Assembly: GCF_000758705.1 (NCBI RefSeq)
Contig: NZ_CP009287.1
Span: 2,170,001 to 2,234,000, forward strand
DNA: 64,000 nt
Origin: Paenibacillus graminis
GTDB taxonomy: Bacteria; Bacillota; Bacilli; Paenibacillales; Paenibacillaceae
Reading direction: 5' to 3'
Shown here: positions 1 to 64,000 of the stretch, one piece after another
Layout of the letters: each line of letters opens with the position of its first letter
Numbering within the stretch: position 1 is the first letter of the stretch
Notes under the pieces: model-generated
The model's input: the letters and a program-made list of their open reading frames with translations, nothing else
What the model was told of the DNA's origin: nothing
Database searches by the model: none
Position numbers and translations under genes: made by a program

Positions 1-3000
1 CGGTTCATCCGATGGACACAGCGAAAGCAGTATAATGACTTCGCTCCTGTCTTTGAATACGGTTGGAGATATCGTGGAAATGCTGGCCGTCCGCGGAGAG
101 GGGAGCAGCGGTACCCGGACAGCTGCCGGTGACGAGAACACTATTGCAGTGGAGATTCCTGAAAATGAGCCTGAATTTCTTGAAATATTACATTCCCAAT
201 ATTTGTTTCTGATCACCTATTTGTCGGTAGCCAACCTGACCATAACTTCAGGGGTGCGCCTGCGGGGGAGACTGGATGCCGACAGCCTGCGGAAGTCGTG
301 GAGCGAGTTGATCCTCCGTCATCCTGTACTACGAGCCGTATTCATTACGGAGCCGGCGAACGCGAGCTTGAAGGGGTATCGTCTCCAATTGCTGAAGACT
401 GCAGTGCCGCCTGAAATTCCTGTCCTGGATATCAGACATCTGGATGAACAAGCAAGGCGCCGGTGGATCTCGGAAAGGTTCGAAGCCTCGCTGAATGAGA
501 AATTTGATATCACCCGCTGGCCGCTGCATTCTTTGTCAGTTATCCAAACGGCCGACCTGGAATACGAGCTGATTCTGGATATCAGCCATATGATCTCGGA
601 CGGTCTGGGCAACCAGCAGATTCTGAGAGAAATTATGGAGATTTACGGGGCGGAATCGCACAACAAAGCAGCCAAGCTGAGGCCCGCGCTGCCAGCTGTG
701 GAATATAACCGCATTGTATCTGAAATCAATGCCTGGAATGCTCCGGGAGAGATGGAGGCGCTGGACCGGTACTTGCAGCAGCAGGGCCGTGGAGCCTACT
801 TCTTTAACCCCTTCGGGGCAAGCCGCAAGGCAAATGCGGCAGGTGCTGCCGGAGCTGTGATTCATTCCCGCAAATACTGGATCGGCGAGGACACAACAGC
901 ACGGCTGATTGCCTCTACCAAGACCTGGCGGACCTCACTGTTCATTCTTCTGGTCAGCGCATATCTGAAGACGATCAAGCAGCAGGGGGAAGAACGGAAT
1001 CGGATTATTCTGAATCTTCCGACAAGCGGCAGGCTGTATCCCCACACGGATGCTTCAGAAGTGCTAAGCGCCTTTGCCCAAAATCTTGCACTCAGCTTCA
1101 CTTGCGAAGATGTAAATGAAGAATGGGAATCACTAATTAACAGAACACATGAAGAATTCACCAACAAATTATCCTCAGGCATAGACAGGGCGCAGACCTA
1201 CAGAGCTGCGCAGTATGCTAAAGACACGATCCATCTGCAGAACGGCGTTATGCCGGAAGCGGTGGCCTCCATGATCCGCTCCACATTGAAATCTAACCTA
1301 TATCTTTCATTCGTAGGCAATACATCCATACACACGCAATACGGGGATTACGAAGTTTATGATTATGAGGCTTTTACAGGAACCAACCCGGGAACGATTG
1401 ACTGCCTGGCTGAATTGTTTCAGGGTCGGCTGATGATTACGGCCAACTATGACAGCACCTTTTTTGATGATGATTATATCGGGGAGCATATGGACAGGTT
1501 CATGGACAACCTCAGTCAGCTTGCCGGTATGGAACCTGTGGTCAAGCCGGTGCTTGCCGCAGCAGACAGTGAAGAGCCGAATAACGCGGAAATAAGAGAA
1601 CGGCTGTACGGAATGGCCCAGGATATTTGCGGAACGGCGTTTGATGAGAATGCTCTGTTCAAGGATATGGAGGCAGAACTCGGGTTGGATTCCCTGCAGC
1701 GCATCCGGCTGATTACCAGGCTGGGCAAAGTATTCGGGCATGCCGACAAGGCGGCATTGCTGGAATGCAGGACCTTTAATGAAATTATTACCCATATTAC
1801 ACATGTAAATAATGCGGTTGAACTTGCAGGCCGGGACTCTGCTGCTGCAGAAATTCCCTATTTGCATATTTCCAGGCAGTGCAAGGCAACTCCCGATGCG
1901 GTTGCGATATTGGACGGCACCGGGGAGGTTACCTACCGCGAGCTGGACGAGCAGTCTAACCGGCTTGCGCATTATTTAATTTCACAAGGGGTGCGTTCCC
2001 AGAGCCTGGTCGGCATTCTAACGCTCCCGGGCCGTCTTATGCTGACGGGGATTTTGGGGATTTTGAAAGCGGGAGCGGCTTATGTGCCGCTTGATCCGAT
2101 GTATCCGGCTGACCGGATCGAATATATTGCGGAGCATGCACAGCTCAGTGTCCTGCTCACAGAGCAGTCCCTGCAAAAGCAGGCAGATCCTATAGTACGG
2201 GAGAGCCCTTCCATCCGGAAAGTGGTCTATCTTGATGAAGGATATGAAGCCCACGGCGATTTTGAACAGACGGGAACGGAAGTATGGCAGAAATGCTCCG
2301 CCAGTGATCTGCGGGTAGACACCGCCCCCCATGATCTGATGGTTGTTCTGTATACATCGGGATCAACCGGGAAGCCCAAGGGGGTCATGCTGAATCACCG
2401 CGGCTATATGAACCGGCTGGAATGGCACCAGCAGACCTTCAATCTTCAGCTTGGCGAACGTGTAGCCCAGAAGACCTCCTGCTGCTTCGATATTTCCGTG
2501 TGGGAGCTGCTGTGGCCGCTGATGTACGGCGGAACGGTATGCCCCGTAAGACAGGAAATTGTCAAGAATCCCTGGAGCCTGGCCCGGTGGATGACGGACA
2601 CCCGAATCAACGTCATGCATTTCGTGCCTTCCCTGTTCGGTGAATTTGTAAATTCATTGGAGGATGAGAACTATACATTTCCTGCGCTTCGCTGGCTGAT
2701 TTTCAGTGGAGAGGGGCTGCCGCTGAGCCCGGTGCAGCAATGGATGGACCGCTATGGAAATAAGACGAAGCTGGCTAATCTGTATGGTCCTACCGAGGCT
2801 TCTATCGATGTTACTTACCACATCATTTCACAGCGGCCGGGTTCAGCAGGGGAGATGAGCATTCCCATCGGCAAGCCGATTCCCGGCGTGTATATCAAAA
2901 ATCTGGATGAGCACATGCATGAAGTGCCCGTGGGTGAACTTGGCGAACTGTGGATCGGCGGCATTCAACTGGCCAAAGGCTATCTGTACAACCCGGAAAA

Positions 3001-5599
3001 AACCCGCGAAGCCTTCCATCCCAACCCGTTTCCGGAGATTCCGGGAGAATTTATCTACCGCACAGGTGATTTGACAGTTAGCAAGGCGGACGGAAGCTAT
3101 GAGTACCATGGACGCATCGACAACCAGGTGAAGCTCCGCGGTTTCCGGGTCGAACTGGGCGAAATTGAAGCTGTGCTGGGCAGTCATGACCAGGTTGCTG
3201 AGGTGGCGGTGATTGTCACCCAGCCCGCGCCCGGACAACAGCTGCTGCTTGCCTGCCTGGCAGGCAAACAGGTGCCCGACCAGGAGATTAAAGACTTCGC
3301 CGTCCGCAAGCTTCCGTACTATATGATTCCCCACCGGCTGGAATGGCTGCCCAGACTGCCCAAGAATCCAAACGGCAAGCTGGACCGCAAGGCGCTGAGT
3401 GTTATGTTCAGCGGGACGGGGCAAGCGCCCCAAGCGTCCCAAGCATCTCAGGCGCCTCAAGCCTCGAAGCTCCTGGTTCCTCCGGCGGAGAATGAGCCGC
3501 TGGGCCTAGGGGATACGCTCCCGCTTGCTCCGGCGCAGAGCTGGCTGATGAATTATTTCGAAGATCCTTACTGCTGGGCGGGCTATACCCGCTTCCTATA
3601 CAAGCAGCCGCTGGATTTACAGCAATTCAAGCAGGCTGCCATGATGCTGAACCGGCGCCATGACGCGCTGAGAAGCATTCTGGAGCGGAAGGATAACGGC
3701 TTTGAACAAAGGTTCCTGCAAGGAGAGCTGGGGACCAATGTGGATTTCTATGATGGAAGCCATATGGAGGAAGCCGAAAGAAATGAAGAAATTGGGGTGA
3801 TTCTGACGGAAGCGGTTCATGGGTTCCGGGTGGACCAATGGCCGTTATGGCGGATTATTGTCATTCAGGTATCGGAAGCGGTCTATGATATTGCAGCAGT
3901 CGGGCATCACCTGATTTCAGATGTGGTCACGAATCAGCTGCTGCTGCAGGAAATCTGGCAGATTTACGCTTCACTGAGTCCGGGAGCCCGGCACATAAGC
4001 TTGCCCGATGCCAAGCCGTTTGCCGATTTTGTCCGCGCGGTCCAGGAGAAGAAAAGAATCCACGGGAAAGAGTACGCAGGCTACTGGTCCACACATTTCC
4101 CTCCTGAATCTGTGTGCAGGCTGCCGGCAGATTTCATCAAGGGACCCAATGACGAGCAGTCTGCTGCGACCCAGCGCTTCACTTTTGACCGGGAGCAGAC
4201 CTCACTGCTTCTGACCAGAGCCAAGAAGCATTTCAACAGCAATGTATATCCGATTTTGCTGGCCCCTCTATATAAGGAGATGAGCGTTTTTTTCGGACAG
4301 CCGGAGGTGGTTGTGAGCCATCGGGTGCACGGAAGAGAATTGGGCAGCGGACAGAATTTCATGCAAACACCGGGCAACTTTGCTGTGAATTTTCCGCTGG
4401 GCATAAATGTGGAGAAGGACAGCCAATGGAGCACTCTGATCTCCAGCATCCGTAAAGGTCTCGAAAATGTGCCGCTTGGCGGAGTGAGCTATGATCTGGT
4501 ATCCGAGAGTCTGCCGCGCTACATGTACCCGGATGTGAAGCTGACCCCAATCCGGGCGAACTATCTCGGCAACCGGGATGCCCCCCGCCTGCCGGGCCTG
4601 GAATTTTCCAGAGAAGGCATGGACCGCAGATTTTCACTGCCGGGTCAAAAACGGATATCGGTCATTGAATTCTTTTTCTCCATTGAAGAAGGGAAGCTGA
4701 CCGTTGAGATCGAGTACTCCGCCAATCTTTATGCTGCTGCTACGATCCAGGGGCTGGCTGAGCAGTATATGGAGCAAGCACTTGAGCTTCTGGCGTCCAT
4801 TCAGGATACCCCGGCACTGCCCCCGGCTCCCAGAGCAGGACTGCTGGCACATAAAGTAGCGGTCATAACGGGCGGCAGCAGAGGCATCGGACGGAGCATA
4901 GCCTTGTCCATGGCCGGTGAAGGGGCCGACATTGTGCTGGTATCCAGATCCGGACAGCAGCTTCAGGAGACTGCAGATGAAATCCGCCGGCTCGGGGTGA
5001 AGGTTATGTCCGTATCCGCCGATGTGAGTGACGCTCCAAGCGTCAATAAGGCGGTTGAACAGATTATTGAACGCTTCGGCCAGATCGATATTCTTGTCAA
5101 CGGTGCCGGAATTACCGGCATGGCGGCGATGGCCGACATGAGTCCGGGGGTGTGGGAGTCGATCATTCAGGTGAATCTGCTTGGAACCTATCATTTCTGC
5201 TACGCGGTGATCCCTTATCTGATCAGGCAAAATCAGGGCAAAATCATCAACATCGGCTCGGATTCCTCATTTATCGGCTATCCGATGATGAGCGCCTATG
5301 CGGCATCCAAGCACGGGGTGCTTGGACTGACCCGTGCACTGTCAGAAGAGCTGAAGAACAGCAACATTCAGGTGAATGCTGTGTGCCCGGCGCTCGTGGA
5401 CACCGGCATGGCACCGGCGGCTTTCAAGGGGCGGGCGATTCCTCCGTCCGGGGTTGCGGACTCGGTGGTGTTCCTGGCCTCTCCGCGTGCGGATTATATT
5501 ACCGGCGAGGCTGTACAGATCAACGGCAAACAAGATATGCACTGGTTCGGGGCACAGCAGATGCAGCTGCTTCAGGCCGTTCAGCGCAGACAGCCGTAA
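1..5599 (+). CDS. NRPS, 5'-truncated: (ACP end)-C-PCP-A-C-SDR
   Basis: Part of a non-ribosomal peptide synthetase that condenses carrier-bound acyl or aminoacyl groups. The frame is open from base 2 to the first ATG at 35, and the residues there resemble the last helix of a carrier domain, so the true start lies outside the window. Numbering from ATG 35: condensation domain about 50-500 with SHMISDG, keeping the second catalytic His (about 184); carrier domain with GLDSL, Ser about 552; adenylation domain about 607-1130 with YTSGSTGKPKG (about 771) and NGKLDRK near the end; second condensation domain about 1160-1590 with HHLISDV (about 1290); FabG-like short-chain reductase about 1605-1854 with GGSRGIG and YAASK. 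The carrier precedes the A domain and none follows it. No thioesterase is present. The A-domain pocket reads like a serine code. It is the first gene of a tight operon with the exporter, PKS and nitroreductase. The family assignment is secure; the product is unknown. Confidence 0.93.
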   Translation, partial: GSSDGHSESSIMTSLLSLNTVGDIVEMLAVRGEGSSGTRTAAGDENTIAVEIPENEPEFLEILHSQYLFLITYLSVANLTITSGVRLRGRLDADSLRKSWSELILRHPVLRAVFITEPANASLKGYRLQLLKTAVPPEIPVLDIRHLDEQARRRWISERFEASLNEKFDITRWPLHSLSVIQTADLEYELILDISHMISDGLGNQQILREIMEIYGAESHNKAAKLRPALPAVEYNRIVSEINAWNAPGEMEALDRYLQQQGRGAYFFNPFGASRKANAAGAAGAVIHSRKYWIGEDTTARLIASTKTWRTSLFILLVSAYLKTIKQQGEERNRIILNLPTSGRLYPHTDASEVLSAFAQNLALSFTCEDVNEEWESLINRTHEEFTNKLSSGIDRAQTYRAAQYAKDTIHLQNGVMPEAVASMIRSTLKSNLYLSFVGNTSIHTQYGDYEVYDYEAFTGTNPGTIDCLAELFQGRLMITANYDSTFFDDDYIGEHMDRFMDNLSQLAGMEPVVKPVLAAADSEEPNNAEIRERLYGMAQDICGTAFDENALFKDMEAELGLDSLQRIRLITRLGKVFGHADKAALLECRTFNEIITHITHVNNAVELAGRDSAAAEIPYLHISRQCKATPDAVAILDGTGEVTYRELDEQSNRLAHYLISQGVRSQSLVGILTLPGRLMLTGILGILKAGAAYVPLDPMYPADRIEYIAEHAQLSVLLTEQSLQKQADPIVRESPSIRKVVYLDEGYEAHGDFEQTGTEVWQKCSASDLRVDTAPHDLMVVLYTSGSTGKPKGVMLNHRGYMNRLEWHQQTFNLQLGERVAQKTSCCFDISVWELLWPLMYGGTVCPVRQEIVKNPWSLARWMTDTRINVMHFVPSLFGEFVNSLEDENYTFPALRWLIFSGEGLPLSPVQQWMDRYGNKTKLANLYGPTEASIDVTYHIISQRPGSAGEMSIPIGKPIPGVYIKNLDEHMHEVPVGELGELWIGGIQLAKGYLYNPEKTREAFHPNPFPEIPGEFIYRTGDLTVSKADGSYEYHGRIDNQVKLRGFRVELGEIEAVLGSHDQVAEVAVIVTQPAPGQQLLLACLAGKQVPDQEIKDFAVRKLPYYMIPHRLEWLPRLPKNPNGKLDRKALSVMFSGTGQAPQASQASQAPQASKLLVPPAENEPLGLGDTLPLAPAQSWLMNYFEDPYCWAGYTRFLYKQPLDLQQFKQAAMMLNRRHDALRSILERKDNGFEQRFLQGELGTNVDFYDGSHMEEAERNEEIGVILTEAVHGFRVDQWPLWRIIVIQVSEAVYDIAAVGHHLISDVVTNQLLLQEIWQIYASLSPGARHISLPDAKPFADFVRAVQEKKRIHGKEYAGYWSTHFPPESVCRLPADFIKGPNDEQSAATQRFTFDREQTSLLLTRAKKHFNSNVYPILLAPLYKEMSVFFGQPEVVVSHRVHGRELGSGQNFMQTPGNFAVNFPLGINVEKDSQWSTLISSIRKGLENVPLGGVSYDLVSESLPRYMYPDVKLTPIRANYLGNRDAPRLPGLEFSREGMDRRFSLPGQKRISVIEFFFSIEEGKLTVEIEYSANLYAAATIQGLAEQYMEQALELLASIQDTPALPPAPRAGLLAHKVAVITGGSRGIGRSIALSMAGEGADIVLVSRSGQQLQETADEIRRLGVKVMSVSADVSDAPSVNKAVEQIIERFGQIDILVNGAGITGMAAMADMSPGVWESIIQVNLLGTYHFCYAVIPYLIRQNQGKIINIGSDSSFIGYPMMSAYAASKHGVLGLTRALSEELKNSNIQVNAVCPALVDTGMAPAAFKGRAIPPSGVADSVVFLASPRADYITGEAVQINGKQDMHWFGAQQMQLLQAVQRRQP

Positions 5600-5612
5600 T
5601 GGGGGCGGTGTG

Positions 5613-6800
5613 ATGGAACTAAAGACGCACAAGCCAGGGAAGCTGGGGGACCTTTTTGGAGGCGGGAAAGCCGTTATTTACGGTATCGCACTTTTGGTAG
5701 GCACCTCCGTCGGTGTCATTAATCCGCTCTCCACCACTCACATGACGGCGAATCACGGGGAAGAAATATGGATAGGGGTGATCTCCTCCTCCTACTTTTT
5801 CTTCATGGCACTCGGTTCCATGGTTGCAGACAGAACGATGAGAGGTACTGATATGAAGCGGGTCATTACTTCAGGCCTGCTGCTTACGGCGGTCTGCTCG
5901 GCGCTCTTCCCGCTGTTCACCGCGAATGCAGTCTGGCTGTTTCTGATGTCACTTATGGGCATAGGCATCAGCTGCAACATGATGGGACTTCAGACGGCGC
6001 TCCACAGTCTCACGGATGAGAGAAGTCTGGGGATGGTCAGCGGAATGTACAGCCTGTGTTTTGCGCTTGGACTGATTGCCAGCTCTGCACTTGCGCCGCA
6101 GGTCTACGACCAGGTAGCCTGGCTGCCGTTTGCATTCAGCAGCTTCTGTCTCGTGCTTGCTTCTGCCGTTATCTATTTCAAGCTGCCGGGTGTACTGGTC
6201 ATTCCCGGGCGCTCGGGGGAAAAGGTGCTGTCCAGAATCAACCTGCCGCTGTTCGGTGCTTTTGTCTACGGGTTCGGCGAAACGATTGTAGTGGCCTTAT
6301 ATCCCCTGTATCTGATCCGTGAGCATGTTGCCGTTGCCCAGACGGGGTATGGATTAAGCATCTTTGCTGTCGGCAGCATCCTCGGCTTGCTGCCGGTCAC
6401 CTATCTGGCTGACCGGATCGGATGCAAGAGATGCCTGATTTTATGTGTAGCTATCTCGATCTTTACCCTTCTGGGCATTGTGACTTCCGGCAGCATGCCT
6501 TTAAGACTGCTGTTCTCCTTTGCCTCCGGGTTCATCATCGGCCCCCTGTACCCGTTGGCGATGGCGCTTACGGCGCAGGAACTGACGCCAGGGGAGAGAG
6601 CCTCAGGGAACGCTTTGTTTACCACATTTTATGGCTTTGGATCAGCGGCGGGTCCGTTTTTATCCTCGGTAGCCATGAATGCATGGGGCAATCAGCATTT
6701 ATTCACTGTATGTGTGCTGCTGTTCTGCCTGTTCCTTGCCCATGCGGCAATAACCAGAAAAGGATCGAAAGTAAGGGTAACGAAGGAGGAAATATTGTGA
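5613..6800 (+). CDS. MFS exporter of the NRPS/PKS cluster
   Basis: A major facilitator superfamily permease of 395 residues, nearly all hydrophobic helices, with the usual two-half layout. A charged loop holding ADRTMRGTDMKR follows helix 2, and a second one holding ADRIGCKR sits at the matching place in the C-terminal half. This is the position of the MFS signature GxxxDRxGRR. ATG 5613 is chosen because it follows a GGGGGCGG ribosome site 13 bases after the NRPS stop; GTG 5610 is an in-frame alternative. The frame stays open further upstream, but that part lies inside the NRPS coding sequence. The stop overlaps the GTG start of the PKS by four bases (GTGA), so the two genes are translationally coupled. 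Its place between the synthetase genes suggests export of, or self-resistance to, the cluster product. The substrate is unknown. Confidence 0.85.
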   Translation: MELKTHKPGKLGDLFGGGKAVIYGIALLVGTSVGVINPLSTTHMTANHGEEIWIGVISSSYFFFMALGSMVADRTMRGTDMKRVITSGLLLTAVCSALFPLFTANAVWLFLMSLMGIGISCNMMGLQTALHSLTDERSLGMVSGMYSLCFALGLIASSALAPQVYDQVAWLPFAFSSFCLVLASAVIYFKLPGVLVIPGRSGEKVLSRINLPLFGAFVYGFGETIVVALYPLYLIREHVAVAQTGYGLSIFAVGSILGLLPVTYLADRIGCKRCLILCVAISIFTLLGIVTSGSMPLRLLFSFASGFIIGPLYPLAMALTAQELTPGERASGNALFTTFYGFGSAAGPFLSSVAMNAWGNQHLFTVCVLLFCLFLAHAAITRKGSKVRVTKEEIL

Positions 6801-9800
6801 GCAGTTCCAAACGGAAGAAATCAGAAACCAAGCTTTCCATCCTGAAGGGCGAAAGCATCACCGGCAGATTTACGGAAATGGGGAATCTGGCCAATGTGCT
6901 GATTCACGTGTCCGGCAATACAGACCGGGGCATTACCTTCCTGCAAAATGATAATTCAGAGTTCTTTCTCTCCTATCTGGCCCTCCTTGAAGGCGCAACC
7001 CGCCGTCTCGGCGGCCTGCAGGAGCAAGGTTTTGCACCAGGCCAGTATGCGCTTATTCTGCTGGAGGACAGCCGGGAATTCGTTCTTACGTTCTGGGCAT
7101 GCATCCTGGGCGGAATCATCCCCGTACCGGCCTCCTATCCTGCCTCTTCGAAGGTCATCAATACCTCCCTAAGCAAGCTGCAGGCGATATGGGAGGTCCT
7201 GGAACGGCCGCTGATCATCTCGGACCACAGCATCGCAGAGGCGAGGGATGAGATGGAGACCACGCTCGGCATCAGCGGCCTGCGGATTCTGGAAGCCGCA
7301 AAGCTGGATACAGCCGGGCGGGACGGAACCCATATGCTGGCCGGGGCGCATACTCCGGCGATGATTCAATTCAGCTCCGGGAGCACAAGTGTGCCGAAGG
7401 GAACCATTCTGACCCATGATAATCTGCTAACCAATATAGAATCGATTATCACCAGCTCAAGGATGTCAGAAGATGACCGTTCCCTTGGCTGGATGCCGTA
7501 TCACCACGACATGGGACTGATCGGCTTCCATCTGTCCACGGTGGCCTGCGGGATTAACCAGTTCAATATGACGCCGATGAAATTTGTAAAAAGGCCGACC
7601 CTGTGGCTGGATATGATCGACAAGCACCGGATCACCTTCACCGGCTGCCCGAATTTCGGGCTTCGTCTTGTCAGCAGCAGAGTGAAGGAAGAGCAGCTGA
7701 AATCCTGGGACCTAAGCTCGCTCCGGCTGCTCTATAACGGTGCCGAGCCTATATCGGTGAAGACCATGCGGGAGTTCATGGACAAATTCGTGCACAGCGG
7801 GCTAAAACGCAGTGCGATGTATCCTGTATATGGAATGGCGGAGGCCTGCCTGGCGGTCAGCTTCCCCCGGCCCGGCGAAGAGCCGCTGGTCCATTCCGTC
7901 AGCCGCGAGCGGCTGGTCGGTGAATCCCGGATTGAGGCCATCGGCGAGAACAACAGGCATGCCTCATTAATTGCTGATGAAGGCTACCCTGTGACGGGCA
8001 TGGAAATCCGGATCGTGGACGAGGCTTCGGGTGCAGTCGTTCCCCAAGGCACGGTGGGCGAAATTCAGATTCGCGGCCGCAATGTGACTTCGGGCTATAT
8101 CAATAACCCGGAGGCTACCGCGCGGTCATATCAGGACGGATGGCTGAAGACCGGCGACACCGGCGTTGTTCTGAACGGGCGCTTATCGGTAATCGGAAGA
8201 ATCAAAGACATCATTTTTGTCAACGGCCAGAATTTCTTTGCGCATGATATTGAAGCAGTAATGGAGGAGCTGGATGGGGTCGAACCGGGCAAGATTGCCG
8301 TGTGCGGCTGGCATGATGAACAGGAAGGACAAGAGAGAGTCGGGATCTTCTCAACGGTAAGGCTTAAGGAGCAGGAAATTAAGCCGTTCTATGCCAAGAT
8401 ACTCCGTCATGTGAACGAGGTCATCGGCATCGCTGTAGACTATGTGTCACTAATCCGCTCTATCCCCAAGACGACAAGCGGCAAAGTGCAGCGGTTCGTT
8501 CTTGTCGAGGCCTTCCGGAAGGGAGAGTTCCAGGACAAGTCGTATTCCGCCGCGTATTTCGCAGAGGAGACAAAGGAGGCTCACTCTCTCGAGGCACCGT
8601 CCCTGGAGGCACCGTCTCTGGAGGTACCGTCTCTGGAGGTACCGTCCCTAAAGGCACTGTTCCCAGTGGCGGCTCCCGGAGCCTTTCTGGACAAAATTCG
8701 CGGCGTTTGGGCTGAAGTGCTGGGCCGTCCGGCTGCAGCGATTCCGTATAACCAATCTTTCATGTCCATGGGAGGCACCTCGCTCAAGGCGATACAGATT
8801 CTGGGCGCTTTGGAGGACGAACTGCGCATTGAACTGAATCATGATCTGCTGATCAAATGCCGCACCATTGAGGAGATGGACAGCTATCTGGCCCGCAGAG
8901 TGAATACGGGCGGCAATCCGCCCTCTTCCGGGGAGCGGCAGTCCGCTGCCGTTCAGGACACCAACAGCGGCGATGCAGATATTGCTGTGATTGCGATGGC
9001 CTGCCGGTTCCCGGGTGCTTCAAGTCCGGAGGAATTCTGGAACAACCTGCTGCAGGGGAAGGATTCCATCCGTGAAGTGCCGCGGGACCGCTGGAATATT
9101 GACGATTATTACAGCCCCGCTCCGGAATTCGGCAAAATTTACTGCCGTAATGGCGGGTTCCTTGATAACCCTTATGGCTTTGACGCTGCTCTGTTCGGCA
9201 TCTCCGGGGATGAAGCGGCGGTGATGGACCCGCAGCAGCGGATCGTGATGGAGCTGGTATACGAACTGATTGAGCGGGCGGGATATTCAAGGCAGCAGAT
9301 GAACGGCAGGGATGTCGGACTGTTTGTCGGTGCGGGCGGCAATTCCTATTTCGAATATCACCTGAATACTTTGAACCGAATGAATCTTCAGAGCTTTGAC
9401 AGCTTCTCTATGCTGACGAGCGTGCAGCAGGAGCGTATTATGGAAGAATGGAAGCGGAAGCTGGGGGTTACGGGAACTCATCCCAACCTTCTGGTGGATA
9501 ATATCGTCAATATGATTCCGGCACGGACTTCCCAGGAATTTAACTTCAAAGGGCCAAGCATGGTGGTAGATACGGCCTGCTCCTCTTCCCTGGTCACGCT
9601 GCATCTGGCCGCAGCCTCGATCCGCAGGGGGGAATGCGGATCTGCCATTGCCGGTGGCATTCATCTTATGCTGACGCCGGCCTCCTATCAATATTTCAGC
9701 AGCGCCGAAGCCTTGTCCCCCACTGGCCGCAGCAGCGTGTTCGCGGCTGACGCAGACGGCTTCGTTCCGGGCGAGGGTGCCGGACTGGTGATGTTGAAAC

Positions 9801-12800
9801 CGCTGGGGCAGGCACTGAAAGACGGCGATCCGGTGCTGGCGGTGTTGAAGGCCAGCGGGATCAATAATGACGGGCATTCCATCGGCGTAATGGCACCGAA
9901 TCCGGACGGGCAAAGGGAGCTGATAGAATCCCTGTACATCAGGCACAATCTCAGTCCGGCGGATGTGCAGTATGTAGAGGCCCACGGAACAGGTACCAAA
10001 ATCGGTGATCCGAGTGAAGTTAGAGCACTGGATAATGCCTTCAAGCGCTGGGGACTGCTGCAGCAGTCAGTTGCCATTGGATCGGTGAAATCCAATATTG
10101 GCCATCTATTGGGGGCGGCGGGTATTGCAGGCTTCATTAAAGTGGTGATGGCGCTGCAGAACAAGATCATGCCGCCGCAGATCAATGTCTCCGCTCCGAA
10201 CCCGATGCTGAAATTTGAGAAGACGCCGTTCTACCTGCTTACCGCAGCCCAGGAGTGGTCGGTGGCCGAAGGAACGGCCAGAAGAGCAGCTATCAATTCC
10301 TTTGGCTTCGGCGGCACCAACAGCCACATGGTGGTTGAAGAAGCGCCTGCACGGGCATCAACAAGTGAAGCAGAGCAACCGGTGCGGGCCAAGCATATCA
10401 TAGGGCTGTCCGCACAGACTGAGCCGGCGCTGCTGCAGAAGATGCTGGAGCTTGCGGCATTCCTGGAGCAGCACGGGGACTATCCGCTGGCAGATGTCTG
10501 CTACACCGAGAATGCCACGCGAACCGTATTGCCGCACCGCTTCCATGCCGTGACGGATTCGGTACCGGATCTGATCAGAAAGCTGCAAACCGGAGTCCCG
10601 GCCGCTGCCCCGGTTTCTCATTCACCCGCAATGGCCCTGATGTTCACCGGACAAGGATCGCAGTATGCAGGCATGGGCAGAGCGCTGTATGAAGGACTTC
10701 CCGCCTTCCGGAACAATATTGACGCCTGCTCCGCAGCGTTTGAGCCTTATCTGGACCTGAAGCTGACGGACCTCATCTATGGCGGGGAGGCCGATGATAA
10801 ACTGCTTGCCCAGACACAGCTTACCCAACCGGCCGTTTTTACACTGGACTATGCGTTTGGGCGTCTGCTGCTGGATGCGGGCGTCCAGCCTGCTTATATG
10901 CTGGGGCACAGCATCGGAGAATGGGCTGCCGCATGCCTTGCGGGCATTGTCAGTCTTGCCGATGCGGCGAGGCTGGTCGCCGCAAGAGGCAGGCTCATGA
11001 GCGGGCTTCCGGCTGCCGGAGCCATGGCCGCCATATTCACTTCAGGCAGCGCGCTGGAAGAATTGCTGCAGCCTTTTGACGGTTCCTTATGGGTTGCCGG
11101 ATACAACATTACGCATCAGGTGGTCTCCGGCAGCAGCGAGGCGGTCGACGAATTCTTATCCGTACTGCAGGGCAAGGGGATCAGGGCCAAACGGCTGAAT
11201 GTGTCCCAGGCCTTCCACACTCCGCTGATGACCCCGATGCTGGAGGCGTTCAGGAAGGAGCTGGAGGCCACTGTATTCCATGCGCCGCTGATTCCGGTGA
11301 TCTCCAATGTCACTGCCGAAGTGATCGAAGGTCCGACTGCGGCAGAGTACTGGATGCGGCATATCCTGGAAGCTGTCCGTTTTGAACAGAGCCTTGCTTA
11401 CGCGCTGGACCAGGAGGTCTCGGTTCTGATTGAATGCGGACCCGACGCGATCCTCGCCGGAATGGCGGGGGGGCTGCGTCACCCGGTCAAGCCGCAGGTG
11501 CTTCATGCGCTTAGCCGCAAGAAGGATCCATGGGACACCTGGCTTGGCCTGCTCGGCCAGCTGCATTGCCTTGGCGCCAGGCTGGACTGGGCGGCTGTGG
11601 AGCAAGGCGGACTTTTCCGTAAAGTACCACTGCCTGCCTATCCTTTTGAGCATACAATCTTTAAGCCCGATTTCGGAGATAACTCCGGCTCAGACTCTGC
11701 TGTAAATGCAAGGAAGTGGCTCCATGAATGGAAATGGAGACCTGAGCCGCTTGCGGAAGACAACAGTCTTGCGGCCGGGGCGGTGCTGGTGTGGAAGGGG
11801 GAAACGGAGTTCGGAAGGGAACTGGAGAGCGTGCTCGACACTGAGCGCAATCCGGTCTTTTATGTAAGCTTCGGCGATGAACCGCATTATGACGGGGACC
11901 GGAGCTTCACGATACGGATGGATAGGGAGGAGGATTACAGCGCCATGCTGCGCCAGCTGCCGGGCGCTGTCTCCGCCGTTATTCATTTGTCCAACTACGC
12001 GCGGGAGAAGCTGCGTACCCCAGAGCTGTTAACGGACATCCAGGCGGTGAACGATGGAATTTGGAGCCTTTATTTCCTGGGCCAGACGCTGGTGCTGCAG
12101 GGGCTGCGCGATGTGCGGCTTATTATTGTGACGAATAAGGCGTTCAGGCTGGAGGGGGATCAGGAAGCAGGGAATCCGGCGCAGACGGCAGCGGCTGCAG
12201 TGGGTCAGGTCATTGATTTGGAGCATGAAGGGATTCATGTCTCGGTGCTGGATATGAACAAGGATGAATATCTTACAGGCCAGGAATTTGCGGCCGCCCT
12301 GAACGCTTCACTGAAGCTGAGGAACGATGGGGAATCTGTCACTGCGATCCGCAGCGGTACCGCATATTTGCGGACCCTGGAACGGATGCCGGAGCAAGTA
12401 GCCGGAGAAGGGTTTGAACCATACAGCGGCGAAACCTACCTGATTACCGGCGGTACAGGGCTTGTCGGCAGCCGGATCGCCGAAGCGCTTGTCCGGCAGG
12501 CGCAGATCAACCTGGTGATTACCGGCCGTAGGCCGGTTCCGGCTGAACCCGGGCGTCTCCTTGAGCTGGAGAAGCTGGGGGCGCAGGTGATGTATGCGGC
12601 AGTGGATGTCACCAGCCGTACGCAAATGGAGGAATTATTGGACCGCATTCATGCCGTCTATGGACCGCTGCATGGTGTCATTCATGCAGCCGGCCGGATG
12701 GAATATGCTCCGCATAAGCTGCTGGCCCGCAGCCAGGACGAGATCGAACAGGTGCTGGCTCCCAAGTGGCAAGGCACGATTATTACGGACCTCGTCACCC

Positions 12801-15800
12801 GGCAGGAGCCGCTGCGATTTTTTGCAGCCTTGTCCTCTGTCTCGGCCTCCCGCAAAGCTTGGGCTTCCGGGCTTGGGGATTATGCCGCGGCGAATGCGTT
12901 CTTGAACGGCTACTGCATTTTCCGGGCCGGGGACCATGCGCCGGGACGCTCCTTATCCATTAACTACTCCCTCTGGAAGGATACGGGGGCCGGAACCGAT
13001 TACGGCAAACTGGTTGACCTCGCCCTTAAGGGACAAGGCTTGCAGCCGCTTGCCCATGAGGAAGCAGCGGCTGCTTTCCTGAGAGCCTTGTCCTCTACCG
13101 GGTCTGATATTGTTCATGTACTCGATCTGGTGGAGCCGAAGGCGCAAAAGGAATATTCCGCACTGCCTTCCAGGCAGCAGGAGCCTATGCGGGTGGCGGA
13201 GCGGCCGTTCACCCATCGCTCCACGAGAGAAATCAGAGATATTGTCTATCAGGCCATCGGTGAGGAATTGCGGATATCTATCCGCAATCTGGATGCGGGC
13301 ATGAATTTCACGGAGCTGGGTCTGGATTCAGTTGGAGCGACACGGGTGGTTGCCGACATTGGCGGCAAGCTTAATACAGAGCTTTACCCGACCCTGATTT
13401 TTGAATATCAGACGCCGGAAGCCCTGGCCTCGCATATTGCGGAGCAGCTGACCGAGGACTCAGCGGCTTATGCCGCTACAGCCCTGGAGACAGCGGGCGG
13501 AGCAGCTGAATCCGGCCCGGAAGAGCGGCAGGACATCGCCATCATCGGCATGGGTCTGCGCATACCGGGGGCGAACAGCCTGGAGGAATACTGGGAGCTG
13601 CTGCACAGCGGCAGAAGCGCTATCCGTGAAGTGGCTTCCGGCAGATGGTCGGATGACAAGCATGTGAACGAGGATGCAGGCGTGTTTCATACCTCCTATA
13701 CCGGCAAGGGCGGGTTCATCGACGCCCCGTATGATTTTGATCCGCTGTTCTTCGGCATGTCGCCCAAGGAAGCGGAGTCTGCAGATCCGCAGCAGAGGAT
13801 TTTCCTGCAGATTTGCTGGGAGGCCCTGCAGCAGGCGGGATACGGCGGGAAATACCGCACCCGCAAAATAGGAGTGTTCGCAGGCTGTGAGCAGAACACC
13901 TATATGGAGCATTTCGCTAATTACCGTTCCTATATGCTGATTAAGGAACGGTTGCTGGACAGTTCGGCCTTCACCGGCATGCTGCCTGCTGAGCGGCAGG
14001 AGATTCTCGCCCGAATCTCCGGCGTGCTGGAGCCTGCACGGCTGGTCGCCGATGTTGTTGCAGGGAACGGCCTGAATGAAGTGGCCGCGAGGGTCAGCCA
14101 TTGCCTCAACCTGAGCGGGCCGAGCCTGATCGTGAATTCCGCCTGCTCCTCTTCCCTGGTGGCCATCCATATGGCCTGCGAGAGCCTGCGGACCGGACAG
14201 TCGGAGATGGCGCTTGCCGGAGGGGTGAATCTGAACCTTAGCCCGACGCCGTTTGTGTCTCTGAGCCGGGTAACCGCGCTGTCTCCAACGGGCGAGTGCT
14301 ATCCGTTTGACCAGCGGGCGAACGGAATGGTTCTGGGGGAAGGGGCAGGCGCTGTGCTCCTGAAGCCGCTTCAAGCCGCGTTGCGGGACGGCGATCATAT
14401 CCATGCGGTGATCAAGGGCTCGGCAGTCAACAATGACGGGCGCTCCCAGGGAATCACTGCGCCAAGGCCGCAGGGTCAGGCCGAGGTGATCCGTGAAGCA
14501 TTTGTGCGGACCGGCATTCATCCGGAGACGGTATCCTATATTGAGACCCATGGCACAGCCACACCGCTGGGGGATCCGATTGAAATTGAAGGCATGACAC
14601 AGGCGTTCAGCAGCTTTACGGACAAGAAGCAGTTTTGCGGCATAGGCTCTGTAAAATCTTCTGTAGGGCATATGTTATCCGCCGCAGGGGTGACCAGCCT
14701 GATCAAAGTGGTGCTGTCTCTGAAGCATCAGATTCTTCCGCATACGGTAAATTACGAACAGCCTAATCCTAATATTGATTTCGAGCATTCCCCTTTTTAT
14801 GTCGTGGATAAGCATCCCCGGCGGTGGGAAGCCGCCGGAGACGCCCCGCTGCGGGCCAGCGTGAACGCCTTCGGATTTGGCGGAACCAATGCCCACGTTA
14901 TTCTGGAACAGGCGCCGCCGGAGGTAGTTGTTCAGGAGGATTCGCCGCAGCTTGCCCCGCAGCTTCTGCTGCTTACGGGCAGAAATGAACTTGGACTCAG
15001 ACAGGTTGCCGGCCGGCTCCGGGCCTATCTTGCGGATAATCAGGAACTTAGCGCCGCTGCCGTCTGCCGTGCGATGAACCGTTCGCAGAAGGAGTTGCCG
15101 GTCAAGGCAGCGGCTGTCGTAACCTCCAGGGAGCACCTGGCCGGCATTCTTTCGGCTGTCGAAGACGGCGAGCACCTGGCCGGAATCCTCAGAGGCCGGG
15201 CTAATCCGAACAGAACGACTCCGGTCCAATGGGTGCTTGACGGCGGAAGGACCTTGAGCGGCCAAGAATTGGATGCTGTCAGCTCGCGGTTCCCCGGCTT
15301 CGGCCTGGCTTACCGCGAGGTCATGGAGGCGGCCGGTGCAGCAAGCCAACAGATCGAATGCCTGGCCCTCCAGTTTGCGCTGGGCAAGCTGCTTCTCGAT
15401 ACTGGCATCCGTCCTTCAGCTATTCTGGCCGAAGGGGCCGGCATTCCCGCAGCCCTGGTGCTTACGGGACGAATTACGCTGCGCCAGGCTGCTCAGTTCA
15501 TTCAGGACAGACGGGAGCCGGCAAGAGATTCTTCGCCTCTCCCCGAAGGGCTTGTGAAGTGTGCGGTTGTTATTCCTTCGGGAACCGTTGATCAGCAGTC
15601 CATGGAAGGTCTTTGGCCGCTGATCGCAGAATCCATGGTGAACGCTCTGGAGCTTACAGACTATGAACATTCATTGGAAGCGGGCGATGCGCTGCTGTAC
15701 TGCGGCAGCCTCCGCCACCGGGGCAGCCTGCCCCTTGACGCCATCCGGGGAGTTCATGCCATCTGCCTGCCGCTTGAGGATGACCCTGCGGAGCATTTGC

Positions 15801-16015
15801 TGCGGGCCATGGCAGAGCTGTATGTGCTGGGTGTGCCGTTTGATCCGGCAGGACTGTCAGTTCCAGGCGGGCGAACCCTGCCTCTGCCGACGTATCCTTT
15901 TGAGTATGCGACCTATAAGGCGTCGTTCGAGGAAGAAATTCTCCTGCCGCAAGCATCAGGGACTCCATACGTTGATCCGAATTCCAGAAAAGGACTCAAA
16001 AAACTAGAGGTATAA
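6797..16015 (+). CDS. Modular PKS: FAAL-ACP-KS-AT-KR-ACP-KS-degenerate AT
   Basis: A 3072-residue type I polyketide synthase primed by a fatty acid. GTG 6797 is chosen because an AAGGAGGA site lies 7 bases upstream; the frame is open upstream but overlaps the MFS gene. Domains in order: fatty acyl-AMP ligase about 1-575 (FSSGSTSVPKG about 191); ACP1 with GGTSL, Ser about 661; KS1 about 728-1180 with TACSSS (Cys about 928), EAHGTGT and NIGHL; AT1 about 1278-1610 with GHSIGEW and AFHTP, malonyl-like; KR about 1880-2060 with GGTGLVG and DYAAAN; ACP2 with GLDSV, Ser about 2178; KS2 about 2246-2670 with SACSSS, ETHGTAT and SVGHM, all intact. A decayed AT-like region about 2800-3072 has AEGAGI where GHSxGE should be. 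There is no carrier domain or thioesterase after KS2, so the next step must occur in trans. The expected product is a beta-hydroxy fatty acyl chain passed to a further elongation. Confidence 0.93.
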   Translation: MSSSKRKKSETKLSILKGESITGRFTEMGNLANVLIHVSGNTDRGITFLQNDNSEFFLSYLALLEGATRRLGGLQEQGFAPGQYALILLEDSREFVLTFWACILGGIIPVPASYPASSKVINTSLSKLQAIWEVLERPLIISDHSIAEARDEMETTLGISGLRILEAAKLDTAGRDGTHMLAGAHTPAMIQFSSGSTSVPKGTILTHDNLLTNIESIITSSRMSEDDRSLGWMPYHHDMGLIGFHLSTVACGINQFNMTPMKFVKRPTLWLDMIDKHRITFTGCPNFGLRLVSSRVKEEQLKSWDLSSLRLLYNGAEPISVKTMREFMDKFVHSGLKRSAMYPVYGMAEACLAVSFPRPGEEPLVHSVSRERLVGESRIEAIGENNRHASLIADEGYPVTGMEIRIVDEASGAVVPQGTVGEIQIRGRNVTSGYINNPEATARSYQDGWLKTGDTGVVLNGRLSVIGRIKDIIFVNGQNFFAHDIEAVMEELDGVEPGKIAVCGWHDEQEGQERVGIFSTVRLKEQEIKPFYAKILRHVNEVIGIAVDYVSLIRSIPKTTSGKVQRFVLVEAFRKGEFQDKSYSAAYFAEETKEAHSLEAPSLEAPSLEVPSLEVPSLKALFPVAAPGAFLDKIRGVWAEVLGRPAAAIPYNQSFMSMGGTSLKAIQILGALEDELRIELNHDLLIKCRTIEEMDSYLARRVNTGGNPPSSGERQSAAVQDTNSGDADIAVIAMACRFPGASSPEEFWNNLLQGKDSIREVPRDRWNIDDYYSPAPEFGKIYCRNGGFLDNPYGFDAALFGISGDEAAVMDPQQRIVMELVYELIERAGYSRQQMNGRDVGLFVGAGGNSYFEYHLNTLNRMNLQSFDSFSMLTSVQQERIMEEWKRKLGVTGTHPNLLVDNIVNMIPARTSQEFNFKGPSMVVDTACSSSLVTLHLAAASIRRGECGSAIAGGIHLMLTPASYQYFSSAEALSPTGRSSVFAADADGFVPGEGAGLVMLKPLGQALKDGDPVLAVLKASGINNDGHSIGVMAPNPDGQRELIESLYIRHNLSPADVQYVEAHGTGTKIGDPSEVRALDNAFKRWGLLQQSVAIGSVKSNIGHLLGAAGIAGFIKVVMALQNKIMPPQINVSAPNPMLKFEKTPFYLLTAAQEWSVAEGTARRAAINSFGFGGTNSHMVVEEAPARASTSEAEQPVRAKHIIGLSAQTEPALLQKMLELAAFLEQHGDYPLADVCYTENATRTVLPHRFHAVTDSVPDLIRKLQTGVPAAAPVSHSPAMALMFTGQGSQYAGMGRALYEGLPAFRNNIDACSAAFEPYLDLKLTDLIYGGEADDKLLAQTQLTQPAVFTLDYAFGRLLLDAGVQPAYMLGHSIGEWAAACLAGIVSLADAARLVAARGRLMSGLPAAGAMAAIFTSGSALEELLQPFDGSLWVAGYNITHQVVSGSSEAVDEFLSVLQGKGIRAKRLNVSQAFHTPLMTPMLEAFRKELEATVFHAPLIPVISNVTAEVIEGPTAAEYWMRHILEAVRFEQSLAYALDQEVSVLIECGPDAILAGMAGGLRHPVKPQVLHALSRKKDPWDTWLGLLGQLHCLGARLDWAAVEQGGLFRKVPLPAYPFEHTIFKPDFGDNSGSDSAVNARKWLHEWKWRPEPLAEDNSLAAGAVLVWKGETEFGRELESVLDTERNPVFYVSFGDEPHYDGDRSFTIRMDREEDYSAMLRQLPGAVSAVIHLSNYAREKLRTPELLTDIQAVNDGIWSLYFLGQTLVLQGLRDVRLIIVTNKAFRLEGDQEAGNPAQTAAAAVGQVIDLEHEGIHVSVLDMNKDEYLTGQEFAAALNASLKLRNDGESVTAIRSGTAYLRTLERMPEQVAGEGFEPYSGETYLITGGTGLVGSRIAEALVRQAQINLVITGRRPVPAEPGRLLELEKLGAQVMYAAVDVTSRTQMEELLDRIHAVYGPLHGVIHAAGRMEYAPHKLLARSQDEIEQVLAPKWQGTIITDLVTRQEPLRFFAALSSVSASRKAWASGLGDYAAANAFLNGYCIFRAGDHAPGRSLSINYSLWKDTGAGTDYGKLVDLALKGQGLQPLAHEEAAAAFLRALSSTGSDIVHVLDLVEPKAQKEYSALPSRQQEPMRVAERPFTHRSTREIRDIVYQAIGEELRISIRNLDAGMNFTELGLDSVGATRVVADIGGKLNTELYPTLIFEYQTPEALASHIAEQLTEDSAAYAATALETAGGAAESGPEERQDIAIIGMGLRIPGANSLEEYWELLHSGRSAIREVASGRWSDDKHVNEDAGVFHTSYTGKGGFIDAPYDFDPLFFGMSPKEAESADPQQRIFLQICWEALQQAGYGGKYRTRKIGVFAGCEQNTYMEHFANYRSYMLIKERLLDSSAFTGMLPAERQEILARISGVLEPARLVADVVAGNGLNEVAARVSHCLNLSGPSLIVNSACSSSLVAIHMACESLRTGQSEMALAGGVNLNLSPTPFVSLSRVTALSPTGECYPFDQRANGMVLGEGAGAVLLKPLQAALRDGDHIHAVIKGSAVNNDGRSQGITAPRPQGQAEVIREAFVRTGIHPETVSYIETHGTATPLGDPIEIEGMTQAFSSFTDKKQFCGIGSVKSSVGHMLSAAGVTSLIKVVLSLKHQILPHTVNYEQPNPNIDFEHSPFYVVDKHPRRWEAAGDAPLRASVNAFGFGGTNAHVILEQAPPEVVVQEDSPQLAPQLLLLTGRNELGLRQVAGRLRAYLADNQELSAAAVCRAMNRSQKELPVKAAAVVTSREHLAGILSAVEDGEHLAGILRGRANPNRTTPVQWVLDGGRTLSGQELDAVSSRFPGFGLAYREVMEAAGAASQQIECLALQFALGKLLLDTGIRPSAILAEGAGIPAALVLTGRITLRQAAQFIQDRREPARDSSPLPEGLVKCAVVIPSGTVDQQSMEGLWPLIAESMVNALELTDYEHSLEAGDALLYCGSLRHRGSLPLDAIRGVHAICLPLEDDPAEHLLRAMAELYVLGVPFDPAGLSVPGGRTLPLPTYPFEYATYKASFEEEILLPQASGTPYVDPNSRKGLKKLEV

Positions 16016-16026
16016 AGGAGAGGGCC

Positions 16027-17217
16027 ATGAGCAAGCGCGCCAAAATATCTATGATTATACTACTATCTGTTGTTATTCTGCTCATCCTGCTTGCCGGAGC
16101 GGTATTCACGGCGAGCGGCGTATTTAAGAAAGCCAAGTACCTGGACCCCTGGAAACGTGATTACGTTGACCAATTCGAAGATCCGAGAGTGAAGCTGGCG
16201 GCCTTTGGCTTACTTGCTCCCAACGGACACAATATGCAGCCCTGGAAGATTCGACTCGACAAGCAAAATCCGCTTAAGTTCTCTTTGTACGCAGACAATA
16301 CACGCCTCGCGCTGGAATCCGATCCTGTGGCCCGGCAAACCATGGTTTCACAAGGCACCTTTCTGGAATATATGAAGGTTGCCGGAGAACAGTTGGGCTA
16401 TCGGGCGGCGATCAGGCTTTTTCCGGAAGGGGAATACGATGAGCAGAAGCTTAGCGAGAGTATGGACCAGAAGCCTGTAGCGGAAGTAACGCTGTCCAAG
16501 GCACAGCCTGCGGCTAATCCGTTGTTTGATTATATGTTTTTGCCGGATACCAACCGGATGGCCTATAAACCCGACCCGTTGACTGCGGAGCAGCGTAAGC
16601 GTCTGGAGCAGACCAATACGGATGAGGTTTTGAAGTTAACCTTCACGGATGCTCCGGCGGACATTAAAAAGCTGGGAGAATACGGTGTAGAGGGTACAGA
16701 TATTGAAACCGGGCTTAAGCGCATGAATGACGAGTCGGCAGACATTTTCCGTTCGAATGAGAATCAGAAGAACAAATACCGGTACGGTTTTTCGTTTGAG
16801 GGGCAAGGAACCACGGGTATGAAAAAGCATCTGCTGCAAGGCATGATTACGATCATCCCATCCTTTAATAATGAGGAGGCTTCGACAAAGCTGGCTGTCG
16901 ATGCGGCCCGGACGGCAGCCGAACATTCACCGGCCTATGCATTGATTCTCAGTAAGGACAACAGCCGCACAAGCCAGGTAAAAGCAGGTATGCTCTACAG
17001 CCGGCTCCTTCTGGCCGGACATGAACAGGGACTGGTGATGCAGCCGCTGAGCCAGGTGCTGGAGGAGTATCCGGAGATGAAGGCGCCGTATACCCGGATC
17101 CATCAGGAGTATGCTCCGGGCGGTGAAACGATCCAGTTCCTGATCCGCTTGGGCCAGCCGACCCAGGATACGCCGCTGAGCATGAGAAGAGAGGTTACCG
17201 ACCTGATTGCAGACTGA
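16027..17217 (+). CDS. Membrane-anchored nitroreductase-family oxidoreductase (Acg-like)
   Basis: A 396-residue protein with one N-terminal membrane segment (about residues 8-29), followed by a nitroreductase-fold domain. The sequence NGHNMQPWKI near residue 75 matches the (S/G)xHNxQPW motif of the Acg-like branch of FMN-dependent nitroreductases. Paired arginines and an RLGQP-like C-terminal segment also fit that branch. The family uses FMN and NAD(P)H to reduce or oxidise small organic molecules; several members are poorly characterised. The ATG follows AAAGGAGAGGGCC and lies 11 bases after the PKS stop, so the gene is the last cistron of the biosynthetic operon. It could oxidise or reduce the lipid product at the inner face of the membrane, but this is inference. 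A strong terminator follows at 17362. Confidence 0.78.
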   Translation: MSKRAKISMIILLSVVILLILLAGAVFTASGVFKKAKYLDPWKRDYVDQFEDPRVKLAAFGLLAPNGHNMQPWKIRLDKQNPLKFSLYADNTRLALESDPVARQTMVSQGTFLEYMKVAGEQLGYRAAIRLFPEGEYDEQKLSESMDQKPVAEVTLSKAQPAANPLFDYMFLPDTNRMAYKPDPLTAEQRKRLEQTNTDEVLKLTFTDAPADIKKLGEYGVEGTDIETGLKRMNDESADIFRSNENQKNKYRYGFSFEGQGTTGMKKHLLQGMITIIPSFNNEEASTKLAVDAARTAAEHSPAYALILSKDNSRTSQVKAGMLYSRLLLAGHEQGLVMQPLSQVLEEYPEMKAPYTRIHQEYAPGGETIQFLIRLGQPTQDTPLSMRREVTDLIAD

Positions 17218-17361
17218 GCGGGGCACACTTTCGCTTCTCAGTTCATAATCAAGGAACTTTAGAGCACCGTTTCCCCTTCAGGGGCGTAAGCAGTCATGGC
17301 AGGGGGAACGGCATTGCCAACCGAATAAACCAGAATCATTGACCATCGACTGGTCCGACGG

Positions 17362-17404
17362 AAACACAATAGAAGCCAGAAACAGCTGGCTTTTATTGTG
17401 TTTT
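17362..17404 (+). terminator. Intrinsic terminator after the biosynthetic operon
   Basis: An 18-bp stem (17362-17379 against 17386-17403) with a 6-base loop and one G-U pair. Its 3' arm ends in a T-run. It lies 145 bases after the nitroreductase stop. Nothing else in this gap suggests another gene, so it probably ends the NRPS/PKS transcript. The arms also begin with A-rich sequence, so it may work in both directions. Confidence 0.85.
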
Positions 17405-17470
17405 CTGTTGTAGATAAGGTGTGAAGGGGATGAGAGTCTTTTTGTTTGATTTGTCTAAAGGACGAATGTG

Positions 17471-17920
17471 GACTGGAAACAACGGCAGAAATGCCGTTGT
17501 TAAGCGCCCCAGTGGCGGAGTGCCCGGAAACAACGGCAGAAATGCCGTTGTTAAGCGCCCCAGTGGCGGAGTGCCCGGAAACAACGGCAGAAATGCCGTT
17601 GTTAAGCGCCCCAGTGGCGGTGTGCCCGGAAACAACGGCAGAAATGCCGTTGTTGAAGCGCCCCAGTGGCGGAGTGCCCGGAAACAACGGCAGAAATGCC
17701 GTTGTTGAGAAGCTGAAGGCTGGTGTGCCTGGAAACAACGGCAGAAATGCCGTTGTTGAAGCGCCAAAGGGTGGTTTGCCTGGAAACAACGGCAGAAATG
17801 CTGTTGTTGAAGCGCCAAAGGGTGGTTTGCCTGGAAACAACGGCAGAAATGCTGTTGTTGAAGCGCCACAGGTCAGTTTGCCTGGAAGCAACGCAGAAAT
17901 GCCGTTGCTGATGAGCTGAA
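17471..17920. repeat. Nine tandem 51-bp units, each with a 10-bp hairpin capped by GAAA
   Basis: Core hairpins start at 17478, 17529, 17580, 17631, 17683, 17734, 17785, 17836 and 17887. The period is 51 bp, except one step of 52. Each core is arm AACAACGGCA, loop GAAA, arm TGCCGTTGTT. Units 7 and 8 carry C to T in the 3' arm, which keeps a G-U pair. Unit 9 changes both arms together (AGCAAC against GTTGCT), an A-U to G-C compensatory change, and has lost one G. The spacers split into a group with CGCCCCAGTGGCG, itself able to pair, and a later group with CGCCAAAGGGTGG. Because 51 is a multiple of three, several frames stay open on both strands, but no coding signal accompanies them. Confidence 0.93.
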
Positions 17921-18344
17921 AGCTGGTTGCTTCAAGGGAACAATCCAGCCGGCGGACTCGGAAATTCAATTTCTGCTTATAGTTGCTTCCTCTAGGGTGA
18001 GGTGTGGCGGCAGGGATGTCTATTGCACTTTTTACGCAGCTTACTCTTAAATAAGCTTAAAAACTAAATCTATTGTATTCTATGCAGCAGATTATGCATG
18101 AAATACAATTGATTGCGCTTACCGGAGTTAGTGGTGAGGCCTTCTGATCTTATAGTATTCCATGACATCCTCCTGCTCATTTAACAGATTAGGAAGCGCA
18201 TTAGCGTAATGTGGAAAACCGTCTCCGGGGACCGCAATATGGCTAACGGCTATTGCTATTACAGTGATGTGCAGCCAAGCCCGGTTCCAAGATCAATGGA
18301 TTGATCCTGAAAAGCCGGAGACCTTCAACAGGTGAAATAAGACA
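17921..18344. other. Intergenic stretch, no gene recognised
   Basis: This stretch lies between the hairpin array and the GH39 remnant. It is AT-rich around 18040-18110 and contains the imperfect inverted repeat listed separately. A short open stretch ends in QWIDPEKPETFNR just before 18334, but it has no credible start or family match that I recognise. It may be debris of a sugar-hydrolase gene, given the remnant next to it. Confidence 0.5.
18072..18109. repeat. Imperfect inverted repeat
   Basis: Arms ATTGTATT and AATACAAT enclose an inner pair ATGCA/TGCAT. The spacing and AT-richness suggest an operator or a weak hairpin. It stands alone, with no intact gene immediately on either side. Confidence 0.4.
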
Positions 18345-18938
18345 TTATTCCCCAAACCGTTCGATAATTTCAATCAGGCGGATCTCAAAAGGCTCTAGAA
18401 TAGCTTGGATCGGAAGCGCACCGGACGCATGTATACGCGATCTGCTGAGTTTAGGTACGGATATGCTGCGCAGATAAGGGACTTCATCGGCTGTTAGCTC
18501 CGGGAAATGGGAGTAGCGTTCATGATAGGAAATGCTGATCGAAACGCCCTTGGCATAGACTTCATCATAATGATTATAATTGTGGAGCAGAATCTGATAG
18601 CCGGTGCGGGATCTGGTAATGAAATACCCGTCGCCGTCCGCAATCCGCTCATTTCCCAGCTTGTTGAGGAAGGAAAAGGCGTGATAGGACGGTTTTTTGA
18701 TATTGTTATAGGTAAAGAGGCCGAGTCTTCCGTGGAACAACTGCTGGGGCAGCAGGAGGAGATCGGTCAGCAGCCAATAGCCGAAGGCATCGAGGCGGTC
18801 ATAGTTTTCGGTAAAATTTTTGATGATATAAGCAGATTTGAAGCAGGTATCGCTCATCAGGTCTTTATGGGAGACCGTCGAATTCCACTCGGTCAGATAC
18901 ACCGGCAGGCAGATTATCTGGTGACAGCCACTGAACAT
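18345..18938 (-). pseudogene. GH39 (beta-xylosidase-type) C-terminal remnant
   Basis: The 197 residues match the C-terminal part of GH39 xylosidases. PVYLTEWNST holds the usual nucleophile Glu. It is followed by the typical wall of aromatic residues (FGYWLLTD) and the beta-sandwich ending in ILEPFEIRLIEI. GH39 enzymes are usually about 500 residues or more and carry an Asn-Glu-Pro acid/base motif in the first half. Here that half is missing: the frame runs into a TAG about 50 bases upstream of the first ATG (18938) and no homologous sequence continues in another frame. No ribosome site precedes the ATG. It lies downstream of, and on the same strand as, the kinase/regulator/binding-protein operon, so the intact gene may once have been the hydrolase of that system. 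Confidence 0.75.
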
Positions 18939-19054
18939 CTCAGGGCAGAGCCTATCATGGCCTGCCTATAGGCGTTGGAAGGCTGCGGCAAACGCTTAAG
19001 CTTAAGCTGCACCAACCTTGCTGCCTTCCAGGTTACGCTAGACTGGAAATCCAC

Positions 19055-19092
19055 AAGGGCTGCGCTGTCCAGAGAAGGACGGCACAGCCCTT
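19055..19092 (-). terminator. Hairpin after the minus-strand binding-protein gene
   Basis: A 16-bp stem with two G-U pairs and a 6-base loop (AGAGAA), lying 13 bases past the stop of the gene at 19105. There is only a weak T-run on the minus strand, so it may act as an mRNA end-protecting hairpin as much as a terminator. Confidence 0.6.
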
Positions 19093-19104
19093 CATAATGA
19101 CAAG

Positions 19105-20067
19105 CTACTCACCGATAATCGTAATTTTCGTATCGACCCATTTCGCCACAGTTAGTCCTTTGGCCCTTAATAGCAGTGTGTTGATGATATTCTCCCCCCA
19201 ATTCTGCTCGTTCTGCGAAATCACCCGTGTGATTTGTCCGTTATTCATCGCTTGCTTCAAGGAAGGAGTGAGGCCCAGGGCGATATTAAAACGCTTCAGC
19301 CCTTTGGCTTTCCAGACAAGCACAGAGCTTGAGCTGGAAACAAAATCCAGACTGACCAAAGCGCTGAAATGGGGATGGGCCGATATCATTTGCTCCAGCT
19401 GCAATGCAGCGATGTCCTCACTGCCGTCATTATGACGGATTTCCAGTACATCTATCTCCGTATGCCTCCCCAAATATTCCTGCAATCCGCGCAGCCGTTC
19501 TTCAATTCCCAGCATGCGGGACATTCCGGACTCGACCAGAACCATCCCTTTTCCGCCCAGCAAGCGATCCACGGTCTGACCAATAACAGCACCGGTTGCT
19601 CTATTGTCAGCCCCGATAAATGAATCTCTTCTGCTGTGAGGGGAATCCGACTCAAAACAAACCACGGGAATCCCTTGGGATACCGCCTTGTTAATCACGC
19701 TTACGAGTGCCTGCGAATCCACCGGGGCAATTGCGATTCCGTCCACTCCCCGCTTGATCATCATCTCCATGATCCGAATCTGCTGTTCCAGATTGGCTTC
19801 ATCGGGCGCTTGAACCAGCAGCCTTACGTAATGCTTTTTTGCCGCTGCTTCTGCTTTCCCGGTAATCATCTCGTAGGTAGCATTCACCATGGGATAGATA
19901 ATGCCAAATGTCAGCGGCTGTTCCACGCTTGGATTTGACGAAGAATCTCCGGGTTCCTGCAAGGTTGTAGTTATTGCTCGTGCCTTATGGAAGCAGCCGC
20001 CAAGGATAAAGCCTGCCATTAGCCAAACGATGAAGACAAGCCAGATACGGATTCTGATGGAAGTCAC
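19105..20067 (-). CDS. Periplasmic-binding-protein-like sugar receptor lipoprotein
   Basis: A 320-residue member of the RbsB/LacI-like (type I) sugar-binding fold. Residues 1-24 form a lipoprotein signal with the lipobox ILGGC. The mature part opens with LTFGIIYPMVNATYE and contains the typical GVDGIAIAPVD and GIPVVCFESD segments of ribose/galactose-type binding proteins. The GTG start overlaps the stop of the response-regulator gene by four bases (GTGA). This operon has no ABC permease or ATPase, and the kinase precedes it, so the protein is more likely a sensor that presents a sugar to the kinase than a transport component. The ligand is unknown; a pentose or xylan-derived sugar fits the neighbours. 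Confidence 0.82.
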   Translation of the reverse strand: MTSIRIRIWLVFIVWLMAGFILGGCFHKARAITTTLQEPGDSSSNPSVEQPLTFGIIYPMVNATYEMITGKAEAAAKKHYVRLLVQAPDEANLEQQIRIMEMMIKRGVDGIAIAPVDSQALVSVINKAVSQGIPVVCFESDSPHSRRDSFIGADNRATGAVIGQTVDRLLGGKGMVLVESGMSRMLGIEERLRGLQEYLGRHTEIDVLEIRHNDGSEDIAALQLEQMISAHPHFSALVSLDFVSSSSSVLVWKAKGLKRFNIALGLTPSLKQAMNNGQITRVISQNEQNWGENIINTLLLRAKGLTVAKWVDTKITIIGE

Positions 20068-21662
20068 AAATTTCCCGCCCCTTTGCGGACAGGATGTAGC
20101 TGATCCTCCGAATTTCCGTGCTTGCGGTATTCCATAGGAGTCATCCCCGTTACTTTTTTGAATAAATTGGAGAAATAATGCTGATCGTTGTAGCCTACGC
20201 TGAACGCTATCTCAAACGTTTTATGCCCCGTTGACTTCAGCAGCTCTTTGGCTTTATCCATCCGTGTGGCTGTCAGGAATTCAGTGATCGTCTGTCCGGT
20301 GGCCTGGCTGAAGGTTTTGCTTAGATGGCTGGGACTGACCCTGACCTGGCTGGAGATGTCGTTAAGGGAGAGCTGCTCGTTGTCATACTGCTCACGGATG
20401 TATTGCTTCACTTTGTCAATCAGCTCCCGGTATTTATCCGCCCCCTCGGACCTCCATTCCCACAGCCGCTCAAACAGCCTTTTCAAATAATGGAGGCCCT
20501 CATCTATATTGGAGATATGCTTTAGCTGCTTCTGCAGTTCTTTGATGATCTCCGCGGGACTTATGGCGGCACGAAAACAGTTCTTAGCCGTCTGCACCAG
20601 TTCCAGAGTGATGTCGTTCATCAGGTAATAGGCGTACACGGAATTCCAATCCATCCTTTCGAGATCTGCGGAGAGCTCCAGCAGAAATGCGGAAATCTGC
20701 TGGTGATCCCCCAGCTTCAGAAACTGGATCAGCCGGTTCCGGTCGAGTACAGCACCATTTGCTGATGGATCAAAATAAGCGTCAAGCATTGCTGCCGAGT
20801 TCAGTCTGGACATTTTCTTAAATATCCAGTCATCCTCGGCTTCCAGATAAGAAAGGTGAATTCCCTGAAGGCGTTCCCGCACATCGCCGAGACTGACCGA
20901 AAGCTCCAGACCGCAAGCCTCCCTTAGCTTCTGCTTCAAGGTCGCGCAGATCTTTTCCAGGGTACTGCTCAGTTGGACCGGATTGTTACCTTTATAGATC
21001 AGTACCGTTTCAGTCCGGCTGCGTTTGTAGGTGAAGCCTTCTGCCAACTCTTTCAGCAGATTTGCGAACAGCTCTTCGGAATCTTGCGGAGCGCGCGAAG
21101 TATCCTTGACTTCATCGCCATCCGAAGAATTCAAGGTGAATATGGCTGTTGCATAGCAGGGGGCAATTAGCGGCAGATCAAGCTGTTCCGCCGCTTCGAT
21201 GGCGGCAGCGGTACTGATCAGACCTCCGCACAGGTCAGCGAACAGATTTTCGGGGGTATAGGCATATTTTTGTTTTAGCCGCAATTCTTCATCAATTCTG
21301 GCGCTGACACTATGGAGCAGCAGCAGCAGATCGGCAGAGCTGAACGGCTTCAGGCAATAATCCTCCACGCCAAGCCGCAGCGCGGTCTGGGCATATTGAA
21401 AGTCATCATGGCCGCTTAGAATAATGATTTTGATCTTCGGAAACTTTTGGCGGACGACAGAGCTCAGCTCAAGCCCGTTCATAAAAGGCATTTTGATGTC
21501 GGTAATGAGGATATCGGGGAGCTGTTCTTCGATGACTGGAAGCGCAAGCTCTCCGTCGGGGGCGTCACCGCAATAGATAAAGCCTTCTTTCGCCCAATCC
21601 ACGCATTCCCGTATACTTTCGCGGATCAGGATTTCATCGTCCACCAGCATAACCTTTTTCAT
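20064..21662 (-). CDS. YesN-type response regulator, AraC output
   Basis: A 532-residue regulator. The receiver domain is at about 1-120 (MLVDDE, phospho-acceptor Asp in ILITDIKMP about 55, Lys in YCLKPF). A long middle domain without a recognised motif follows (about 130-420). The AraC-type double helix-turn-helix is at about 430-532, with VSPSHLSKTFSQATGQT and the signature FSVGYNDQHYFSNLFKK. The start at 21662 is chosen because MKKVMLVDDE is the canonical beginning and AGGGGG lies upstream; a longer frame to 21710 adds only non-homologous residues. It overlaps the kinase gene by 29 bp, so the two are co-translated. It is expected to activate sugar-utilisation promoters, possibly those at 23517 and 25334. 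Confidence 0.9.
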   Translation of the reverse strand: MKKVMLVDDEILIRESIRECVDWAKEGFIYCGDAPDGELALPVIEEQLPDILITDIKMPFMNGLELSSVVRQKFPKIKIIILSGHDDFQYAQTALRLGVEDYCLKPFSSADLLLLLHSVSARIDEELRLKQKYAYTPENLFADLCGGLISTAAAIEAAEQLDLPLIAPCYATAIFTLNSSDGDEVKDTSRAPQDSEELFANLLKELAEGFTYKRSRTETVLIYKGNNPVQLSSTLEKICATLKQKLREACGLELSVSLGDVRERLQGIHLSYLEAEDDWIFKKMSRLNSAAMLDAYFDPSANGAVLDRNRLIQFLKLGDHQQISAFLLELSADLERMDWNSVYAYYLMNDITLELVQTAKNCFRAAISPAEIIKELQKQLKHISNIDEGLHYLKRLFERLWEWRSEGADKYRELIDKVKQYIREQYDNEQLSLNDISSQVRVSPSHLSKTFSQATGQTITEFLTATRMDKAKELLKSTGHKTFEIAFSVGYNDQHYFSNLFKKVTGMTPMEYRKHGNSEDQLHPVRKGAGNL

Positions 21663-23466
21663 CTTTGGGCCCCCTGTTCTTGGGTATACGAACCGTAATT
21701 TGTGTACCATAACCTTCTAAACTGTCCAAGCGGATACCATATTCATCCCCAAAATAGAGCTGCAGCCGCTGATGCACATTCTGTAGGCCGAAGCCGTTCT
21801 CAGCGGGATCTGTCTCCTCCGATTGAATGGGATGCTCGATATGTTCTCTGAGAAAGGCCAGCCGTTCCCCCGGAATGCCAATTCCATTGTCGGCTACAGT
21901 GAGCACGATGGAGCTGGCGTCCGCATATCCGCCAATGCGGATCAGTCCTTTGCCTCTTTTATTTTTGATTCCGTGATATAAAGCATTCTCTATCAGAGGC
22001 TGCAGCGTCATATTGAGAATCGGGTATTCTTGCAGGTCCTCCGCAACTTCAACCCTGTACTCCAGGATGTCACGGTAACGCATCTGCTGGATGATGAGGT
22101 AACTTTGCGCATGGGCAAGCTCAGAGCGGATCAGTACCCAGTCGCGCCCTTTATTCAGGCTTAGCCGGAAGAACCCGGATAACGCTTTCACCAGCCTGAT
22201 GACGCCATCGTTATTCCCCGCTTCAGCCATCCATACAATAGAATCGAGTGTGTTGTACAAAAAGTGTGGATTGATCTGCGCCTGCAGCGTCCGCAGCTCC
22301 GCTTTTTGCAGCTGCTGCTGCTTGCGGATGCTCTGCTCCAGCAGCGCTTTGATCTGCTCCACCATGATGTTGAAGCTTAGCCCGAGATCGGCAATTTCAT
22401 CGTTGCCATCCGGCTTGACCTTGGCTTCCAGGTAGCCGCTTGCCGTCAAGCGCATCTTGTGCTGCAGCAGTTGAATGGGCCGGGTCAAGCGCCGCGTAAG
22501 CAGATCATGGAGAGTAATCGCAAATACGATGCTCAGCACTACGCTGACCATAATCAACTGCCTGATCCGGTTGGCTTCGGCAACGATCTCCTGCAGCGGA
22601 GCCATGCCGATAATCGTCCAGCCCGTCGCAAGGGAGGAGGTATGGACAATGAACCGGGGCGGGCCGGCGGTCTGAAGCACAAAGCTGCCGCTGTACGGCA
22701 GTTCTTTGGCAGGTATTCTTATGTTTTGAACCAAGGCCAGCTCTGCCGCATTGACAGGGGGCACGTAGATCGGGTTGTTCTGCTGATCCAGCAGGTAGAA
22801 GAACCCTGTTGTACCGATAGTCACCTTGCCGCAGAATTCTTTGATGACAGAATCGTTCAGGTCCACAATGACAAATCCGATCACCTCATGCGTGATCCGC
22901 TGCTTGACTGCCGTCATGATCGAAATGACGCCCTGACTTCCGTAGGTGAAACCATCGACCCGGTCATAACCGGAAATCAAAGGCGGGGGAATCCGGAGAA
23001 TGAGATCGGGGTTCTGGGCCAGCGTCTGAAAATGCGGATTGCGCAGCGGATTAATATTGGATTGAAAGATTCCTCTGCGCTCGCTGATGCCTTTGCCGTA
23101 GAGATTAATCAGGCTGATGTTGAGTACATCCTCATATTTGTAGGTGTCCCGGTAGAGGGTGAAGGTCTGCAGAATTTCCTTGGCCTCCTGATAGGTTTCA
23201 GACTGTGAGAAAAGAAAATGGATGACCTGGGGATTATTGCTGAGTTCCAGAAGCCGCTCGGTATCCTTGAACAGGTTGTCTATATTCGTTCCCAGCATGT
23301 CCGCCTGAAGCATGCTCGAAGCCTTGCTGTGGCTGGAAATCGAATGATAGGATTTCTGGTAGGAAATGAGGCCCACAGCCATCAGCGGTATCGTGGACAG
23401 CACAATAAACAAAGCCAGCAGTTTTGCCCGCAGACTGGAGGAGATCCAGTGTGTGATCCGCATCAT
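21634..23466 (-). CDS. YesM/LytS-type sensor histidine kinase
   Basis: A 610-residue membrane kinase. Transmembrane segments are at about 13-35 and 290-315, flanking an extracytoplasmic sensor of about 250 residues (dCache-like by size and position). A HAMP domain follows, then a HisKA_7TM-type phospho-acceptor region with QINPHFLYNTLDS (His about 401). The ATPase part has LIENALYHG, ADNGIGIP and GFGLQNVHQRL. AAAGGGAAC precedes the double ATG at 23466/23463. It is the first gene of the minus-strand operon kinase-regulator-binding protein. The associated sugar genes (GH39 remnant, YtfQ/YjfF pieces, xylanases) suggest a plant-polysaccharide sugar as signal. That is inference. Confidence 0.9.
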   Translation of the reverse strand: MMRITHWISSSLRAKLLALFIVLSTIPLMAVGLISYQKSYHSISSHSKASSMLQADMLGTNIDNLFKDTERLLELSNNPQVIHFLFSQSETYQEAKEILQTFTLYRDTYKYEDVLNISLINLYGKGISERRGIFQSNINPLRNPHFQTLAQNPDLILRIPPPLISGYDRVDGFTYGSQGVISIMTAVKQRITHEVIGFVIVDLNDSVIKEFCGKVTIGTTGFFYLLDQQNNPIYVPPVNAAELALVQNIRIPAKELPYSGSFVLQTAGPPRFIVHTSSLATGWTIIGMAPLQEIVAEANRIRQLIMVSVVLSIVFAITLHDLLTRRLTRPIQLLQHKMRLTASGYLEAKVKPDGNDEIADLGLSFNIMVEQIKALLEQSIRKQQQLQKAELRTLQAQINPHFLYNTLDSIVWMAEAGNNDGVIRLVKALSGFFRLSLNKGRDWVLIRSELAHAQSYLIIQQMRYRDILEYRVEVAEDLQEYPILNMTLQPLIENALYHGIKNKRGKGLIRIGGYADASSIVLTVADNGIGIPGERLAFLREHIEHPIQSEETDPAENGFGLQNVHQRLQLYFGDEYGIRLDSLEGYGTQITVRIPKNRGPKDEKGYAGGR

Positions 23467-23516
23467 CGGCAGTTCCCTTTCACGAAAAGAGTATATTTGG
23501 CTTCAATATATAGTTT

Positions 23517-23537
23517 ATAACAAATCCTGGTATGCTG
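23517..23537 (+). promoter_or_regulatory. Extended -10 promoter box shared with 25334
   Basis: ATAACAAATCCTGGTA is followed by TGCT, giving TGG plus TATGCT as an extended -10 element. There is no good -35. The same 16 bases, with one difference, lie upstream of the xylanase operon. It points rightwards, towards the permease remnant that begins 45 bases on, so it was probably the promoter of the lost transport operon. Confidence 0.5.
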
Positions 23538-23578
23538 AAACAAAAAAAGAAAGCGTAAACAAAATCCGCACTTTTTAA

Positions 23579-24082
23579 ATAAAGATCCCGCTGCCGGGCG
23601 GAAGCTTTCTCTCGATCAGCGCCGTCATCGCTCTTGTTGTCGCCGCTGCCGCCATCTTCATCGCCCACTACACCTGGTTCGGGCGCAATGTGTACGCGCT
23701 TGGGGGCAATGCAGCTTTGCGGATGGGACTTCCGGTGGCGAGAACCAAGGTATGGGTCTATACGCTTAGCGGATTATGCTCGGCGCTTGCAGGTGTGGTC
23801 TTCACCTTCTATATGCTGTCGGGTTATGGGCTTCATGCCGTCGGCTTTGAGCTGGATACCATCGCGGCTGTCGTCATTGGAGGTACACTGCTGACCGGCG
23901 GCGTAGGTTATGTGCTTGGCACGTTCTTCGGTGTACTCATTCAAGGTGTGATTCAGACCATTATCAGCTTCGAGGGTACACTCAGTTCCTGGTGGACCAA
24001 AATTGTCATCGGCCTGCTGCTGTTCATCTTCATTCTGCTGCAGCGGGTGTTAAGCTCCAGGCGATTGACGCTAAAAGAATAA
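23579..24082 (+). pseudogene. yjfF: 3' half of a YjfF-type sugar ABC permease
   Basis: The frame opens at 23579 directly after a TAA and reads KIPLPGGSFLSIS, then FGRNVYALGGN, and ends in membrane helices. This matches the middle and C-terminal half of the RbsC/YjfF permease family (full length about 320-340 residues), and homology begins within a few bases of the opening. There is no start codon with a ribosome site at the junction. The sequence before 23575 is the divergent promoter region of the kinase. A deletion has therefore joined that promoter region to the middle of the permease and removed the ATPase and first permease usual in a ytfQ-ytfR-ytfT-yjfF operon. An internal GTG at 23690 could in principle start a short product, but it lacks a ribosome site. 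Confidence 0.8.
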
Positions 24083-24110
24083 TAAGAGGGCATGGGGAGA
24101 CAAATAATTC

Positions 24111-24138
24111 TTGTTTTCCCATGTTTTTGCTATATAAT
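24111..24138 (+). promoter_or_regulatory. Candidate promoter for the YtfQ-type gene
   Basis: TTGTTT, 16 bases, TATAAT, with the -10 ending 18 bases before the GGAGGAGGG ribosome site. This would give the gene its own expression independent of the truncated permease. Confidence 0.5.
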
Positions 24139-24170
24139 TGTAATCGCTATCATATGGAGGAGGGATTCCG

Positions 24171-25211
24171 TTGAGAACGGCAAAATGGTGCCTGGCTCTT
24201 CTGCTGCTGTTGCTGCTGGGCGGCTGCTCAGGCAGCAGAGACAACAATGCGCAGGCATTGTTGATGCCTCATAATTTCCCTGCGGTGGAGACAAGCTTGC
24301 CTCCCACCGCAAATAGCGAAGCAGCCAAGCCGATTGTGCTGGGATTCTCCCAGCTTGGGTCGGAGAGTACCTGGCGGGAGGCGAATACCGCTTCGATCCG
24401 GGAAGCCGCCGGGGAGGCGGGGATCACGCTCATTCTGAAGAACGCCGGACAAGATCAGCAGAAGCAGTTTGACGCCATTCGCTCCTTTATCCGCAGCAAA
24501 GTCGATGTTATAGCGATTGCACCTGTGGTACAGAGCGGCTGGGAAACGATCCTCCTGGAAATCAAGCAGGCGGGGATTCCCGTTATCCTCTTGGACCGTT
24601 CAGCCAACGTAGAAGACAGCTCGCTCTATGTCACTTTCATCGGTTCTGACTTTTATGAAGAAGGTGTAAAGGCAGCCAAATATGTGATTGACAAGATGCG
24701 CCATCATAGCGGGGTTATCAACATTGCTGAATTGCAAGGTACAGTAGGCTCGACGCCGTCGATTGACCGTGGACGCGGATTCCGGAAGATGATCGGGGAC
24801 AAACAGAACTTCCGGATTACAGTGACTGCACCGGCAGATTTCACACAAAGCGGCGGCCGTGAGGTGATGAAGAGGTTTTTGCAGCAGCCCAGGGAGAAGT
24901 GGTCCCACGTGCTCTATTCCCACAATGACGATATGGCGATCGGCGCGGCAGAGGCCATTATAGAGGCCGGTCTGATACCGGGAACCGACATTATTATTGT
25001 TTCAGTAGACGGTACGCGGCGGGCGTTTGAGCAGATGGCAGCGGGAAGGATTAATGCTGTAGTCGAATGCAATCCGCTGCTTGGCCCCCTGCTGATGCAG
25101 GCTGTGAAAGAAATTATGGCTGGCCGGACACTGCCCAAGCGAATGGTAACGCCAGAAGGCATTTATACGCAGGAGCTGGCCGGTATGGAGATGGAAAACC
25201 GCAAATATTGA
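24171..25211 (+). CDS. YtfQ-type sugar-binding lipoprotein
   Basis: A 346-residue type I sugar-binding protein. The lipoprotein signal has the lipobox LLGGC at about 16-20. The mature part begins with IVLGFSQLGSESTWREAN, which is characteristic of the galactofuranose-binding YtfQ group. VDVIAIAPVVQSGW, IPVILLDRS and GSDFYEEG follow in the expected order. TTG 24171 is the start: GGAGGAGGG lies 7 bases upstream and no nearby ATG in frame gives a signal peptide. The partner permease upstream is truncated and no ATPase is present, so transport by this set is unlikely unless components are supplied from elsewhere. A strong terminator follows at once. Confidence 0.87.
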   Translation: MRTAKWCLALLLLLLLGGCSGSRDNNAQALLMPHNFPAVETSLPPTANSEAAKPIVLGFSQLGSESTWREANTASIREAAGEAGITLILKNAGQDQQKQFDAIRSFIRSKVDVIAIAPVVQSGWETILLEIKQAGIPVILLDRSANVEDSSLYVTFIGSDFYEEGVKAAKYVIDKMRHHSGVINIAELQGTVGSTPSIDRGRGFRKMIGDKQNFRITVTAPADFTQSGGREVMKRFLQQPREKWSHVLYSHNDDMAIGAAEAIIEAGLIPGTDIIIVSVDGTRRAFEQMAAGRINAVVECNPLLGPLLMQAVKEIMAGRTLPKRMVTPEGIYTQELAGMEMENRKY

Positions 25212-25220
25212 TGGATTTCG

Positions 25221-25249
25221 GCCAGGTGCTTCTGCACCGGCTTTTTTTT
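25221..25249 (+). terminator. Intrinsic terminator after the YtfQ-type gene
   Basis: Stem GCC plus GGTGC against GCACC plus GGC, with a bulged A, loop TTCT, then eight T. It starts 10 bases after the stop at 25211 and separates this gene from the xylanase operon. Confidence 0.9.
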
Positions 25250-25333
25250 GCAGACAAAATACCAAAAAAATTAAACCTTTCAAACAAAAAACTACATTGT
25301 TCCGGTCTAGTAATTGTAATAAGATGATCACGA

Positions 25334-25354
25334 ATAACAAATACTGGTAGAATG
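25334..25354 (+). promoter_or_regulatory. Extended -10 promoter box upstream of the xylanase operon
   Basis: ATAACAAATACTGGTA followed by GAATG, giving TGG plus TAGAAT as an extended -10. It matches the box at 23517 in 15 of 16 bases and lacks a good -35, which suggests an activator-dependent promoter. An alternative pair, TTGTTC-N17-TAAGAT (25297-25325), lies just upstream. The leader to the first gene would be about 95 bases. Confidence 0.5.
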
Positions 25355-25454
25355 GTTCAAAGAATTCAAGCTGAAAGGAGGCTGCCGGGCAACTGTTATT
25401 TGTGCCGCATTCGATTGAAAGGGATTACAAATCATTCATAATGGAGGTGTGTCG

Positions 25455-27359
25455 ATGTTTAAAAAGCTCTCGGTAATTGCATTGACCTTTGTTGTATTGC
25501 TGAGCGGTCTGCCCATGATGTCAGTGTATGCTGCAAACAATGCCACGGCCAAGCAGCCGGGAAATTCCAATCCGCTAATGGATCACAAGCTGGGCGCTGA
25601 TCCCTTTGCGCTGGCATATAACGGAAGAGTCTATGTCTATATGTCCAGCGATGCCTATGTCTATAACAGCAACGGAACCGTGAAGGATAATGATTTCAGC
25701 GCCCTCAATAAAATCAATGTTATCTCCTCCGCAGATATGGTGAACTGGACAGATCATGGCGCCATCCCGGTGGCTGGAGCCAATAATGTTAACGGCAGCG
25801 CCGGCATTGCCAAATGGGCCTCTCTCTCCTGGGCGCCTTCGGCAGCGGTGAAAAAAATCAACGGCCAGGATAAATTCTTTCTGTATTTTGCCAACGGCGC
25901 TTCAGGCATCGGCGTGTTAACGGCCAATTCCCCGATTGGTCCCTGGTCGGACCCGCTGGGCAAAGCGCTGGTGACAGGCGGTACACCCGGAATGTCCGGC
26001 GTGACCTGGCTGTTTGACCCGGCTGTTCTGGTAGACGACGATGGAAGCGGATATCTGTACAGCGGCGGGGGAATCCCCAATACTTCGGACCCGGCATCCG
26101 TAGCCAATCCCAAAACAGCGCGGGTAATCAAATTGGGTGCGGATATGACGAGCATTGTTGGAAGCGCATCCATGATTGATGCCCCTTATATGTTCGAGGA
26201 TTCGGGCATCCACAAATACGGGGGCAAATATTATTACTCTTATTGCATCAATTTCTCCGGTACGCATCCGGCGGCCTATCCGGCAGGTGAAATCGGGTAC
26301 ATGGTGAGCAACAGTCCGATGGGGCCCTTTACGTATGCCGGACATTTTTTGAAGAATCCGTATACCTTCTTCGGTGTAGGCGGCAACAACCACCATGCTG
26401 TATTTAACTTCAATAACCAATGGTATGTAGTGTACCATGCCCAGACTGTGGCGAAGGCCGTCCTGGGAGACGGCAAAGGGTACCGCTCTCCGCATATCAA
26501 TAAGCTTGTCCATAATGCCAATGGAACCATCCAGGAGGTGCAGGGAGACCTGGCGGGTATTGCCCAGATCGCCAATCTGAATCCGTTCATCAGGGTGGAC
26601 GCCGAGACCATCGCCTGGAATGCAGGCATTGCAACCGAACCCACTCAGGCTGCGGGCGGCCCTGTAAGCAATATGAATGTGACCAGCATTAATAATGGAG
26701 ACTGGGTTGCTGTAGGCAATGCCGATTTCGGTTCCGGTGCGACCAGCTTCAAGGCTAATGTCGCCTCAACCACAGGGGGCAAAATCGAACTCCGGCTCGA
26801 CAGTGCAACGGGCCCGTTAGTGGGAACACTTAATGTCCCTTCGACCGGAGGCACGCAGACCTGGAAAGAGGCAGAGACCACTGTCAGCAATGCAACAGGG
26901 GTGCACAGACTCTACCTGGTATTCACCGGGTCAGGCTCCGGCAATCTGTTCAACCTGGATTACTGGCAATTCTCTACAGGCACCACTGTTCCTTCCAGAA
27001 ATATGGTTGAAGCAGAAGACATGACGCTTAGCGGCACCTATGCAGGCAAGATTACGTCCCCGTTCAGCGGAGTAGCGCTATACGGGAATGAGGACGCTGC
27101 TGCGTTCAATCAGTATTTTGCCTATGGCACTCATAATATTTCCGTCCGGGGGGCCTCCGGCAACTCCGCTACGGCCAGAGTCGATCTGAAGATCGGCGGG
27201 ACAACCGTCGGCTCCTTCTACTTCAGTGGAACCACGCCTACGGTGCAGACTTTGTCCAATGTGGCCCATGCCACCGGTAATCAGGAGGTCAAACTGGTCG
27301 TAACCACGGACAATGGAACCTGGGATGTGAATGTGGATTACATTGAATGGAGCCAATGA
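25455..27359 (+). CDS. xynD: Secreted GH43 arabinofuranosidase/xylanase with CBM6 and CBM36
   Basis: Acts outside the cell on arabinoxylan side chains or backbone. It has 634 residues, close in size and layout to the Paenibacillus polymyxa XynD type (as recalled). A signal peptide at about 1-27 ends in VYA. A GH43 five-blade propeller spans about 35-380: LGADPFALAYNG carries the base Asp, WLFDPAVLVDDDG a further conserved Asp, and MFEDSGIHK the likely acid Glu. CBM6 is at about 385-505 (GGKIELRLDS, GVHRLYLVF, NLDYWQF). CBM36 is at about 512-634 (MVEAEDMTLSG, RVDLKIGG, NGTWDVNVDYIEW), a calcium-dependent xylan-binding family. ATG 25455 is chosen because GGAGG ends 7 bases upstream; GTG 25449 is too close to it. 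First gene of a three-gene xylan operon. Confidence 0.9.
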   Translation: MFKKLSVIALTFVVLLSGLPMMSVYAANNATAKQPGNSNPLMDHKLGADPFALAYNGRVYVYMSSDAYVYNSNGTVKDNDFSALNKINVISSADMVNWTDHGAIPVAGANNVNGSAGIAKWASLSWAPSAAVKKINGQDKFFLYFANGASGIGVLTANSPIGPWSDPLGKALVTGGTPGMSGVTWLFDPAVLVDDDGSGYLYSGGGIPNTSDPASVANPKTARVIKLGADMTSIVGSASMIDAPYMFEDSGIHKYGGKYYYSYCINFSGTHPAAYPAGEIGYMVSNSPMGPFTYAGHFLKNPYTFFGVGGNNHHAVFNFNNQWYVVYHAQTVAKAVLGDGKGYRSPHINKLVHNANGTIQEVQGDLAGIAQIANLNPFIRVDAETIAWNAGIATEPTQAAGGPVSNMNVTSINNGDWVAVGNADFGSGATSFKANVASTTGGKIELRLDSATGPLVGTLNVPSTGGTQTWKEAETTVSNATGVHRLYLVFTGSGSGNLFNLDYWQFSTGTTVPSRNMVEAEDMTLSGTYAGKITSPFSGVALYGNEDAAAFNQYFAYGTHNISVRGASGNSATARVDLKIGGTTVGSFYFSGTTPTVQTLSNVAHATGNQEVKLVVTTDNGTWDVNVDYIEWSQ

Positions 27360-27387
27360 TTGTACAACCAGGCGGGAGGCTTATTTT

Positions 27388-29433
27388 ATGGTTAAAAAAG
27401 CAGGTATGCTGCTGCTGGCAATTCCGCTGCTGATAGGCATGCTATTCCAGCCTTCTGCGGTTGCCGCTTCCACATTCACCAATCCGTTCATTTATGCCGA
27501 CGCTCCGGACAATGATGTTATCAGGGTAGGCAATGTATACTATATGACCAGCACCACCATGCATATGAATCCCGGCGTTCCAATCATGAAGTCCTATGAT
27601 CTGGTCAACTGGGAAATCGTGAACTATGTCTACGATACCTATGCGAACGGTGACGCACAGAACCTGAACAACGGCCAGAACGAATACGGCAAGGGTTCCT
27701 GGGCAAGCAGTCTCAGATACAATAACGGCATCTACTATGTGAGCTTCGGGTCCAATTCTACCGGCAAAACTTATATCTATCAGACCGCAAACATTGAGAA
27801 CGGCCCGTGGACCTCTTCTGTTCTGGGAAGCTATTATCATGACGCCTCGCTGCTGTTCGATAACGGACGGGTATTCCTGGTGCACGGTGTCGATAATATC
27901 AGCCTCATTGAGCTGACGGCGGATGCCAAAGCCATCAAGTCCGGGGGGATCAACCAGATCATTATCCCAGGCTCCAGCAATATTGCCGGTTCCAGCTTCG
28001 TCGTGAAGGCCGAAGGAGCGCATATCCAGAAGATCAACGGCTATTATTATGTCTTTCTGATCTGCTGGCCTTCGGGAAGCGGACGCACACAATTGACCTA
28101 CCGGTCCGCCAGCTTAACGGGAAGCTACACGGGCCAGGTGTCGCTTAACGATTCAGGCATTGCCCAGGGGGGAATCGTAGACACGCCTTCCGGCTCCTGG
28201 TATGCCATGCTCTTCAGGGACAGCGGAGCGATCGGGCGTATGCCGTATCTTGTACCCGTGACCTGGACCAGCCACTGGCCGGTCTTTGGAACCGGCGGTA
28301 AAGCGCCGAGGACCCTGAACATGCCTGCCGAAGGTTATCCTGTGAAAAAGGTGTATGCGTCCGATGAGTTCACATCGGCTTCTGCCTCTGCGGAGCTTAT
28401 CGTGAACGGAGGCTTTGAAGAGGGCTCCATCAGTCCATGGACCAATAACAATACGGCGACCGTTGCCGCCACTGCCGAAGACCGTTACAGCGGTTCCCGA
28501 AGCCTGCTGGTCAGCGGCAGGCAGCAGACGGGCGCCGGGCCGAAGCAGGATCTCACCGGCAAACTGACTCCCGGCGCAGTATATACGTTCTCGGCAAAGG
28601 TTAAATACACCACAGGCCCGGCTACCAAGCCATTTAACCTCGACCTCCAGAATGGCCCAAACTATACCGGTATTACGATTCTTGGGTCCACCACACTGAC
28701 CAAAGGGGAGTGGGGCACCATTCAGGGAACCTATACGCTTCCCGCCGGTGCGGATCTGTCCCAGACCTTTATTTTTGTGGAGACTCCTTACAGCTCTGCG
28801 CCGGATGCCGCGAATGACCTGATGAACTTTTATGTGGATGATGTGTCGTTTGCCGGAACGGCTTCGTCAGGAGCGGAGCTTGCCAAGGTGTGGCAGTGGA
28901 ACCACAATCCCGACAATGCAAGGTGGTCCCTGGCACAGCGTCCCGGCTTCATGCGGTTGACTACAGGCAAAGTGAGTACAAGTATTCTGGATGCCCGAAA
29001 CACGCTGACTCAGCGGACGTTCGGACCGAAAAGTACAGGGATCACGGCCCTGGAGACAGGCGGAATGAAGGATGGGGATTATGCCGGTCTGGCCGCATTT
29101 CAGGCCAAATACGGCTTCGTGGGCGTGAAAATGTCCGGCAATTCCAAGTCCATTGTGATGGTCAACGCCGGCTCCGGGCCGATGTCTGAAGTGGCAAGTG
29201 TTCCGGTCAGCCAGAACAGAGTCTATCTGAAGGTGGTTTGTGATTTCACCAACCAGACAGATAAGGCCTATTTTTACTACAGCCTTAACGGCAGTAATTG
29301 GACCGCGGCAGGCAATACGCTTCAGATGTCTTATACGCTGCCCCATTTTATGGGCTACCGGTTTGCGTTATTCTATTATGCCACGAAGTCAGCAGGCGGT
29401 TTTGTAGATTTTGATTATTTACGTCTGGAATAG
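27388..29433 (+). CDS. Secreted GH43 xylosidase/arabinosidase with a CBM inserted before its C-terminal sandwich
   Basis: 681 residues with a signal peptide at about 1-26 (ending AVAAS). The GH43 domain at about 30-315 has FIYADAPDNDVIRVG (base Asp), PGVPIMKSYDLVNWE and the acid Glu in EGAHIQKINGYYY, which places it with the beta-xylosidase/arabinofuranosidase subgroup that carries a second beta-sandwich. That sandwich begins at SDEFTS (about 327), is interrupted by a CBM4_9-like module at about 338-490 (ELIVNGGFEEGSISPW to FYVDDVSF), and resumes at KVWQWNHNPDNARWSL. The start is ATG 27388 after GGGAGGC; the upstream frame overlaps the preceding gene. It lies 28 bases after the GH43-CBM36 stop. 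It is predicted to attack arabinoxylo-oligosaccharides outside the cell. Confidence 0.87.
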   Translation: MVKKAGMLLLAIPLLIGMLFQPSAVAASTFTNPFIYADAPDNDVIRVGNVYYMTSTTMHMNPGVPIMKSYDLVNWEIVNYVYDTYANGDAQNLNNGQNEYGKGSWASSLRYNNGIYYVSFGSNSTGKTYIYQTANIENGPWTSSVLGSYYHDASLLFDNGRVFLVHGVDNISLIELTADAKAIKSGGINQIIIPGSSNIAGSSFVVKAEGAHIQKINGYYYVFLICWPSGSGRTQLTYRSASLTGSYTGQVSLNDSGIAQGGIVDTPSGSWYAMLFRDSGAIGRMPYLVPVTWTSHWPVFGTGGKAPRTLNMPAEGYPVKKVYASDEFTSASASAELIVNGGFEEGSISPWTNNNTATVAATAEDRYSGSRSLLVSGRQQTGAGPKQDLTGKLTPGAVYTFSAKVKYTTGPATKPFNLDLQNGPNYTGITILGSTTLTKGEWGTIQGTYTLPAGADLSQTFIFVETPYSSAPDAANDLMNFYVDDVSFAGTASSGAELAKVWQWNHNPDNARWSLAQRPGFMRLTTGKVSTSILDARNTLTQRTFGPKSTGITALETGGMKDGDYAGLAAFQAKYGFVGVKMSGNSKSIVMVNAGSGPMSEVASVPVSQNRVYLKVVCDFTNQTDKAYFYYSLNGSNWTAAGNTLQMSYTLPHFMGYRFALFYYATKSAGGFVDFDYLRLE

Positions 29434-29471
29434 CTGAAGTGAACCTATTAAGAAAAAGGAGATGTTATCAA

Positions 29472-30896
29472 ATGAAGAACAGAATTAAAAAGCTGGTAGG
29501 CGGGTTGGCCTTGGCCGGTGTCTTGCTCTCGTCCGTGATGTCGGGGAACGCCAGCGCCGCGCTCACCAATGGGCCAAAGTTCCTGGGGAATATCATTGCA
29601 GGCGGTGTCCCTGCCAGCTTCGCCACCTATTGGAATCAGGTGACGCCTGAGAATAGTACGAAGTGGGAAGCTGTTGAAGGCACGCGCAACAACATGAATT
29701 GGGGCGGTGCGGATACTTCCTATAATTATGCGGTCAGCCAAAACTTCCCTTTCAAATTTCACACGCTGGTCTGGGGAAGCCAAGAGCCTACATGGGTTGC
29801 CGGCCTTTCGGCAGCGGACCAGAAAGCGGAGGTGTCCTCATGGATTGCCGCAGCGGGACAACGCTATCCCAAGGCCGCATTCGTGGATGTAGTCAATGAA
29901 CCGCTGCATGCCAAGCCTTCCTACCGCAATGCCATTGGCGGCGACGGAAGCACCGGCTGGGATTGGATCATCTGGTCCTTCCAGCAGGCCAGAGCGGCGT
30001 TTCCGAACGCCAAGCTGCTCATCAATGAATATGGAATCATCGGTGATCCGGGCTTGACCGATCAGTATGTGACGATCGTCAATCACTTGAAGTCCAGAGG
30101 CCTGATCGACGGCATCGGCATTCAGTGCCATTATTTCAATATGGATAATGTAAGCGTCTCTACTATGAATACCGTGCTGAATAAACTGTCCTCCACGGGT
30201 CTGCCCATCTATGTCTCTGAGCTGGATATCACCGGCGACGACAATACCCAGCTAGCCAGATATAAAGAGAAGTTCCCGGTGCTGTGGGAGAATTCTGCGG
30301 TAAAAGGCGTGACACTCTGGGGCTACATCCAGGGCCAGACCTGGGCAACGAATACGCATCTGCTGAATTCCAACGGATCGGAGCGCCCGGCGCTGCAATG
30401 GCTGAAGCAATACCTGGGCGGCACAACCGGCGGCGGAACAACTACCGCCTACGCGGATTTTGAATCCGGTACGGAAGGCTGGACCGGCTCGGACATTGTG
30501 GGAGGACCGTGGTCCACCACAGCCTGGAGCTCCAAGAATACGCATTCCCTGCAAGTGGATATTGCAATGTCCCCGAATGCCCAGCACACAGTATCTAAGA
30601 CCGTCAACGCGAATTTTTCCGCCCATACCAAACTGAAGGCGACAGTGCATGCTTCGGATTGGGGCGGATACGGCTCGGGATTAGGCGTGAAATTGTTCGT
30701 CAAGCATGGGAATGCCTACACGTTCACCGACAGCGGCTGGGCATCGATAGGCAAGAGCGGAACCATCGACCTGACTTTGGACTTAACGGCAGTCAATGCC
30801 GCCGATATCAGAGAATATGGGATTCAATTCGTTGATGCCAGCAACTCTTCCGGTCAAGCTTCTGTGTACGTGGACAATGTGTATTTGTCTAACTGA
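29472..30896 (+). CDS. Secreted GH10 endo-beta-1,4-xylanase with C-terminal binding module
   Basis: Cleaves the xylan backbone. 474 residues with a signal peptide at about 1-30 (ending ASAA). The GH10 barrel at about 33-325 has VTPENSTKWEAVE, the acid/base Glu in FVDVVNEPLH and the nucleophile Glu in IYVSELDIT. A short Gly/Thr linker (GGTTGGGTTT) leads to a beta-sandwich at about 340-474, beginning YADFESGTEGW and ending VYVDNVYL. This is a galactose-binding-like fold typical of carbohydrate-binding modules, whose family I cannot name. ATG 29472 follows AAAAAGGAG. The preceding GH43 stop is 38 bases upstream, so this is the third gene of the xylan operon, closed by the terminator at 30912. 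The enzyme set (endo-xylanase plus two debranching or exo enzymes) is coherent. Confidence 0.93.
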   Translation: MKNRIKKLVGGLALAGVLLSSVMSGNASAALTNGPKFLGNIIAGGVPASFATYWNQVTPENSTKWEAVEGTRNNMNWGGADTSYNYAVSQNFPFKFHTLVWGSQEPTWVAGLSAADQKAEVSSWIAAAGQRYPKAAFVDVVNEPLHAKPSYRNAIGGDGSTGWDWIIWSFQQARAAFPNAKLLINEYGIIGDPGLTDQYVTIVNHLKSRGLIDGIGIQCHYFNMDNVSVSTMNTVLNKLSSTGLPIYVSELDITGDDNTQLARYKEKFPVLWENSAVKGVTLWGYIQGQTWATNTHLLNSNGSERPALQWLKQYLGGTTGGGTTTAYADFESGTEGWTGSDIVGGPWSTTAWSSKNTHSLQVDIAMSPNAQHTVSKTVNANFSAHTKLKATVHASDWGGYGSGLGVKLFVKHGNAYTFTDSGWASIGKSGTIDLTLDLTAVNAADIREYGIQFVDASNSSGQASVYVDNVYLSN

Positions 30897-30911
30897 TCAA
30901 TAAATCCCGAT

Positions 30912-30962
30912 AGGGGCTGTCCCGCATGCCGTGAATGCACTGCTGGGGGCAGCCCCTCTTTG
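30912..30962 (+). terminator. Terminator of the xylanase operon
   Basis: AGGGGCTGTCCC pairs with GGGGGCAGCCCCT (one G-U), with a loop of about 21 bases and then TCTTT. It lies 16 bases after the GH10 stop and between convergent genes. Confidence 0.85.
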
Positions 30963-30980
30963 TCGAAGACATTACAACGG

Positions 30981-31829
30981 TTAAAATACAAAATAATGCC
31001 CTTCTTCAAGATCGGAGATCAGTCCGGGCTGCACCGGTTTCCAGCCAAGAAGCTCCCGTGTCGCCAGACTCGCCTGCGCGGTGTTGTACAAGCTTGTGAT
31101 GTCGAATGCCGCAATGGTGCCAAGAAAGCCGAAATGGGCGGCAGCTTCTTCGGGTGTTATGCTGACCGCTGGTACGTTCAACTGCCGTCCAATGACCTCG
31201 GCGATCTCGCGGAGCGGAATGCCTTCATCCCCGGCGCCAAGCAGCTGTGAGCCCGCCGGGGCGGATTCCAGCGCCAGACGGTACAGAACCGCCGCATCCA
31301 GGCGGTGAACCGCCGGCCAGCAGTTCGTTCCGTCGCCGATATAGGCGGCGAAGCCCTTCGCCCGGGCGATGTTAATCATCATCGGTATAAAACCACTATC
31401 ACCTTCGCCGTGCACGGACGGGGAGAGCGAGACAATGGCTGCCCGGATTCCCCGCTCTGTCATTGCGAGCACTGCATCATCTATGGCATATCCATTGGCG
31501 TGAGCTGTGGTAATGAACGGCTTTCCTGAGCCTTCGAGTGCGGTTCCCATGGCTTCAACGGCCCGCAGATCCAGAGCCAGCGCACCCTCAAAGTTAGAGA
31601 AATCATTGGTGAATGCCAGATGAATCACCCCGTCTGCAGCAGCGGCAGCGCTGCGCAGAGTATCGAGATCGTCCAGCGTGCCGTACAGCGCTTCAGCTCC
31701 CGCCGCCTGTAATCCCGCGGCTTTCTCTTCAGAACGGCAAAGACCCGTCACGGTATGACCCGCACTGATCAGTTCCCGGACGACCGCAGAACCGATATAC
31801 CCTGTTGCTCCTGTAACAAAAACATGCAT
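30981..31829 (-). CDS. NAD(P)-dependent SDR oxidoreductase (extended/atypical, NmrA-like)
   Basis: A 282-residue Rossmann protein. MHVFVTGATGYIGSAVV gives the TGATGxxG dinucleotide-binding motif. HTVTGLCRSEEKA is the cofactor-selecting turn, and DGVIHLAFTND with VSLSPSVHGEG sits at the substrate site. It is related to NAD-dependent epimerase/dehydratase-like proteins that act on small carbonyl compounds; the substrate is unknown. ATG 31829 follows AAGGAGG at 8 bases, so six residues of the longer frame are excluded. It is transcribed divergently from a MerR regulator. Its promoter has the 19-bp spacer typical of MerR-activated genes, so it probably answers an electrophile or other stress sensed by that regulator. 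Confidence 0.85.
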   Translation of the reverse strand: MHVFVTGATGYIGSAVVRELISAGHTVTGLCRSEEKAAGLQAAGAEALYGTLDDLDTLRSAAAAADGVIHLAFTNDFSNFEGALALDLRAVEAMGTALEGSGKPFITTAHANGYAIDDAVLAMTERGIRAAIVSLSPSVHGEGDSGFIPMMINIARAKGFAAYIGDGTNCWPAVHRLDAAVLYRLALESAPAGSQLLGAGDEGIPLREIAEVIGRQLNVPAVSITPEEAAAHFGFLGTIAAFDITSLYNTAQASLATRELLGWKPVQPGLISDLEEGHYFVF

Positions 31830-31870
31830 AATGATATCCTCCTTCATAAGTTGACTGCTTGAGCATGTTT

Positions 31871-31901
31871 AGCATAAACTATGAAGTGAACTCTAGGGCA
31901 A
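31871..31901 (-). promoter_or_regulatory. MerR-type promoter with 19-bp spacer
   Basis: Read on the minus strand: TTGCCC, 19 bases, TATGCT. The spacer contains an imperfect palindrome (TAGAGTTCACTTCATAG). A 19-bp spacer is the hallmark of promoters twisted into activity by MerR proteins. The element lies between the SDR gene and the divergent MerR gene. Confidence 0.75.
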
Positions 31902-31923
31902 GCGGTCCAAAGGAGAATGGATT

Positions 31924-32337
31924 ATGAAAATTCAGGAACTGGCGGACAAGATGGGATTAACGATCCATACGATCCGCTTTTACGAAAAGGAAGGCTTGCT
32001 GGATGGCCGGCATGTCCGGCGGGAAAGCAACAATTACCGCAATTACTCTGAAGAGGCAATTGAGCGGCTCAAGCTCATCAAGAAGTTTCAGTCCATCGGC
32101 TGTTCGCTGGCTGAACTGAAGGAGGCCCTGCAGGATCACGATACCAATGCGCTCACTAACCTGCAGATTATAGAGTGGATTCAAGGCAAGAAGAAAGAGA
32201 TCGAACACAAGAAGGAAGAATACGATCAGATGCTGGATACCCTGAACTGGATGCTGGAGTATCGGACCCTGCTCATGGACGATCCGCAAAAAGCTCAAGA
32301 GATGCTGAAGGCTTGGCATGCCAGTTCATCGGATTGA
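31924..32337 (+). CDS. MerR-family transcriptional regulator
   Basis: 137 residues. The N-terminal winged helix-turn-helix reads MKIQELADKMGLTIHTIRFYEKEGLL. NYRNYSEEAIERLKLIKKFQSIGCSL and the following helices match the dimerisation coiled coil of MerR proteins of the AdhR/YraB-like kind. There is no conserved Cys pair in the short C-terminus, so metal sensing is unlikely. AAAGGAG precedes the ATG by 7 bases. It is divergent from the SDR gene, whose promoter it most likely controls together with its own. The inducer is unknown. Confidence 0.9.
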   Translation: MKIQELADKMGLTIHTIRFYEKEGLLDGRHVRRESNNYRNYSEEAIERLKLIKKFQSIGCSLAELKEALQDHDTNALTNLQIIEWIQGKKKEIEHKKEEYDQMLDTLNWMLEYRTLLMDDPQKAQEMLKAWHASSSD

Positions 32338-32360
32338 ATGGACAACATATAATTTCAAAC

Positions 32361-32386
32361 AAAAAACCCTTATAAATTAAGGGTTT
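32361..32386 (-). terminator. Terminator of the tRNA-Pro gene
   Basis: On the minus strand, an AAACCCTT / AAGGGTTT stem is followed by more T. It lies 14 bases past the tRNA 3' end. It may also serve the convergent MerR gene. Confidence 0.8.
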
Positions 32387-32399
32387 AGTCATTAAAATA

Positions 32400-32476
32400 T
32401 GGTCGAGACGACAGGATTTGAACCTGCGACCTCTTGCTCCCGAAGCAAGCGCTCTACCAAGCTGAGCCACGTCTCG
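32400..32476 (-). tRNA. tRNA-Pro (CGG anticodon)
   Basis: A 77-nt cloverleaf including an encoded CCA. Acceptor stem CGAGACG/CGTCTCG, D-arm GCTC-loop-GAGC, anticodon stem CTTGC/GCAAG with loop TTCGGGA (anticodon CGG, reading CCG), and T-loop TTCAAAT. The discriminator base is A. Confidence 0.95.
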
Positions 32477-32527
32477 TCATTACGGGTTCACCCGTTGTTA
32501 ACCGCAGAAGGGTTCTAAACAATCCAC

Positions 32528-32556
32528 ATTATACGCCTGTACGGAAGCGCTGTAAA
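32528..32556 (-). promoter_or_regulatory. Promoter of tRNA-Pro
   Basis: Minus strand: TTTACA, 17 bases, TATAAT, about 50 bases upstream of the mature 5' end. It is nearly consensus for the housekeeping sigma factor. Confidence 0.8.
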
Positions 32557-32599
32557 TAATCATTTTGCTTCTATATTTCACCCTTTTCCCTGCCCGAGA

Positions 32600-32628
32600 T
32601 TGACAGATATAGGGGCGCTGGCTATACT
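32600..32628 (+). promoter_or_regulatory. Promoter of the alaS T-box leader
   Basis: TTGACA, 17 bases, TATACT: a near-consensus vegetative promoter. Transcription would begin around 32635, at the 5' edge of the T-box leader. Confidence 0.85.
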
Positions 32629-32634
32629 TGAAAT

Positions 32635-32920
32635 GTTAAAATGCAAATCGGACAACACATTGATGAAATGGAGTACGCCGGAGAATGGCTTGATCAGAGA
32701 AGAGGTTCCTTTGCGATCGTATTCGCAATTGGCTGTGAGGACCTTGAAGGCAGGCCGGTGGAAAGCTGATTTCGGAGTGCGGGGAAATCCCGCCGGGGGC
32801 GCCCGTTAACAGCCGCACAAGGCGATCGTCTGCTATTATCCGTGCACTAACGGAATAAGGCGATAACCAGGGTGGTACCGCGATAATCATCGTCCCTGAA
32901 TTTATTCAGGGGCGTTTTTG
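32635..32920 (+). ncRNA. T-box leader upstream of alaS (alanine-type)
   Basis: The T-box core AGGGTGGTACCGCG is at 32869-32882 and is followed by a 10-bp terminator stem (32891-32914, loop TTTA) and a T-run. Upstream lies a long structured stem I region with the AGAGA-type segment at 32695-32702. A GCT triplet at 32765-32767, in GGTGGAAAGCTG, is the best candidate for the alanine specifier codon; I placed it by eye. Uncharged tRNA-Ala should stabilise the antiterminator and allow transcription of alaS. Confidence 0.9.
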
Positions 32921-32977
32921 TGTAAATATAAGAGTTTATATGCTTCACGCAATAAATGTTCCTTATATTTCTCGCTG

Positions 32978-33016
32978 AAACGGTACCGTCCTTTAAAAGG
33001 ACGGTGAAGCCGTTTT
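32978..33016 (+). other. Second hairpin between T-box terminator and alaS
   Basis: AAACGG/CCGTTT outer and ACCGTCCT/AGGACGGT inner stems around a TTAA loop, ending in TTTTCTG. It sits 36 bases before the alaS start. It could be a second attenuator or a processing hairpin that protects the mRNA. Confidence 0.55.
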
Positions 33017-33054
33017 CTGCTTGTTTCAATCACTATAAGACAGGGGTGTACATG

Positions 33055-35688
33055 ATGAAAGCAAGTGAAATCCGTTCCAAATGGCTGCAGTTTTTTGAGA
33101 GCAAAGGCCACCGAATTGAGCCGAGCGCATCGCTCGTGCCGCATAATGACCCCTCGCTGCTGTGGATCAATGCCGGGATGGCACCGCTGAAGGCTTATTT
33201 TGACGGCCGGGAAATTCCGGAGAATCCGCGTCTGACCAACTCCCAGAAATGCATTCGTACCAACGATATCGAGAATGTGGGCAAAACGCGCCGCCACCAT
33301 ACGTTTTTTGAGATGCTGGGCAACTTCTCCATCGGTGACTACTTCAAGGAAGAAGCGATTACCTGGGCTTGGGAGTTCCTGACCGGCAAGGAGTGGATCG
33401 GCTTTGATCCGAACCGTATTTCCGTAACGGTATATGCCGAGGACGAAGAAGCGTTCAAGCTGTGGAATGAAAAAGTCGGGCTGCCTGCAGAGCGCATCAT
33501 CAAGCTGGGCGACGACAACTTCTGGGATATCGGCGAAGGCCCTTGCGGCCCTTGCTCGGAAATCTTCTATGACCGCGGCGAAGCCTACGGCAGCGACTTG
33601 TCCGATCCGGAAATGTATCCTGGCGGGGAAAATGAACGCTGGCTCGAAGTATGGAACCTCGTGTTCTCGCAGTTCAACCACAACAAAGACGGCAGCTACA
33701 CGCCGCTTCCGAACAAAAATATTGATACAGGCGCAGGTCTGGAACGTTTCGCGTCCATTCTGCAGGATGTGGATTCCAACTTCGACACTGATCTGTTCCA
33801 GCCGATCATCCAGAAGACCGCGAAGCTTGCCGGTGTCACCTATAAGGACAATCTGGAGCAGGATATTGCGCTGAAGGTCATTGCCGACCACATCCGTACG
33901 GTAACGTTTGCCGTGGGTGACGGCGTGCTCCCTTCCAATGAAGGCCGCGGCTATATTATCCGCCGTCTGCTCCGCCGCGCAGTGCGCTACGGGAAGACAC
34001 TGGGTCTGGACCGTCCATTCCTGTTCGGCCTTACCGAAACTGTGGGTGAAGTGATGGGGGTCTACTATCCATCCGTAGTCGAGAACCGCGAATACATCGC
34101 CAAAATCATCCGCACCGAAGAAGAGCGTTTCCACGAAACGCTGTCCGACGGTCTGGCAATTCTGGGCGAAATCAGCGCCAAAGCAAAAGCTGACGGCCTG
34201 AGTGCCATCGCCGGTGCAGACGCGTTCAAGCTCTACGACACCTACGGTTTCCCGTTTGATCTGACGGAGGATTTTGCTTCCGAGCATGGCCTCACCGTAG
34301 ACCGGGAAGGCTTCGACGCTGCGATGCAGGAGCAGCGGGACCGTGCCAGAGCAGCCCGCCAGGACGGCGGCAGCATGAAGGTTCAAGGCGGGCCGCTGGC
34401 TGAACTGACGGTTAAAAGTGAATTTGTTGGATATAATGACATCGTAGCAGAGTCAAAAATATTGGCTATAGTTGCAGATGGCGAACTGGTGGAAACGGCA
34501 GGCGAAGGTGCAGACTGCCAGGTTATTCTTGAATCAACGCCGTTTTATGCCGAAAGCGGCGGCCAGGTCAGCGATACCGGCCTTCTGACCGGAGGTTCGG
34601 TCACGGCCAAGGTAACCGGGCTGTTCAAGGCTCCGCATGGCCAGCATGTTCACCTGGTCACTGTAGAAGCCGGTGAATTGAGAGTGGGCGACAGCGTCCG
34701 TGCTGAAGTGAACCGGGAGCAGCGCGAAGACATTGTGAAGAATCACACGGCAACCCACTTGCTGCACAAAGCGCTGAAAGAAGTGCTTGGCAGTCATGTG
34801 AATCAGGCCGGCTCTTTAGTAGAAGGCGCCCGTCTGCGTTTTGACTTCTCGCATTTCGGGGCCATTACACCGGAAGAGCTGAGCGACATCGAACACCGGG
34901 TGAACGCGCAAATCTGGCGCGGCCTGGATGTGGTCATTGAGAACAAGCCGATTGATGAAGCTAAGGCTATGGGAGCAATGGCACTGTTCGGTGAGAAATA
35001 CGGCAACATCGTCCGCGTGGTTCAGGTGGGCGATTACAGTCTGGAGCTGTGCGGCGGTATCCATGTCTTGAACACCTCGCAGATCGGAATCTTCAAGCTG
35101 GTCAGTGAGAGCGGTATTGGCTCCGGTGTTCGCCGGATCGAAGCGGTCACCGGACGTTATGCATACCAGTTCACCGAAAGCCAGCTGGATCTGCTCAAGC
35201 AATCGGCAGGACTGCTGAAATCTTCACTGAACGATGTGCCGAAGCGGATTGAAGCCCTGCATGTCCAGGTCCGTGAACTGTCCCGCGAGAATGAATCCCT
35301 GCAGTCCAAGCTGAGCGCCACTTTTGCTGCCGAACTGACCAGCAGTGTAAAAACAGTAGGCGGCGGAACACAACTGCTCGCGGTTGCCGTTCAGGCCGGC
35401 AATATGGACGCACTGCGCTCCACTGCCGATGAACTGAAATCCAAGCTGCCGGATGCCGTACTTGTGCTTGGCGCGGCTATGGATGACAAGGTCAACTTTG
35501 TCGTCTCGGTTCCGCAAGACCTCGTCCAAAAAGGCTTCCACGCCGGCAAGCTGGTGAAAGAAATCGCAGCGGTATGCGGCGGCGGGGGCGGCGGGCGTCC
35601 GGATATGGCGCAAGCCGGCGGCAAGGACGCTTCCAAGCTGGGCGAGGCCCTTGTGAAGGCAGAAGAGCTTGTAGCCGCATTGGCTTAA
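33055..35688 (+). CDS. alaS: Alanyl-tRNA synthetase
   Basis: Charges tRNA-Ala in the cytoplasm. 877 residues, normal length. The class II catalytic core begins [18 protein letters not shown] and includes [32 protein letters not shown]. The editing domain has the zinc-binding [11 protein letters not shown] pair and, later, ELCGGIHV. The C-terminal DHHA1-like part ends [20 protein letters not shown] 33055 is preferred over the adjacent ATG 33052 because it gives the usual MKxSEIR start and better spacing from CAGGGGTG. It is controlled by the T-box leader upstream and ended by the hairpin at 35802. It is the first gene of the conserved alaS-ireB-ruvX-yrzB-mltG-yrrN-yrrO block. Confidence 0.98.
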
Positions 35689-35801
35689 GCTGCTGAAGCA
35701 AATTTCTGGAGCAGGCTTCTGAATCTGCTGTGAAACATAAGGGATTTCCGGGTTTTGCAGCCTTGGATCAATGGTAAAGACGACTGAGTTGCAGGTTTAC
35801 C

Positions 35802-35841
35802 GCAGCGGTACTGAGGGTATATTCTCAGTACCGCTGCTTTA
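35802..35841 (+). terminator. Terminator of alaS
   Basis: A perfect 14-bp stem (GCAGCGGTACTGAG against its complement), 8-base loop, then CTTTATT. It lies 114 bases after the alaS stop. The stretch 35689-35801 before it shows nothing else. Confidence 0.85.
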
Positions 35842-35997
35842 TTCAGGAGAATCAGGAAAATGTATATTTTTTGGTAATATTCACTTTCAGCGATAATCTG
35901 CAATAGCTTAAAAACCAAAAAAAACACTAATTTTGTAGACGAAATGCCAAAAAAAGCGTTATCACGGCCGTGGGATTTCCTGGTTGGGCATTGAATA

Positions 35998-36006
35998 TGT
36001 TATGAT
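35998..36006 (+). promoter_or_regulatory. Extended -10 promoter for ireB operon
   Basis: TGT followed by TATGAT, an extended -10 without a good -35, 84 bases before the ireB start. The AT-rich stretch 35842-35997 upstream holds no gene. Confidence 0.5.
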
Positions 36007-36089
36007 GAGGGCAGCAAGTCAGCTGTACAGCAGCAACTTTGCGAAGCCGCCCAAGAAGCGGGTGATTTTGCAGAAGGAAGGTGTCACAA

Positions 36090-36365
36090 ATGGACTCCAT
36101 GGACAAAACGGTCAAATTCAATGTGAAGGGCGATGAGAAGGAAGCTTCTTCCGAGGAAATCCTGCTCGCAGTATACGATGCGCTGGTGGAGAAGGAATAT
36201 CATCCCATCAATCAGATCGTAGGGTATCTTATTTCCGGGGATCCGGCTTATATTCCGCGCCACAACAATGCGAGAAGTTTGGTCCGGAGAAAAGAACGTG
36301 ATGAGCTGATTGAGGAACTGGTTCGATTCTACCTCGTCAATCACCGGGTGGATAATCCGAAATGA
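36090..36365 (+). CDS. ireB: IreB family regulatory phosphoprotein (DUF965, YrzL)
   Basis: A 91-residue protein with the family signature [35 protein letters not shown]. In enterococci the homologue is phosphorylated by the Ser/Thr kinase IreK on N-terminal threonines and affects cephalosporin tolerance. Here the N-terminus [13 protein letters not shown] retains a threonine in the expected place. ATG 36090 follows AAGGAAGG. Its stop overlaps the ruvX start by four bases (ATGA). The position after alaS is standard in Firmicutes. Confidence 0.95.
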
Positions 36366-36781
36366 TGAAGAAGCTGGGTCTGGATTACGGCGACCGTAGA
36401 ATTGGAGTCGCCACAAGCGATATTTTTGGATGGACGGCGCAAGCTCTGGAGACCATTGAACGGCGCGGGAACGGCAATGAGTTTGAGCGTATCCGCGAAC
36501 TGGTCAAGGAACATGAGATTGGAGAGATTGTAGTCGGCCTTCCGAAGAATATGAACGGCTCAGTAGGACCCCGTGGTGAGATCTGTATCGAATTTGCCGA
36601 TCAGCTGCGGGAAGAGCTCGAAATGCCCGTACACCTTTGGGATGAGCGTCTGACGACGGTATCCGCTGAACGGATGCTGATTGAAGGGGACGTCAGCCGG
36701 AAGAAACGCAAAGGGATTGTGGACAAAATGGCCGCAGCCCTGATTTTGCAAAATTTTTTGGATGCTAACAGTAAAAGGTGA
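36362..36781 (+). CDS. ruvX: Putative Holliday junction resolvase / pre-16S rRNA nuclease
   Basis: The 139-residue YqgF/RuvX family protein, of usual length, with RNase H fold. [16 protein letters not shown] carries the first catalytic Asp, [15 protein letters not shown] the phosphate-binding turn, [25 protein letters not shown] the Glu and basic loop, and [13 protein letters not shown] the last Asp. It acts in 16S rRNA 5'-end maturation and perhaps recombination. It overlaps ireB by four bases and is followed by two DUF1292 genes in the same operon. Confidence 0.96.
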
Positions 36782-36794
36782 GGGGTGTGTTGGA

Positions 36795-37103
36795 TTGACA
36801 AACGAGCAGATTGGCCAAGAAGAAGAACCGGAAATTATCTATATTCCCGACGAGGAAGGTAATGAAGAGGAATTTGAGGTCATTATGAAGTTTGAAGTTG
36901 ACGGTTCGGATGCCAAGTATATGATGGTGGTTCCGCTGGATTCCGAGGATGAAGAGAGCGATGAGGTGTATGCGTTCCGTTATGAAGAAGACGGTGACGA
37001 TCTTCAGCTCTTTATGATCGAGAATGACGAGGAATGGGCGATTGTTGAGGAGACCTTCAATACGTTGGTGGATGAGCTGGACGGAGGAGCGGGGAATGAC
37101 TGA
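36795..37103 (+). CDS. yrzB: DUF1292 protein (YrzB), first copy
   Basis: A small, very acidic 102-residue protein with the DUF1292 pattern: IIYIPDEEGNEEEFEVIMKFEVDG, then YMMVVPLDSED and VYAFRYEEDGDDLQLFMIENDEEW. Its molecular role is not established. TTG 36795 is chosen because GAGGGGTGTG precedes it and the product begins MTNEQIGQ; an ATG at 36762 in the same frame lies inside ruvX and adds unrelated residues. It overlaps the next gene by eight bases. Confidence 0.85.
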   Translation: MTNEQIGQEEEPEIIYIPDEEGNEEEFEVIMKFEVDGSDAKYMMVVPLDSEDEESDEVYAFRYEEDGDDLQLFMIENDEEWAIVEETFNTLVDELDGGAGND

Positions 37104-37404
37104 TTTTTCCGCCGATCAGGTGGTTTGGACTTCAAAACTCAAAGAAGCATATGGAGAAACAGTAGAACTGGAAGACGAGCAGGGCAAATCTTCCGTTTAC
37201 GATATTATTGCCGAGTTTGAAGTCGGCAGCCGCGCGTATGCGGTGCTGGCCGATTCCGGGAAGGGCGCCGAACAGGAGATTCTGCGGATTGTGGTTTCTC
37301 CTGACGGGCTTCCTGAACTGGAGAGCATCGTGGATGACGAGGAATGGGAAGATGTCTCCGAGTTGTATGACGAGCTGACTTTTTCCGTTGACGAGAGCGA
37401 ATAA
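37096..37404 (+). CDS. DUF1292 protein, second tandem copy
   Basis: Also 102 residues and acidic. It follows the same plan as its upstream neighbour (VELEDEQGKSSVYDIIAEFEVGSRAYAVLAD, EILRIVVSPDG, IVDDEEWEDVSELYDEL) but is clearly diverged. ATG 37096 follows GGAGGAG and overlaps the previous stop by eight bases. B. subtilis has one such gene at this place, as I recall; here there are two in tandem, probably an old duplication. Function unknown. Confidence 0.85.
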   Translation: MTDFSADQVVWTSKLKEAYGETVELEDEQGKSSVYDIIAEFEVGSRAYAVLADSGKGAEQEILRIVVSPDGLPELESIVDDEEWEDVSELYDELTFSVDESE

Positions 37405-37561
37405 GCTGCAGTTAGACAGGCGATATCAAAGTTTGGCACGGAAGAGGAGGGCGGAATTTTTCCGCGCTCTTTTTGCTTGTGCGGCATATGTCCGCAAAAT
37501 ATATGTTGAATTTGAGACAATACAATTTTATACTTTATAGTCGGAAAGTGAGGAGTGACAT

Positions 37562-38602
37562 TTGAAAGCGGCAATCCGCACAGTGCTCATTATCATCCTG
37601 TTGCTGGCAGCATTGGGAGGCGGGGGGGCCTGGTACATCTGGAATGGCATGCAGCCAGTGGAGCCGGGCCAACCGGTAACGTTTACGATAGAGAAGGGGA
37701 TGGGCAGCTCGGAAATTGCTGACCTGCTCGAAGAAAACGGCATTATTCGAAAAGGTTTGTTTTTCAAAGGCTACTTGAAGTGGGTCAAGGAAGGGTCCAG
37801 CTTCAAGGCCGGCACGTATACCGCTGCTCCAGGGGATACCTATGATGCCCTTATTGCCCGTCTGAATGCAGGGGATGTGGTGAAGAAGGCGACAGTGGTC
37901 TTTACGATTCCTGAAGGATATACAGCCAAGCAGATTGCAGATAAGCTTGCTGCTGCCTGGAATCAGAAGCCTGAAGTATTCCTGAACATTATAGATTCGG
38001 GAGCGGGGCTTGAAGCGGTAAGCAGGCTGGGGATTCCTGAGAACAGCCAGCTGCGCCACCGCCTGGAGGGCTACTTGTTCCCGGAAACGTATGAACTGGT
38101 GAAGGAGAGCACCCCGGAGCAGGTTGTTGAGGCGATGCTGGAGCAGCTTGAGAAGAAGCTGGACACTATCCAGGGCTGGCAAGCCAAGCTCAAGGAACGC
38201 GGACTCTCCCTGCATGAGCTGCTAACGGTGGCTTCACTTGTGGAGCGCGAGGTTGTAGTAGACAGTGAGCGTCCGATTGTAGCCGGTGTGATCTATAACA
38301 GGCTGGATAAAGGTCAGAAGCTGGAGATCGACGCAACTGTCCAGTACCTCCTTGATAAGCAGAAGGAGCGGCTGTATGAGAAGGATCTGAAGGCAGACAG
38401 TCCTTATAATACGTATAAAAATGAAGGTCTTCCGCCGGGACCGATCAGCAGTCCCGGACTTGCTTCCATTCAGGCTGCCCTCGTGCCGGAAGCGTCGGAT
38501 TATTATTTCTATGTGACCAAAAAAGATGGCTCACAAGGCCATTTATTCGGCAAAACCTACAAGGAACATTTAGCCAATATCAAAAAAAGTGAACAAAATT
38601 AG
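37562..38602 (+). CDS. mltG: Endolytic murein transglycosylase MltG
   Basis: A 346-residue single-pass membrane enzyme that cuts nascent glycan strands and so helps release peptidoglycan chains. The membrane segment is at about 5-26. A LysM-like region (about 35-110) precedes the YceG catalytic domain, with the catalytic Glu in ASLVEREV, IYNRLDKGQKLEIDATVQY and SPYNTYKNEGLPPGPISSPG, all family hallmarks. The start is TTG 37562, with GTGAGGAG 7 bases upstream. It stands 157 bases after the second DUF1292 gene and 60 bases before yrrN. Confidence 0.95.
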   Translation: MKAAIRTVLIIILLLAALGGGGAWYIWNGMQPVEPGQPVTFTIEKGMGSSEIADLLEENGIIRKGLFFKGYLKWVKEGSSFKAGTYTAAPGDTYDALIARLNAGDVVKKATVVFTIPEGYTAKQIADKLAAAWNQKPEVFLNIIDSGAGLEAVSRLGIPENSQLRHRLEGYLFPETYELVKESTPEQVVEAMLEQLEKKLDTIQGWQAKLKERGLSLHELLTVASLVEREVVVDSERPIVAGVIYNRLDKGQKLEIDATVQYLLDKQKERLYEKDLKADSPYNTYKNEGLPPGPISSPGLASIQAALVPEASDYYFYVTKKDGSQGHLFGKTYKEHLANIKKSEQN

Positions 38603-38662
38603 CTGGTAACCTATTAAAATAGAGTGTGATGCGGCAATAACCGCGAAGTAGGAGGATGCAAC

Positions 38663-39595
38663 ATGAATAACAAACCGGAGCTGCTGGCGACAGCCGCTTC
38701 CTTGGAAGAAGCAGCTGTGCTGCTGAAAGCCGGGGCCGATGCGCTGCTGATTGGCGATGACCGCTTTGGCATGCGGCTGGCAGGCCACTTTTCGCTGGAA
38801 GATATTGCAGAAGTCGTTAAGCTGGCCCATGAGCAAGACTGCAAGGTCTATGCAGGCCTCGGCGGCCTAATGTCGAACCGCCTGCTGGACGAGCTTCCCG
38901 CTTATGTACAAGCGATTGGGGAACTGGGTGTAGACGGCGTTGAATTCGGCGATCCGGCAGTGCTTGCCGCCGTAAAGAGGGAAGCCCCGCTTTTGAAGCT
39001 GCATTGGAACGCGGAAATGACCTCAACCAACTACGCCACAGCCAATTACTGGGGGCGCAAGGGCGCTTCGCGGGTCGTGCTGGCCCGGGAGCTGAATATG
39101 GACGAAATGACGGAAATGGTGCCGCTGCTGGAAGTTGAAGCCCAGGTGCAGGTCCATGGTATGACGAATATTTATCATTCCAAACGCAAGCTGGTGGCGA
39201 GCTATATGTCTCATCAGGGCCGTCCTAGCGATGGCGGAAGCTTGGGCAAGGAGCGCGGCCTGTTCCTCATCGAGGCAGAGCGCCCGAATGAGAAGTTCCC
39301 GATCTATGAGGATGTGAACGGCACGCATATTATGAGCTCCGATGATATCTGCATTCTGGAGGATCTGCATTTTCTGCTGAAGGCCGGGGTGCACAGCCTG
39401 AAGATTGAAGGGCTGCTGAAGCCCGTTGCTTACAACGCAGCTGTCGTCAAGGCTTACCGTCATGCCATGGACCTCTACGCGGCTGATCCTGAGAGTTATG
39501 CTTTCCAGGAGAGTTGGATGGATGGCATCCGGGCGCTGCAGGACCCTGAGCGCGAGCTGTCTTTTGGCTTCTTTTATAAGGAGCAGGTGTATTAA
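38663..39595 (+). CDS. yrrN: Peptidase U32-like tRNA hydroxylation protein (TrhP1/YrrN type)
   Basis: 310 residues of the U32 fold (LLATAASLEEAAVLLKAGADALLIGDDRFG; YHSKRKLVASYMSHQG; SLKIEGLLKPVAYNAAVVKAYRHAMDLY). In B. subtilis YrrN works with YrrO in prephenate-dependent hydroxylation of U34 in tRNA. Like YrrN it lacks the cysteine cluster found in its neighbour. GTAGGAGG precedes the ATG. It is separated from yrrO by 260 bases that hold the structured intergenic element, which is unusual because the pair is normally close together. Confidence 0.9.
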   Translation: MNNKPELLATAASLEEAAVLLKAGADALLIGDDRFGMRLAGHFSLEDIAEVVKLAHEQDCKVYAGLGGLMSNRLLDELPAYVQAIGELGVDGVEFGDPAVLAAVKREAPLLKLHWNAEMTSTNYATANYWGRKGASRVVLARELNMDEMTEMVPLLEVEAQVQVHGMTNIYHSKRKLVASYMSHQGRPSDGGSLGKERGLFLIEAERPNEKFPIYEDVNGTHIMSSDDICILEDLHFLLKAGVHSLKIEGLLKPVAYNAAVVKAYRHAMDLYAADPESYAFQESWMDGIRALQDPERELSFGFFYKEQVY

Positions 39596-39654
39596 AATAT
39601 AAATAATGCTTTGCTGATTTAAATTCGAACTTAAAGCTTAACCTTAAAGATAAA

Positions 39655-39789
39655 GTAACGGAGGGAAGGTTTGGAACTGTAGGAGCGAATGCGTCCGCCT
39701 TTGTCTCCGGATGTTATCCGCAAAGCGGTACAAATCAGAAACATCTGGAGACAACAGCGGCCGGAAGTCCAAACACTTTCCGTAGTCAC
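39655..39789. repeat. Structured intergenic element, copy 1
   Basis: About 135 bases. The outer stem pairs GTAACGGAGGG...GTTTGGA with TCCAAAC...TCCG...GTCAC. The central 15-bp stem pairs TTGTCTCCGGATGTT with AACATCTGGAGACAA and encloses a CCGC-AAA-GCGG hairpin. A second copy lies at 48405-48543. It fills most of the gap between yrrN and yrrO. No open frame or T-run is associated with it. Confidence 0.9.
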
Positions 39790-39855
39790 GTTCATATCTG
39801 AAAGGAAAGTTTTTGATTGGTTTTATACAGCAAAGAAATGGAGGGGAGAACAGGA

Positions 39856-41187
39856 ATGGGAACCATGACCAAGCCGCAATACAAGGGCAAACGTTACCGT
39901 CTGGACAAACCGGAGCTCCTTGCTCCGGCGGGTAATCTGGAGAAATTGAAATTCGCCGTACATTATGGTGCGGATGCAGTATATATTGGAGGACAGAAAT
40001 ACGGCCTGCGCTCGGGGGCGGATAATTTCAGCTTCGAGGAAATGCGCGAAGGCGTCGAATTTGCCAAAAAATACGGCGCCAAGGTTTTTGTCGCCACGAA
40101 TATTTATGCCCACAATGAAGATATCGCCGGGATTGAAGAATACCTGCGCAACCTGTATGAAGCGGGGATCGCTGCCATTATCGTGGCTGATCCGGCCATC
40201 GTGGATACCGCCCGCCGGCTGGTGCCGGGCCTTGAGGTGCACCTGAGCACCCAGCAGTCCACACTCAACTGGCAGGCCGTGTCTTTCTGGAAGGAAGAAG
40301 GGCTGCCGCGCGTCGTCCTCGGCCGTGAAACGAGCCTGGAGGAAATCGCCGAAATTAAGCAGCATGTCGATATCGAAATTGAGAGCTTCATTCATGGAGC
40401 AATGTGCTCCTCCTACTCCGGCCGCTGTGTGCTGTCCAACCACTTCACGGACCGCGATTCGAACCGCGGCGGCTGCTGTCAGTCCTGCCGCTGGAAATAT
40501 GACCTGTTCGAGGATGCCCGGCCTGAAGGCGCATGGGTATCCGAAGAAGACCAGGCCCAGGCGCAGCAGCAGCCGCTGCCGCTGCAGCCGGGCGTAACCC
40601 AGCTTCCGCTGCATCAGCCGGAGGATAATCCATTCTCCATGGGCTCGAAGGATCTGTGCATGCTGGAGAGCATTCCGGAGCTGATCGAAGCCGGGATTGA
40701 CAGCTTCAAGATTGAAGGGCGGATGAAGTCCATCCACTATGTAGCGACGGTCGTCAACGCTTACCGCAAAGCCATCGATGCATATATGGCTGACCCGGAA
40801 GGGTATGTGCTGAAGCCCGAATGGCTGGAAGAGCTGCAGAAAGCGGCGAACCGCCCGCTGAATACAGGGTTTTTCTATGATACACCGGATCATGAGGACC
40901 ATATTTATGAGCCTGAGGAAAAGGCGGCCCCTTATGACTTTGCCGGACTGGTGCTGGAGTATGATGCTGCGAGCGGAACCGTGCTCATTCAGCAGCGCAA
41001 CCACTTCAAGCCGGGGCAGGAAGTGGAGTTCTTCGGTCCTGATAACACGTTCTTCAAGCAGACGGTAGGCGAGATTTGGGATGAGGAAGGCCAGCCGCTG
41101 GATGCTGCCCGTCATCCGCTGCAGCGGGTGCGCATGAAGGTAGACCAGCCGGTTGCATATTTCGACATGATGCGCAAGAAAAAATAG
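39856..41187 (+). CDS. yrrO: Peptidase U32-like tRNA hydroxylation protein (TrhP2/YrrO type)
   Basis: A 443-residue U32 family protein. The N-terminal barrel has KPELLAPAGNLEKLKFAVHYGADAVYIGG. The hallmark cysteine cluster in CSSYSGRCVLSNH and GGCCQSCRWKY probably holds an iron-sulfur cluster. SFKIEGRMKSIHYVATVVNAYRKA and a C-terminal beta-barrel follow. With YrrN it is expected to hydroxylate U34 of tRNAs. ATG 39856 is chosen because GGAGGGGAG ends about 7 bases upstream; a TTG at 39817 and an ATG at 39865 are less good. The insert EDQAQAQQQPLPLQPGVTQL after the cluster is a Gln/Pro-rich loop. A terminator follows at 41207. Confidence 0.93.
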   Translation: MGTMTKPQYKGKRYRLDKPELLAPAGNLEKLKFAVHYGADAVYIGGQKYGLRSGADNFSFEEMREGVEFAKKYGAKVFVATNIYAHNEDIAGIEEYLRNLYEAGIAAIIVADPAIVDTARRLVPGLEVHLSTQQSTLNWQAVSFWKEEGLPRVVLGRETSLEEIAEIKQHVDIEIESFIHGAMCSSYSGRCVLSNHFTDRDSNRGGCCQSCRWKYDLFEDARPEGAWVSEEDQAQAQQQPLPLQPGVTQLPLHQPEDNPFSMGSKDLCMLESIPELIEAGIDSFKIEGRMKSIHYVATVVNAYRKAIDAYMADPEGYVLKPEWLEELQKAANRPLNTGFFYDTPDHEDHIYEPEEKAAPYDFAGLVLEYDAASGTVLIQQRNHFKPGQEVEFFGPDNTFFKQTVGEIWDEEGQPLDAARHPLQRVRMKVDQPVAYFDMMRKKK

Positions 41188-41206
41188 TGCATTTTGCGTT
41201 CATTAC

Positions 41207-41245
41207 AGGAGTGCACCTCTGAGAGGAGGGGCATTCCTTTTTTTG
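41207..41245 (+). terminator. Terminator of the housekeeping block
   Basis: AGGAGTGCACCTC pairs with GAGGGGCATTCCT (with mismatches), followed by seven T. It lies 20 bases after the yrrO stop. Confidence 0.85.
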
Positions 41246-41309
41246 CGTTAGAATAAAATGGAAAATCGCTAAAATATATAAAGAATCTGTGGTAATTTCT
41301 AAAGAAATC

Positions 41310-41337
41310 TAAGTATTTATACCCAGTCTGCCGATAT
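41310..41337 (+). promoter_or_regulatory. Sigma-D type promoter for chemoreceptor gene
   Basis: TAAG, 16 bases, GCCGATAT. The -10 matches the sigma-D (motility) consensus exactly and the -35 in three of four bases. It is 55 bases upstream of the chemoreceptor ATG. Confidence 0.8.
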
Positions 41338-41343
41338 AAAGAA

Positions 41344-41357
41344 GAGCGAACGCTTAC
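41344..41357. promoter_or_regulatory. cre-like catabolite control site
   Basis: On the minus strand TGTAAGCGTTCGCT, one mismatch from the cre consensus. It lies just downstream of the sigma-D -10, where bound CcpA would block transcription. Confidence 0.45.
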
Positions 41358-41391
41358 ATATGTCTTTTAATCTAACTGGCAGGTGATTATA

Positions 41392-43680
41392 ATGGTTGCT
41401 CCTAAACGGGACAGCAATGGGGAAGAGAAGAAAGAGAGAAGGCAGAAATTGACAAAGAAAAATAAGACCAGCAAGAAACCGCCGTCAAACGTCCAGAAAT
41501 CTGAGGCAAACCCGGCAGGTGTAGAACAGGCAGCAGTTAAGGAAGCGGCCTCAGCCAATGGAAAAGGGTCTGCCTTGTCCTTCAAGGGAGTGCTGCATGG
41601 CTCGGTTCGCCAGGTCAAGAGAGTTAACCCGAATAAGTCGGTTGGGGTGAAGCTGTTCCTGATCTTTTTATCCTCAATTGTAGTAGTCGTATTGGCTCTA
41701 GGGCTGTTGTCCTATAATAAGGCTAAAAACACAATTAAAGAAAATGTGTCGGAAGCGAACCGCCAGACCATTATTCAGACTTCGGAGAAGCTTGATATTA
41801 CGCTTAAACAATATGAGAGTCTGGCGATGCAGCTCTTTTTTGATCCGCAAATGCAGAACAACCTGACAGACCTGGTGTCTGCATCGTCAAGTTATGATAA
41901 ATTCGTGGCTACGGATGCGATCAGTAAGAAGCTTTCCAGCCAAACGACAACGGATTCTAATATCGTTGCGATTACACTGGTTCCAACATCTACGGATTAC
42001 GATATCGTTTCAAGCGGAAGCTCCGGCATGAAGCTGGACAACATCAGAGACCAGGAATGGTACAAGACAGCGGTAGCGAATGCCGAAAACTACCAGAGCT
42101 ACTATTCAAAAGAAGTCAAATCCGCACAGAACTATTGGTTCCCTACGGCTGTAGCAGGAGAAAACGGGAAAAATATTGCGATGGTCAGAGCGCTTAAAAA
42201 CCTCGGAGCCAATTCAGGCTATGTCATTCTGCTTGAACTGAAGAACACCCTGCTGGAGGAAGCTTTCGACAGTGTTACCCTTGGGGATGGTTCCCGGATT
42301 CAGCTCGTTTCCCCGGACGGGACAGTAGTTGCTTCGTCCAATCCTGAAGAGGATGGCAAAGCATCAGAGCTTGGATTTATTAAGGAGAGCAAAACGAACA
42401 GTAAGAGCCAGGATGCCGAAGATGCAAACGGAGAAGATGTTCTGGCGGTCTACAGTCCCATGGTCAAAGCGGACTGGAAGCTGGCAGGCATTGTACCTAC
42501 CGGTGAACTGGTGAAGGCGGCTACTCCAATCCTGTTCACCACCTTCCTGGCCGCCATAGCTGCAGCGGTGCTGGCCGTTCTGGTCGGGATTGTGATGGTT
42601 CGGATGATCGCCCGGCCGCTGGCCCGGTTGAAGGATCTGATGGTCGAAGGCGCAAAGGGCGACCTGAGCGTACGCACCGAATATGTATCCAAGGATGAAA
42701 TCGGTGAATTATCTGCTTCCTTTAATACGATGATGGAGCGGATCACGGAGCTCGTTGCCCAGACAACGGATACGGCCCGTGAAGTACTGGAAACCGCAGG
42801 CGAGCTTGGCGATGCTTCCCGCAAGACAGCAATCTCCGCGAAGGAAATCGCTGCAGCGACCGAAGAGATAGCCGGCGGTGCAGGAAGTCTGGCTCAGGAG
42901 GCCGAGCGCGGCAATGAGCTTACCGATTTGATTGGAACTCAAATGCAGAGCGTAATCGCCGCAAATGCCGAGATGGACGAGGCCGCGCGCGGAGTGGGAG
43001 AAGCCAGCGGCCAAGGGGCGAAGCAGCTGGAAGAGCTGCTGACGCAGACCAGCCGCACCGGAGAAATGACCACTGCGCTGGTTGACCGGGTCAATAATCT
43101 GAAAGAAACAGTATCCTCGGTCATCAAAGTACTGGACGTGATGAAGAACATCACGCAGCAGACGAACATCCTGTCGCTTAATGCCACGATAGAGGCAGCA
43201 AGAGCTGGTGAAGCGGGACGCGGATTTATGGTCGTTGCCGATGAGGTCCGCCAATTGGCCGACCAGTCCAAACAGTCCATTGCCGTTGTAGCCGGAATTA
43301 CCGATAAGATTATTACTGAAATGAATGAGACCGTGGCCGTATTGTCTGAGGTTGCACCGCTCTTCAAGCAGCAGATGACCTCGGTGAAGAGCACCAGCGA
43401 GATCTTTGTATCCGTACAAGGTCAAATGGATGATTTCATCTCCAGCCTGGAGTCGGTTACGGGGGCTATCGACAGCCTGAATCATTCCCAGGGTGTCTTG
43501 TCCGATGCCATGAGTAATGTTAGCGCGGTGGCACAGCAATCTTCAGCCACCTCGGAAGAGGTTGCCTCCCTGAGCAATGAACAGCAGAATGTGAGTGATC
43601 AGCTCGTTGCGCTGTCCGGCAAACTGGAAGGCGCCTCAACCCAGCTGAAAGACAAGCTGTCACTGTTTACGATCAAATAG
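41392..43680 (+). CDS. Methyl-accepting chemotaxis protein 1
   Basis: A 762-residue transmembrane chemoreceptor. An unusually long Lys-rich cytoplasmic N-terminus (about 80 residues) precedes TM1 (about 88-107). The extracellular sensor at about 110-375 is dCache-like ([31 protein letters not shown]). TM2 is about 381-404, followed by HAMP and a signalling domain with the conserved hairpin tip [34 protein letters not shown] 41392 follows AGGTGATT; the in-frame GTG 41383 lies within that ribosome site. A sigma-D promoter puts it in the motility regulon. It is paralogous to the receptor at 61792 and sits next to the kinase and binding protein of the mannan locus, so it may sense related sugars. 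The ligand is unknown. Confidence 0.93.
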
Positions 43681-43709
43681 AAATCAGGGAATCCGAATTC
43701 CTTGTCCTG

Positions 43710-43750
43710 AAGCGTCCCGCAGCCAGCAACTGGCGCGGGGCGCTTTTGTA
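43710..43750 (+). terminator. Terminator of chemoreceptor 1 gene
   Basis: AAGCGTCCCGC pairs with GCGGGGCGCTT and is followed by TTG. It lies 29 bases after the stop. Confidence 0.8.
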
Positions 43751-43816
43751 TGACAGGATCGCCATATGGGCTGAGTAATTCCTTGTACTTCGGCAGGCTA
43801 ACACGTATAATTATTT

Positions 43817-43833
43817 TGTTAGGTAATTGTTAT
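43817..43833 (+). promoter_or_regulatory. Direct repeat TGTTAG-N5-TGTTAT upstream of kinase
   Basis: Two half-sites 11 bases apart, 47 bases before the kinase start. The same arrangement occurs at 56071-56087, before the binding-protein gene. One-turn spacing of direct half-sites suits AraC-type regulators. Confidence 0.45.
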
Positions 43834-43879
43834 GTTCTGTGGAAAAGTTAGGTTAAGCTGAAACGAGGAGAAGGACCCA

Positions 43880-45751
43880 ATGAAAGCAAAACGCAGCCAC
43901 AGCTGGTGGTCCTACATCGTAGACATGGGCATGGAACGCAAGCTGCTCCTGGTCTTTCTGATTATTATTACGCTTCCGCTTTCAGTCATCAGTGTGATCA
44001 GTTTCAAAAGCTACTCCGAATCGATACAGGCGAACACCGTAGCCTATTCGGAAAAGCTGATTGATCAGATGATGGACTCCATTGATGACTACATTGAAGA
44101 TATGAAACGGATCTCGTCCATGCCGGCATATGTTAACGATATCAAGCAGAACCTGGTCCGCTCGAACCGCTATTATGAACAAAAGCAGATGATGAACAGC
44201 AAGGGAGGCGGCACTCAAGTGGCTCCCGGCGACTTCGATCTGCTGCTGTCCATTCAGCGGGGCATTGAGGGCAATATTTCTTTTATTAACAATATTAAGC
44301 GGGGAACGAATTCTGTGTATATTTTCGACGGGTACGGCAACGGATATTATTCTGCCAAGGACGGCGGTGTCCGGCTGGATCTGGAGCAGAGCTACAAGTT
44401 CTGGAGCGAGCAGTCGAGGGATTCCAGCGGCGAGGCGCTGCTTTTTGGCACGCAGGCGTACACAAGCAATCTGCAGAGCACCCGTTATGCCTTTACAGTT
44501 GTCCGCAAAATTGTCGACGGGCTGTGGAATCCTATTGGACTGATCGCAGTCGAAGCCAACATCAGCAATCTGGAAAATCAAGTGGCTGAGCTGGATACCG
44601 TAACCCATGGGAAGTCAATCATTGTGGATGAGAACGGCAAAGTGATCTATGACAGCGGCCGGAAGCTCCTGACTACTGATATTTCCCGTACCCATCTGTT
44701 CCGGCAGGCTGTGGGCAATGCCGGAAGCTTTTATGATACCGTATCCGGTAAGGAACGGCTGAATATATATTCAAGCTCTGCCAAGACCAACTGGAAGGTC
44801 ATCATATCTATTCCTGTGGATGAACTGACCCGCGGGGTGAAGCTTACCCGCAATGCGACCATTGCGGCCACCCTGATTATTATTGTGCTGGCGCTGATCA
44901 TTTCGATCATCCTGTCCTTTGCGCTGACGAAGCCGCTGACCCAAATGATCCAGCTGATGAAAAGGGTGCAGAACGGCGACCTGGATGTGACTTTCCGCGT
45001 CAGACGCCGGGATGAGATCGGACTGCTGGGCCATCAATTCAACCGGATGCTTGCCCGCATCCGGCAGCTGATTCAGGATATCTACCGGATTGAAGAGCAG
45101 AAGAAGGAAGCAGAGCTGCAGGCGCTGCAGAGCCAGATCAATCCGCATTTTATTTACAATACGCTGGAATCCATCCGTATGACCGCAGAGATTAATGATG
45201 ACGTGGAAGCCGCCGATATGATCTCCATTCTGGGCAAGCTCCTGCGTTACAGCACAAGTGATCTGTCCGGGACTACAACCATGAAGCAAGAGCTGCTGTA
45301 TGTCCGCAATTATGTTGAACTGCTGGGCTGCCGCTATCCCGGAAGGTTTGTCCTGCAGATCGATGTTCCCGGGACGCTGGATAACTACTCCATGATTAAG
45401 CTGGTTTTTCAACCGATTATTGAGAATGCGGCCTATCACGGACTTGACGACACGAAGTCCCAGATGCATTTGAGCATCACATGTGAAGTCACAGAGCAGA
45501 AGCTTCTGTTCCATATCCGCGACGATGGCTGCGGAATGGAGCAGGCCACGCTGGACAAGCTCAATGACAGCCTGAAGCATGAGATGCCTCCGAAGAAGAG
45601 CATCAATGGGGGCATCGGCATGAAAAATGTACATCAGCGGATACAGCTCCACTATGGAGCAACCTATGGCATTGAGGTCTTTAGCAGGCCTGGCGAGGGG
45701 ACGGACGTTATTTTGTCCCTGCCCCTGCAGGTCCAGAGCGCCAGGGAATGA
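43880..45751 (+). CDS. YesM-type sensor histidine kinase of the mannan locus
   Basis: A 623-residue membrane kinase. TM1 about 21-41 and TM2 about 327-350 bracket a 280-residue extracytoplasmic sensor. HAMP about 350-400 has KRVQNGDLDVTFRVRRRDEIG. QSQINPHFIYNTLESIRM carries the phospho-acceptor His 423. The ATPase part has FQPIIENAAYHGL, RDDGCGMEQ and GGIGMKNVHQRI. GAGGAGAAGG precedes the ATG. A sugar-binding lipoprotein follows at 27 bases, and there is no response regulator next to it. The nearest unpaired regulator is at 52230, 6.5 kb downstream, and is the likely partner. Confidence 0.92.
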   Translation: MKAKRSHSWWSYIVDMGMERKLLLVFLIIITLPLSVISVISFKSYSESIQANTVAYSEKLIDQMMDSIDDYIEDMKRISSMPAYVNDIKQNLVRSNRYYEQKQMMNSKGGGTQVAPGDFDLLLSIQRGIEGNISFINNIKRGTNSVYIFDGYGNGYYSAKDGGVRLDLEQSYKFWSEQSRDSSGEALLFGTQAYTSNLQSTRYAFTVVRKIVDGLWNPIGLIAVEANISNLENQVAELDTVTHGKSIIVDENGKVIYDSGRKLLTTDISRTHLFRQAVGNAGSFYDTVSGKERLNIYSSSAKTNWKVIISIPVDELTRGVKLTRNATIAATLIIIVLALIISIILSFALTKPLTQMIQLMKRVQNGDLDVTFRVRRRDEIGLLGHQFNRMLARIRQLIQDIYRIEEQKKEAELQALQSQINPHFIYNTLESIRMTAEINDDVEAADMISILGKLLRYSTSDLSGTTTMKQELLYVRNYVELLGCRYPGRFVLQIDVPGTLDNYSMIKLVFQPIIENAAYHGLDDTKSQMHLSITCEVTEQKLLFHIRDDGCGMEQATLDKLNDSLKHEMPPKKSINGGIGMKNVHQRIQLHYGATYGIEVFSRPGEGTDVILSLPLQVQSARE

Positions 45752-45778
45752 AGGGAACAGAATAGAGGAGGAATCCGC

Positions 45779-47104
45779 TTGAAACGGATGAAGTTACGTT
45801 GGCCCATGCTTACCATCCTGGGGCTGCTCCTGTTGTCGGCCGGGTGTGACAGCCGCAGCAATAATCAGGCTGTGCCTTCGCCGTCTCCTGGCACCAGTGA
45901 GAGCCCGTCCGAATTGTCCGGGACCATTGTGATGCTGACGAACCGGATTGACCTGATTGAAGATGGAACTTTCCAAAGCTATGCCGATGAGTTCAAGAAG
46001 AAATATCCGGAAGCCCAAGTGCAATTCGAGGGCCTGTCCAACTATGCCACCGACATACTGGTCCGCCTGTCCACCAAGGATGCCGGAGATGTGCTGCTGC
46101 TTCCGGTGAATCTGCCGGCGAAGGAGCTTAAGCTTTTTTTTGAACCGCTGCCCGCAGAATTGGCTGCACAGGAGAAATTCACGACTTTTAACATCTATGA
46201 GGGCAAAAGATACGGGCTGTCCACAGGCTCGACTACCAGCGGCATCGTCTACAACAAGCAGGCTTTTAAAAAAGCGGGGATTGAGCGGGTGCCGCAAACA
46301 CTCGATGAATTCTATGCAGCCAGTGCCAAGCTGAAACAGGCAGGTATCATCCCGCTGTACATGAATTACGGTGCTGTCTGGCCGCTGCGGGAATGGGGCA
46401 ACAACCTGGTTAATTACATGACCGGCAATCCGGATTATCTGAACAACATGGTGCAGGAGAACGATCCCTGGAAGATTGACAATGAATGGGGCCAAGCGAT
46501 TGCGATTGCCCGGACAATGGTTGCCAAAGGATACGTGGAGGACCAGCTCTTCTCCAACAGCTGGGAGATTTCCAAGACCAAGCTGGCCAAGGGGGAAACG
46601 GGAATGTACCTGCAGGGGAACTGGACAATCCGCCAGATTCTGGATGCCGGTGCGAAGTCTGAGGATATAGGCTTTTTCCCGTTTCCGTATGATAACAAGC
46701 CTACCCACTACGCAGCGCTCAATCCCGATTGGTTCATCGGGGTCAGCAAATTCAGCAAGAATAAGGAGCTGGCTATGGCTTGGGTGGAATATTTTTTAAA
46801 AAAGACCGCCTATACAGCAAATTTCCTTCCCTCCGGCAGCTCGGAAGAGCCAGCCTTGCCGCAATACAGCGAGTTTCTCTCCTATCATCCCAAGCTGGTT
46901 GAGGCTACTGTGCAGACGGATGCCTTTATCGACATGGCGAACCGGGCGAAGCTGTCCTTCTGGTCGGGCGATTATATTCAGGAGCTGCTCGCCGCGCCGG
47001 ATTTGCAGAAATCTTTTGACGAATTAAATGAGAAATGGAAGGAAGCGCGGGAGGGACAGCAGGCTTCTCCCGTACCGCAGGCGGCTGCCGTGCAATCAAG
47101 ATAA
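45779..47104 (+). CDS. Extracellular solute-binding lipoprotein (family 1), probably sensory
   Basis: 441 residues. The lipoprotein signal has the lipobox LLSAGC at about 20-25, followed by a Ser/Pro-rich tether. The mature part is a family 1 sugar-binding protein (IVMLTNRIDLIEDGTF, DVLLLPVNLPAKELKLFFEPL, GLSTGSTTSGIVYNKQAF). It is a diverged paralogue of the protein at 56128. TTG 45779 is the start because AGAGGAGGAA lies 6 bases upstream; ATG 45788 is too far away. There are no permease genes beside it and a kinase precedes it, so I infer a role in presenting manno-oligosaccharides to that kinase. Confidence 0.87.
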   Translation: MKRMKLRWPMLTILGLLLLSAGCDSRSNNQAVPSPSPGTSESPSELSGTIVMLTNRIDLIEDGTFQSYADEFKKKYPEAQVQFEGLSNYATDILVRLSTKDAGDVLLLPVNLPAKELKLFFEPLPAELAAQEKFTTFNIYEGKRYGLSTGSTTSGIVYNKQAFKKAGIERVPQTLDEFYAASAKLKQAGIIPLYMNYGAVWPLREWGNNLVNYMTGNPDYLNNMVQENDPWKIDNEWGQAIAIARTMVAKGYVEDQLFSNSWEISKTKLAKGETGMYLQGNWTIRQILDAGAKSEDIGFFPFPYDNKPTHYAALNPDWFIGVSKFSKNKELAMAWVEYFLKKTAYTANFLPSGSSEEPALPQYSEFLSYHPKLVEATVQTDAFIDMANRAKLSFWSGDYIQELLAAPDLQKSFDELNEKWKEAREGQQASPVPQAAAVQSR

Positions 47105-47122
47105 ATTGTGGAGGTATTTTCA

Positions 47123-48187
47123 ATGGCAAAAAAAGTGACCATGCAAAAAATCGCCGACCATCTCGGCGTCTCCAAGTTTGTTGTCTCCAAATCACTCTCC
47201 GGTAAAGGAGGCGTCAACGAAACTACCCGGGAGCGGGTCATTCAGGCTGCATCCCAGCTAGGGTATTTCACGCAGAAAAATGCTTATGTGCAAAATGTTA
47301 AACGTACGTCCCCGGCGGCCGGCAGTGACCGCAACAAGCAGTCGGTGCTTGTGCTGATGCCGAATATCCGGTCGCAGACCCAGGATTCCCTCTACTGGGG
47401 AAAAATCGTCGACGGCATTGCGCTGGCGCTCGATCAGGTAGGGTTGGGGATGGTGATTGTTTCGGAGCACCGCGCTGATAATTTTATCAATATTCTTAAT
47501 CCTAACGGGCTGCTCGGTCTGGTAGGAGTAGGGCAGATTTCCACCTCCCTCCTGCTGGAGGTTCACCGCATCGGGCTGCCGATGGTGCTGATTGACCATG
47601 AGGACCCGCTGATCCCGAGCGATACCGTGTTCGCCAACAATATCGACTCCATGACCCGGCTGAGCAACCATCTGATGGGCATCGGGCATACGTTGTTTCA
47701 TTTTATCGGCAATATCCGCTACTCGCGCAGCTTCCGTGACCGCTGGATCGGCTTCCGCAGTGCGCTGGAGGAAAACGATATGAAAACTCCGGCTGGCGAT
47801 GATGAGATGCTGGTGCTGGAAGGGATGGAGGACGGCACGTTCCGCGACGATTTCAGGCTCTGGATGGCCAAGCGCAAAAAAGCCAAAACCCTCCCCAGCG
47901 CACTCGTCTGTGCCAACGACTCCACGGCGCTCATCGTCTGTGAGGTGCTGAGGGAGGAAGGCATAGCCATTCCTGCTGACATTTCGGTAACGGGCTTTGA
48001 CAATATTGAAGATGCGATGCGGGGAATTCCGCCGCTCACCACCGTACATGTACCCAAGGAAGCCATGGGCCGTGCTGCCGTGGAGAAGCTGCTGAACCGG
48101 ATTCAGAATCCGTCTGCGCCGCTGGAGAAGATTCTGATCTCCGCTGATATTGTTCACCGGGATTCGGTAGCGGGTCCCCGGAAGTAG
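47123..48187 (+). CDS. LacI-family regulator, first of two
   Basis: A 354-residue repressor. The LacI helix-turn-helix KVTMQKIADHLGVSKFVVSKSLSGKGGVNETTRERVIQAA is at 3-42. A type I sugar-binding-fold core follows, with GLPMVLIDHEDPLIP, FVGNI-like HFIGNIRYSRSFRDRWIGF, ALVCANDSTALIV and DISVTGFDNIE. ATG 47123 follows GTGGAGGT, 18 bases after the binding-protein stop, so it is in the operon kinase-binding protein-LacI. The effector is probably a sugar or sugar phosphate of the mannan pathway (inference). A terminator follows at 48317. Confidence 0.92.
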   Translation: MAKKVTMQKIADHLGVSKFVVSKSLSGKGGVNETTRERVIQAASQLGYFTQKNAYVQNVKRTSPAAGSDRNKQSVLVLMPNIRSQTQDSLYWGKIVDGIALALDQVGLGMVIVSEHRADNFINILNPNGLLGLVGVGQISTSLLLEVHRIGLPMVLIDHEDPLIPSDTVFANNIDSMTRLSNHLMGIGHTLFHFIGNIRYSRSFRDRWIGFRSALEENDMKTPAGDDEMLVLEGMEDGTFRDDFRLWMAKRKKAKTLPSALVCANDSTALIVCEVLREEGIAIPADISVTGFDNIEDAMRGIPPLTTVHVPKEAMGRAAVEKLLNRIQNPSAPLEKILISADIVHRDSVAGPRK

Positions 48188-48316
48188 ATCGGTTAGGCTT
48201 CGCGGAATGCTGGAATAAGCTGTGATTAGGTTTCGCACGGTTTATACGTTAATGCGCACACTTAAAATGGACTCTTTAGTTGTATGAAATGCAGTTATAA
48301 CCTCTGACCCCAATAA

Positions 48317-48355
48317 AAAGGCGGCCCCAGTTTCCACAAGGGCCGCCTTTTACTT
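48317..48355. terminator. Bidirectional terminator between LacI and GH130_1 genes
   Basis: A perfect 11-bp stem AAAGGCGGCCC / GGGCCGCCTTT with a 12-base loop, flanked by A-rich and T-rich sequence on both sides. It can end the plus-strand LacI operon and the converging minus-strand mannan operon. Confidence 0.88.
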
Positions 48356-48404
48356 CTTCTTACTCTCCTATAAAAGAACTTGAGAAGACAATATGAAAGG
48401 TGAA

Positions 48405-48543
48405 GTAACGGAGGGGGAGTTTGGAACTGGAGGCGCGATAGCGTCCGGCTTTGTATTCAGATGTTATCCGCTAAGCGAAGCGGTATAATCAAAAACATCT
48501 GAATACAACAGCGGCCCGAAGTCCAAACATTCCCCGCAGTTAC
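48405..48543. repeat. Structured intergenic element, copy 2
   Basis: About 139 bases, the counterpart of 39655-39789. The outer stem is GTAACGGAGGGGGAGTTTGGA against TCCAAAC...CCCCGCAGTTAC. The central stem TTGTATTCAGATGTT / AACATCTGAATACAA is perfect over 15 bp and encloses a CCGCT...AGCGG hairpin. It sits 42 bases beyond the stop of the GH130_1 gene. Confidence 0.9.
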
Positions 48544-48584
48544 AGCCAACACCCAAATGTAAAGCTCTCAAGTTCAATCCACAA

Positions 48585-49760
48585 CTACTTCAACTGCAAA
48601 TTCCGGTCGATCAAAGCAATCCGCTGCTGTACGCAAGCATAAGAACGAAGCGGGTCTTCAGGGGTATTAAGGACATAATCCAGCATCTGGTCAACCGTTG
48701 TGGTGGCGACATGGATGCGGGTGTCAGACGATGCATAATAGATGTAAATGTCTCCGTTGTCGCGTGCGATCACGCCGTTGCAGAAGACAACATTGGATAC
48801 ATCGCCGACGCGCTCTTCACCATCCGGAGCGATGAAATGTCCGCCCGGCGCGTGCGTGACCTTGTTAGGTTCCTCCAGATCGGACAGGAAGGCGTACAGC
48901 ACATAGCGCAGTCCGGCAGCGGTGTTGCGGACGCCGTGGGCGATGTGCAGCCAGCCGCGGGGCGTTTTGATAGGTGCCGGACCTTGGCCGTTCTTCACTT
49001 CTTTGATCGTGTGGTAATAGCGCTGGTCCATGATGGTCTCGCTTGTAATTACAGCATTTTCGATCGTGTCGGATAATCCCCAGCCGATACCGCCGCCGGA
49101 ACCGGCGTCGATGAAGCCATCCTGCGGCCGGGTATAGAAAGCATATTTGCCGTCTACAAACTCAGGGTGCAGCACTACGTTGCGCTGCTGGGCAGACCCC
49201 GTCTTCAGGTCAGCGAGCCGTTCCCAGGTCTTCAGATCCTTGGTGCGGGTAATGCCGCACTGGGCAACAGCGCTGGACAGGTCGCCATGCGGGGCATCCG
49301 GGTCTTTGCGTTCGGTGCAGAACAGGCCGTAAATCCAGCCGTCGGCATGCTTCACGAGGCGCATGTCATACACGTTGATGTCCGGGTCTTCAGTTTCGGG
49401 AAGCACTACTGGATGATCCCAGAAGCGGAAGCCATCCACACCGCTGTCGCTCTCGGCAACAGCAAAGAAGGATTTGCGGTCATTGCCTTCTACCCGGGCC
49501 ACAATATAGAACTTGCCGTCCAGTTCAATGGCGCCAGGGTTGAAGATGCCGTTAACCCCGATTCTTTCCGCGAAATAAGGGTTGGTCTCCGGATTGAAGT
49601 CGTAGCGCCAGATCAGCGGTGCATGCTCAGCAGTGAGCAGCGGATATTGGTAGCGGTCATAGATGCCGTTGCCGCAGGGAACCTTTTCATTTTTGCGTCC
49701 GATCAGCGCCTCATAACGTTCAGTCAGCTTCTGTTTGCGTTCTTGAAAGATTGTCGTCAT
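48585..49760 (-). CDS. GH130_1 phosphorylase (4-O-beta-D-mannosyl-D-glucose phosphorylase)
   Basis: 391 residues, the length typical of this subgroup. It phosphorolyses mannosyl-glucose to mannose 1-phosphate and glucose in the cytoplasm. [37 protein letters not shown] and [15 protein letters not shown] (proton-donor Asp region) define GH130_1. [19 protein letters not shown] is the shared GH130 segment. There is no signal peptide. Its ATG overlaps the stop of the epimerase gene as TAATG, preceded by AAAGGAG. The epimerase converts mannobiose to mannosyl-glucose, the substrate of this enzyme, so the pair forms a two-step pathway. Confidence 0.92.
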
Positions 49761-50980
49761 TATTTTGTCTCCTTTATAGTGGATGTTAGGGTAAGCCGCC
49801 CGATCATTTCGAAGCAGGCTCTGCTGTTATGGTAAGGGCATTTCCAGGCGCTGACCTTGGGCTCACGGGCCAGTGGCTGCAGCGTTTCATCAACGCCCCA
49901 GTACCATTCGCCAAGCTTGTGGTCAATGATATATTGGTCAGTAAAAATCCAGGCGTTCTCCGCAGCTTCCAGGAACCGTGTCTCATGGGTCAGCTGATAG
50001 GCGTTGTAGAAGCCGACAATAGCTTCGGCCTGCGGCCACCAGTCTCTGGACTTGTCAATATGACCGCTGCCGTCCGCTTCATTCCAGATTCCGCCGTCTT
50101 CCGCAATGCCCTCCGCCAGCACGGCTTCAGCCATAGAAACGGCTACCTTGCGCACGCGCTGCAGCAGCGCTTCATCTCCAAGCACCTCTGCAGCTTCAAC
50201 CAGCAGCCAGCTGCCTTCGATGTCGTGGCCGTAAGAGATGCTCCGGGACTTCACATGCCACTCTTCGTCCAGGAACAGGTGGAAATGCTTGCCTTCTGCA
50301 TCGATAATATGGTCCAGCATCGTTTCGATCAGCTCCGCCAGCTTTCTTTTCAACTCTTCTGATTTCCAGACCCGGTACAGGCCGGTATAACCTTCCAGCA
50401 CATGCAGATGAGTATTCATAGATTTCTTCTCGTTCATGTCCTTGGAACTGAGACTCAGGTTATCCGTCATCTGCCATTCACGTGACAGAGCTTCAATATA
50501 ACCTTTATAGAGGGGATCATAGCCGTATTTCTCTACAATATGGAATAGGTCAACGGCCTGCTGCAGGGCATCACTGCGCCCGGTAGCATGGTGAAACTCG
50601 GCCAGCGCATAGATGGCAAAAGCCTGGCCATAGATTTGCTTCTTCGGCTGGGAAGGAACCCCGTGCGCGTCCACCATCCAGAACAATCCGCCGTATTCGT
50701 TATCTGTGAAGTGCTGGATAAGGTAGTTGTAGGCGCGTTCAGCCATAGCTAAATATTCTGAAGTGCCATATAACCGGTAAGCGCTCGCAAATGTCCAGAG
50801 GATCCGCGCATTCAGCACAAGGCTTTTCTCCGCGCCAGCTATGACATTCATCTGGTTGCCGATCTCACCGACAAAGCCGCCATGCGCTTCGTCCAGTGAA
50901 TGCTTCATCCAAAAGCCCAGGATATTTTCCTTCAGCTCATTCTCCAGCTGTCTCCGCCATTCCTCAGTTGAAATCTTCAT
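49760..50980 (-). CDS. Cellobiose/mannobiose 2-epimerase (AGE family)
   Basis: 406 residues forming an (alpha/alpha)6 barrel with no signal peptide. It interconverts glucose and mannose at the reducing end of beta-1,4-disaccharides. Family landmarks: [79 protein letters not shown] and [16 protein letters not shown]. These supply the His residues that abstract and return the C2 proton and the Trp residues that hold the sugar. The start follows AAAGGAGTG. It is the second gene of the minus-strand operon GH113-epimerase-GH130_1 (gaps 23 bp and -1 bp). Its natural substrate here is most likely mannobiose. Confidence 0.93.
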
Positions 50981-51003
50981 TTTCCCTGATTCACTCCTTT
51001 ATA

Positions 51004-51954
51004 TTACTTATGAGTCTTGGAGCTGTAGTACTCTTTAATGATGGGCGCTGCGGATTTGCCGTACATGCAGTAATCATCGTTCTCCGCCGCCTCTTCAAGC
51101 GGATAGAGCTGGGCCGGCCAATCCCAGAGCATGAAGCCCTGGACCCATTTCCGGCTCTCGCAGCTGTGGAACATCGCCTCGTAATAGCGTTTCTGTTCTT
51201 CCTCGCTCGGTTCGCCTTTTAGGGACCAGTCATTCGGAATCGCGGCACTGCCGGTGCGGCTCGGACAGCCAGCTTCCATGAAGAAAAAGGGCTTATTATG
51301 CTGCTTCACCACGGCCTCAATCCGGTCAAGCTGTGCCTCCCAATCCTGCTCAGGATAGTAGCCGCTGGAGGAAATGACATCAAGGGCATCCCACCAGGTC
51401 ACATTGTCCTCCTGATACTTGTCGCAATTATAGGTAAGGATTCCGTGGTACACCTTGCGGACTTCGGCAATCAGGGTCCGCCACTGTGCTGCGCGTCTGT
51501 CTGACATGACCAGTTCGCAGCCGATGCAGAACATTTCGCAACCGCTTTCTTCGGCAATCGCGGCAAAATGCAAAATAAAGGCAGTGTAAGAGCTGAACCA
51601 ATCCGACCATTTGGGCTCGCACGGAACATCTTTGTCGAAGAAGTTGATGTGGGCGCGCCAAGTGCCGTCTGCGCAGTTCACAATCGGTTTCAGGCATACC
51701 TTCAGGCCAAGTGACTTTGCTGTGCGGATTGCCCATAGGACCTCATCATCGGTAACCGTGGGTTTCTCCCAATAAGGAATTTCTGTGGATTGCGGAGTGG
51801 CCTGGATTGCACTGAAGGCGATAGCGGTCCAGTTCGCTCCGGTCACGGATTGCATAAGCTCCATTGAAGTCTCGGCCGCTTCATTAGCCCAGGTTCCGCG
51901 CCTGCCCATGAAACCCCAGGTAACGCCTCCGACATATTCATTCTGCAGTGACAT
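51004..51954 (-). CDS. Cytoplasmic GH113 beta-1,4-mannanase
   Basis: A 316-residue barrel resembling GH113 mannanases. YVGGVTWGFMGRRGTW is at the N-terminus. The sequence GCEMFCIGCELVMSDRRAAQWRTLI contains the acid/base Glu, and NKPFFFMEAGCPSRTG contains the nucleophile Glu. WVQGFMLWDWPAQLYP closes the barrel. There is no signal peptide or anchor, so it should cut imported manno-oligosaccharides rather than polymer outside the cell. The ATG follows GAGGTAGCTGAG. It is the first gene of the minus-strand mannan operon, transcribed away from the response regulator across a 275-bp AT-rich control region. Confidence 0.88.
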   Translation of the reverse strand: MSLQNEYVGGVTWGFMGRRGTWANEAAETSMELMQSVTGANWTAIAFSAIQATPQSTEIPYWEKPTVTDDEVLWAIRTAKSLGLKVCLKPIVNCADGTWRAHINFFDKDVPCEPKWSDWFSSYTAFILHFAAIAEESGCEMFCIGCELVMSDRRAAQWRTLIAEVRKVYHGILTYNCDKYQEDNVTWWDALDVISSSGYYPEQDWEAQLDRIEAVVKQHNKPFFFMEAGCPSRTGSAAIPNDWSLKGEPSEEEQKRYYEAMFHSCESRKWVQGFMLWDWPAQLYPLEEAAENDDYCMYGKSAAPIIKEYYSSKTHK

Positions 51955-52005
51955 CTCAGCTACCTCGCTTATTTAGAATAGTAGGATTAGGCATCGAAAC
52001 ATTAA

Positions 52006-52053
52006 TGTTATTTTGTTATATTGTTATTATAATTTTGTTATTTAATAATAACA
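52006..52053. promoter_or_regulatory. Cluster of TGTTAT half-sites in the divergent control region
   Basis: TGTTAT begins at 52006, 52014, 52022 and 52036, with an inverted copy (ATAACA) at 52048. The region is very AT-rich and lies between the GH113 operon and the response-regulator gene. It is a candidate binding array for that regulator or a LacI protein. Confidence 0.4.
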
Positions 52054-52229
52054 ATACACAATTAAGTTATAACCCTTTTTAGGCATGATTTCAAGCAGAA
52101 AATGGGCAAAGTAAACTGAAGACTATAAAAGTACAACAGAGTACATATGCTAATAAGATAATGAAGCTTATAATTGATAATGACAGCGCAATCATTTGTA
52201 GCTTTAACTAAACTGGAGGCGATTTGCTG

Positions 52230-52991
52230 GTGATCAGGGTCATGATTGCGGACGATGAGGAAGTGATTCGCCGTGGGCTTGAGAAAATTACTTCCCGAAT
52301 GGATTTGGAAGTTAAGGTTATCGGTTCCTATGGCAATGGATTGGAGGCATGGAATCATCTCCGGGAGCTGGGCCGGGACGATATAGACCTGCTTATAACA
52401 GATATCAAGATGCCGAGAATGGATGGTTTTAAGCTGATTGAAGAGGTAAGAGGGCATTTGAAACACCTCCCCATAGCCGTGCTGAGCGGATTCAGTGAAT
52501 TTGAATATGCCCGCCGGGCCATGCGGCATGGTGTGCTCGATTATTTGCTTAAGCCTATTGAGAAGGCACAGCTCTACGATTTGCTGAAAAGTGTGGAGGA
52601 GAATAAGAAGCTGCGGCCGGCGGCAGCAGAGCCGGAAGAAACACCCCACCAGGCCGCTGAAGGCGGTGAGCACTATGTGGTTGAGCAGACTAAAAGCATC
52701 CTGGAGAAGGAGTATGGCCAGAACTTTGAGCTTGAACGGCTGGCGGAGACTGTGGGGATGAATGCCAGCTACATCAGCAGGCTGTTCAAATTCAAGACAG
52801 GCCAGACGATAACGGACTACCTGATCGGTATCCGCATCGCCAAGGCCAAGGAGCTCCTGATCGGCCAGCCCGATCTGAAAAATTACGAAATTGCCGAAAG
52901 GGTCGGCTACAGCGATCCGGTCTACTTCAATAAGTTGTTCAAAAAAATGTGCGGCATGACGCCGAAGGATTATAAGAGCCGCTGCAGATAA
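52230..52991 (+). CDS. YesN-type response regulator of the mannan locus
   Basis: A short 253-residue regulator. The receiver domain is at about 1-120 (VMIADDEEV, phospho-acceptor Asp in LLITDIKMPRMDG, Lys in YLLKPI). A linker follows without the large middle domain of its relative at 20064. The AraC double helix-turn-helix is at about 150-253 (VGMNASYISRLFKFKTGQTITDY, AERVGYSDPVYFNKLFKKMCGMTP). GTG 52230 is preferred because GGAGGC lies about 10 bases upstream; TTG 52224 and ATG 52242 are possible. No kinase is adjacent; the unpaired kinase at 43880 is the probable partner. It is divergent from the mannan operon it likely activates. Confidence 0.9.
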   Translation: MIRVMIADDEEVIRRGLEKITSRMDLEVKVIGSYGNGLEAWNHLRELGRDDIDLLITDIKMPRMDGFKLIEEVRGHLKHLPIAVLSGFSEFEYARRAMRHGVLDYLLKPIEKAQLYDLLKSVEENKKLRPAAAEPEETPHQAAEGGEHYVVEQTKSILEKEYGQNFELERLAETVGMNASYISRLFKFKTGQTITDYLIGIRIAKAKELLIGQPDLKNYEIAERVGYSDPVYFNKLFKKMCGMTPKDYKSRCR

Positions 52992-53052
52992 AAGAATAGG
53001 CTTGCCGGAAGAAATCTGCTAAAAATACAGACAGAACGGCTTTCAGGTGGCC

Positions 53053-54138
53053 TTAAGAGGAACCCCGCTTACCGCGGGGTTCTTCTGCATGTGCCGGCTG
53101 CACGGTGCTTCCGTTATGAAGCCCGCCTTGAAGCAGAATGTGCTCATAGGGCAGCGAAGGGTTGGCAATCCGCCACAGCATCCGGTCTGCCGCACGATAT
53201 CCGGTTTCCTTAACAGGCAGCGTGGGCCGGGCGATATCCGGGATAATGTTCCGCAGGGACGGCTCCGGTTCCAGACCAATCAGGGAGTAGTCCCCCGGAA
53301 TGCGCTTGCCGGTGGTTTGACAAGCCAGATATACACGGGTTAAGGCTTGCTCCGAGGCGCAGATGAAGGCCGTGGGCTTATACGTTTCGGTCTGGCGCTT
53401 CCATAACGCTGTCCATTCCTCCTGCGGCTGGTTCATTTCAAAGATATGGGAGTCCGGCTCCGCCTGAATCCCGGCTGCTTCCAGGGTCATGCAGAAGGCC
53501 TGCCAGCGCAGCTGATAGCCCCGGCTCAGCCACGGATTTCCAATGTACATTATCCTGCGGTGCCCCATGGCAATCAGATGTCTGGCGGATTGCTGCATGG
53601 CGTCATGGACATTCCAGATGACACTGTCCACATTTGCACCGGGAGGAGGGAAATTGAGCAGAATCCGGGGCATTTTCCGCTGGATCAGATGTGCCTCTAC
53701 GGATTCATCAATTACCGGACTAATAAAAATGCCATCAGCATAAGAGAGATTATGTTTGTTCTCCCATTGTATGAAGGCTTTTGCCGGCTGAAGCCCTTCC
53801 GGGACAAATAATAGTTCTACCTTGTGGCCTGCCTCGCCCAGCCGGTGCTGCACACTCTCCAGGAGAACATGGTGCAGCGGCGACTGCAGGCCCTGCCTGG
53901 CAGCGATCAGAAAGATGAAGCGGCGGCTTTGTCTTGAGTAGACAGGGGTATTCTCAAATAAAAGACTGCGTTCCTGCTCCTTGGTGTGGTAGCCGAGCTT
54001 GTGCGCCAGCAGGAGCACTTCATTTCGGGTGTACTCCGACATGCCGGGGAGGCCCCGGAGGGCCTTGGACACCGTATGGACCGTCAAGCCCAGCTCGGTG
54101 GCGAGGTGCTGCAGCGTTACTTTTTTACGGATAGGCAT
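53053..54138 (-). CDS. LacI-family regulator, second of two
   Basis: 361 residues. The helix-turn-helix KVTLQHLATELGLTVHTVSKALRGLPGMSEYTRNEVLLLA is at about 5-44, followed by a sugar-binding-fold core (ADGIFISPVIDESVEAHL, GHRRIMYIGNPWLSRGYQLRW, PTAFICASEQALTRVYLA, GDYSLIGLEPEPSL). Start 54138 gives the canonical MPIRKKVTLQ; the longer frame to 54198 adds 20 residues that overlap the divergent promoter. It is transcribed away from the FAD oxidoreductase gene, with 104 bp between, and probably regulates it. The hairpin at 53060 lies within its last codons. Confidence 0.9.
   Translation of the reverse strand: MPIRKKVTLQHLATELGLTVHTVSKALRGLPGMSEYTRNEVLLLAHKLGYHTKEQERSLLFENTPVYSRQSRRFIFLIAARQGLQSPLHHVLLESVQHRLGEAGHKVELLFVPEGLQPAKAFIQWENKHNLSYADGIFISPVIDESVEAHLIQRKMPRILLNFPPPGANVDSVIWNVHDAMQQSARHLIAMGHRRIMYIGNPWLSRGYQLRWQAFCMTLEAAGIQAEPDSHIFEMNQPQEEWTALWKRQTETYKPTAFICASEQALTRVYLACQTTGKRIPGDYSLIGLEPEPSLRNIIPDIARPTLPVKETGYRAADRMLWRIANPSLPYEHILLQGGLHNGSTVQPAHAEEPRGKRGSS
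53060..53085. terminator. Hairpin between convergent regulator genes
   Basis: GAACCCCGC pairs with GCGGGGTTC (loop TTACC), then TTCT on the plus strand. It lies inside the last codons of the minus-strand LacI gene and 69 bases after the response-regulator stop, where it can end the plus-strand transcript. Confidence 0.6.
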
Positions 54139-54242
54139 AAGGCAGGTCACTCCTATAAATGAAACAAAAGTGTAAGTAAAATGAGGCTTCAATTTCATTA
54201 TATTATAAGTTTAGTTCATAAGATAACAAGGAGGCCGATGAA

Positions 54243-55598
54243 ATGAAGACAATCACAATTCCAGCAGATCAGATCCCGGTAAGCCGTGAAGTGGAAGTGC
54301 TGGTCGCCGGAGGAGGTCCTGCCGGGATTGCCGCCGCCATCGCAGCAGCCAGGAACGGGGCATCCGTTCTGATCGTAGAGCAGCGAGGGTATCTGGGGGG
54401 GATGGGAACGGCGGCACTGGTTCCGGCATTCTGCCCTTATACGGATCATGAGAAGCCGGTCGTGCGCGGAATCGGTCTGGAACTTTTGGAGACCATGAAG
54501 CAGGCCTGCGGTCCGGATTATATGAGCAGATACGGGGAGCAGCTGGACTGGGTACCCATTGATGCGGAAGTGCTCAAGCGGGTCTATGAAGCCAAGGTGC
54601 TTGATAGCGGTGCGGATGTGCTATACCATACCATTGTTTCCCAGGTGGTAATGGGCGCGGGCGGCTCACGTGTAGACGGGGTGGTGATTGTTAATAAAAG
54701 TGGCCGTTCTTATATTGGATGCCGCTATGTTATTGATGCTACCGGTGATGCGGATATTGCGGCAATGTCCGGAGCAGCCTTCCAGAAAGGCGGGAAGCAG
54801 GGCGAGCTGCAGCCGGGAACGCTTTGTTATGTATTAAGTGATGTGAGCTATAGCCGGTTCAATGAATATCTGGAAAGGACCGGAGATACCGGCCAGATTC
54901 CGGCTCTGGTCCAGAAGGCGCAGGCAGCAGGAGATCTTCCGCATGGGCGCAAGGAAGTGTCTGGTTTTTCCTGGATATCGGATTCACTGGTCGGAGTGAA
55001 CTTTGGGCATATCTTCGGGATTGACGGGACCCGGGCGGAGGATCTGACCCGGGGGGCGATCGAAGGCCGGCAGGGGATCAAGGTGCAGCTGGATTTCCTG
55101 CGCAAATACGTGCCGGGCTTTGAACAAGCGCATCTCGTGACCTCCGGAGAGCAAATCGGCATCCGGGAAACCCGGCGGATCGTGGGCGATTATACGCTGG
55201 TGAAGGAGGATTTCATGAGCATGAAATCTTTCCCTGATGATATCGCCAGAAATTCATATTTCATTGATGTTCATCTGGCCGACTCCCAGTCACAAATGGA
55301 TATTCAGCATTTGCCGAGCGGCCGGTCACACGGTGTGCCTTACCGGGCGCTGCTGCCCGCGGGCGTCGACAACCTGTGGGTTGCCGGACGGGCAGCTTCC
55401 TCGGACCGCGTGGTGCAGGGCTCGCTCCGCGTCATGCCGAACTGCTTCGCCATGGGCCAGGCGGCAGGCACCGCCGCGTACCTGGCCAGCACTTCGTCCA
55501 TGACTTCACGCGAGGTTCCAATACGCGAGCTGCAGAACCTGCTTGTCCGGCAGAAGGCCTGGCTCGGAGAGGAAGTACATGCGGCACTAAATATTTAA
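54243..55598 (+). CDS. FAD-dependent oxidoreductase (FAD_oxidored family)
   Basis: 451 residues. The N-terminal FAD-binding motif VLVAGGGPAGIAAAIAAARNG with VLIVEQRGYLGGMGTAA is at about 18-55. YVIDATGDADIAAMSG is the second flavin contact. RETRRIVGDYTLVKEDFM and NLWVAGRAASSDRVVQGSLRVMPNCFAMGQAAGTAA, near the C-terminus, are typical of the PF12831-type family. Reactions of this family are varied and mostly undefined; several members lie in sugar or sugar-acid loci. AAGGAGGCC precedes the ATG; the ATG five bases earlier is followed at once by a stop. It is divergent from a LacI regulator. I cannot place it in the mannan pathway with confidence. Confidence 0.85.
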   Translation: MKTITIPADQIPVSREVEVLVAGGGPAGIAAAIAAARNGASVLIVEQRGYLGGMGTAALVPAFCPYTDHEKPVVRGIGLELLETMKQACGPDYMSRYGEQLDWVPIDAEVLKRVYEAKVLDSGADVLYHTIVSQVVMGAGGSRVDGVVIVNKSGRSYIGCRYVIDATGDADIAAMSGAAFQKGGKQGELQPGTLCYVLSDVSYSRFNEYLERTGDTGQIPALVQKAQAAGDLPHGRKEVSGFSWISDSLVGVNFGHIFGIDGTRAEDLTRGAIEGRQGIKVQLDFLRKYVPGFEQAHLVTSGEQIGIRETRRIVGDYTLVKEDFMSMKSFPDDIARNSYFIDVHLADSQSQMDIQHLPSGRSHGVPYRALLPAGVDNLWVAGRAASSDRVVQGSLRVMPNCFAMGQAAGTAAYLASTSSMTSREVPIRELQNLLVRQKAWLGEEVHAALNI

Positions 55599-55832
55599 AC
55601 AATATGAGATGGACCAGAGAACTTGAAAGCTATTCATCCCATATGGCTGCTTTCAGCCGGATTAATGGTACTTTTTCCAACATAGGATACTCCATTAGTC
55701 GAATGCGTCCGAGAAGTGATCTTTTTTTCACTAACAATGATTGCCCTCTTCATCGATTTTTAAGTTCTATTTATATAGTACAGGCTCTTTTCCTTTCCGC
55801 ATAACTTTCTGCATCATAGACATTTTCGCCGC

Positions 55833-55869
55833 AGGCAAATTTCCCGAAATGGGGAGTTTGCCTTTTTTT
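55833..55869 (+). terminator. Intrinsic terminator upstream of the transport operon
   Basis: AGGCAAA plus CCC pairs with GGG plus TTTGCCT, 5-base loop, then seven T. It is 235 bases after the FAD gene stop. The stretch 55599-55832 shows no gene, only a weak GAAAGC/GCTTTC hairpin near 55623. Confidence 0.8.
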
Positions 55870-55971
55870 ACATACAAAATAGATAACAAATGGAATATAA
55901 TAAAAACAAAAATAACAAATTGAAGACCAGAAAAAACAATTGAAACCATCGTTTTAGGTTTGGAAACGATT

Positions 55972-55996
55972 TATAATATGTTTGTAAGCGATAACA
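55972..55996 (+). promoter_or_regulatory. -10 element with an overlapping cre-like site
   Basis: TATAAT at 55972-55977 is followed by TGTAAGCGATAACA at 55983-55996, one mismatch from the cre consensus. The position over the transcription start suits repression by CcpA when glucose is present. No strong -35 is seen. ATAACA half-sites also occur at 55883 and 55912. Confidence 0.5.
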
Positions 55997-56070
55997 TCAT
56001 CACTTTTCAAACGGAAGCGAGTGAAAATTGGCCTTCCCTAAAGTATAGATTGTTGATTTGTGATGATTTT

Positions 56071-56087
56071 TGTTAGCTTTTTGTTAT
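56071..56087 (+). promoter_or_regulatory. Direct repeat TGTTAG-N5-TGTTAT upstream of binding-protein gene
   Basis: The same half-sites and spacing as at 43817, within a longer match (TTTTGTTAG on the left, TTGTTAT on the right). It lies 41 bases before the start codon. Confidence 0.45.
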
Positions 56088-56127
56088 TATTTTCAGGTTT
56101 CAAAATGAAGAGAGGGGTCAACAAACA

Positions 56128-57501
56128 ATGAAGAAAACCAAAGCAGTTACCAGCTTGGCAGCATTGACACTGATGGCGGGTTTGTTCGCAGGATGTTCAT
56201 CGAACAACAATAATGCCAACAATGCAACAGCAACAAATGCAGGCAATACCGGAACAAACACCGAGGCGACAGCAGCCCCTGAAGGCGATGCAGCTAAAGA
56301 TATCAAAGGTGAGATCACGGTTATCACCCAGAGAACGGATATTGTTGATACCGTATTCAAGGATTTCGCCGCAAAGTTCAATGAGAAATATCCGGATGTC
56401 AAAGTGAATTTCGAAGCGCTGTCCAACTACGAGGATCAGATTAAAATCCGCATGAGCACCAGTGACTATGGCGATGTACTGCTGCTGCCTACAAGCGTAG
56501 CGATTAAAGATCTGCCGGACTTCTTTGAGCCGCTGGGTAAGATGTCCGATCTTGAGAAGCAGTATACCGGTCTGGAAGAGCGCGCTGTGGACGGAATTGC
56601 TTACGGTATTCCAACTACAGTTAACTACTCCGGTATTATCTACAACAAACAAGTATTCAAGGATGCCGGAATCACTAAGATACCTAGAACCTTTGATGAG
56701 TTCAACGCAGCCCTGAAAAGCATCAAGGATAAGACCGATGCCATTCCGCTCTACACGAACTATGCAGCTGGCTGGACGCTGACCCAATGGGAATCGGATC
56801 TGGCTACCGTAGCCGGTAACCGGGATTATGTCAACATCGGACAAGTAGCCTCCGATGATAACTTCGTTAAAGGCCAGCCTCACTATGACTTATACAAAGT
56901 AATGTATGATGCAGCCAAAAATGGTCTGATCGAAGAAGACCCAACTACGACAGACTGGGAATCCTCCAAATCCGATCTGGCGAACGGCAAAATCGGTACG
57001 ATGATGCTCGGTTCATGGGCTATCGGACAGATCAAGGGGGTTGCTGCCAACCCTGATGATATAGGCTTTATGCCTTTCCCGACCAACGCCGAAAAGGTTT
57101 TTGTTCCATTGTCTGACGATTATACGCTCGGCGTAAGCATCCACAGCAAGAACAAAGAAGCTGCGAGAGCATGGGTGGATTGGTTCATTAACGAATCAGG
57201 CTATCCTACAAATGAAGGCGGCGGCATGAGCCCGGTTAAAGGCGCTGAGCTTCCGGAAATCCTGAAACAATTTGAAGGCACTGACGTTACGTTTGACACA
57301 CTTACCCCTGCCAAAGCCGGTGAAGAGGGCTGGGTTGACGCTATCGATAAACAAGCTGAAATCGGACTCTGGCAGCCTGACTTTAAGAAAGTGATTATTG
57401 AAGCAGCGATCGGCAACAGAAAAGATTCCTATGATGACATTATGAAAGACCTGAATGACAAGTGGAAAGAGGCAAGAGCTAAAATTACCTCAGGCAAATA
57501 A
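56128..57501 (+). CDS. Manno-oligosaccharide ABC transporter, binding lipoprotein
   Basis: 457 residues. The lipoprotein signal has the lipobox GLFAGC at about 18-23, followed by an Asn/Thr/Ala-rich tether of about 30 residues. The mature family 1 solute-binding protein has ITVITQRTDIVDTVFKDF, DVLLLPTSVAIKDLPDFFEPLG, YGIPTTVNYSGIIYNKQVF and GSWAIGQIKG. AGAGAGGGG precedes the ATG. Two permease genes follow, giving the usual order. The specificity (mannan-derived oligosaccharides) is inferred from the GH130, esterase and epimerase genes around it. Confidence 0.9.
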   Translation: MKKTKAVTSLAALTLMAGLFAGCSSNNNNANNATATNAGNTGTNTEATAAPEGDAAKDIKGEITVITQRTDIVDTVFKDFAAKFNEKYPDVKVNFEALSNYEDQIKIRMSTSDYGDVLLLPTSVAIKDLPDFFEPLGKMSDLEKQYTGLEERAVDGIAYGIPTTVNYSGIIYNKQVFKDAGITKIPRTFDEFNAALKSIKDKTDAIPLYTNYAAGWTLTQWESDLATVAGNRDYVNIGQVASDDNFVKGQPHYDLYKVMYDAAKNGLIEEDPTTTDWESSKSDLANGKIGTMMLGSWAIGQIKGVAANPDDIGFMPFPTNAEKVFVPLSDDYTLGVSIHSKNKEAARAWVDWFINESGYPTNEGGGMSPVKGAELPEILKQFEGTDVTFDTLTPAKAGEEGWVDAIDKQAEIGLWQPDFKKVIIEAAIGNRKDSYDDIMKDLNDKWKEARAKITSGK

Positions 57502-57547
57502 GACTTAACAGTTTTTACCGCAGAAGTGAGGACAGACTTAATAGAAC

Positions 57548-57575
57548 GGGAAGGTGCCCTGGCAGGCATTTTCCC
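57548..57575 (+). other. Intercistronic hairpin between binding-protein and permease genes
   Basis: An 11-bp stem with two G-U pairs (GGGAAGGTGCC against GGCATTTTCCC), loop CTGGCA, without a following T-run. Such hairpins let the binding protein be made in excess over the permeases by stabilising the upstream mRNA. Confidence 0.7.
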
Positions 57576-57638
57576 CTTCACTTATGCGCTGGAGAAGGAT
57601 TAGGAGTAATAAGCATGTGTTCTTAGGAGGTGTGGAGC

Positions 57639-58520
57639 GTGCCCAAATTGTCTAACATGAGCTACAAAAATCAACGTATTTTGATCATTTTTTTATTTTC
57701 TCTCGTTCCCGTTGTCCTGCTGCTGACGTTTTCATATTTACCCGTATTCAAAATGTTCCAGTACAGCTTCACAAGCTGGAATGGATTCAGTAAAAATATG
57801 GAGTATGTCGGCTTTGACAACTACAAAACGATCTTCACCAAACCCGAGTATTTCGCCGTGTTCAAGGTCAGCTTGTATTATTTCTTTGCTACTTTTGTCC
57901 AAATGGGGCTGGCACTTTATTTTGCCACCATTCTTAGCTTTAACGTCCGCATGAAGAACTGGTTCAAAGGAATCCTGTTCTTTCCGACATTGCTCAATGG
58001 CGTGGCTATCGGTTTTATCTTCCTGTTTTTCTTCAAGCCGGAAGGAACATTGAACACCATCCTTGACCTCGTCGGGCTTGGAGCCTGGCAGCAGAAGTGG
58101 CTGCTGAATCCCCAATTGATCAATATCTCCCTCGCCTTTGCCTCGGTATGGAGATACATGGGGATGAACTTTATCATCTTCCTTGGAGCGATTTCTTCCA
58201 TTGGCGGTGATATCTACGAAGCTTCGGAAATTGACGGCGCCAACCGCTGGCACCAGTTCAGACACATTATTATTCCGAGCATCAAACGCATACTGCAGCT
58301 CAATCTGATCCTCGCAGTGAGCGGAGCGATCGGTGTATTCGAAATTCCGTATGTCATGACTGGCGGTTCCAATGGCAGCGGCACTTTTGTCATCCAGACC
58401 GTCGACGTGGCCTTTAAATACAGCAAGCTGGGACTAGCCTCGGCTATGGCCGTAGTGCTTCTGGGAATTGTTGTTCTTGTCACCATTCTACAGCGTGTTC
58501 TGATTAAGGAGGAGAAGTAA
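57639..58520 (+). CDS. ABC transporter permease 1 (MalF/UgpA type)
   Basis: A 293-residue inner-membrane protein with six predicted helices. The cytoplasmic EAA loop reads YEASEIDGANRWHQFRHIIIPSIKR (about 191-215), which docks the ATPase. GTG 57639 is chosen because TTAGGAGG lies 8 bases upstream; the GTG at 57630 is inside that site. Five bases separate it from the second permease. No ATPase gene is present in the window, so a shared MsmX/MalK-like ATPase encoded elsewhere is expected. Confidence 0.93.
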   Translation: MPKLSNMSYKNQRILIIFLFSLVPVVLLLTFSYLPVFKMFQYSFTSWNGFSKNMEYVGFDNYKTIFTKPEYFAVFKVSLYYFFATFVQMGLALYFATILSFNVRMKNWFKGILFFPTLLNGVAIGFIFLFFFKPEGTLNTILDLVGLGAWQQKWLLNPQLINISLAFASVWRYMGMNFIIFLGAISSIGGDIYEASEIDGANRWHQFRHIIIPSIKRILQLNLILAVSGAIGVFEIPYVMTGGSNGSGTFVIQTVDVAFKYSKLGLASAMAVVLLGIVVLVTILQRVLIKEEK

Positions 58521-58525
58521 GAACT

Positions 58526-59359
58526 ATGCATACTCTAAAATATAACTTAGCTTCTTTCTTCAAATACCTCACTTTGGTTTTGGGAGCGCTGATGGCACTG
58601 GTGCCGATCGTCGTCGTCTTTTTTGCCTCTTTAAAAACGAATAAAGAATATGCGTCGACAGGCCCGCTTACCCTGCCGGAAAACTGGCTGAATTTTTCTA
58701 ACTATTCCAAAGCTTTTATAGACGGGAATATGCTGCTTGGCTTCATGAACACGATTATCATCGTGCTCATTTCCATTGCCGGTGCTACACTTACCGGTTC
58801 TATGATGGCTTACATTTTGGCCCGGTTCCGGTTCAAGGGCAGCAAGCTGCTCATGGGCGCTTTTCTGCTGGCAACGCTGATTCCGGGAGTAACCACCCAG
58901 GTGGCTACCTTCCAGATCATCAACTCGCTGGAATTGTTCAATACCCGTTGGGCGCCGATCCTGATGTATCTGGGTACGGATATCATCGCTGTTTATATTT
59001 TCATGCAGTTTCTGGACTCCATTTCCGAATCGCTTGATGAATCGGCGATGCTGGACGGAGCGTCTTACTGGACCATCTACTGGAGAATTATTCTCCCGCT
59101 GCTCAGTCCGGCCATTGTAACAGTGATTATCGTAAAGGGCGTTAACATCTATAACGATTTCTACACGCCTTTCCTGTACATGCCTAAAAGCAGCCTGCAG
59201 GTGGTCTCCACCGCGCTGTTCAAATTCAAGGGTCCGTATGGTTCACAGTGGGAGGTTATCTGCGCCGCCATTATGATCGCAATTATACCGACACTGGTCG
59301 CCTTTATCGCTTTGCAGAAATACATCTATAACGGTTTTGCGCAAGGGTCGGTCAAATAA
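58526..59359 (+). CDS. ABC transporter permease 2 (MalG/AraQ type)
   Basis: 277 residues with six predicted helices. The EAA loop DESAMLDGASYWTIYWRIILPLLSPA is at about 170-195. It pairs with the upstream permease to form the channel of the oligosaccharide importer. AAGGAGGAG lies inside the end of the previous gene. The 164-base gap after it contains a possible 7-bp stem (ACAGCAG/CTGCTGT) and then the ribosome site of the GH130_2 gene. Confidence 0.93.
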   Translation: MHTLKYNLASFFKYLTLVLGALMALVPIVVVFFASLKTNKEYASTGPLTLPENWLNFSNYSKAFIDGNMLLGFMNTIIIVLISIAGATLTGSMMAYILARFRFKGSKLLMGAFLLATLIPGVTTQVATFQIINSLELFNTRWAPILMYLGTDIIAVYIFMQFLDSISESLDESAMLDGASYWTIYWRIILPLLSPAIVTVIIVKGVNIYNDFYTPFLYMPKSSLQVVSTALFKFKGPYGSQWEVICAAIMIAIIPTLVAFIALQKYIYNGFAQGSVK

Positions 59360-59523
59360 GGCCTGACAGACCGCAGATGAATAACAGCAGAAACGGTTTT
59401 GGCATAGCCGGAACTTGGGACTGCTGTTTACTGCGCGGGATTGAAGGAGCATTAACCACATCCGTTGCCCTGCATGAATAAAATAACCCGCAGCACGCGC
59501 TGCTAAATTGTGGAGGTATTTAA

Positions 59524-60549
59524 ATGAAAGAAGTTAAGTTGACCGCAAGCCAGAATATTCCCAATATGCCTTGGCAGGACAGACCGGCCGGGAATGACAG
59601 TCCGGTATGGAGACACAGTGACAATCCGGTAATCAAGCGCAATCCGGCTAAAGGTGTCGCGCGTATTTTCAACAGTGCTGTTGTTGCTTATGAAGGCAGA
59701 TTTTTGGGCGTATTCCGTGTTGAAGACAACACCACCCGTCCTCATCTGCGCATGGGCCACAGTGTGGACGGCCTGGACTGGAAAATTGACGATGAGCCGA
59801 TTCAGTTTGTAGACGAAGCCGGCGAGCCGTATATGCCGCGTTATGCGTATGATCCGCGTCTGGTCAAGGTTGAAGATACGTATTACATCATCTGGTGTAC
59901 GGATTTCTACGGGGCCGCGATCGGTGTAGCCAAAACCCAGGATTTCAAAACCTTCACCAGTCTGGAAAATCCGTTCCTGCCGTTCAACCGCAACGGTGTG
60001 CTGTTCCCCAGAAAAATCAATGGCAATTTCGTGATGCTGTCCCGTCCGAGCGACAGCGGACATACACCTTTTGGCGATGTGTTCCTGAGTGAAAGCCCTG
60101 ATTTCGTGTACTGGGGCAAACACCGCCATGTCATGACCAAAGGCGGGCAAGGCTGGTGGCAGAGCACCAAAATCGGCGGCGGCCCTGCACCTATCGAGAC
60201 TACCGAAGGCTGGCTGATGTTCTATCACGGCGTTACCGGAACCTGCAACGGCCTTGTGTACAGCATGGGTGCTGTCATCCTCGATAAGGATGAGCCGTCC
60301 AAGGTTAAATACCGTTCCAAAAACTTCGTGCTTACCCCGGAAGAATGGTACGAAGAAAGAGGTTTCGTGAACAACGTGCTCTTCCCTTGTGCTACCCTGA
60401 ATGATGCTGAAACCGGCCGCATCGCCATCTACTATGGCGCAGCCGACACCTATGTAGGTCTCGCTTACACTACAGTCGAAGAAATCGTTAACTACGTGAT
60501 CGCAACCCATGAGGAAGTCGGAGACGACGCCGGATTGGGCAAGATCTAA
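59524..60549 (+). CDS. GH130_2 beta-1,4-mannooligosaccharide phosphorylase
   Basis: 341 residues with no signal peptide. It phosphorolyses beta-1,4-mannosyl bonds of manno-oligosaccharides, releasing mannose 1-phosphate. RIFNSAVVAYEGRFLGVFRVEDN, MPRYAYDPRLVKVEDTYYIIWCTDFYG (proton-donor Asp) and GGGPAPIETTEGWLMFYHGV are GH130_2 signatures. The phosphate-binding residues occur in NGVLFPRK and HTPFGD. The start follows GTGGAGG. Its leader shares 18 identical bases with the leader of the LacI gene at 47123. With the GH130_1 enzyme the locus can handle both chain ends: oligosaccharides here, epimerised disaccharide there. Confidence 0.92.
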   Translation: MKEVKLTASQNIPNMPWQDRPAGNDSPVWRHSDNPVIKRNPAKGVARIFNSAVVAYEGRFLGVFRVEDNTTRPHLRMGHSVDGLDWKIDDEPIQFVDEAGEPYMPRYAYDPRLVKVEDTYYIIWCTDFYGAAIGVAKTQDFKTFTSLENPFLPFNRNGVLFPRKINGNFVMLSRPSDSGHTPFGDVFLSESPDFVYWGKHRHVMTKGGQGWWQSTKIGGGPAPIETTEGWLMFYHGVTGTCNGLVYSMGAVILDKDEPSKVKYRSKNFVLTPEEWYEERGFVNNVLFPCATLNDAETGRIAIYYGAADTYVGLAYTTVEEIVNYVIATHEEVGDDAGLGKI

Positions 60550-60670
60550 GCTGGCAGCTGATCTTGAGTTTTTATCTGTGGTTGCAGCTGTGATTGCGCA
60601 GATTTCCGGCGCTAATCATTGTTGATCCTTCGGCCATGAAGATGACCGGGCCTTCAATACTGTGTGGCCA

Positions 60671-60737
60671 GTGGCAGCCATCCCGTGGCTGCCACAAATG
60701 CTGCATCAACCCAAAACCCATGTTTAATGGGTTTTTC
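60671..60737 (+). terminator. Tandem hairpins after the GH130_2 gene
   Basis: First, GTGGCAGCCA / TGGCTGCCAC, a perfect 10-bp stem at 60671-60695. Second, AAAACCCAT / ATGGGTTTT with loop GTTTA and a following T (60713-60736), a typical terminator. They lie between the transport/phosphorylase genes and the esterase, so the esterase may be partly uncoupled or reached by read-through. Confidence 0.8.
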
Positions 60738-60784
60738 CTCTTGTTTGCCAATACTATTCAATCCATTCCTAAGGAGGATTTCTT

Positions 60785-61747
60785 ATGACGTCCGAAAGAT
60801 CCCTAACCCAACTAAAAGCCTACGAGGGCTCCAGCCCGAAGCCCGCGGATTTCGATTCATTCTGGGAACGCGCCCTGCATGATCTTGATGCCCAGACCTT
60901 GGATTATGAACTGGTGCCTGCGGAATTCACCAGCGGGCTGGCCGAATGCTTTCATTTGTATTTTACCGGCGTGGGCGGTGCCAGAGTGCACTGTAAATAT
61001 GTCAGACCGAAAAAGACAGAGCAGGCGAAAGGGCCCGGCGTGGTCATGTTCCACGGCTATTCCTGCGACAGCGGCGACTGGATGGAGAAGGTTGCCTATG
61101 CCGCGCACGGCATCAGTGTACTCGCAATGGATTGCCGCGGACAAGGCGGGTTGTCCGAAGACAACCTTACGGTGCAAGGTACAACCATCCGGGGTCACAT
61201 TATACGGGGGATCGATGATCCGGATCCGGACAAGCTGTATTACCGGAACGTGTTTCTGGATACTGTCCAGACCGCACGGATTTTGATGAATATGCCGGAA
61301 GTGGACCCCGAACGGGTTGGCGCATTCGGCCTCTCCCAAGGCGGAGCGCTTACGGTAGCTTGCGCTGCGCTTGAACCGCGAATCAAGCTGGCCGTTCCCG
61401 TCTATCCGTTCCTTTCTGATTATAAACGGGCATGGGAGCTGGATATTACAACTTCCGCTTATGAAGAGATTAACTATTATTTCCGCTTTTTTGATCCCCA
61501 TCATGAACGGGAGGAAGAGATTTTTAACCGGCTCGGGTACATCGACATTCAGAATCTGGCAGGCCGGATCCAGGCCAAAGTGCTGTGGGTGACCGGACTT
61601 GCAGATACGGTCTGCCCGCCTTCGACGCAATTTGCTGCGTACAATAAAATCACAGCAACAAAAGAACTGATGGTATATCATGAATACGGTCATGAGTACC
61701 TTCCATATCTTTCCGATCGGACGCTACAGACCTTCATGACCTTGTAA
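60785..61747 (+). CDS. CE7 acetyl-xylan/manno-oligosaccharide esterase
   Basis: A 320-residue alpha/beta hydrolase of the acetyl xylan esterase / cephalosporin C deacetylase family. Landmarks: CRGQGG (the RGQ motif of CE7), nucleophile elbow GLSQGGAL, and the late His in YHEYGHEY; the Asp is in VTGLADTVCPP. There is no signal peptide, so it would remove acetyl groups from imported oligosaccharides. AAGGAGG precedes the ATG. Natural mannans are often acetylated, and acetyl groups would block GH113 and GH130, so its place in this locus is sensible. The chemoreceptor gene follows at 44 bases. Confidence 0.93.
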   Translation: MTSERSLTQLKAYEGSSPKPADFDSFWERALHDLDAQTLDYELVPAEFTSGLAECFHLYFTGVGGARVHCKYVRPKKTEQAKGPGVVMFHGYSCDSGDWMEKVAYAAHGISVLAMDCRGQGGLSEDNLTVQGTTIRGHIIRGIDDPDPDKLYYRNVFLDTVQTARILMNMPEVDPERVGAFGLSQGGALTVACAALEPRIKLAVPVYPFLSDYKRAWELDITTSAYEEINYYFRFFDPHHEREEEIFNRLGYIDIQNLAGRIQAKVLWVTGLADTVCPPSTQFAAYNKITATKELMVYHEYGHEYLPYLSDRTLQTFMTL

Positions 61748-61791
61748 CGGGAAGCCGTGCAAGAATATCGTAGATCTGGCGGTGATTTTTT

Positions 61792-63858
61792 TTGAGCAAA
61801 CAAGCAGCAGACAGCAAAGGTTTTTTTACTCGGCTGCGTCCCTCCAAGTCGCTGGGGGTGCGGCTCTTTCTCGTGTTTTTTATCGCGACTATGGGAATTG
61901 TATTATCCCTTGGGTATACCTCGTACTCCGTCGCCAGACAAACCATTGAGAGCAACGCTTTGTCATCCAATCAGCAGACTGTCGAACAAACGGCAGAGAA
62001 GCTTGACGTGATCCTGATGCGTTTTGAAGACAGTTTGGGGCAGCTTTTTTACAACAGGGATATTCAGGATGCAATTCGTCAAGGAGGTATCTCCGCTGCC
62101 AGCAGCGCTGAACGGAACAGTCAAACCGAACGGATTAATAGTGAATTGGACCGCTGGATCACTTCGGTAAAGGGAGTGCAGGCGGTATACCTGGTACCCT
62201 TGAATGAGGAGTTTTCTGTGTCTGCCACGGGAACAAAAGATAACGTTTTTATGAAAGGAATCAGGGAGGCTTCCTGGTTCAAGCAGCTGAAAGAGAAACC
62301 CCACAGCTTATGGATTACGCAAGGATTGAAGCAGGGGGATACATCGGGCGTATTTCATTTTGCCAAATCCATGGCGGATGAATCGGGCGGGACAGGCTAC
62401 ATTGCTGTCTGCGATATCAGTACCAAAGAATTGGACAGCCAGCTGAGCAAGGTCAATCTCGGCCTGGATTCCTACATCCAGCTTCTGACCAGCAAGGACG
62501 AGCTGATTGCCTCCTCCCAGCAGCAGACGGATTCCTATCTTCGCCTCGGCGGGACATTGTTTAAAGGTCTGACCGAAGCTTCGGGGTCTTTGCCGACCCA
62601 AGATGAAAAAGGCAAATCCATTCTCGCCGTGTATGGCACACTGCAGAGTTCGGGCTGGAGAGTGCTGGGTGTTGTGCCCTCGGAGAATCTGGTCAAAGAT
62701 GCAGGCCGTATTTTGGGGACGACCTACATTGCTGTTGCTGCCGCAGCCCTTATAGCGATTCTAATCGGCTTATGGATGGTCAGAATGGTATCGAGGCCGC
62801 TCTCACGGCTTAGGGATCTGATGTTCCAGGGGGCGGAAGGCGATCTGCGGGTGCGGACCAGGGTTGCTTCCCGTGATGAAATCGGCCAGCTGTCGTCTTC
62901 CTTCAATGTGATGATGGAGCGGATCACGGAACTGGTGGTTCATACCAACGAGACGGCACGCGAGGTCCTCGAAACAGCAGATGCGCTGGGCAATGCTTCG
63001 CGTAAGACGGCTGCGTCGGCCAGGGATATTGCCGCGGCGACCGAAGAGATTGCCGGAGGAGCCGGAAGCCTGGCGCTGGAAGCGGACCGCGGCCATGAGA
63101 TGACGGCGCAGATATCCGACCGGATGGATATGGTGATCTCTGCTGCCCATGAGATGGGCAGCATGGCACATCATGTGGGGCAATCCAGCCAGGAAGGTGT
63201 CGTGAAGCTGCAGGAGCTGCTGCGCCAGACGCATACAACAGGCGGTATGACCGATAAGCTCGTGCTGAAGGTCAATGAACTCAAGGATACCGCTTCATCC
63301 GTAATGAAAGTGCTGGAGGCTATGCAGAGCATTACGCAGCAGACGAATATTCTGTCGCTGAACGCTTCCATTGAAGCTGCACGTGCAGGGGAAGCGGGCA
63401 GAGGGTTTACAGTCGTAGCCGATGAAATCCGCCAGCTGTCCGAACAGTCCAAACGCTCGATTGCGATGGCGGCTGAAATAACGGATAAGATTATGACGGA
63501 TATGCATGAGACTGTTGCTGCGCTGTCGGAGGTATCGCCCCTGTTCGACGGGCAGATCGTTTCAGTCCAGAACACAAGCGAAATCTTTGTCTCAGTACAG
63601 GGACAAATGAATCATTTTATTTCCCGTTTGGATTCCGTAGGAGCTTCTATTGAGGGGCTGAATCAATCGCAGCATGTGCTGTCGGATGCGATCAGCAGCG
63701 TCAGCTCTTTTGCCGAGGAATCCTCGGCTGCTTCACAGGAAGTGGCCTCCCTCAGCGGGGAACAGCAGAATGTGAGCGATTATCTCGTGGACCTTTCTGC
63801 CCAATTGGAGAAGGCTTCCTCAATGCTGAAGGAAAGACTCTCAAAGTTTACGGTATAA
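61792..63858 (+). CDS. Methyl-accepting chemotaxis protein 2
   Basis: A 688-residue chemoreceptor. A short N-terminus precedes TM1 (about 23-46). The extracellular dCache-like sensor spans about 50-310 and TM2 about 315-337. HAMP and a signalling domain follow, with [31 protein letters not shown]. It is paralogous to receptor 1 over its whole length but lacks that protein's long Lys-rich N-terminal extension. TTG 61792 is the start, after GGCGGTGA. It is 44 bases after the esterase gene with no terminator between and no sigma-D promoter seen, so it is probably transcribed with the mannan genes. Sensing of mannan-derived sugars is likely but unproven. Confidence 0.92.
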
Positions 63859-63915
63859 TACAGGCTGCTGGAGGAAGTGCAGCTGCCGCCGTAGAGATGT
63901 TATAAGCAGGAACTC

Positions 63916-63947
63916 AAACCGTTTCTTCCTATGAAGAGGCGGTTTTT
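63916..63947 (+). terminator. Terminator after chemoreceptor 2 gene
   Basis: AAACCG with TCTTC pairs with GAAGA with CGGTTT, 4-base loop, then TT. It lies 57 bases after the stop. The remaining 53 bases to the window end show no gene. Confidence 0.8.
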
Positions 63948-64000
63948 GTTCATATATTGGGATTTCCTCTTGTGTTGGGATATATCGAGATGAACCTGTC

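Follow-up and report, generated by a model that had tools for sequence, protein, structure and literature searches.

The window, the whole 64,000-nucleotide stretch of Paenibacillus graminis DNA that was analysed (NZ_CP009287.1, positions 2,170,001 to 2,234,000), holds two copies of a structured intergenic module, the first of them in the gap between two genes that we named by eye as U32-peptidase-like. The copies, their arms and the longer elements around them are as follows.

39655..39789, plus strand: structured module, copy 1 (covariance-model match, E 2.6e-37), between the two U32-peptidase-like genes and sense to both
39663..39675, plus strand: copy 1, outer module helix, 5' arm GGGAAGGTTTGGA (predicted fold; helix 2 of the copy alignment)
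39768..39781, plus strand: copy 1, outer module helix, 3' arm TCCAAACACTTTCC (predicted fold; helix 2 of the copy alignment)
39685..39692, plus strand: copy 1, small junction hairpin GC-GAAT-GC (helix 4 of the copy alignment)
39701..39715, plus strand: copy 1, central stem, 5' arm (from the sequence; helix 5 of the copy alignment)
39740..39754, plus strand: copy 1, central stem, 3' arm (from the sequence; helix 5 of the copy alignment)
39718..39728, plus strand: copy 1, apical hairpin CCGC-AAA-GCGG (from the sequence; helix 6 of the copy alignment)
39609..39835, plus strand: copy 1 with decayed ends and flanking palindrome CTTTGCTG...CAGCAAAG (from the sequence and from orthologous filled and empty sites)
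48405..48543, plus strand: structured module, copy 2 (covariance-model match, E 1.1e-34)
48451..48465, plus strand: copy 2, central stem, 5' arm (from the sequence)
48494..48508, plus strand: copy 2, central stem, 3' arm (from the sequence)
48368..48580, plus strand: copy 2 with decayed type-A terminal repeats CTATAAAAGAACTTGAGA ... TCTCAAGTTCAAT (read from the sequence)

Both copies lie where the sequence-only reading had placed them and align end to end, and the compensatory changes it described in the central stem proved exact. The arms are TTGTCTCCGGATGTT / AACATCTGGAGACAA in copy 1 and TTGTATTCAGATGTT / AACATCTGAATACAA in copy 2, so that one C-G pair becomes A-U, another C-G becomes U-A and a G.U becomes A-U, and the CCGC/GCGG hairpin is present in both. 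On the strand shown, both copies exceed dinucleotide shuffles in fold stability by a wide margin (z -5.5 for copy 1 and -8.8 for copy 2; 0 of 200 shuffles folded as well). Fold energies of copies 1 and 2 were -56.2 and -64.2 kcal/mol on the strand shown and -51.1 and -57.8 for the reverse complements, a stable fold for either strand and the more stable one for the strand shown. Two parts of the earlier description had to be widened. The pair of copies is real, but it belongs to a high-copy family with 73 matches in its own genome; the coordinates are correct for the inner module, but in many copies this module is embedded in an element that measures about 210-260 bp and carries terminal inverted repeats, its ends being decayed in both window copies. 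Since two copies alone are little proof, the case for covariation is made with the 73 genome matches and a 32-copy alignment.

No terminator-like site (a G+C-rich hairpin plus a T run) was found in either window region, in agreement with the initial view that the element is not a terminator. Neither module holds a promoter-like or terminator-like site, and the only same-strand promoter-like site lies about 140 bases before copy 2, in a count at chance level. A covariance model and an Rfam search had been proposed as checks: the model, R1, was built, and no Rfam family rose above chance. Over the whole window, a tRNA alone passes the gathering threshold of Rfam 15. Lenient scans of both window modules gave nothing beyond E 0.8-1.2, far under gathering scores, and those of six other loci gave no match on the module. 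A known Rfam family was ruled out, a sub-threshold Ref64 match in locus L292 lying outside the module.

Copy number and covariation of the fold

R1 was built from 32 copies. Searched against the P. graminis genome it found 73 matches at E<1e-3, which is the set used here, and 86 when E was allowed to reach 1, the weaker ones including some opposite-strand echoes; plain DNA searches of this genome gave at least 44 matches each. The count of copies in this and other Paenibacillus genomes that the sequence-only reading called for was thus obtained, with all 37 of 37 same-genus genomes positive (own genome included, 5 to at least 54 matches per genome) among the 60 relatives searched, together with 6 of 23 genomes from other families of the order. 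A broader model, R2, was run on 250 genomes drawn from the class and matched 23; 22 of these belong to the same family (own genome included), members of that family among the 227 non-matching genomes not being counted, and one matching genome lies outside the order (E 7e-6). In one distant species (locus L315, genome G006) the module is arrayed in tandem at 1010-3720 and 3644-4188, with both orientations present; next comes an array of a 56-nt unit, similar by eye to the module 3' end.

The predicted architecture, about 135 nt in all, combines a long helix, a junction bearing a small hairpin, and a central stem capped by an apical hairpin; 20 copies from one distant species, folded separately, gave the same architecture. 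In alignment A2 (32 copies aligned by sequence alone, 2 of 34 copies with an insert being left out), 95.8% of cells pair, and pairing falls to 40-50% when the partner is slid by one column. Double-sided compensation is seen in 20 of the 43 pairs of A2 against 6.8 expected from shuffles (0 of 500 shuffles as high), in 38 of 43 pairs of A3 (102 distinct rows fitted to the model) and in 41 of 43 pairs of A6 (66 rows of very different subtypes, also fitted to the model), kinship being ignored in all three counts. The covariation score of the divergent 66-row set was 0.583, compared with 0.187 for shuffles. As a structure-free check, 80 distinct sequences shorter than 150 nt, out of 104 rows, were realigned with MAFFT and scored by an APC-corrected G-test. 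Eleven of the top 12 column pairs fell on two antidiagonals of predicted helices; only 20 of the top 45 pairs were more than 85% canonical, the figure for random pairs being 17%. In the diverse set the conserved bases cluster at the junction, approximately GnAGnAGCG..GCG.TCGC.C.T.TTG on the 5' side and AACA.GCGnnCGGA on the 3' side. In a subgroup of loci (L011, L023, L026 and L154) the central-stem arm AAATTCTTACGAC lies opposite GTCACCGGATTTC with weaker pairing, possibly a decaying lineage.

The site of copy 1 was compared across relatives using 80 loci around the upstream U32 gene. By nhmmer, the intergenic region is filled in 15; P. lemnae has a further filled site of a different, divergent subtype, and the other 64 loci, with gaps of 12-97 bases, gave no nhmmer match. 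By eye, the core is gone from between two GGAGGGG repeats in one of these 64, and in another only the ends remain. In the filled orthologs the pairing persists even as entire helices are replaced (for example TTTGTCTGCGG by TTTAGGTTTGG), and the outermost palindrome changes as well, from CTTTGCTG/CAGCAAAG to CTCAGC/GCTGAG. A 5-bp AATG-type duplication at copy 1 is only suggestive. Because orthologous copies swap whole helices in this way, gene conversion among copies may inflate the covariation; our controls were the shuffles, the slide and the G-test, and relatedness and gene conversion lie outside their reach. Copies at L155-L165, L027 and L059 carry about 40 additional nt (GAAAGCTTTCC..GGAAAGCT..GCATA), which separate the junction hairpin from the central stem; some copy 1 orthologs have this addition and others lack it.

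Terminal ends and insertion sites

Many copies lie within MITE-like elements that we call type A, with ends TATAAGTTGAACTT...; extending the alignment gave a longer element with ends CTATATAAGTTGAACTT. Within the P. graminis genome, both type-A ends were found in 29 of 73 copies and at least one in 42 of 73, with up to 4 mismatches allowed in the 17 positions compared. The window copies miss the 4-mismatch cut, with 6 and 7 mismatches at the ends of copy 1 and 6 and 5 at those of copy 2. Type-A copies are accordingly short, non-coding and bounded by terminal inverted repeats, as expected of MITEs; the two window copies themselves lack recognisable terminal repeats by that cut. We searched for empty sites with the flanks of 14 copies against 100 genomes of the genus, comparing 20 regions at 8 sites. 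Filled sites and their empty relatives gave a clean TA-type junction with TA duplication at 5 of the 8:

3501785: empty CTAG, filled C-TA-TATAAGATGAACTT...-TA-G
6569199: empty CTAA
4907731: empty TTAG
3134135: empty GTAG; left TA now TG
2049127: empty CTAA; first element base changed

No clean junction was obtained at the remaining 3 sites (copies 3986792, 6122942 and 6150708). The empty sites also rule out that the end CTATATAAG is wholly element, since its C-TA is target plus duplication. Insertion sequences of the IS630 family, 1164 bp long and present in a related genome (G028) as three identical copies, have ends, TATAAGTTGAACTA and TATAGTTTGAACTA, that are nearly the type-A ends, so that these ends are common to an autonomous element. 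The three insertion sequences are flanked by C-TA and TA-G, as type-A copies are, and hold helix-turn-helix (HTH) and DDE_3 (PF13358) reading frames. The TA junctions and the ends of these insertion sequences together indicate that the type-A copies are IS630-type MITEs. In P. graminis itself, a search for an autonomous element with type-A ends found no long pair in 20 regions around mostly unpaired ends, and the single PF13358 match of the genome is without close type-A ends. Origin of these MITEs from a DUF772/DDE insertion sequence was ruled out, their ends matching the IS630-family element instead.

The module also occurs between GGCTCAA ends with 8-bp duplications (type C), between AGAGCGTGTTCAAAA ends, and inside DUF772/DDE insertion sequences. 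Among the 20 copies of genome G014, a GGCTCAA-like sequence was seen by eye at one or both ends of 13; a scripted search gave candidate end pairs in 7, with exact 8-bp duplications in 2 (GAAATAAA, TTAAAAAA), 7 of 8 bases duplicated in a third and no duplication in 4. A copy from another family (L311) has the exact 8-bp duplication GGAATAAA. Type-A ends also turn up among these 20 copies of G014: both in one copy, and the right one at least in a second. An earlier assignment of type-C ends as CTAGTGCTTGA was dropped once longer G014 flanks gave GGCTCAA with 8-bp duplications. Ends of the AGAGCGTGTTCAAAA kind were found in 3 of 4 copies read in genome G052. In the P. graminis genome, copies are also located between the start of a transposase frame with DUF772 and DDE domains and the end of its insertion sequence, which we take to be IS1182-like; an insertion-sequence end like this one also comes after copies in two genomes of another family, where no intact transposase frame was seen. 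The scripted terminal-repeat search recovered no ends for several distant copies.

When a type-A and a type-C copy were aligned, the flanks were no more alike than shuffles, and the module aligned through most of its length. Its presence with different ends shows that the common part is the module and not the transposon ends, and that the module as such is not an IS630-type MITE. The sequence-only reading had named as one refuting outcome that the element would match an Rfam or IS-derived family already known. The answer is divided: no Rfam family matches above chance, and the ends of the type-A copies mark these as IS630-like MITEs, but the folded module was not seen in that insertion sequence and lies also between unrelated ends. 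Elements of the IS200/IS605 or REP/RAYT kind lack terminal inverted repeats and duplications; membership was rejected, since terminal repeats and TA or 8-bp duplications are present here.

Orientation to genes and possible roles

With gene neighbours taken from an ORF heuristic and not from annotation, the upstream gene is on the same strand in 64 of the 73 copies of the P. graminis genome and the downstream gene in 51 of the 73, which are dispersed. Between codirectional genes 48 copies are sense and 6 antisense, two of the latter being linked to insertion sequences; 15 copies lie between convergent genes, 3 between divergent ones, and one is without an assigned class. As a control we used another high-copy repeat of the same genome, type B, with at least 50 match rows; from 30 loci read and 40 candidates scored, some sharing a type-A end, it gave 14 sense to 9 antisense in codirectional pairs (Fisher p = 0.0096 against 48:6). 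One type-B copy lies in the window at 55630-55778 on the minus strand, with an interior like GGAAAAAGGATCACTAA..., unrelated to the module, and a type-A-like end. Among the top 20 listed copies, the codirectional counts were 11 sense to 2 antisense in G028 and 7 to 1 in G014, where 5 of the 20 lie between divergent genes, which counts against a pure 3' UTR role, and 2 are without an assigned class. By script, a terminator-like signal intervenes between the module and a same-strand upstream gene within 500 bases in 8 of 61 copies. Sense placement and few intervening terminators lead us to expect sense transcription of most copies, provided that transcription runs on from the upstream gene. At locus L003 (around 1506, minus strand) a copy lies between argF-like and argG-like genes, named by eye, and is sense to both.

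The reading that we favour, at a probability of roughly 60%, is that of a structured ~135-nt RNA module that is transposon-borne non-coding cargo in Paenibacillales, cotranscribed with its host gene and acting in cis through its fold. The module would spread as cargo of small DNA transposons and, after insertion, be cotranscribed as intercistronic or 3' UTR RNA; its fold would then act on the host transcript, and we infer that it most likely affects how the upstream message is processed or decays, or else read-through by RNA polymerase. Sense insertions would be retained, and carriers of the module would prosper. There is good support for selection acting on the fold of the sense RNA. The sequence-only reading had concluded that covariation implies selection on, or mobility through, the folded form, and this alternative stands: covariation is strong over many copies, the element is mobile, and Rfam holds no match above chance. 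Of the two branches we favour selection on the sense-strand RNA, because the insertions look like ordinary DDE-transposon insertions. We tentatively propose, in addition, that no fewer than four unrelated kinds of transposable element (IS630-type MITEs, GGCTCAA MITEs with 8-bp duplications, AGAGCGTGTTCAAAA MITEs and DUF772/DDE insertion sequences) each picked up a functional RNA cassette on their own, because its fold, in sense within host messages, would make an insertion tolerable or useful. Such a 'passport' RNA of mobile DNA would let the polymerase pass or protect the upstream message.

We consider it unlikely that the module is an ordinary MITE interior, namely a long imperfect palindrome without RNA function that is kept paired by the transposase and by DNA-level processes such as hairpin-templated correction and gene conversion between copies. 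The type-A copies are MITEs by their ends, TA duplication and IS630 partner, and the wholesale helix swaps among orthologs are what such processes could produce, but the core is branched instead of a simple palindrome, and the junction bases are conserved even in copies with unrelated ends. At paired positions on the strand shown, moreover, G.U far exceeds A.C: 93:19 in A2, 267:54 in the 102 model-fitted rows of A3, 25:5 in the G014 copies and 95:29 in the diverse set, although the structure was predicted on the same strand and the count leans somewhat that way. As an A.C on this strand is a G.U on the opposite one, the fold appears to be kept on the strand shown, a bias that a strand-neutral DNA process would not yield, and the sense bias is unlike that of the type-B repeat of the same genome.

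A family of trans-acting small RNAs with their own promoter, amplified by transposition, is very improbable: it would accommodate the tandem arrays of the distant species and the conserved junction bases, but the window modules are without a promoter-like or terminator-like site and placement follows the upstream gene. With replication direction reckoned from a record starting at dnaA (named by eye), orientation agrees with it in 58 of 73 copies; of the few copies that sit between codirectional genes on the lagging strand, 4 of 5 follow transcription and not replication. Least probable is that the module serves as folded DNA in recombination or transposition, like attC or IS200/IS605 ends, which would suit the strong fold, the agreement with replication and the strand asymmetry of pairs, but not the terminal repeats with TA or 8-bp duplications as from DDE transposons, insertion edges at the terminal ends and not at the module edges, the pairing of the module with several different ends, or those few lagging-strand cases.

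Relation to known repeats

MITEs of the IS630/Tc1-mariner type resemble the elements described here in their TA target duplication and in ends that are nearly those of an insertion sequence with a PF13358 transposase, but they fit the type-A copies alone; the GGCTCAA, AGAGCGTGTTCAAAA and insertion-sequence-borne copies do not fit. The RUP element of Streptococcus pneumoniae is, in the excerpted text of PMC3049150, a 107-bp repeat with ends like those of IS630-Spn1, found to 60.9% on the leading strand, mirroring gene strand bias. To the extent of that text, it is alike in being a short, non-coding, folded repeat with many copies and IS630-like terminal repeats; it differs in that our module agrees with replication in 58 of 73 copies and is sense by 48:6 in codirectional pairs, and in that the folded core of the Paenibacillus module also lies between unrelated terminal repeats. 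Repeats bcr1-bcr18 of the Bacillus cereus group are likewise interspersed; the excerpted part of PMC3446304 calls bcr1-3 MITE-like and often in UTRs or operons, and claims conserved structure for bcr10 and bcr18. Going by that description, they are set apart by the single fold of our module that spans several transposon kinds and families of Paenibacillales. BOX, ERIC, Correia and BIME are dispersed folded repeats that, according to the same excerpts of PMC3049150, can change how stable host transcripts are or how they are processed, in some cases depending on orientation; the likeness to our module is by this partial description, and sequence was compared through Rfam alone, with none above chance. 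In the open-licence literature, as far as its accessible text extends, no paper was found on such a Paenibacillus repeat, MITE or structured RNA.

Structured interspersed repeats are already known, and their folds are easily taken for by-products of inverted repeats. Here one branched fold and its conserved junction are preserved while helices and transposon ends change completely, mostly in sense to the host gene, which opens the question whether functional RNA is carried by bacterial MITEs to a direct test. The module is also an RNA family absent from Rfam; many genomes offer tens of natural copies of it, and filled sites with matching empty ones are at hand for experiments. Elsewhere in the window, 17424-17922 holds a tandem repeat of about 51 nt, with seven overlapping copies at a spacing of 51-52 nt.
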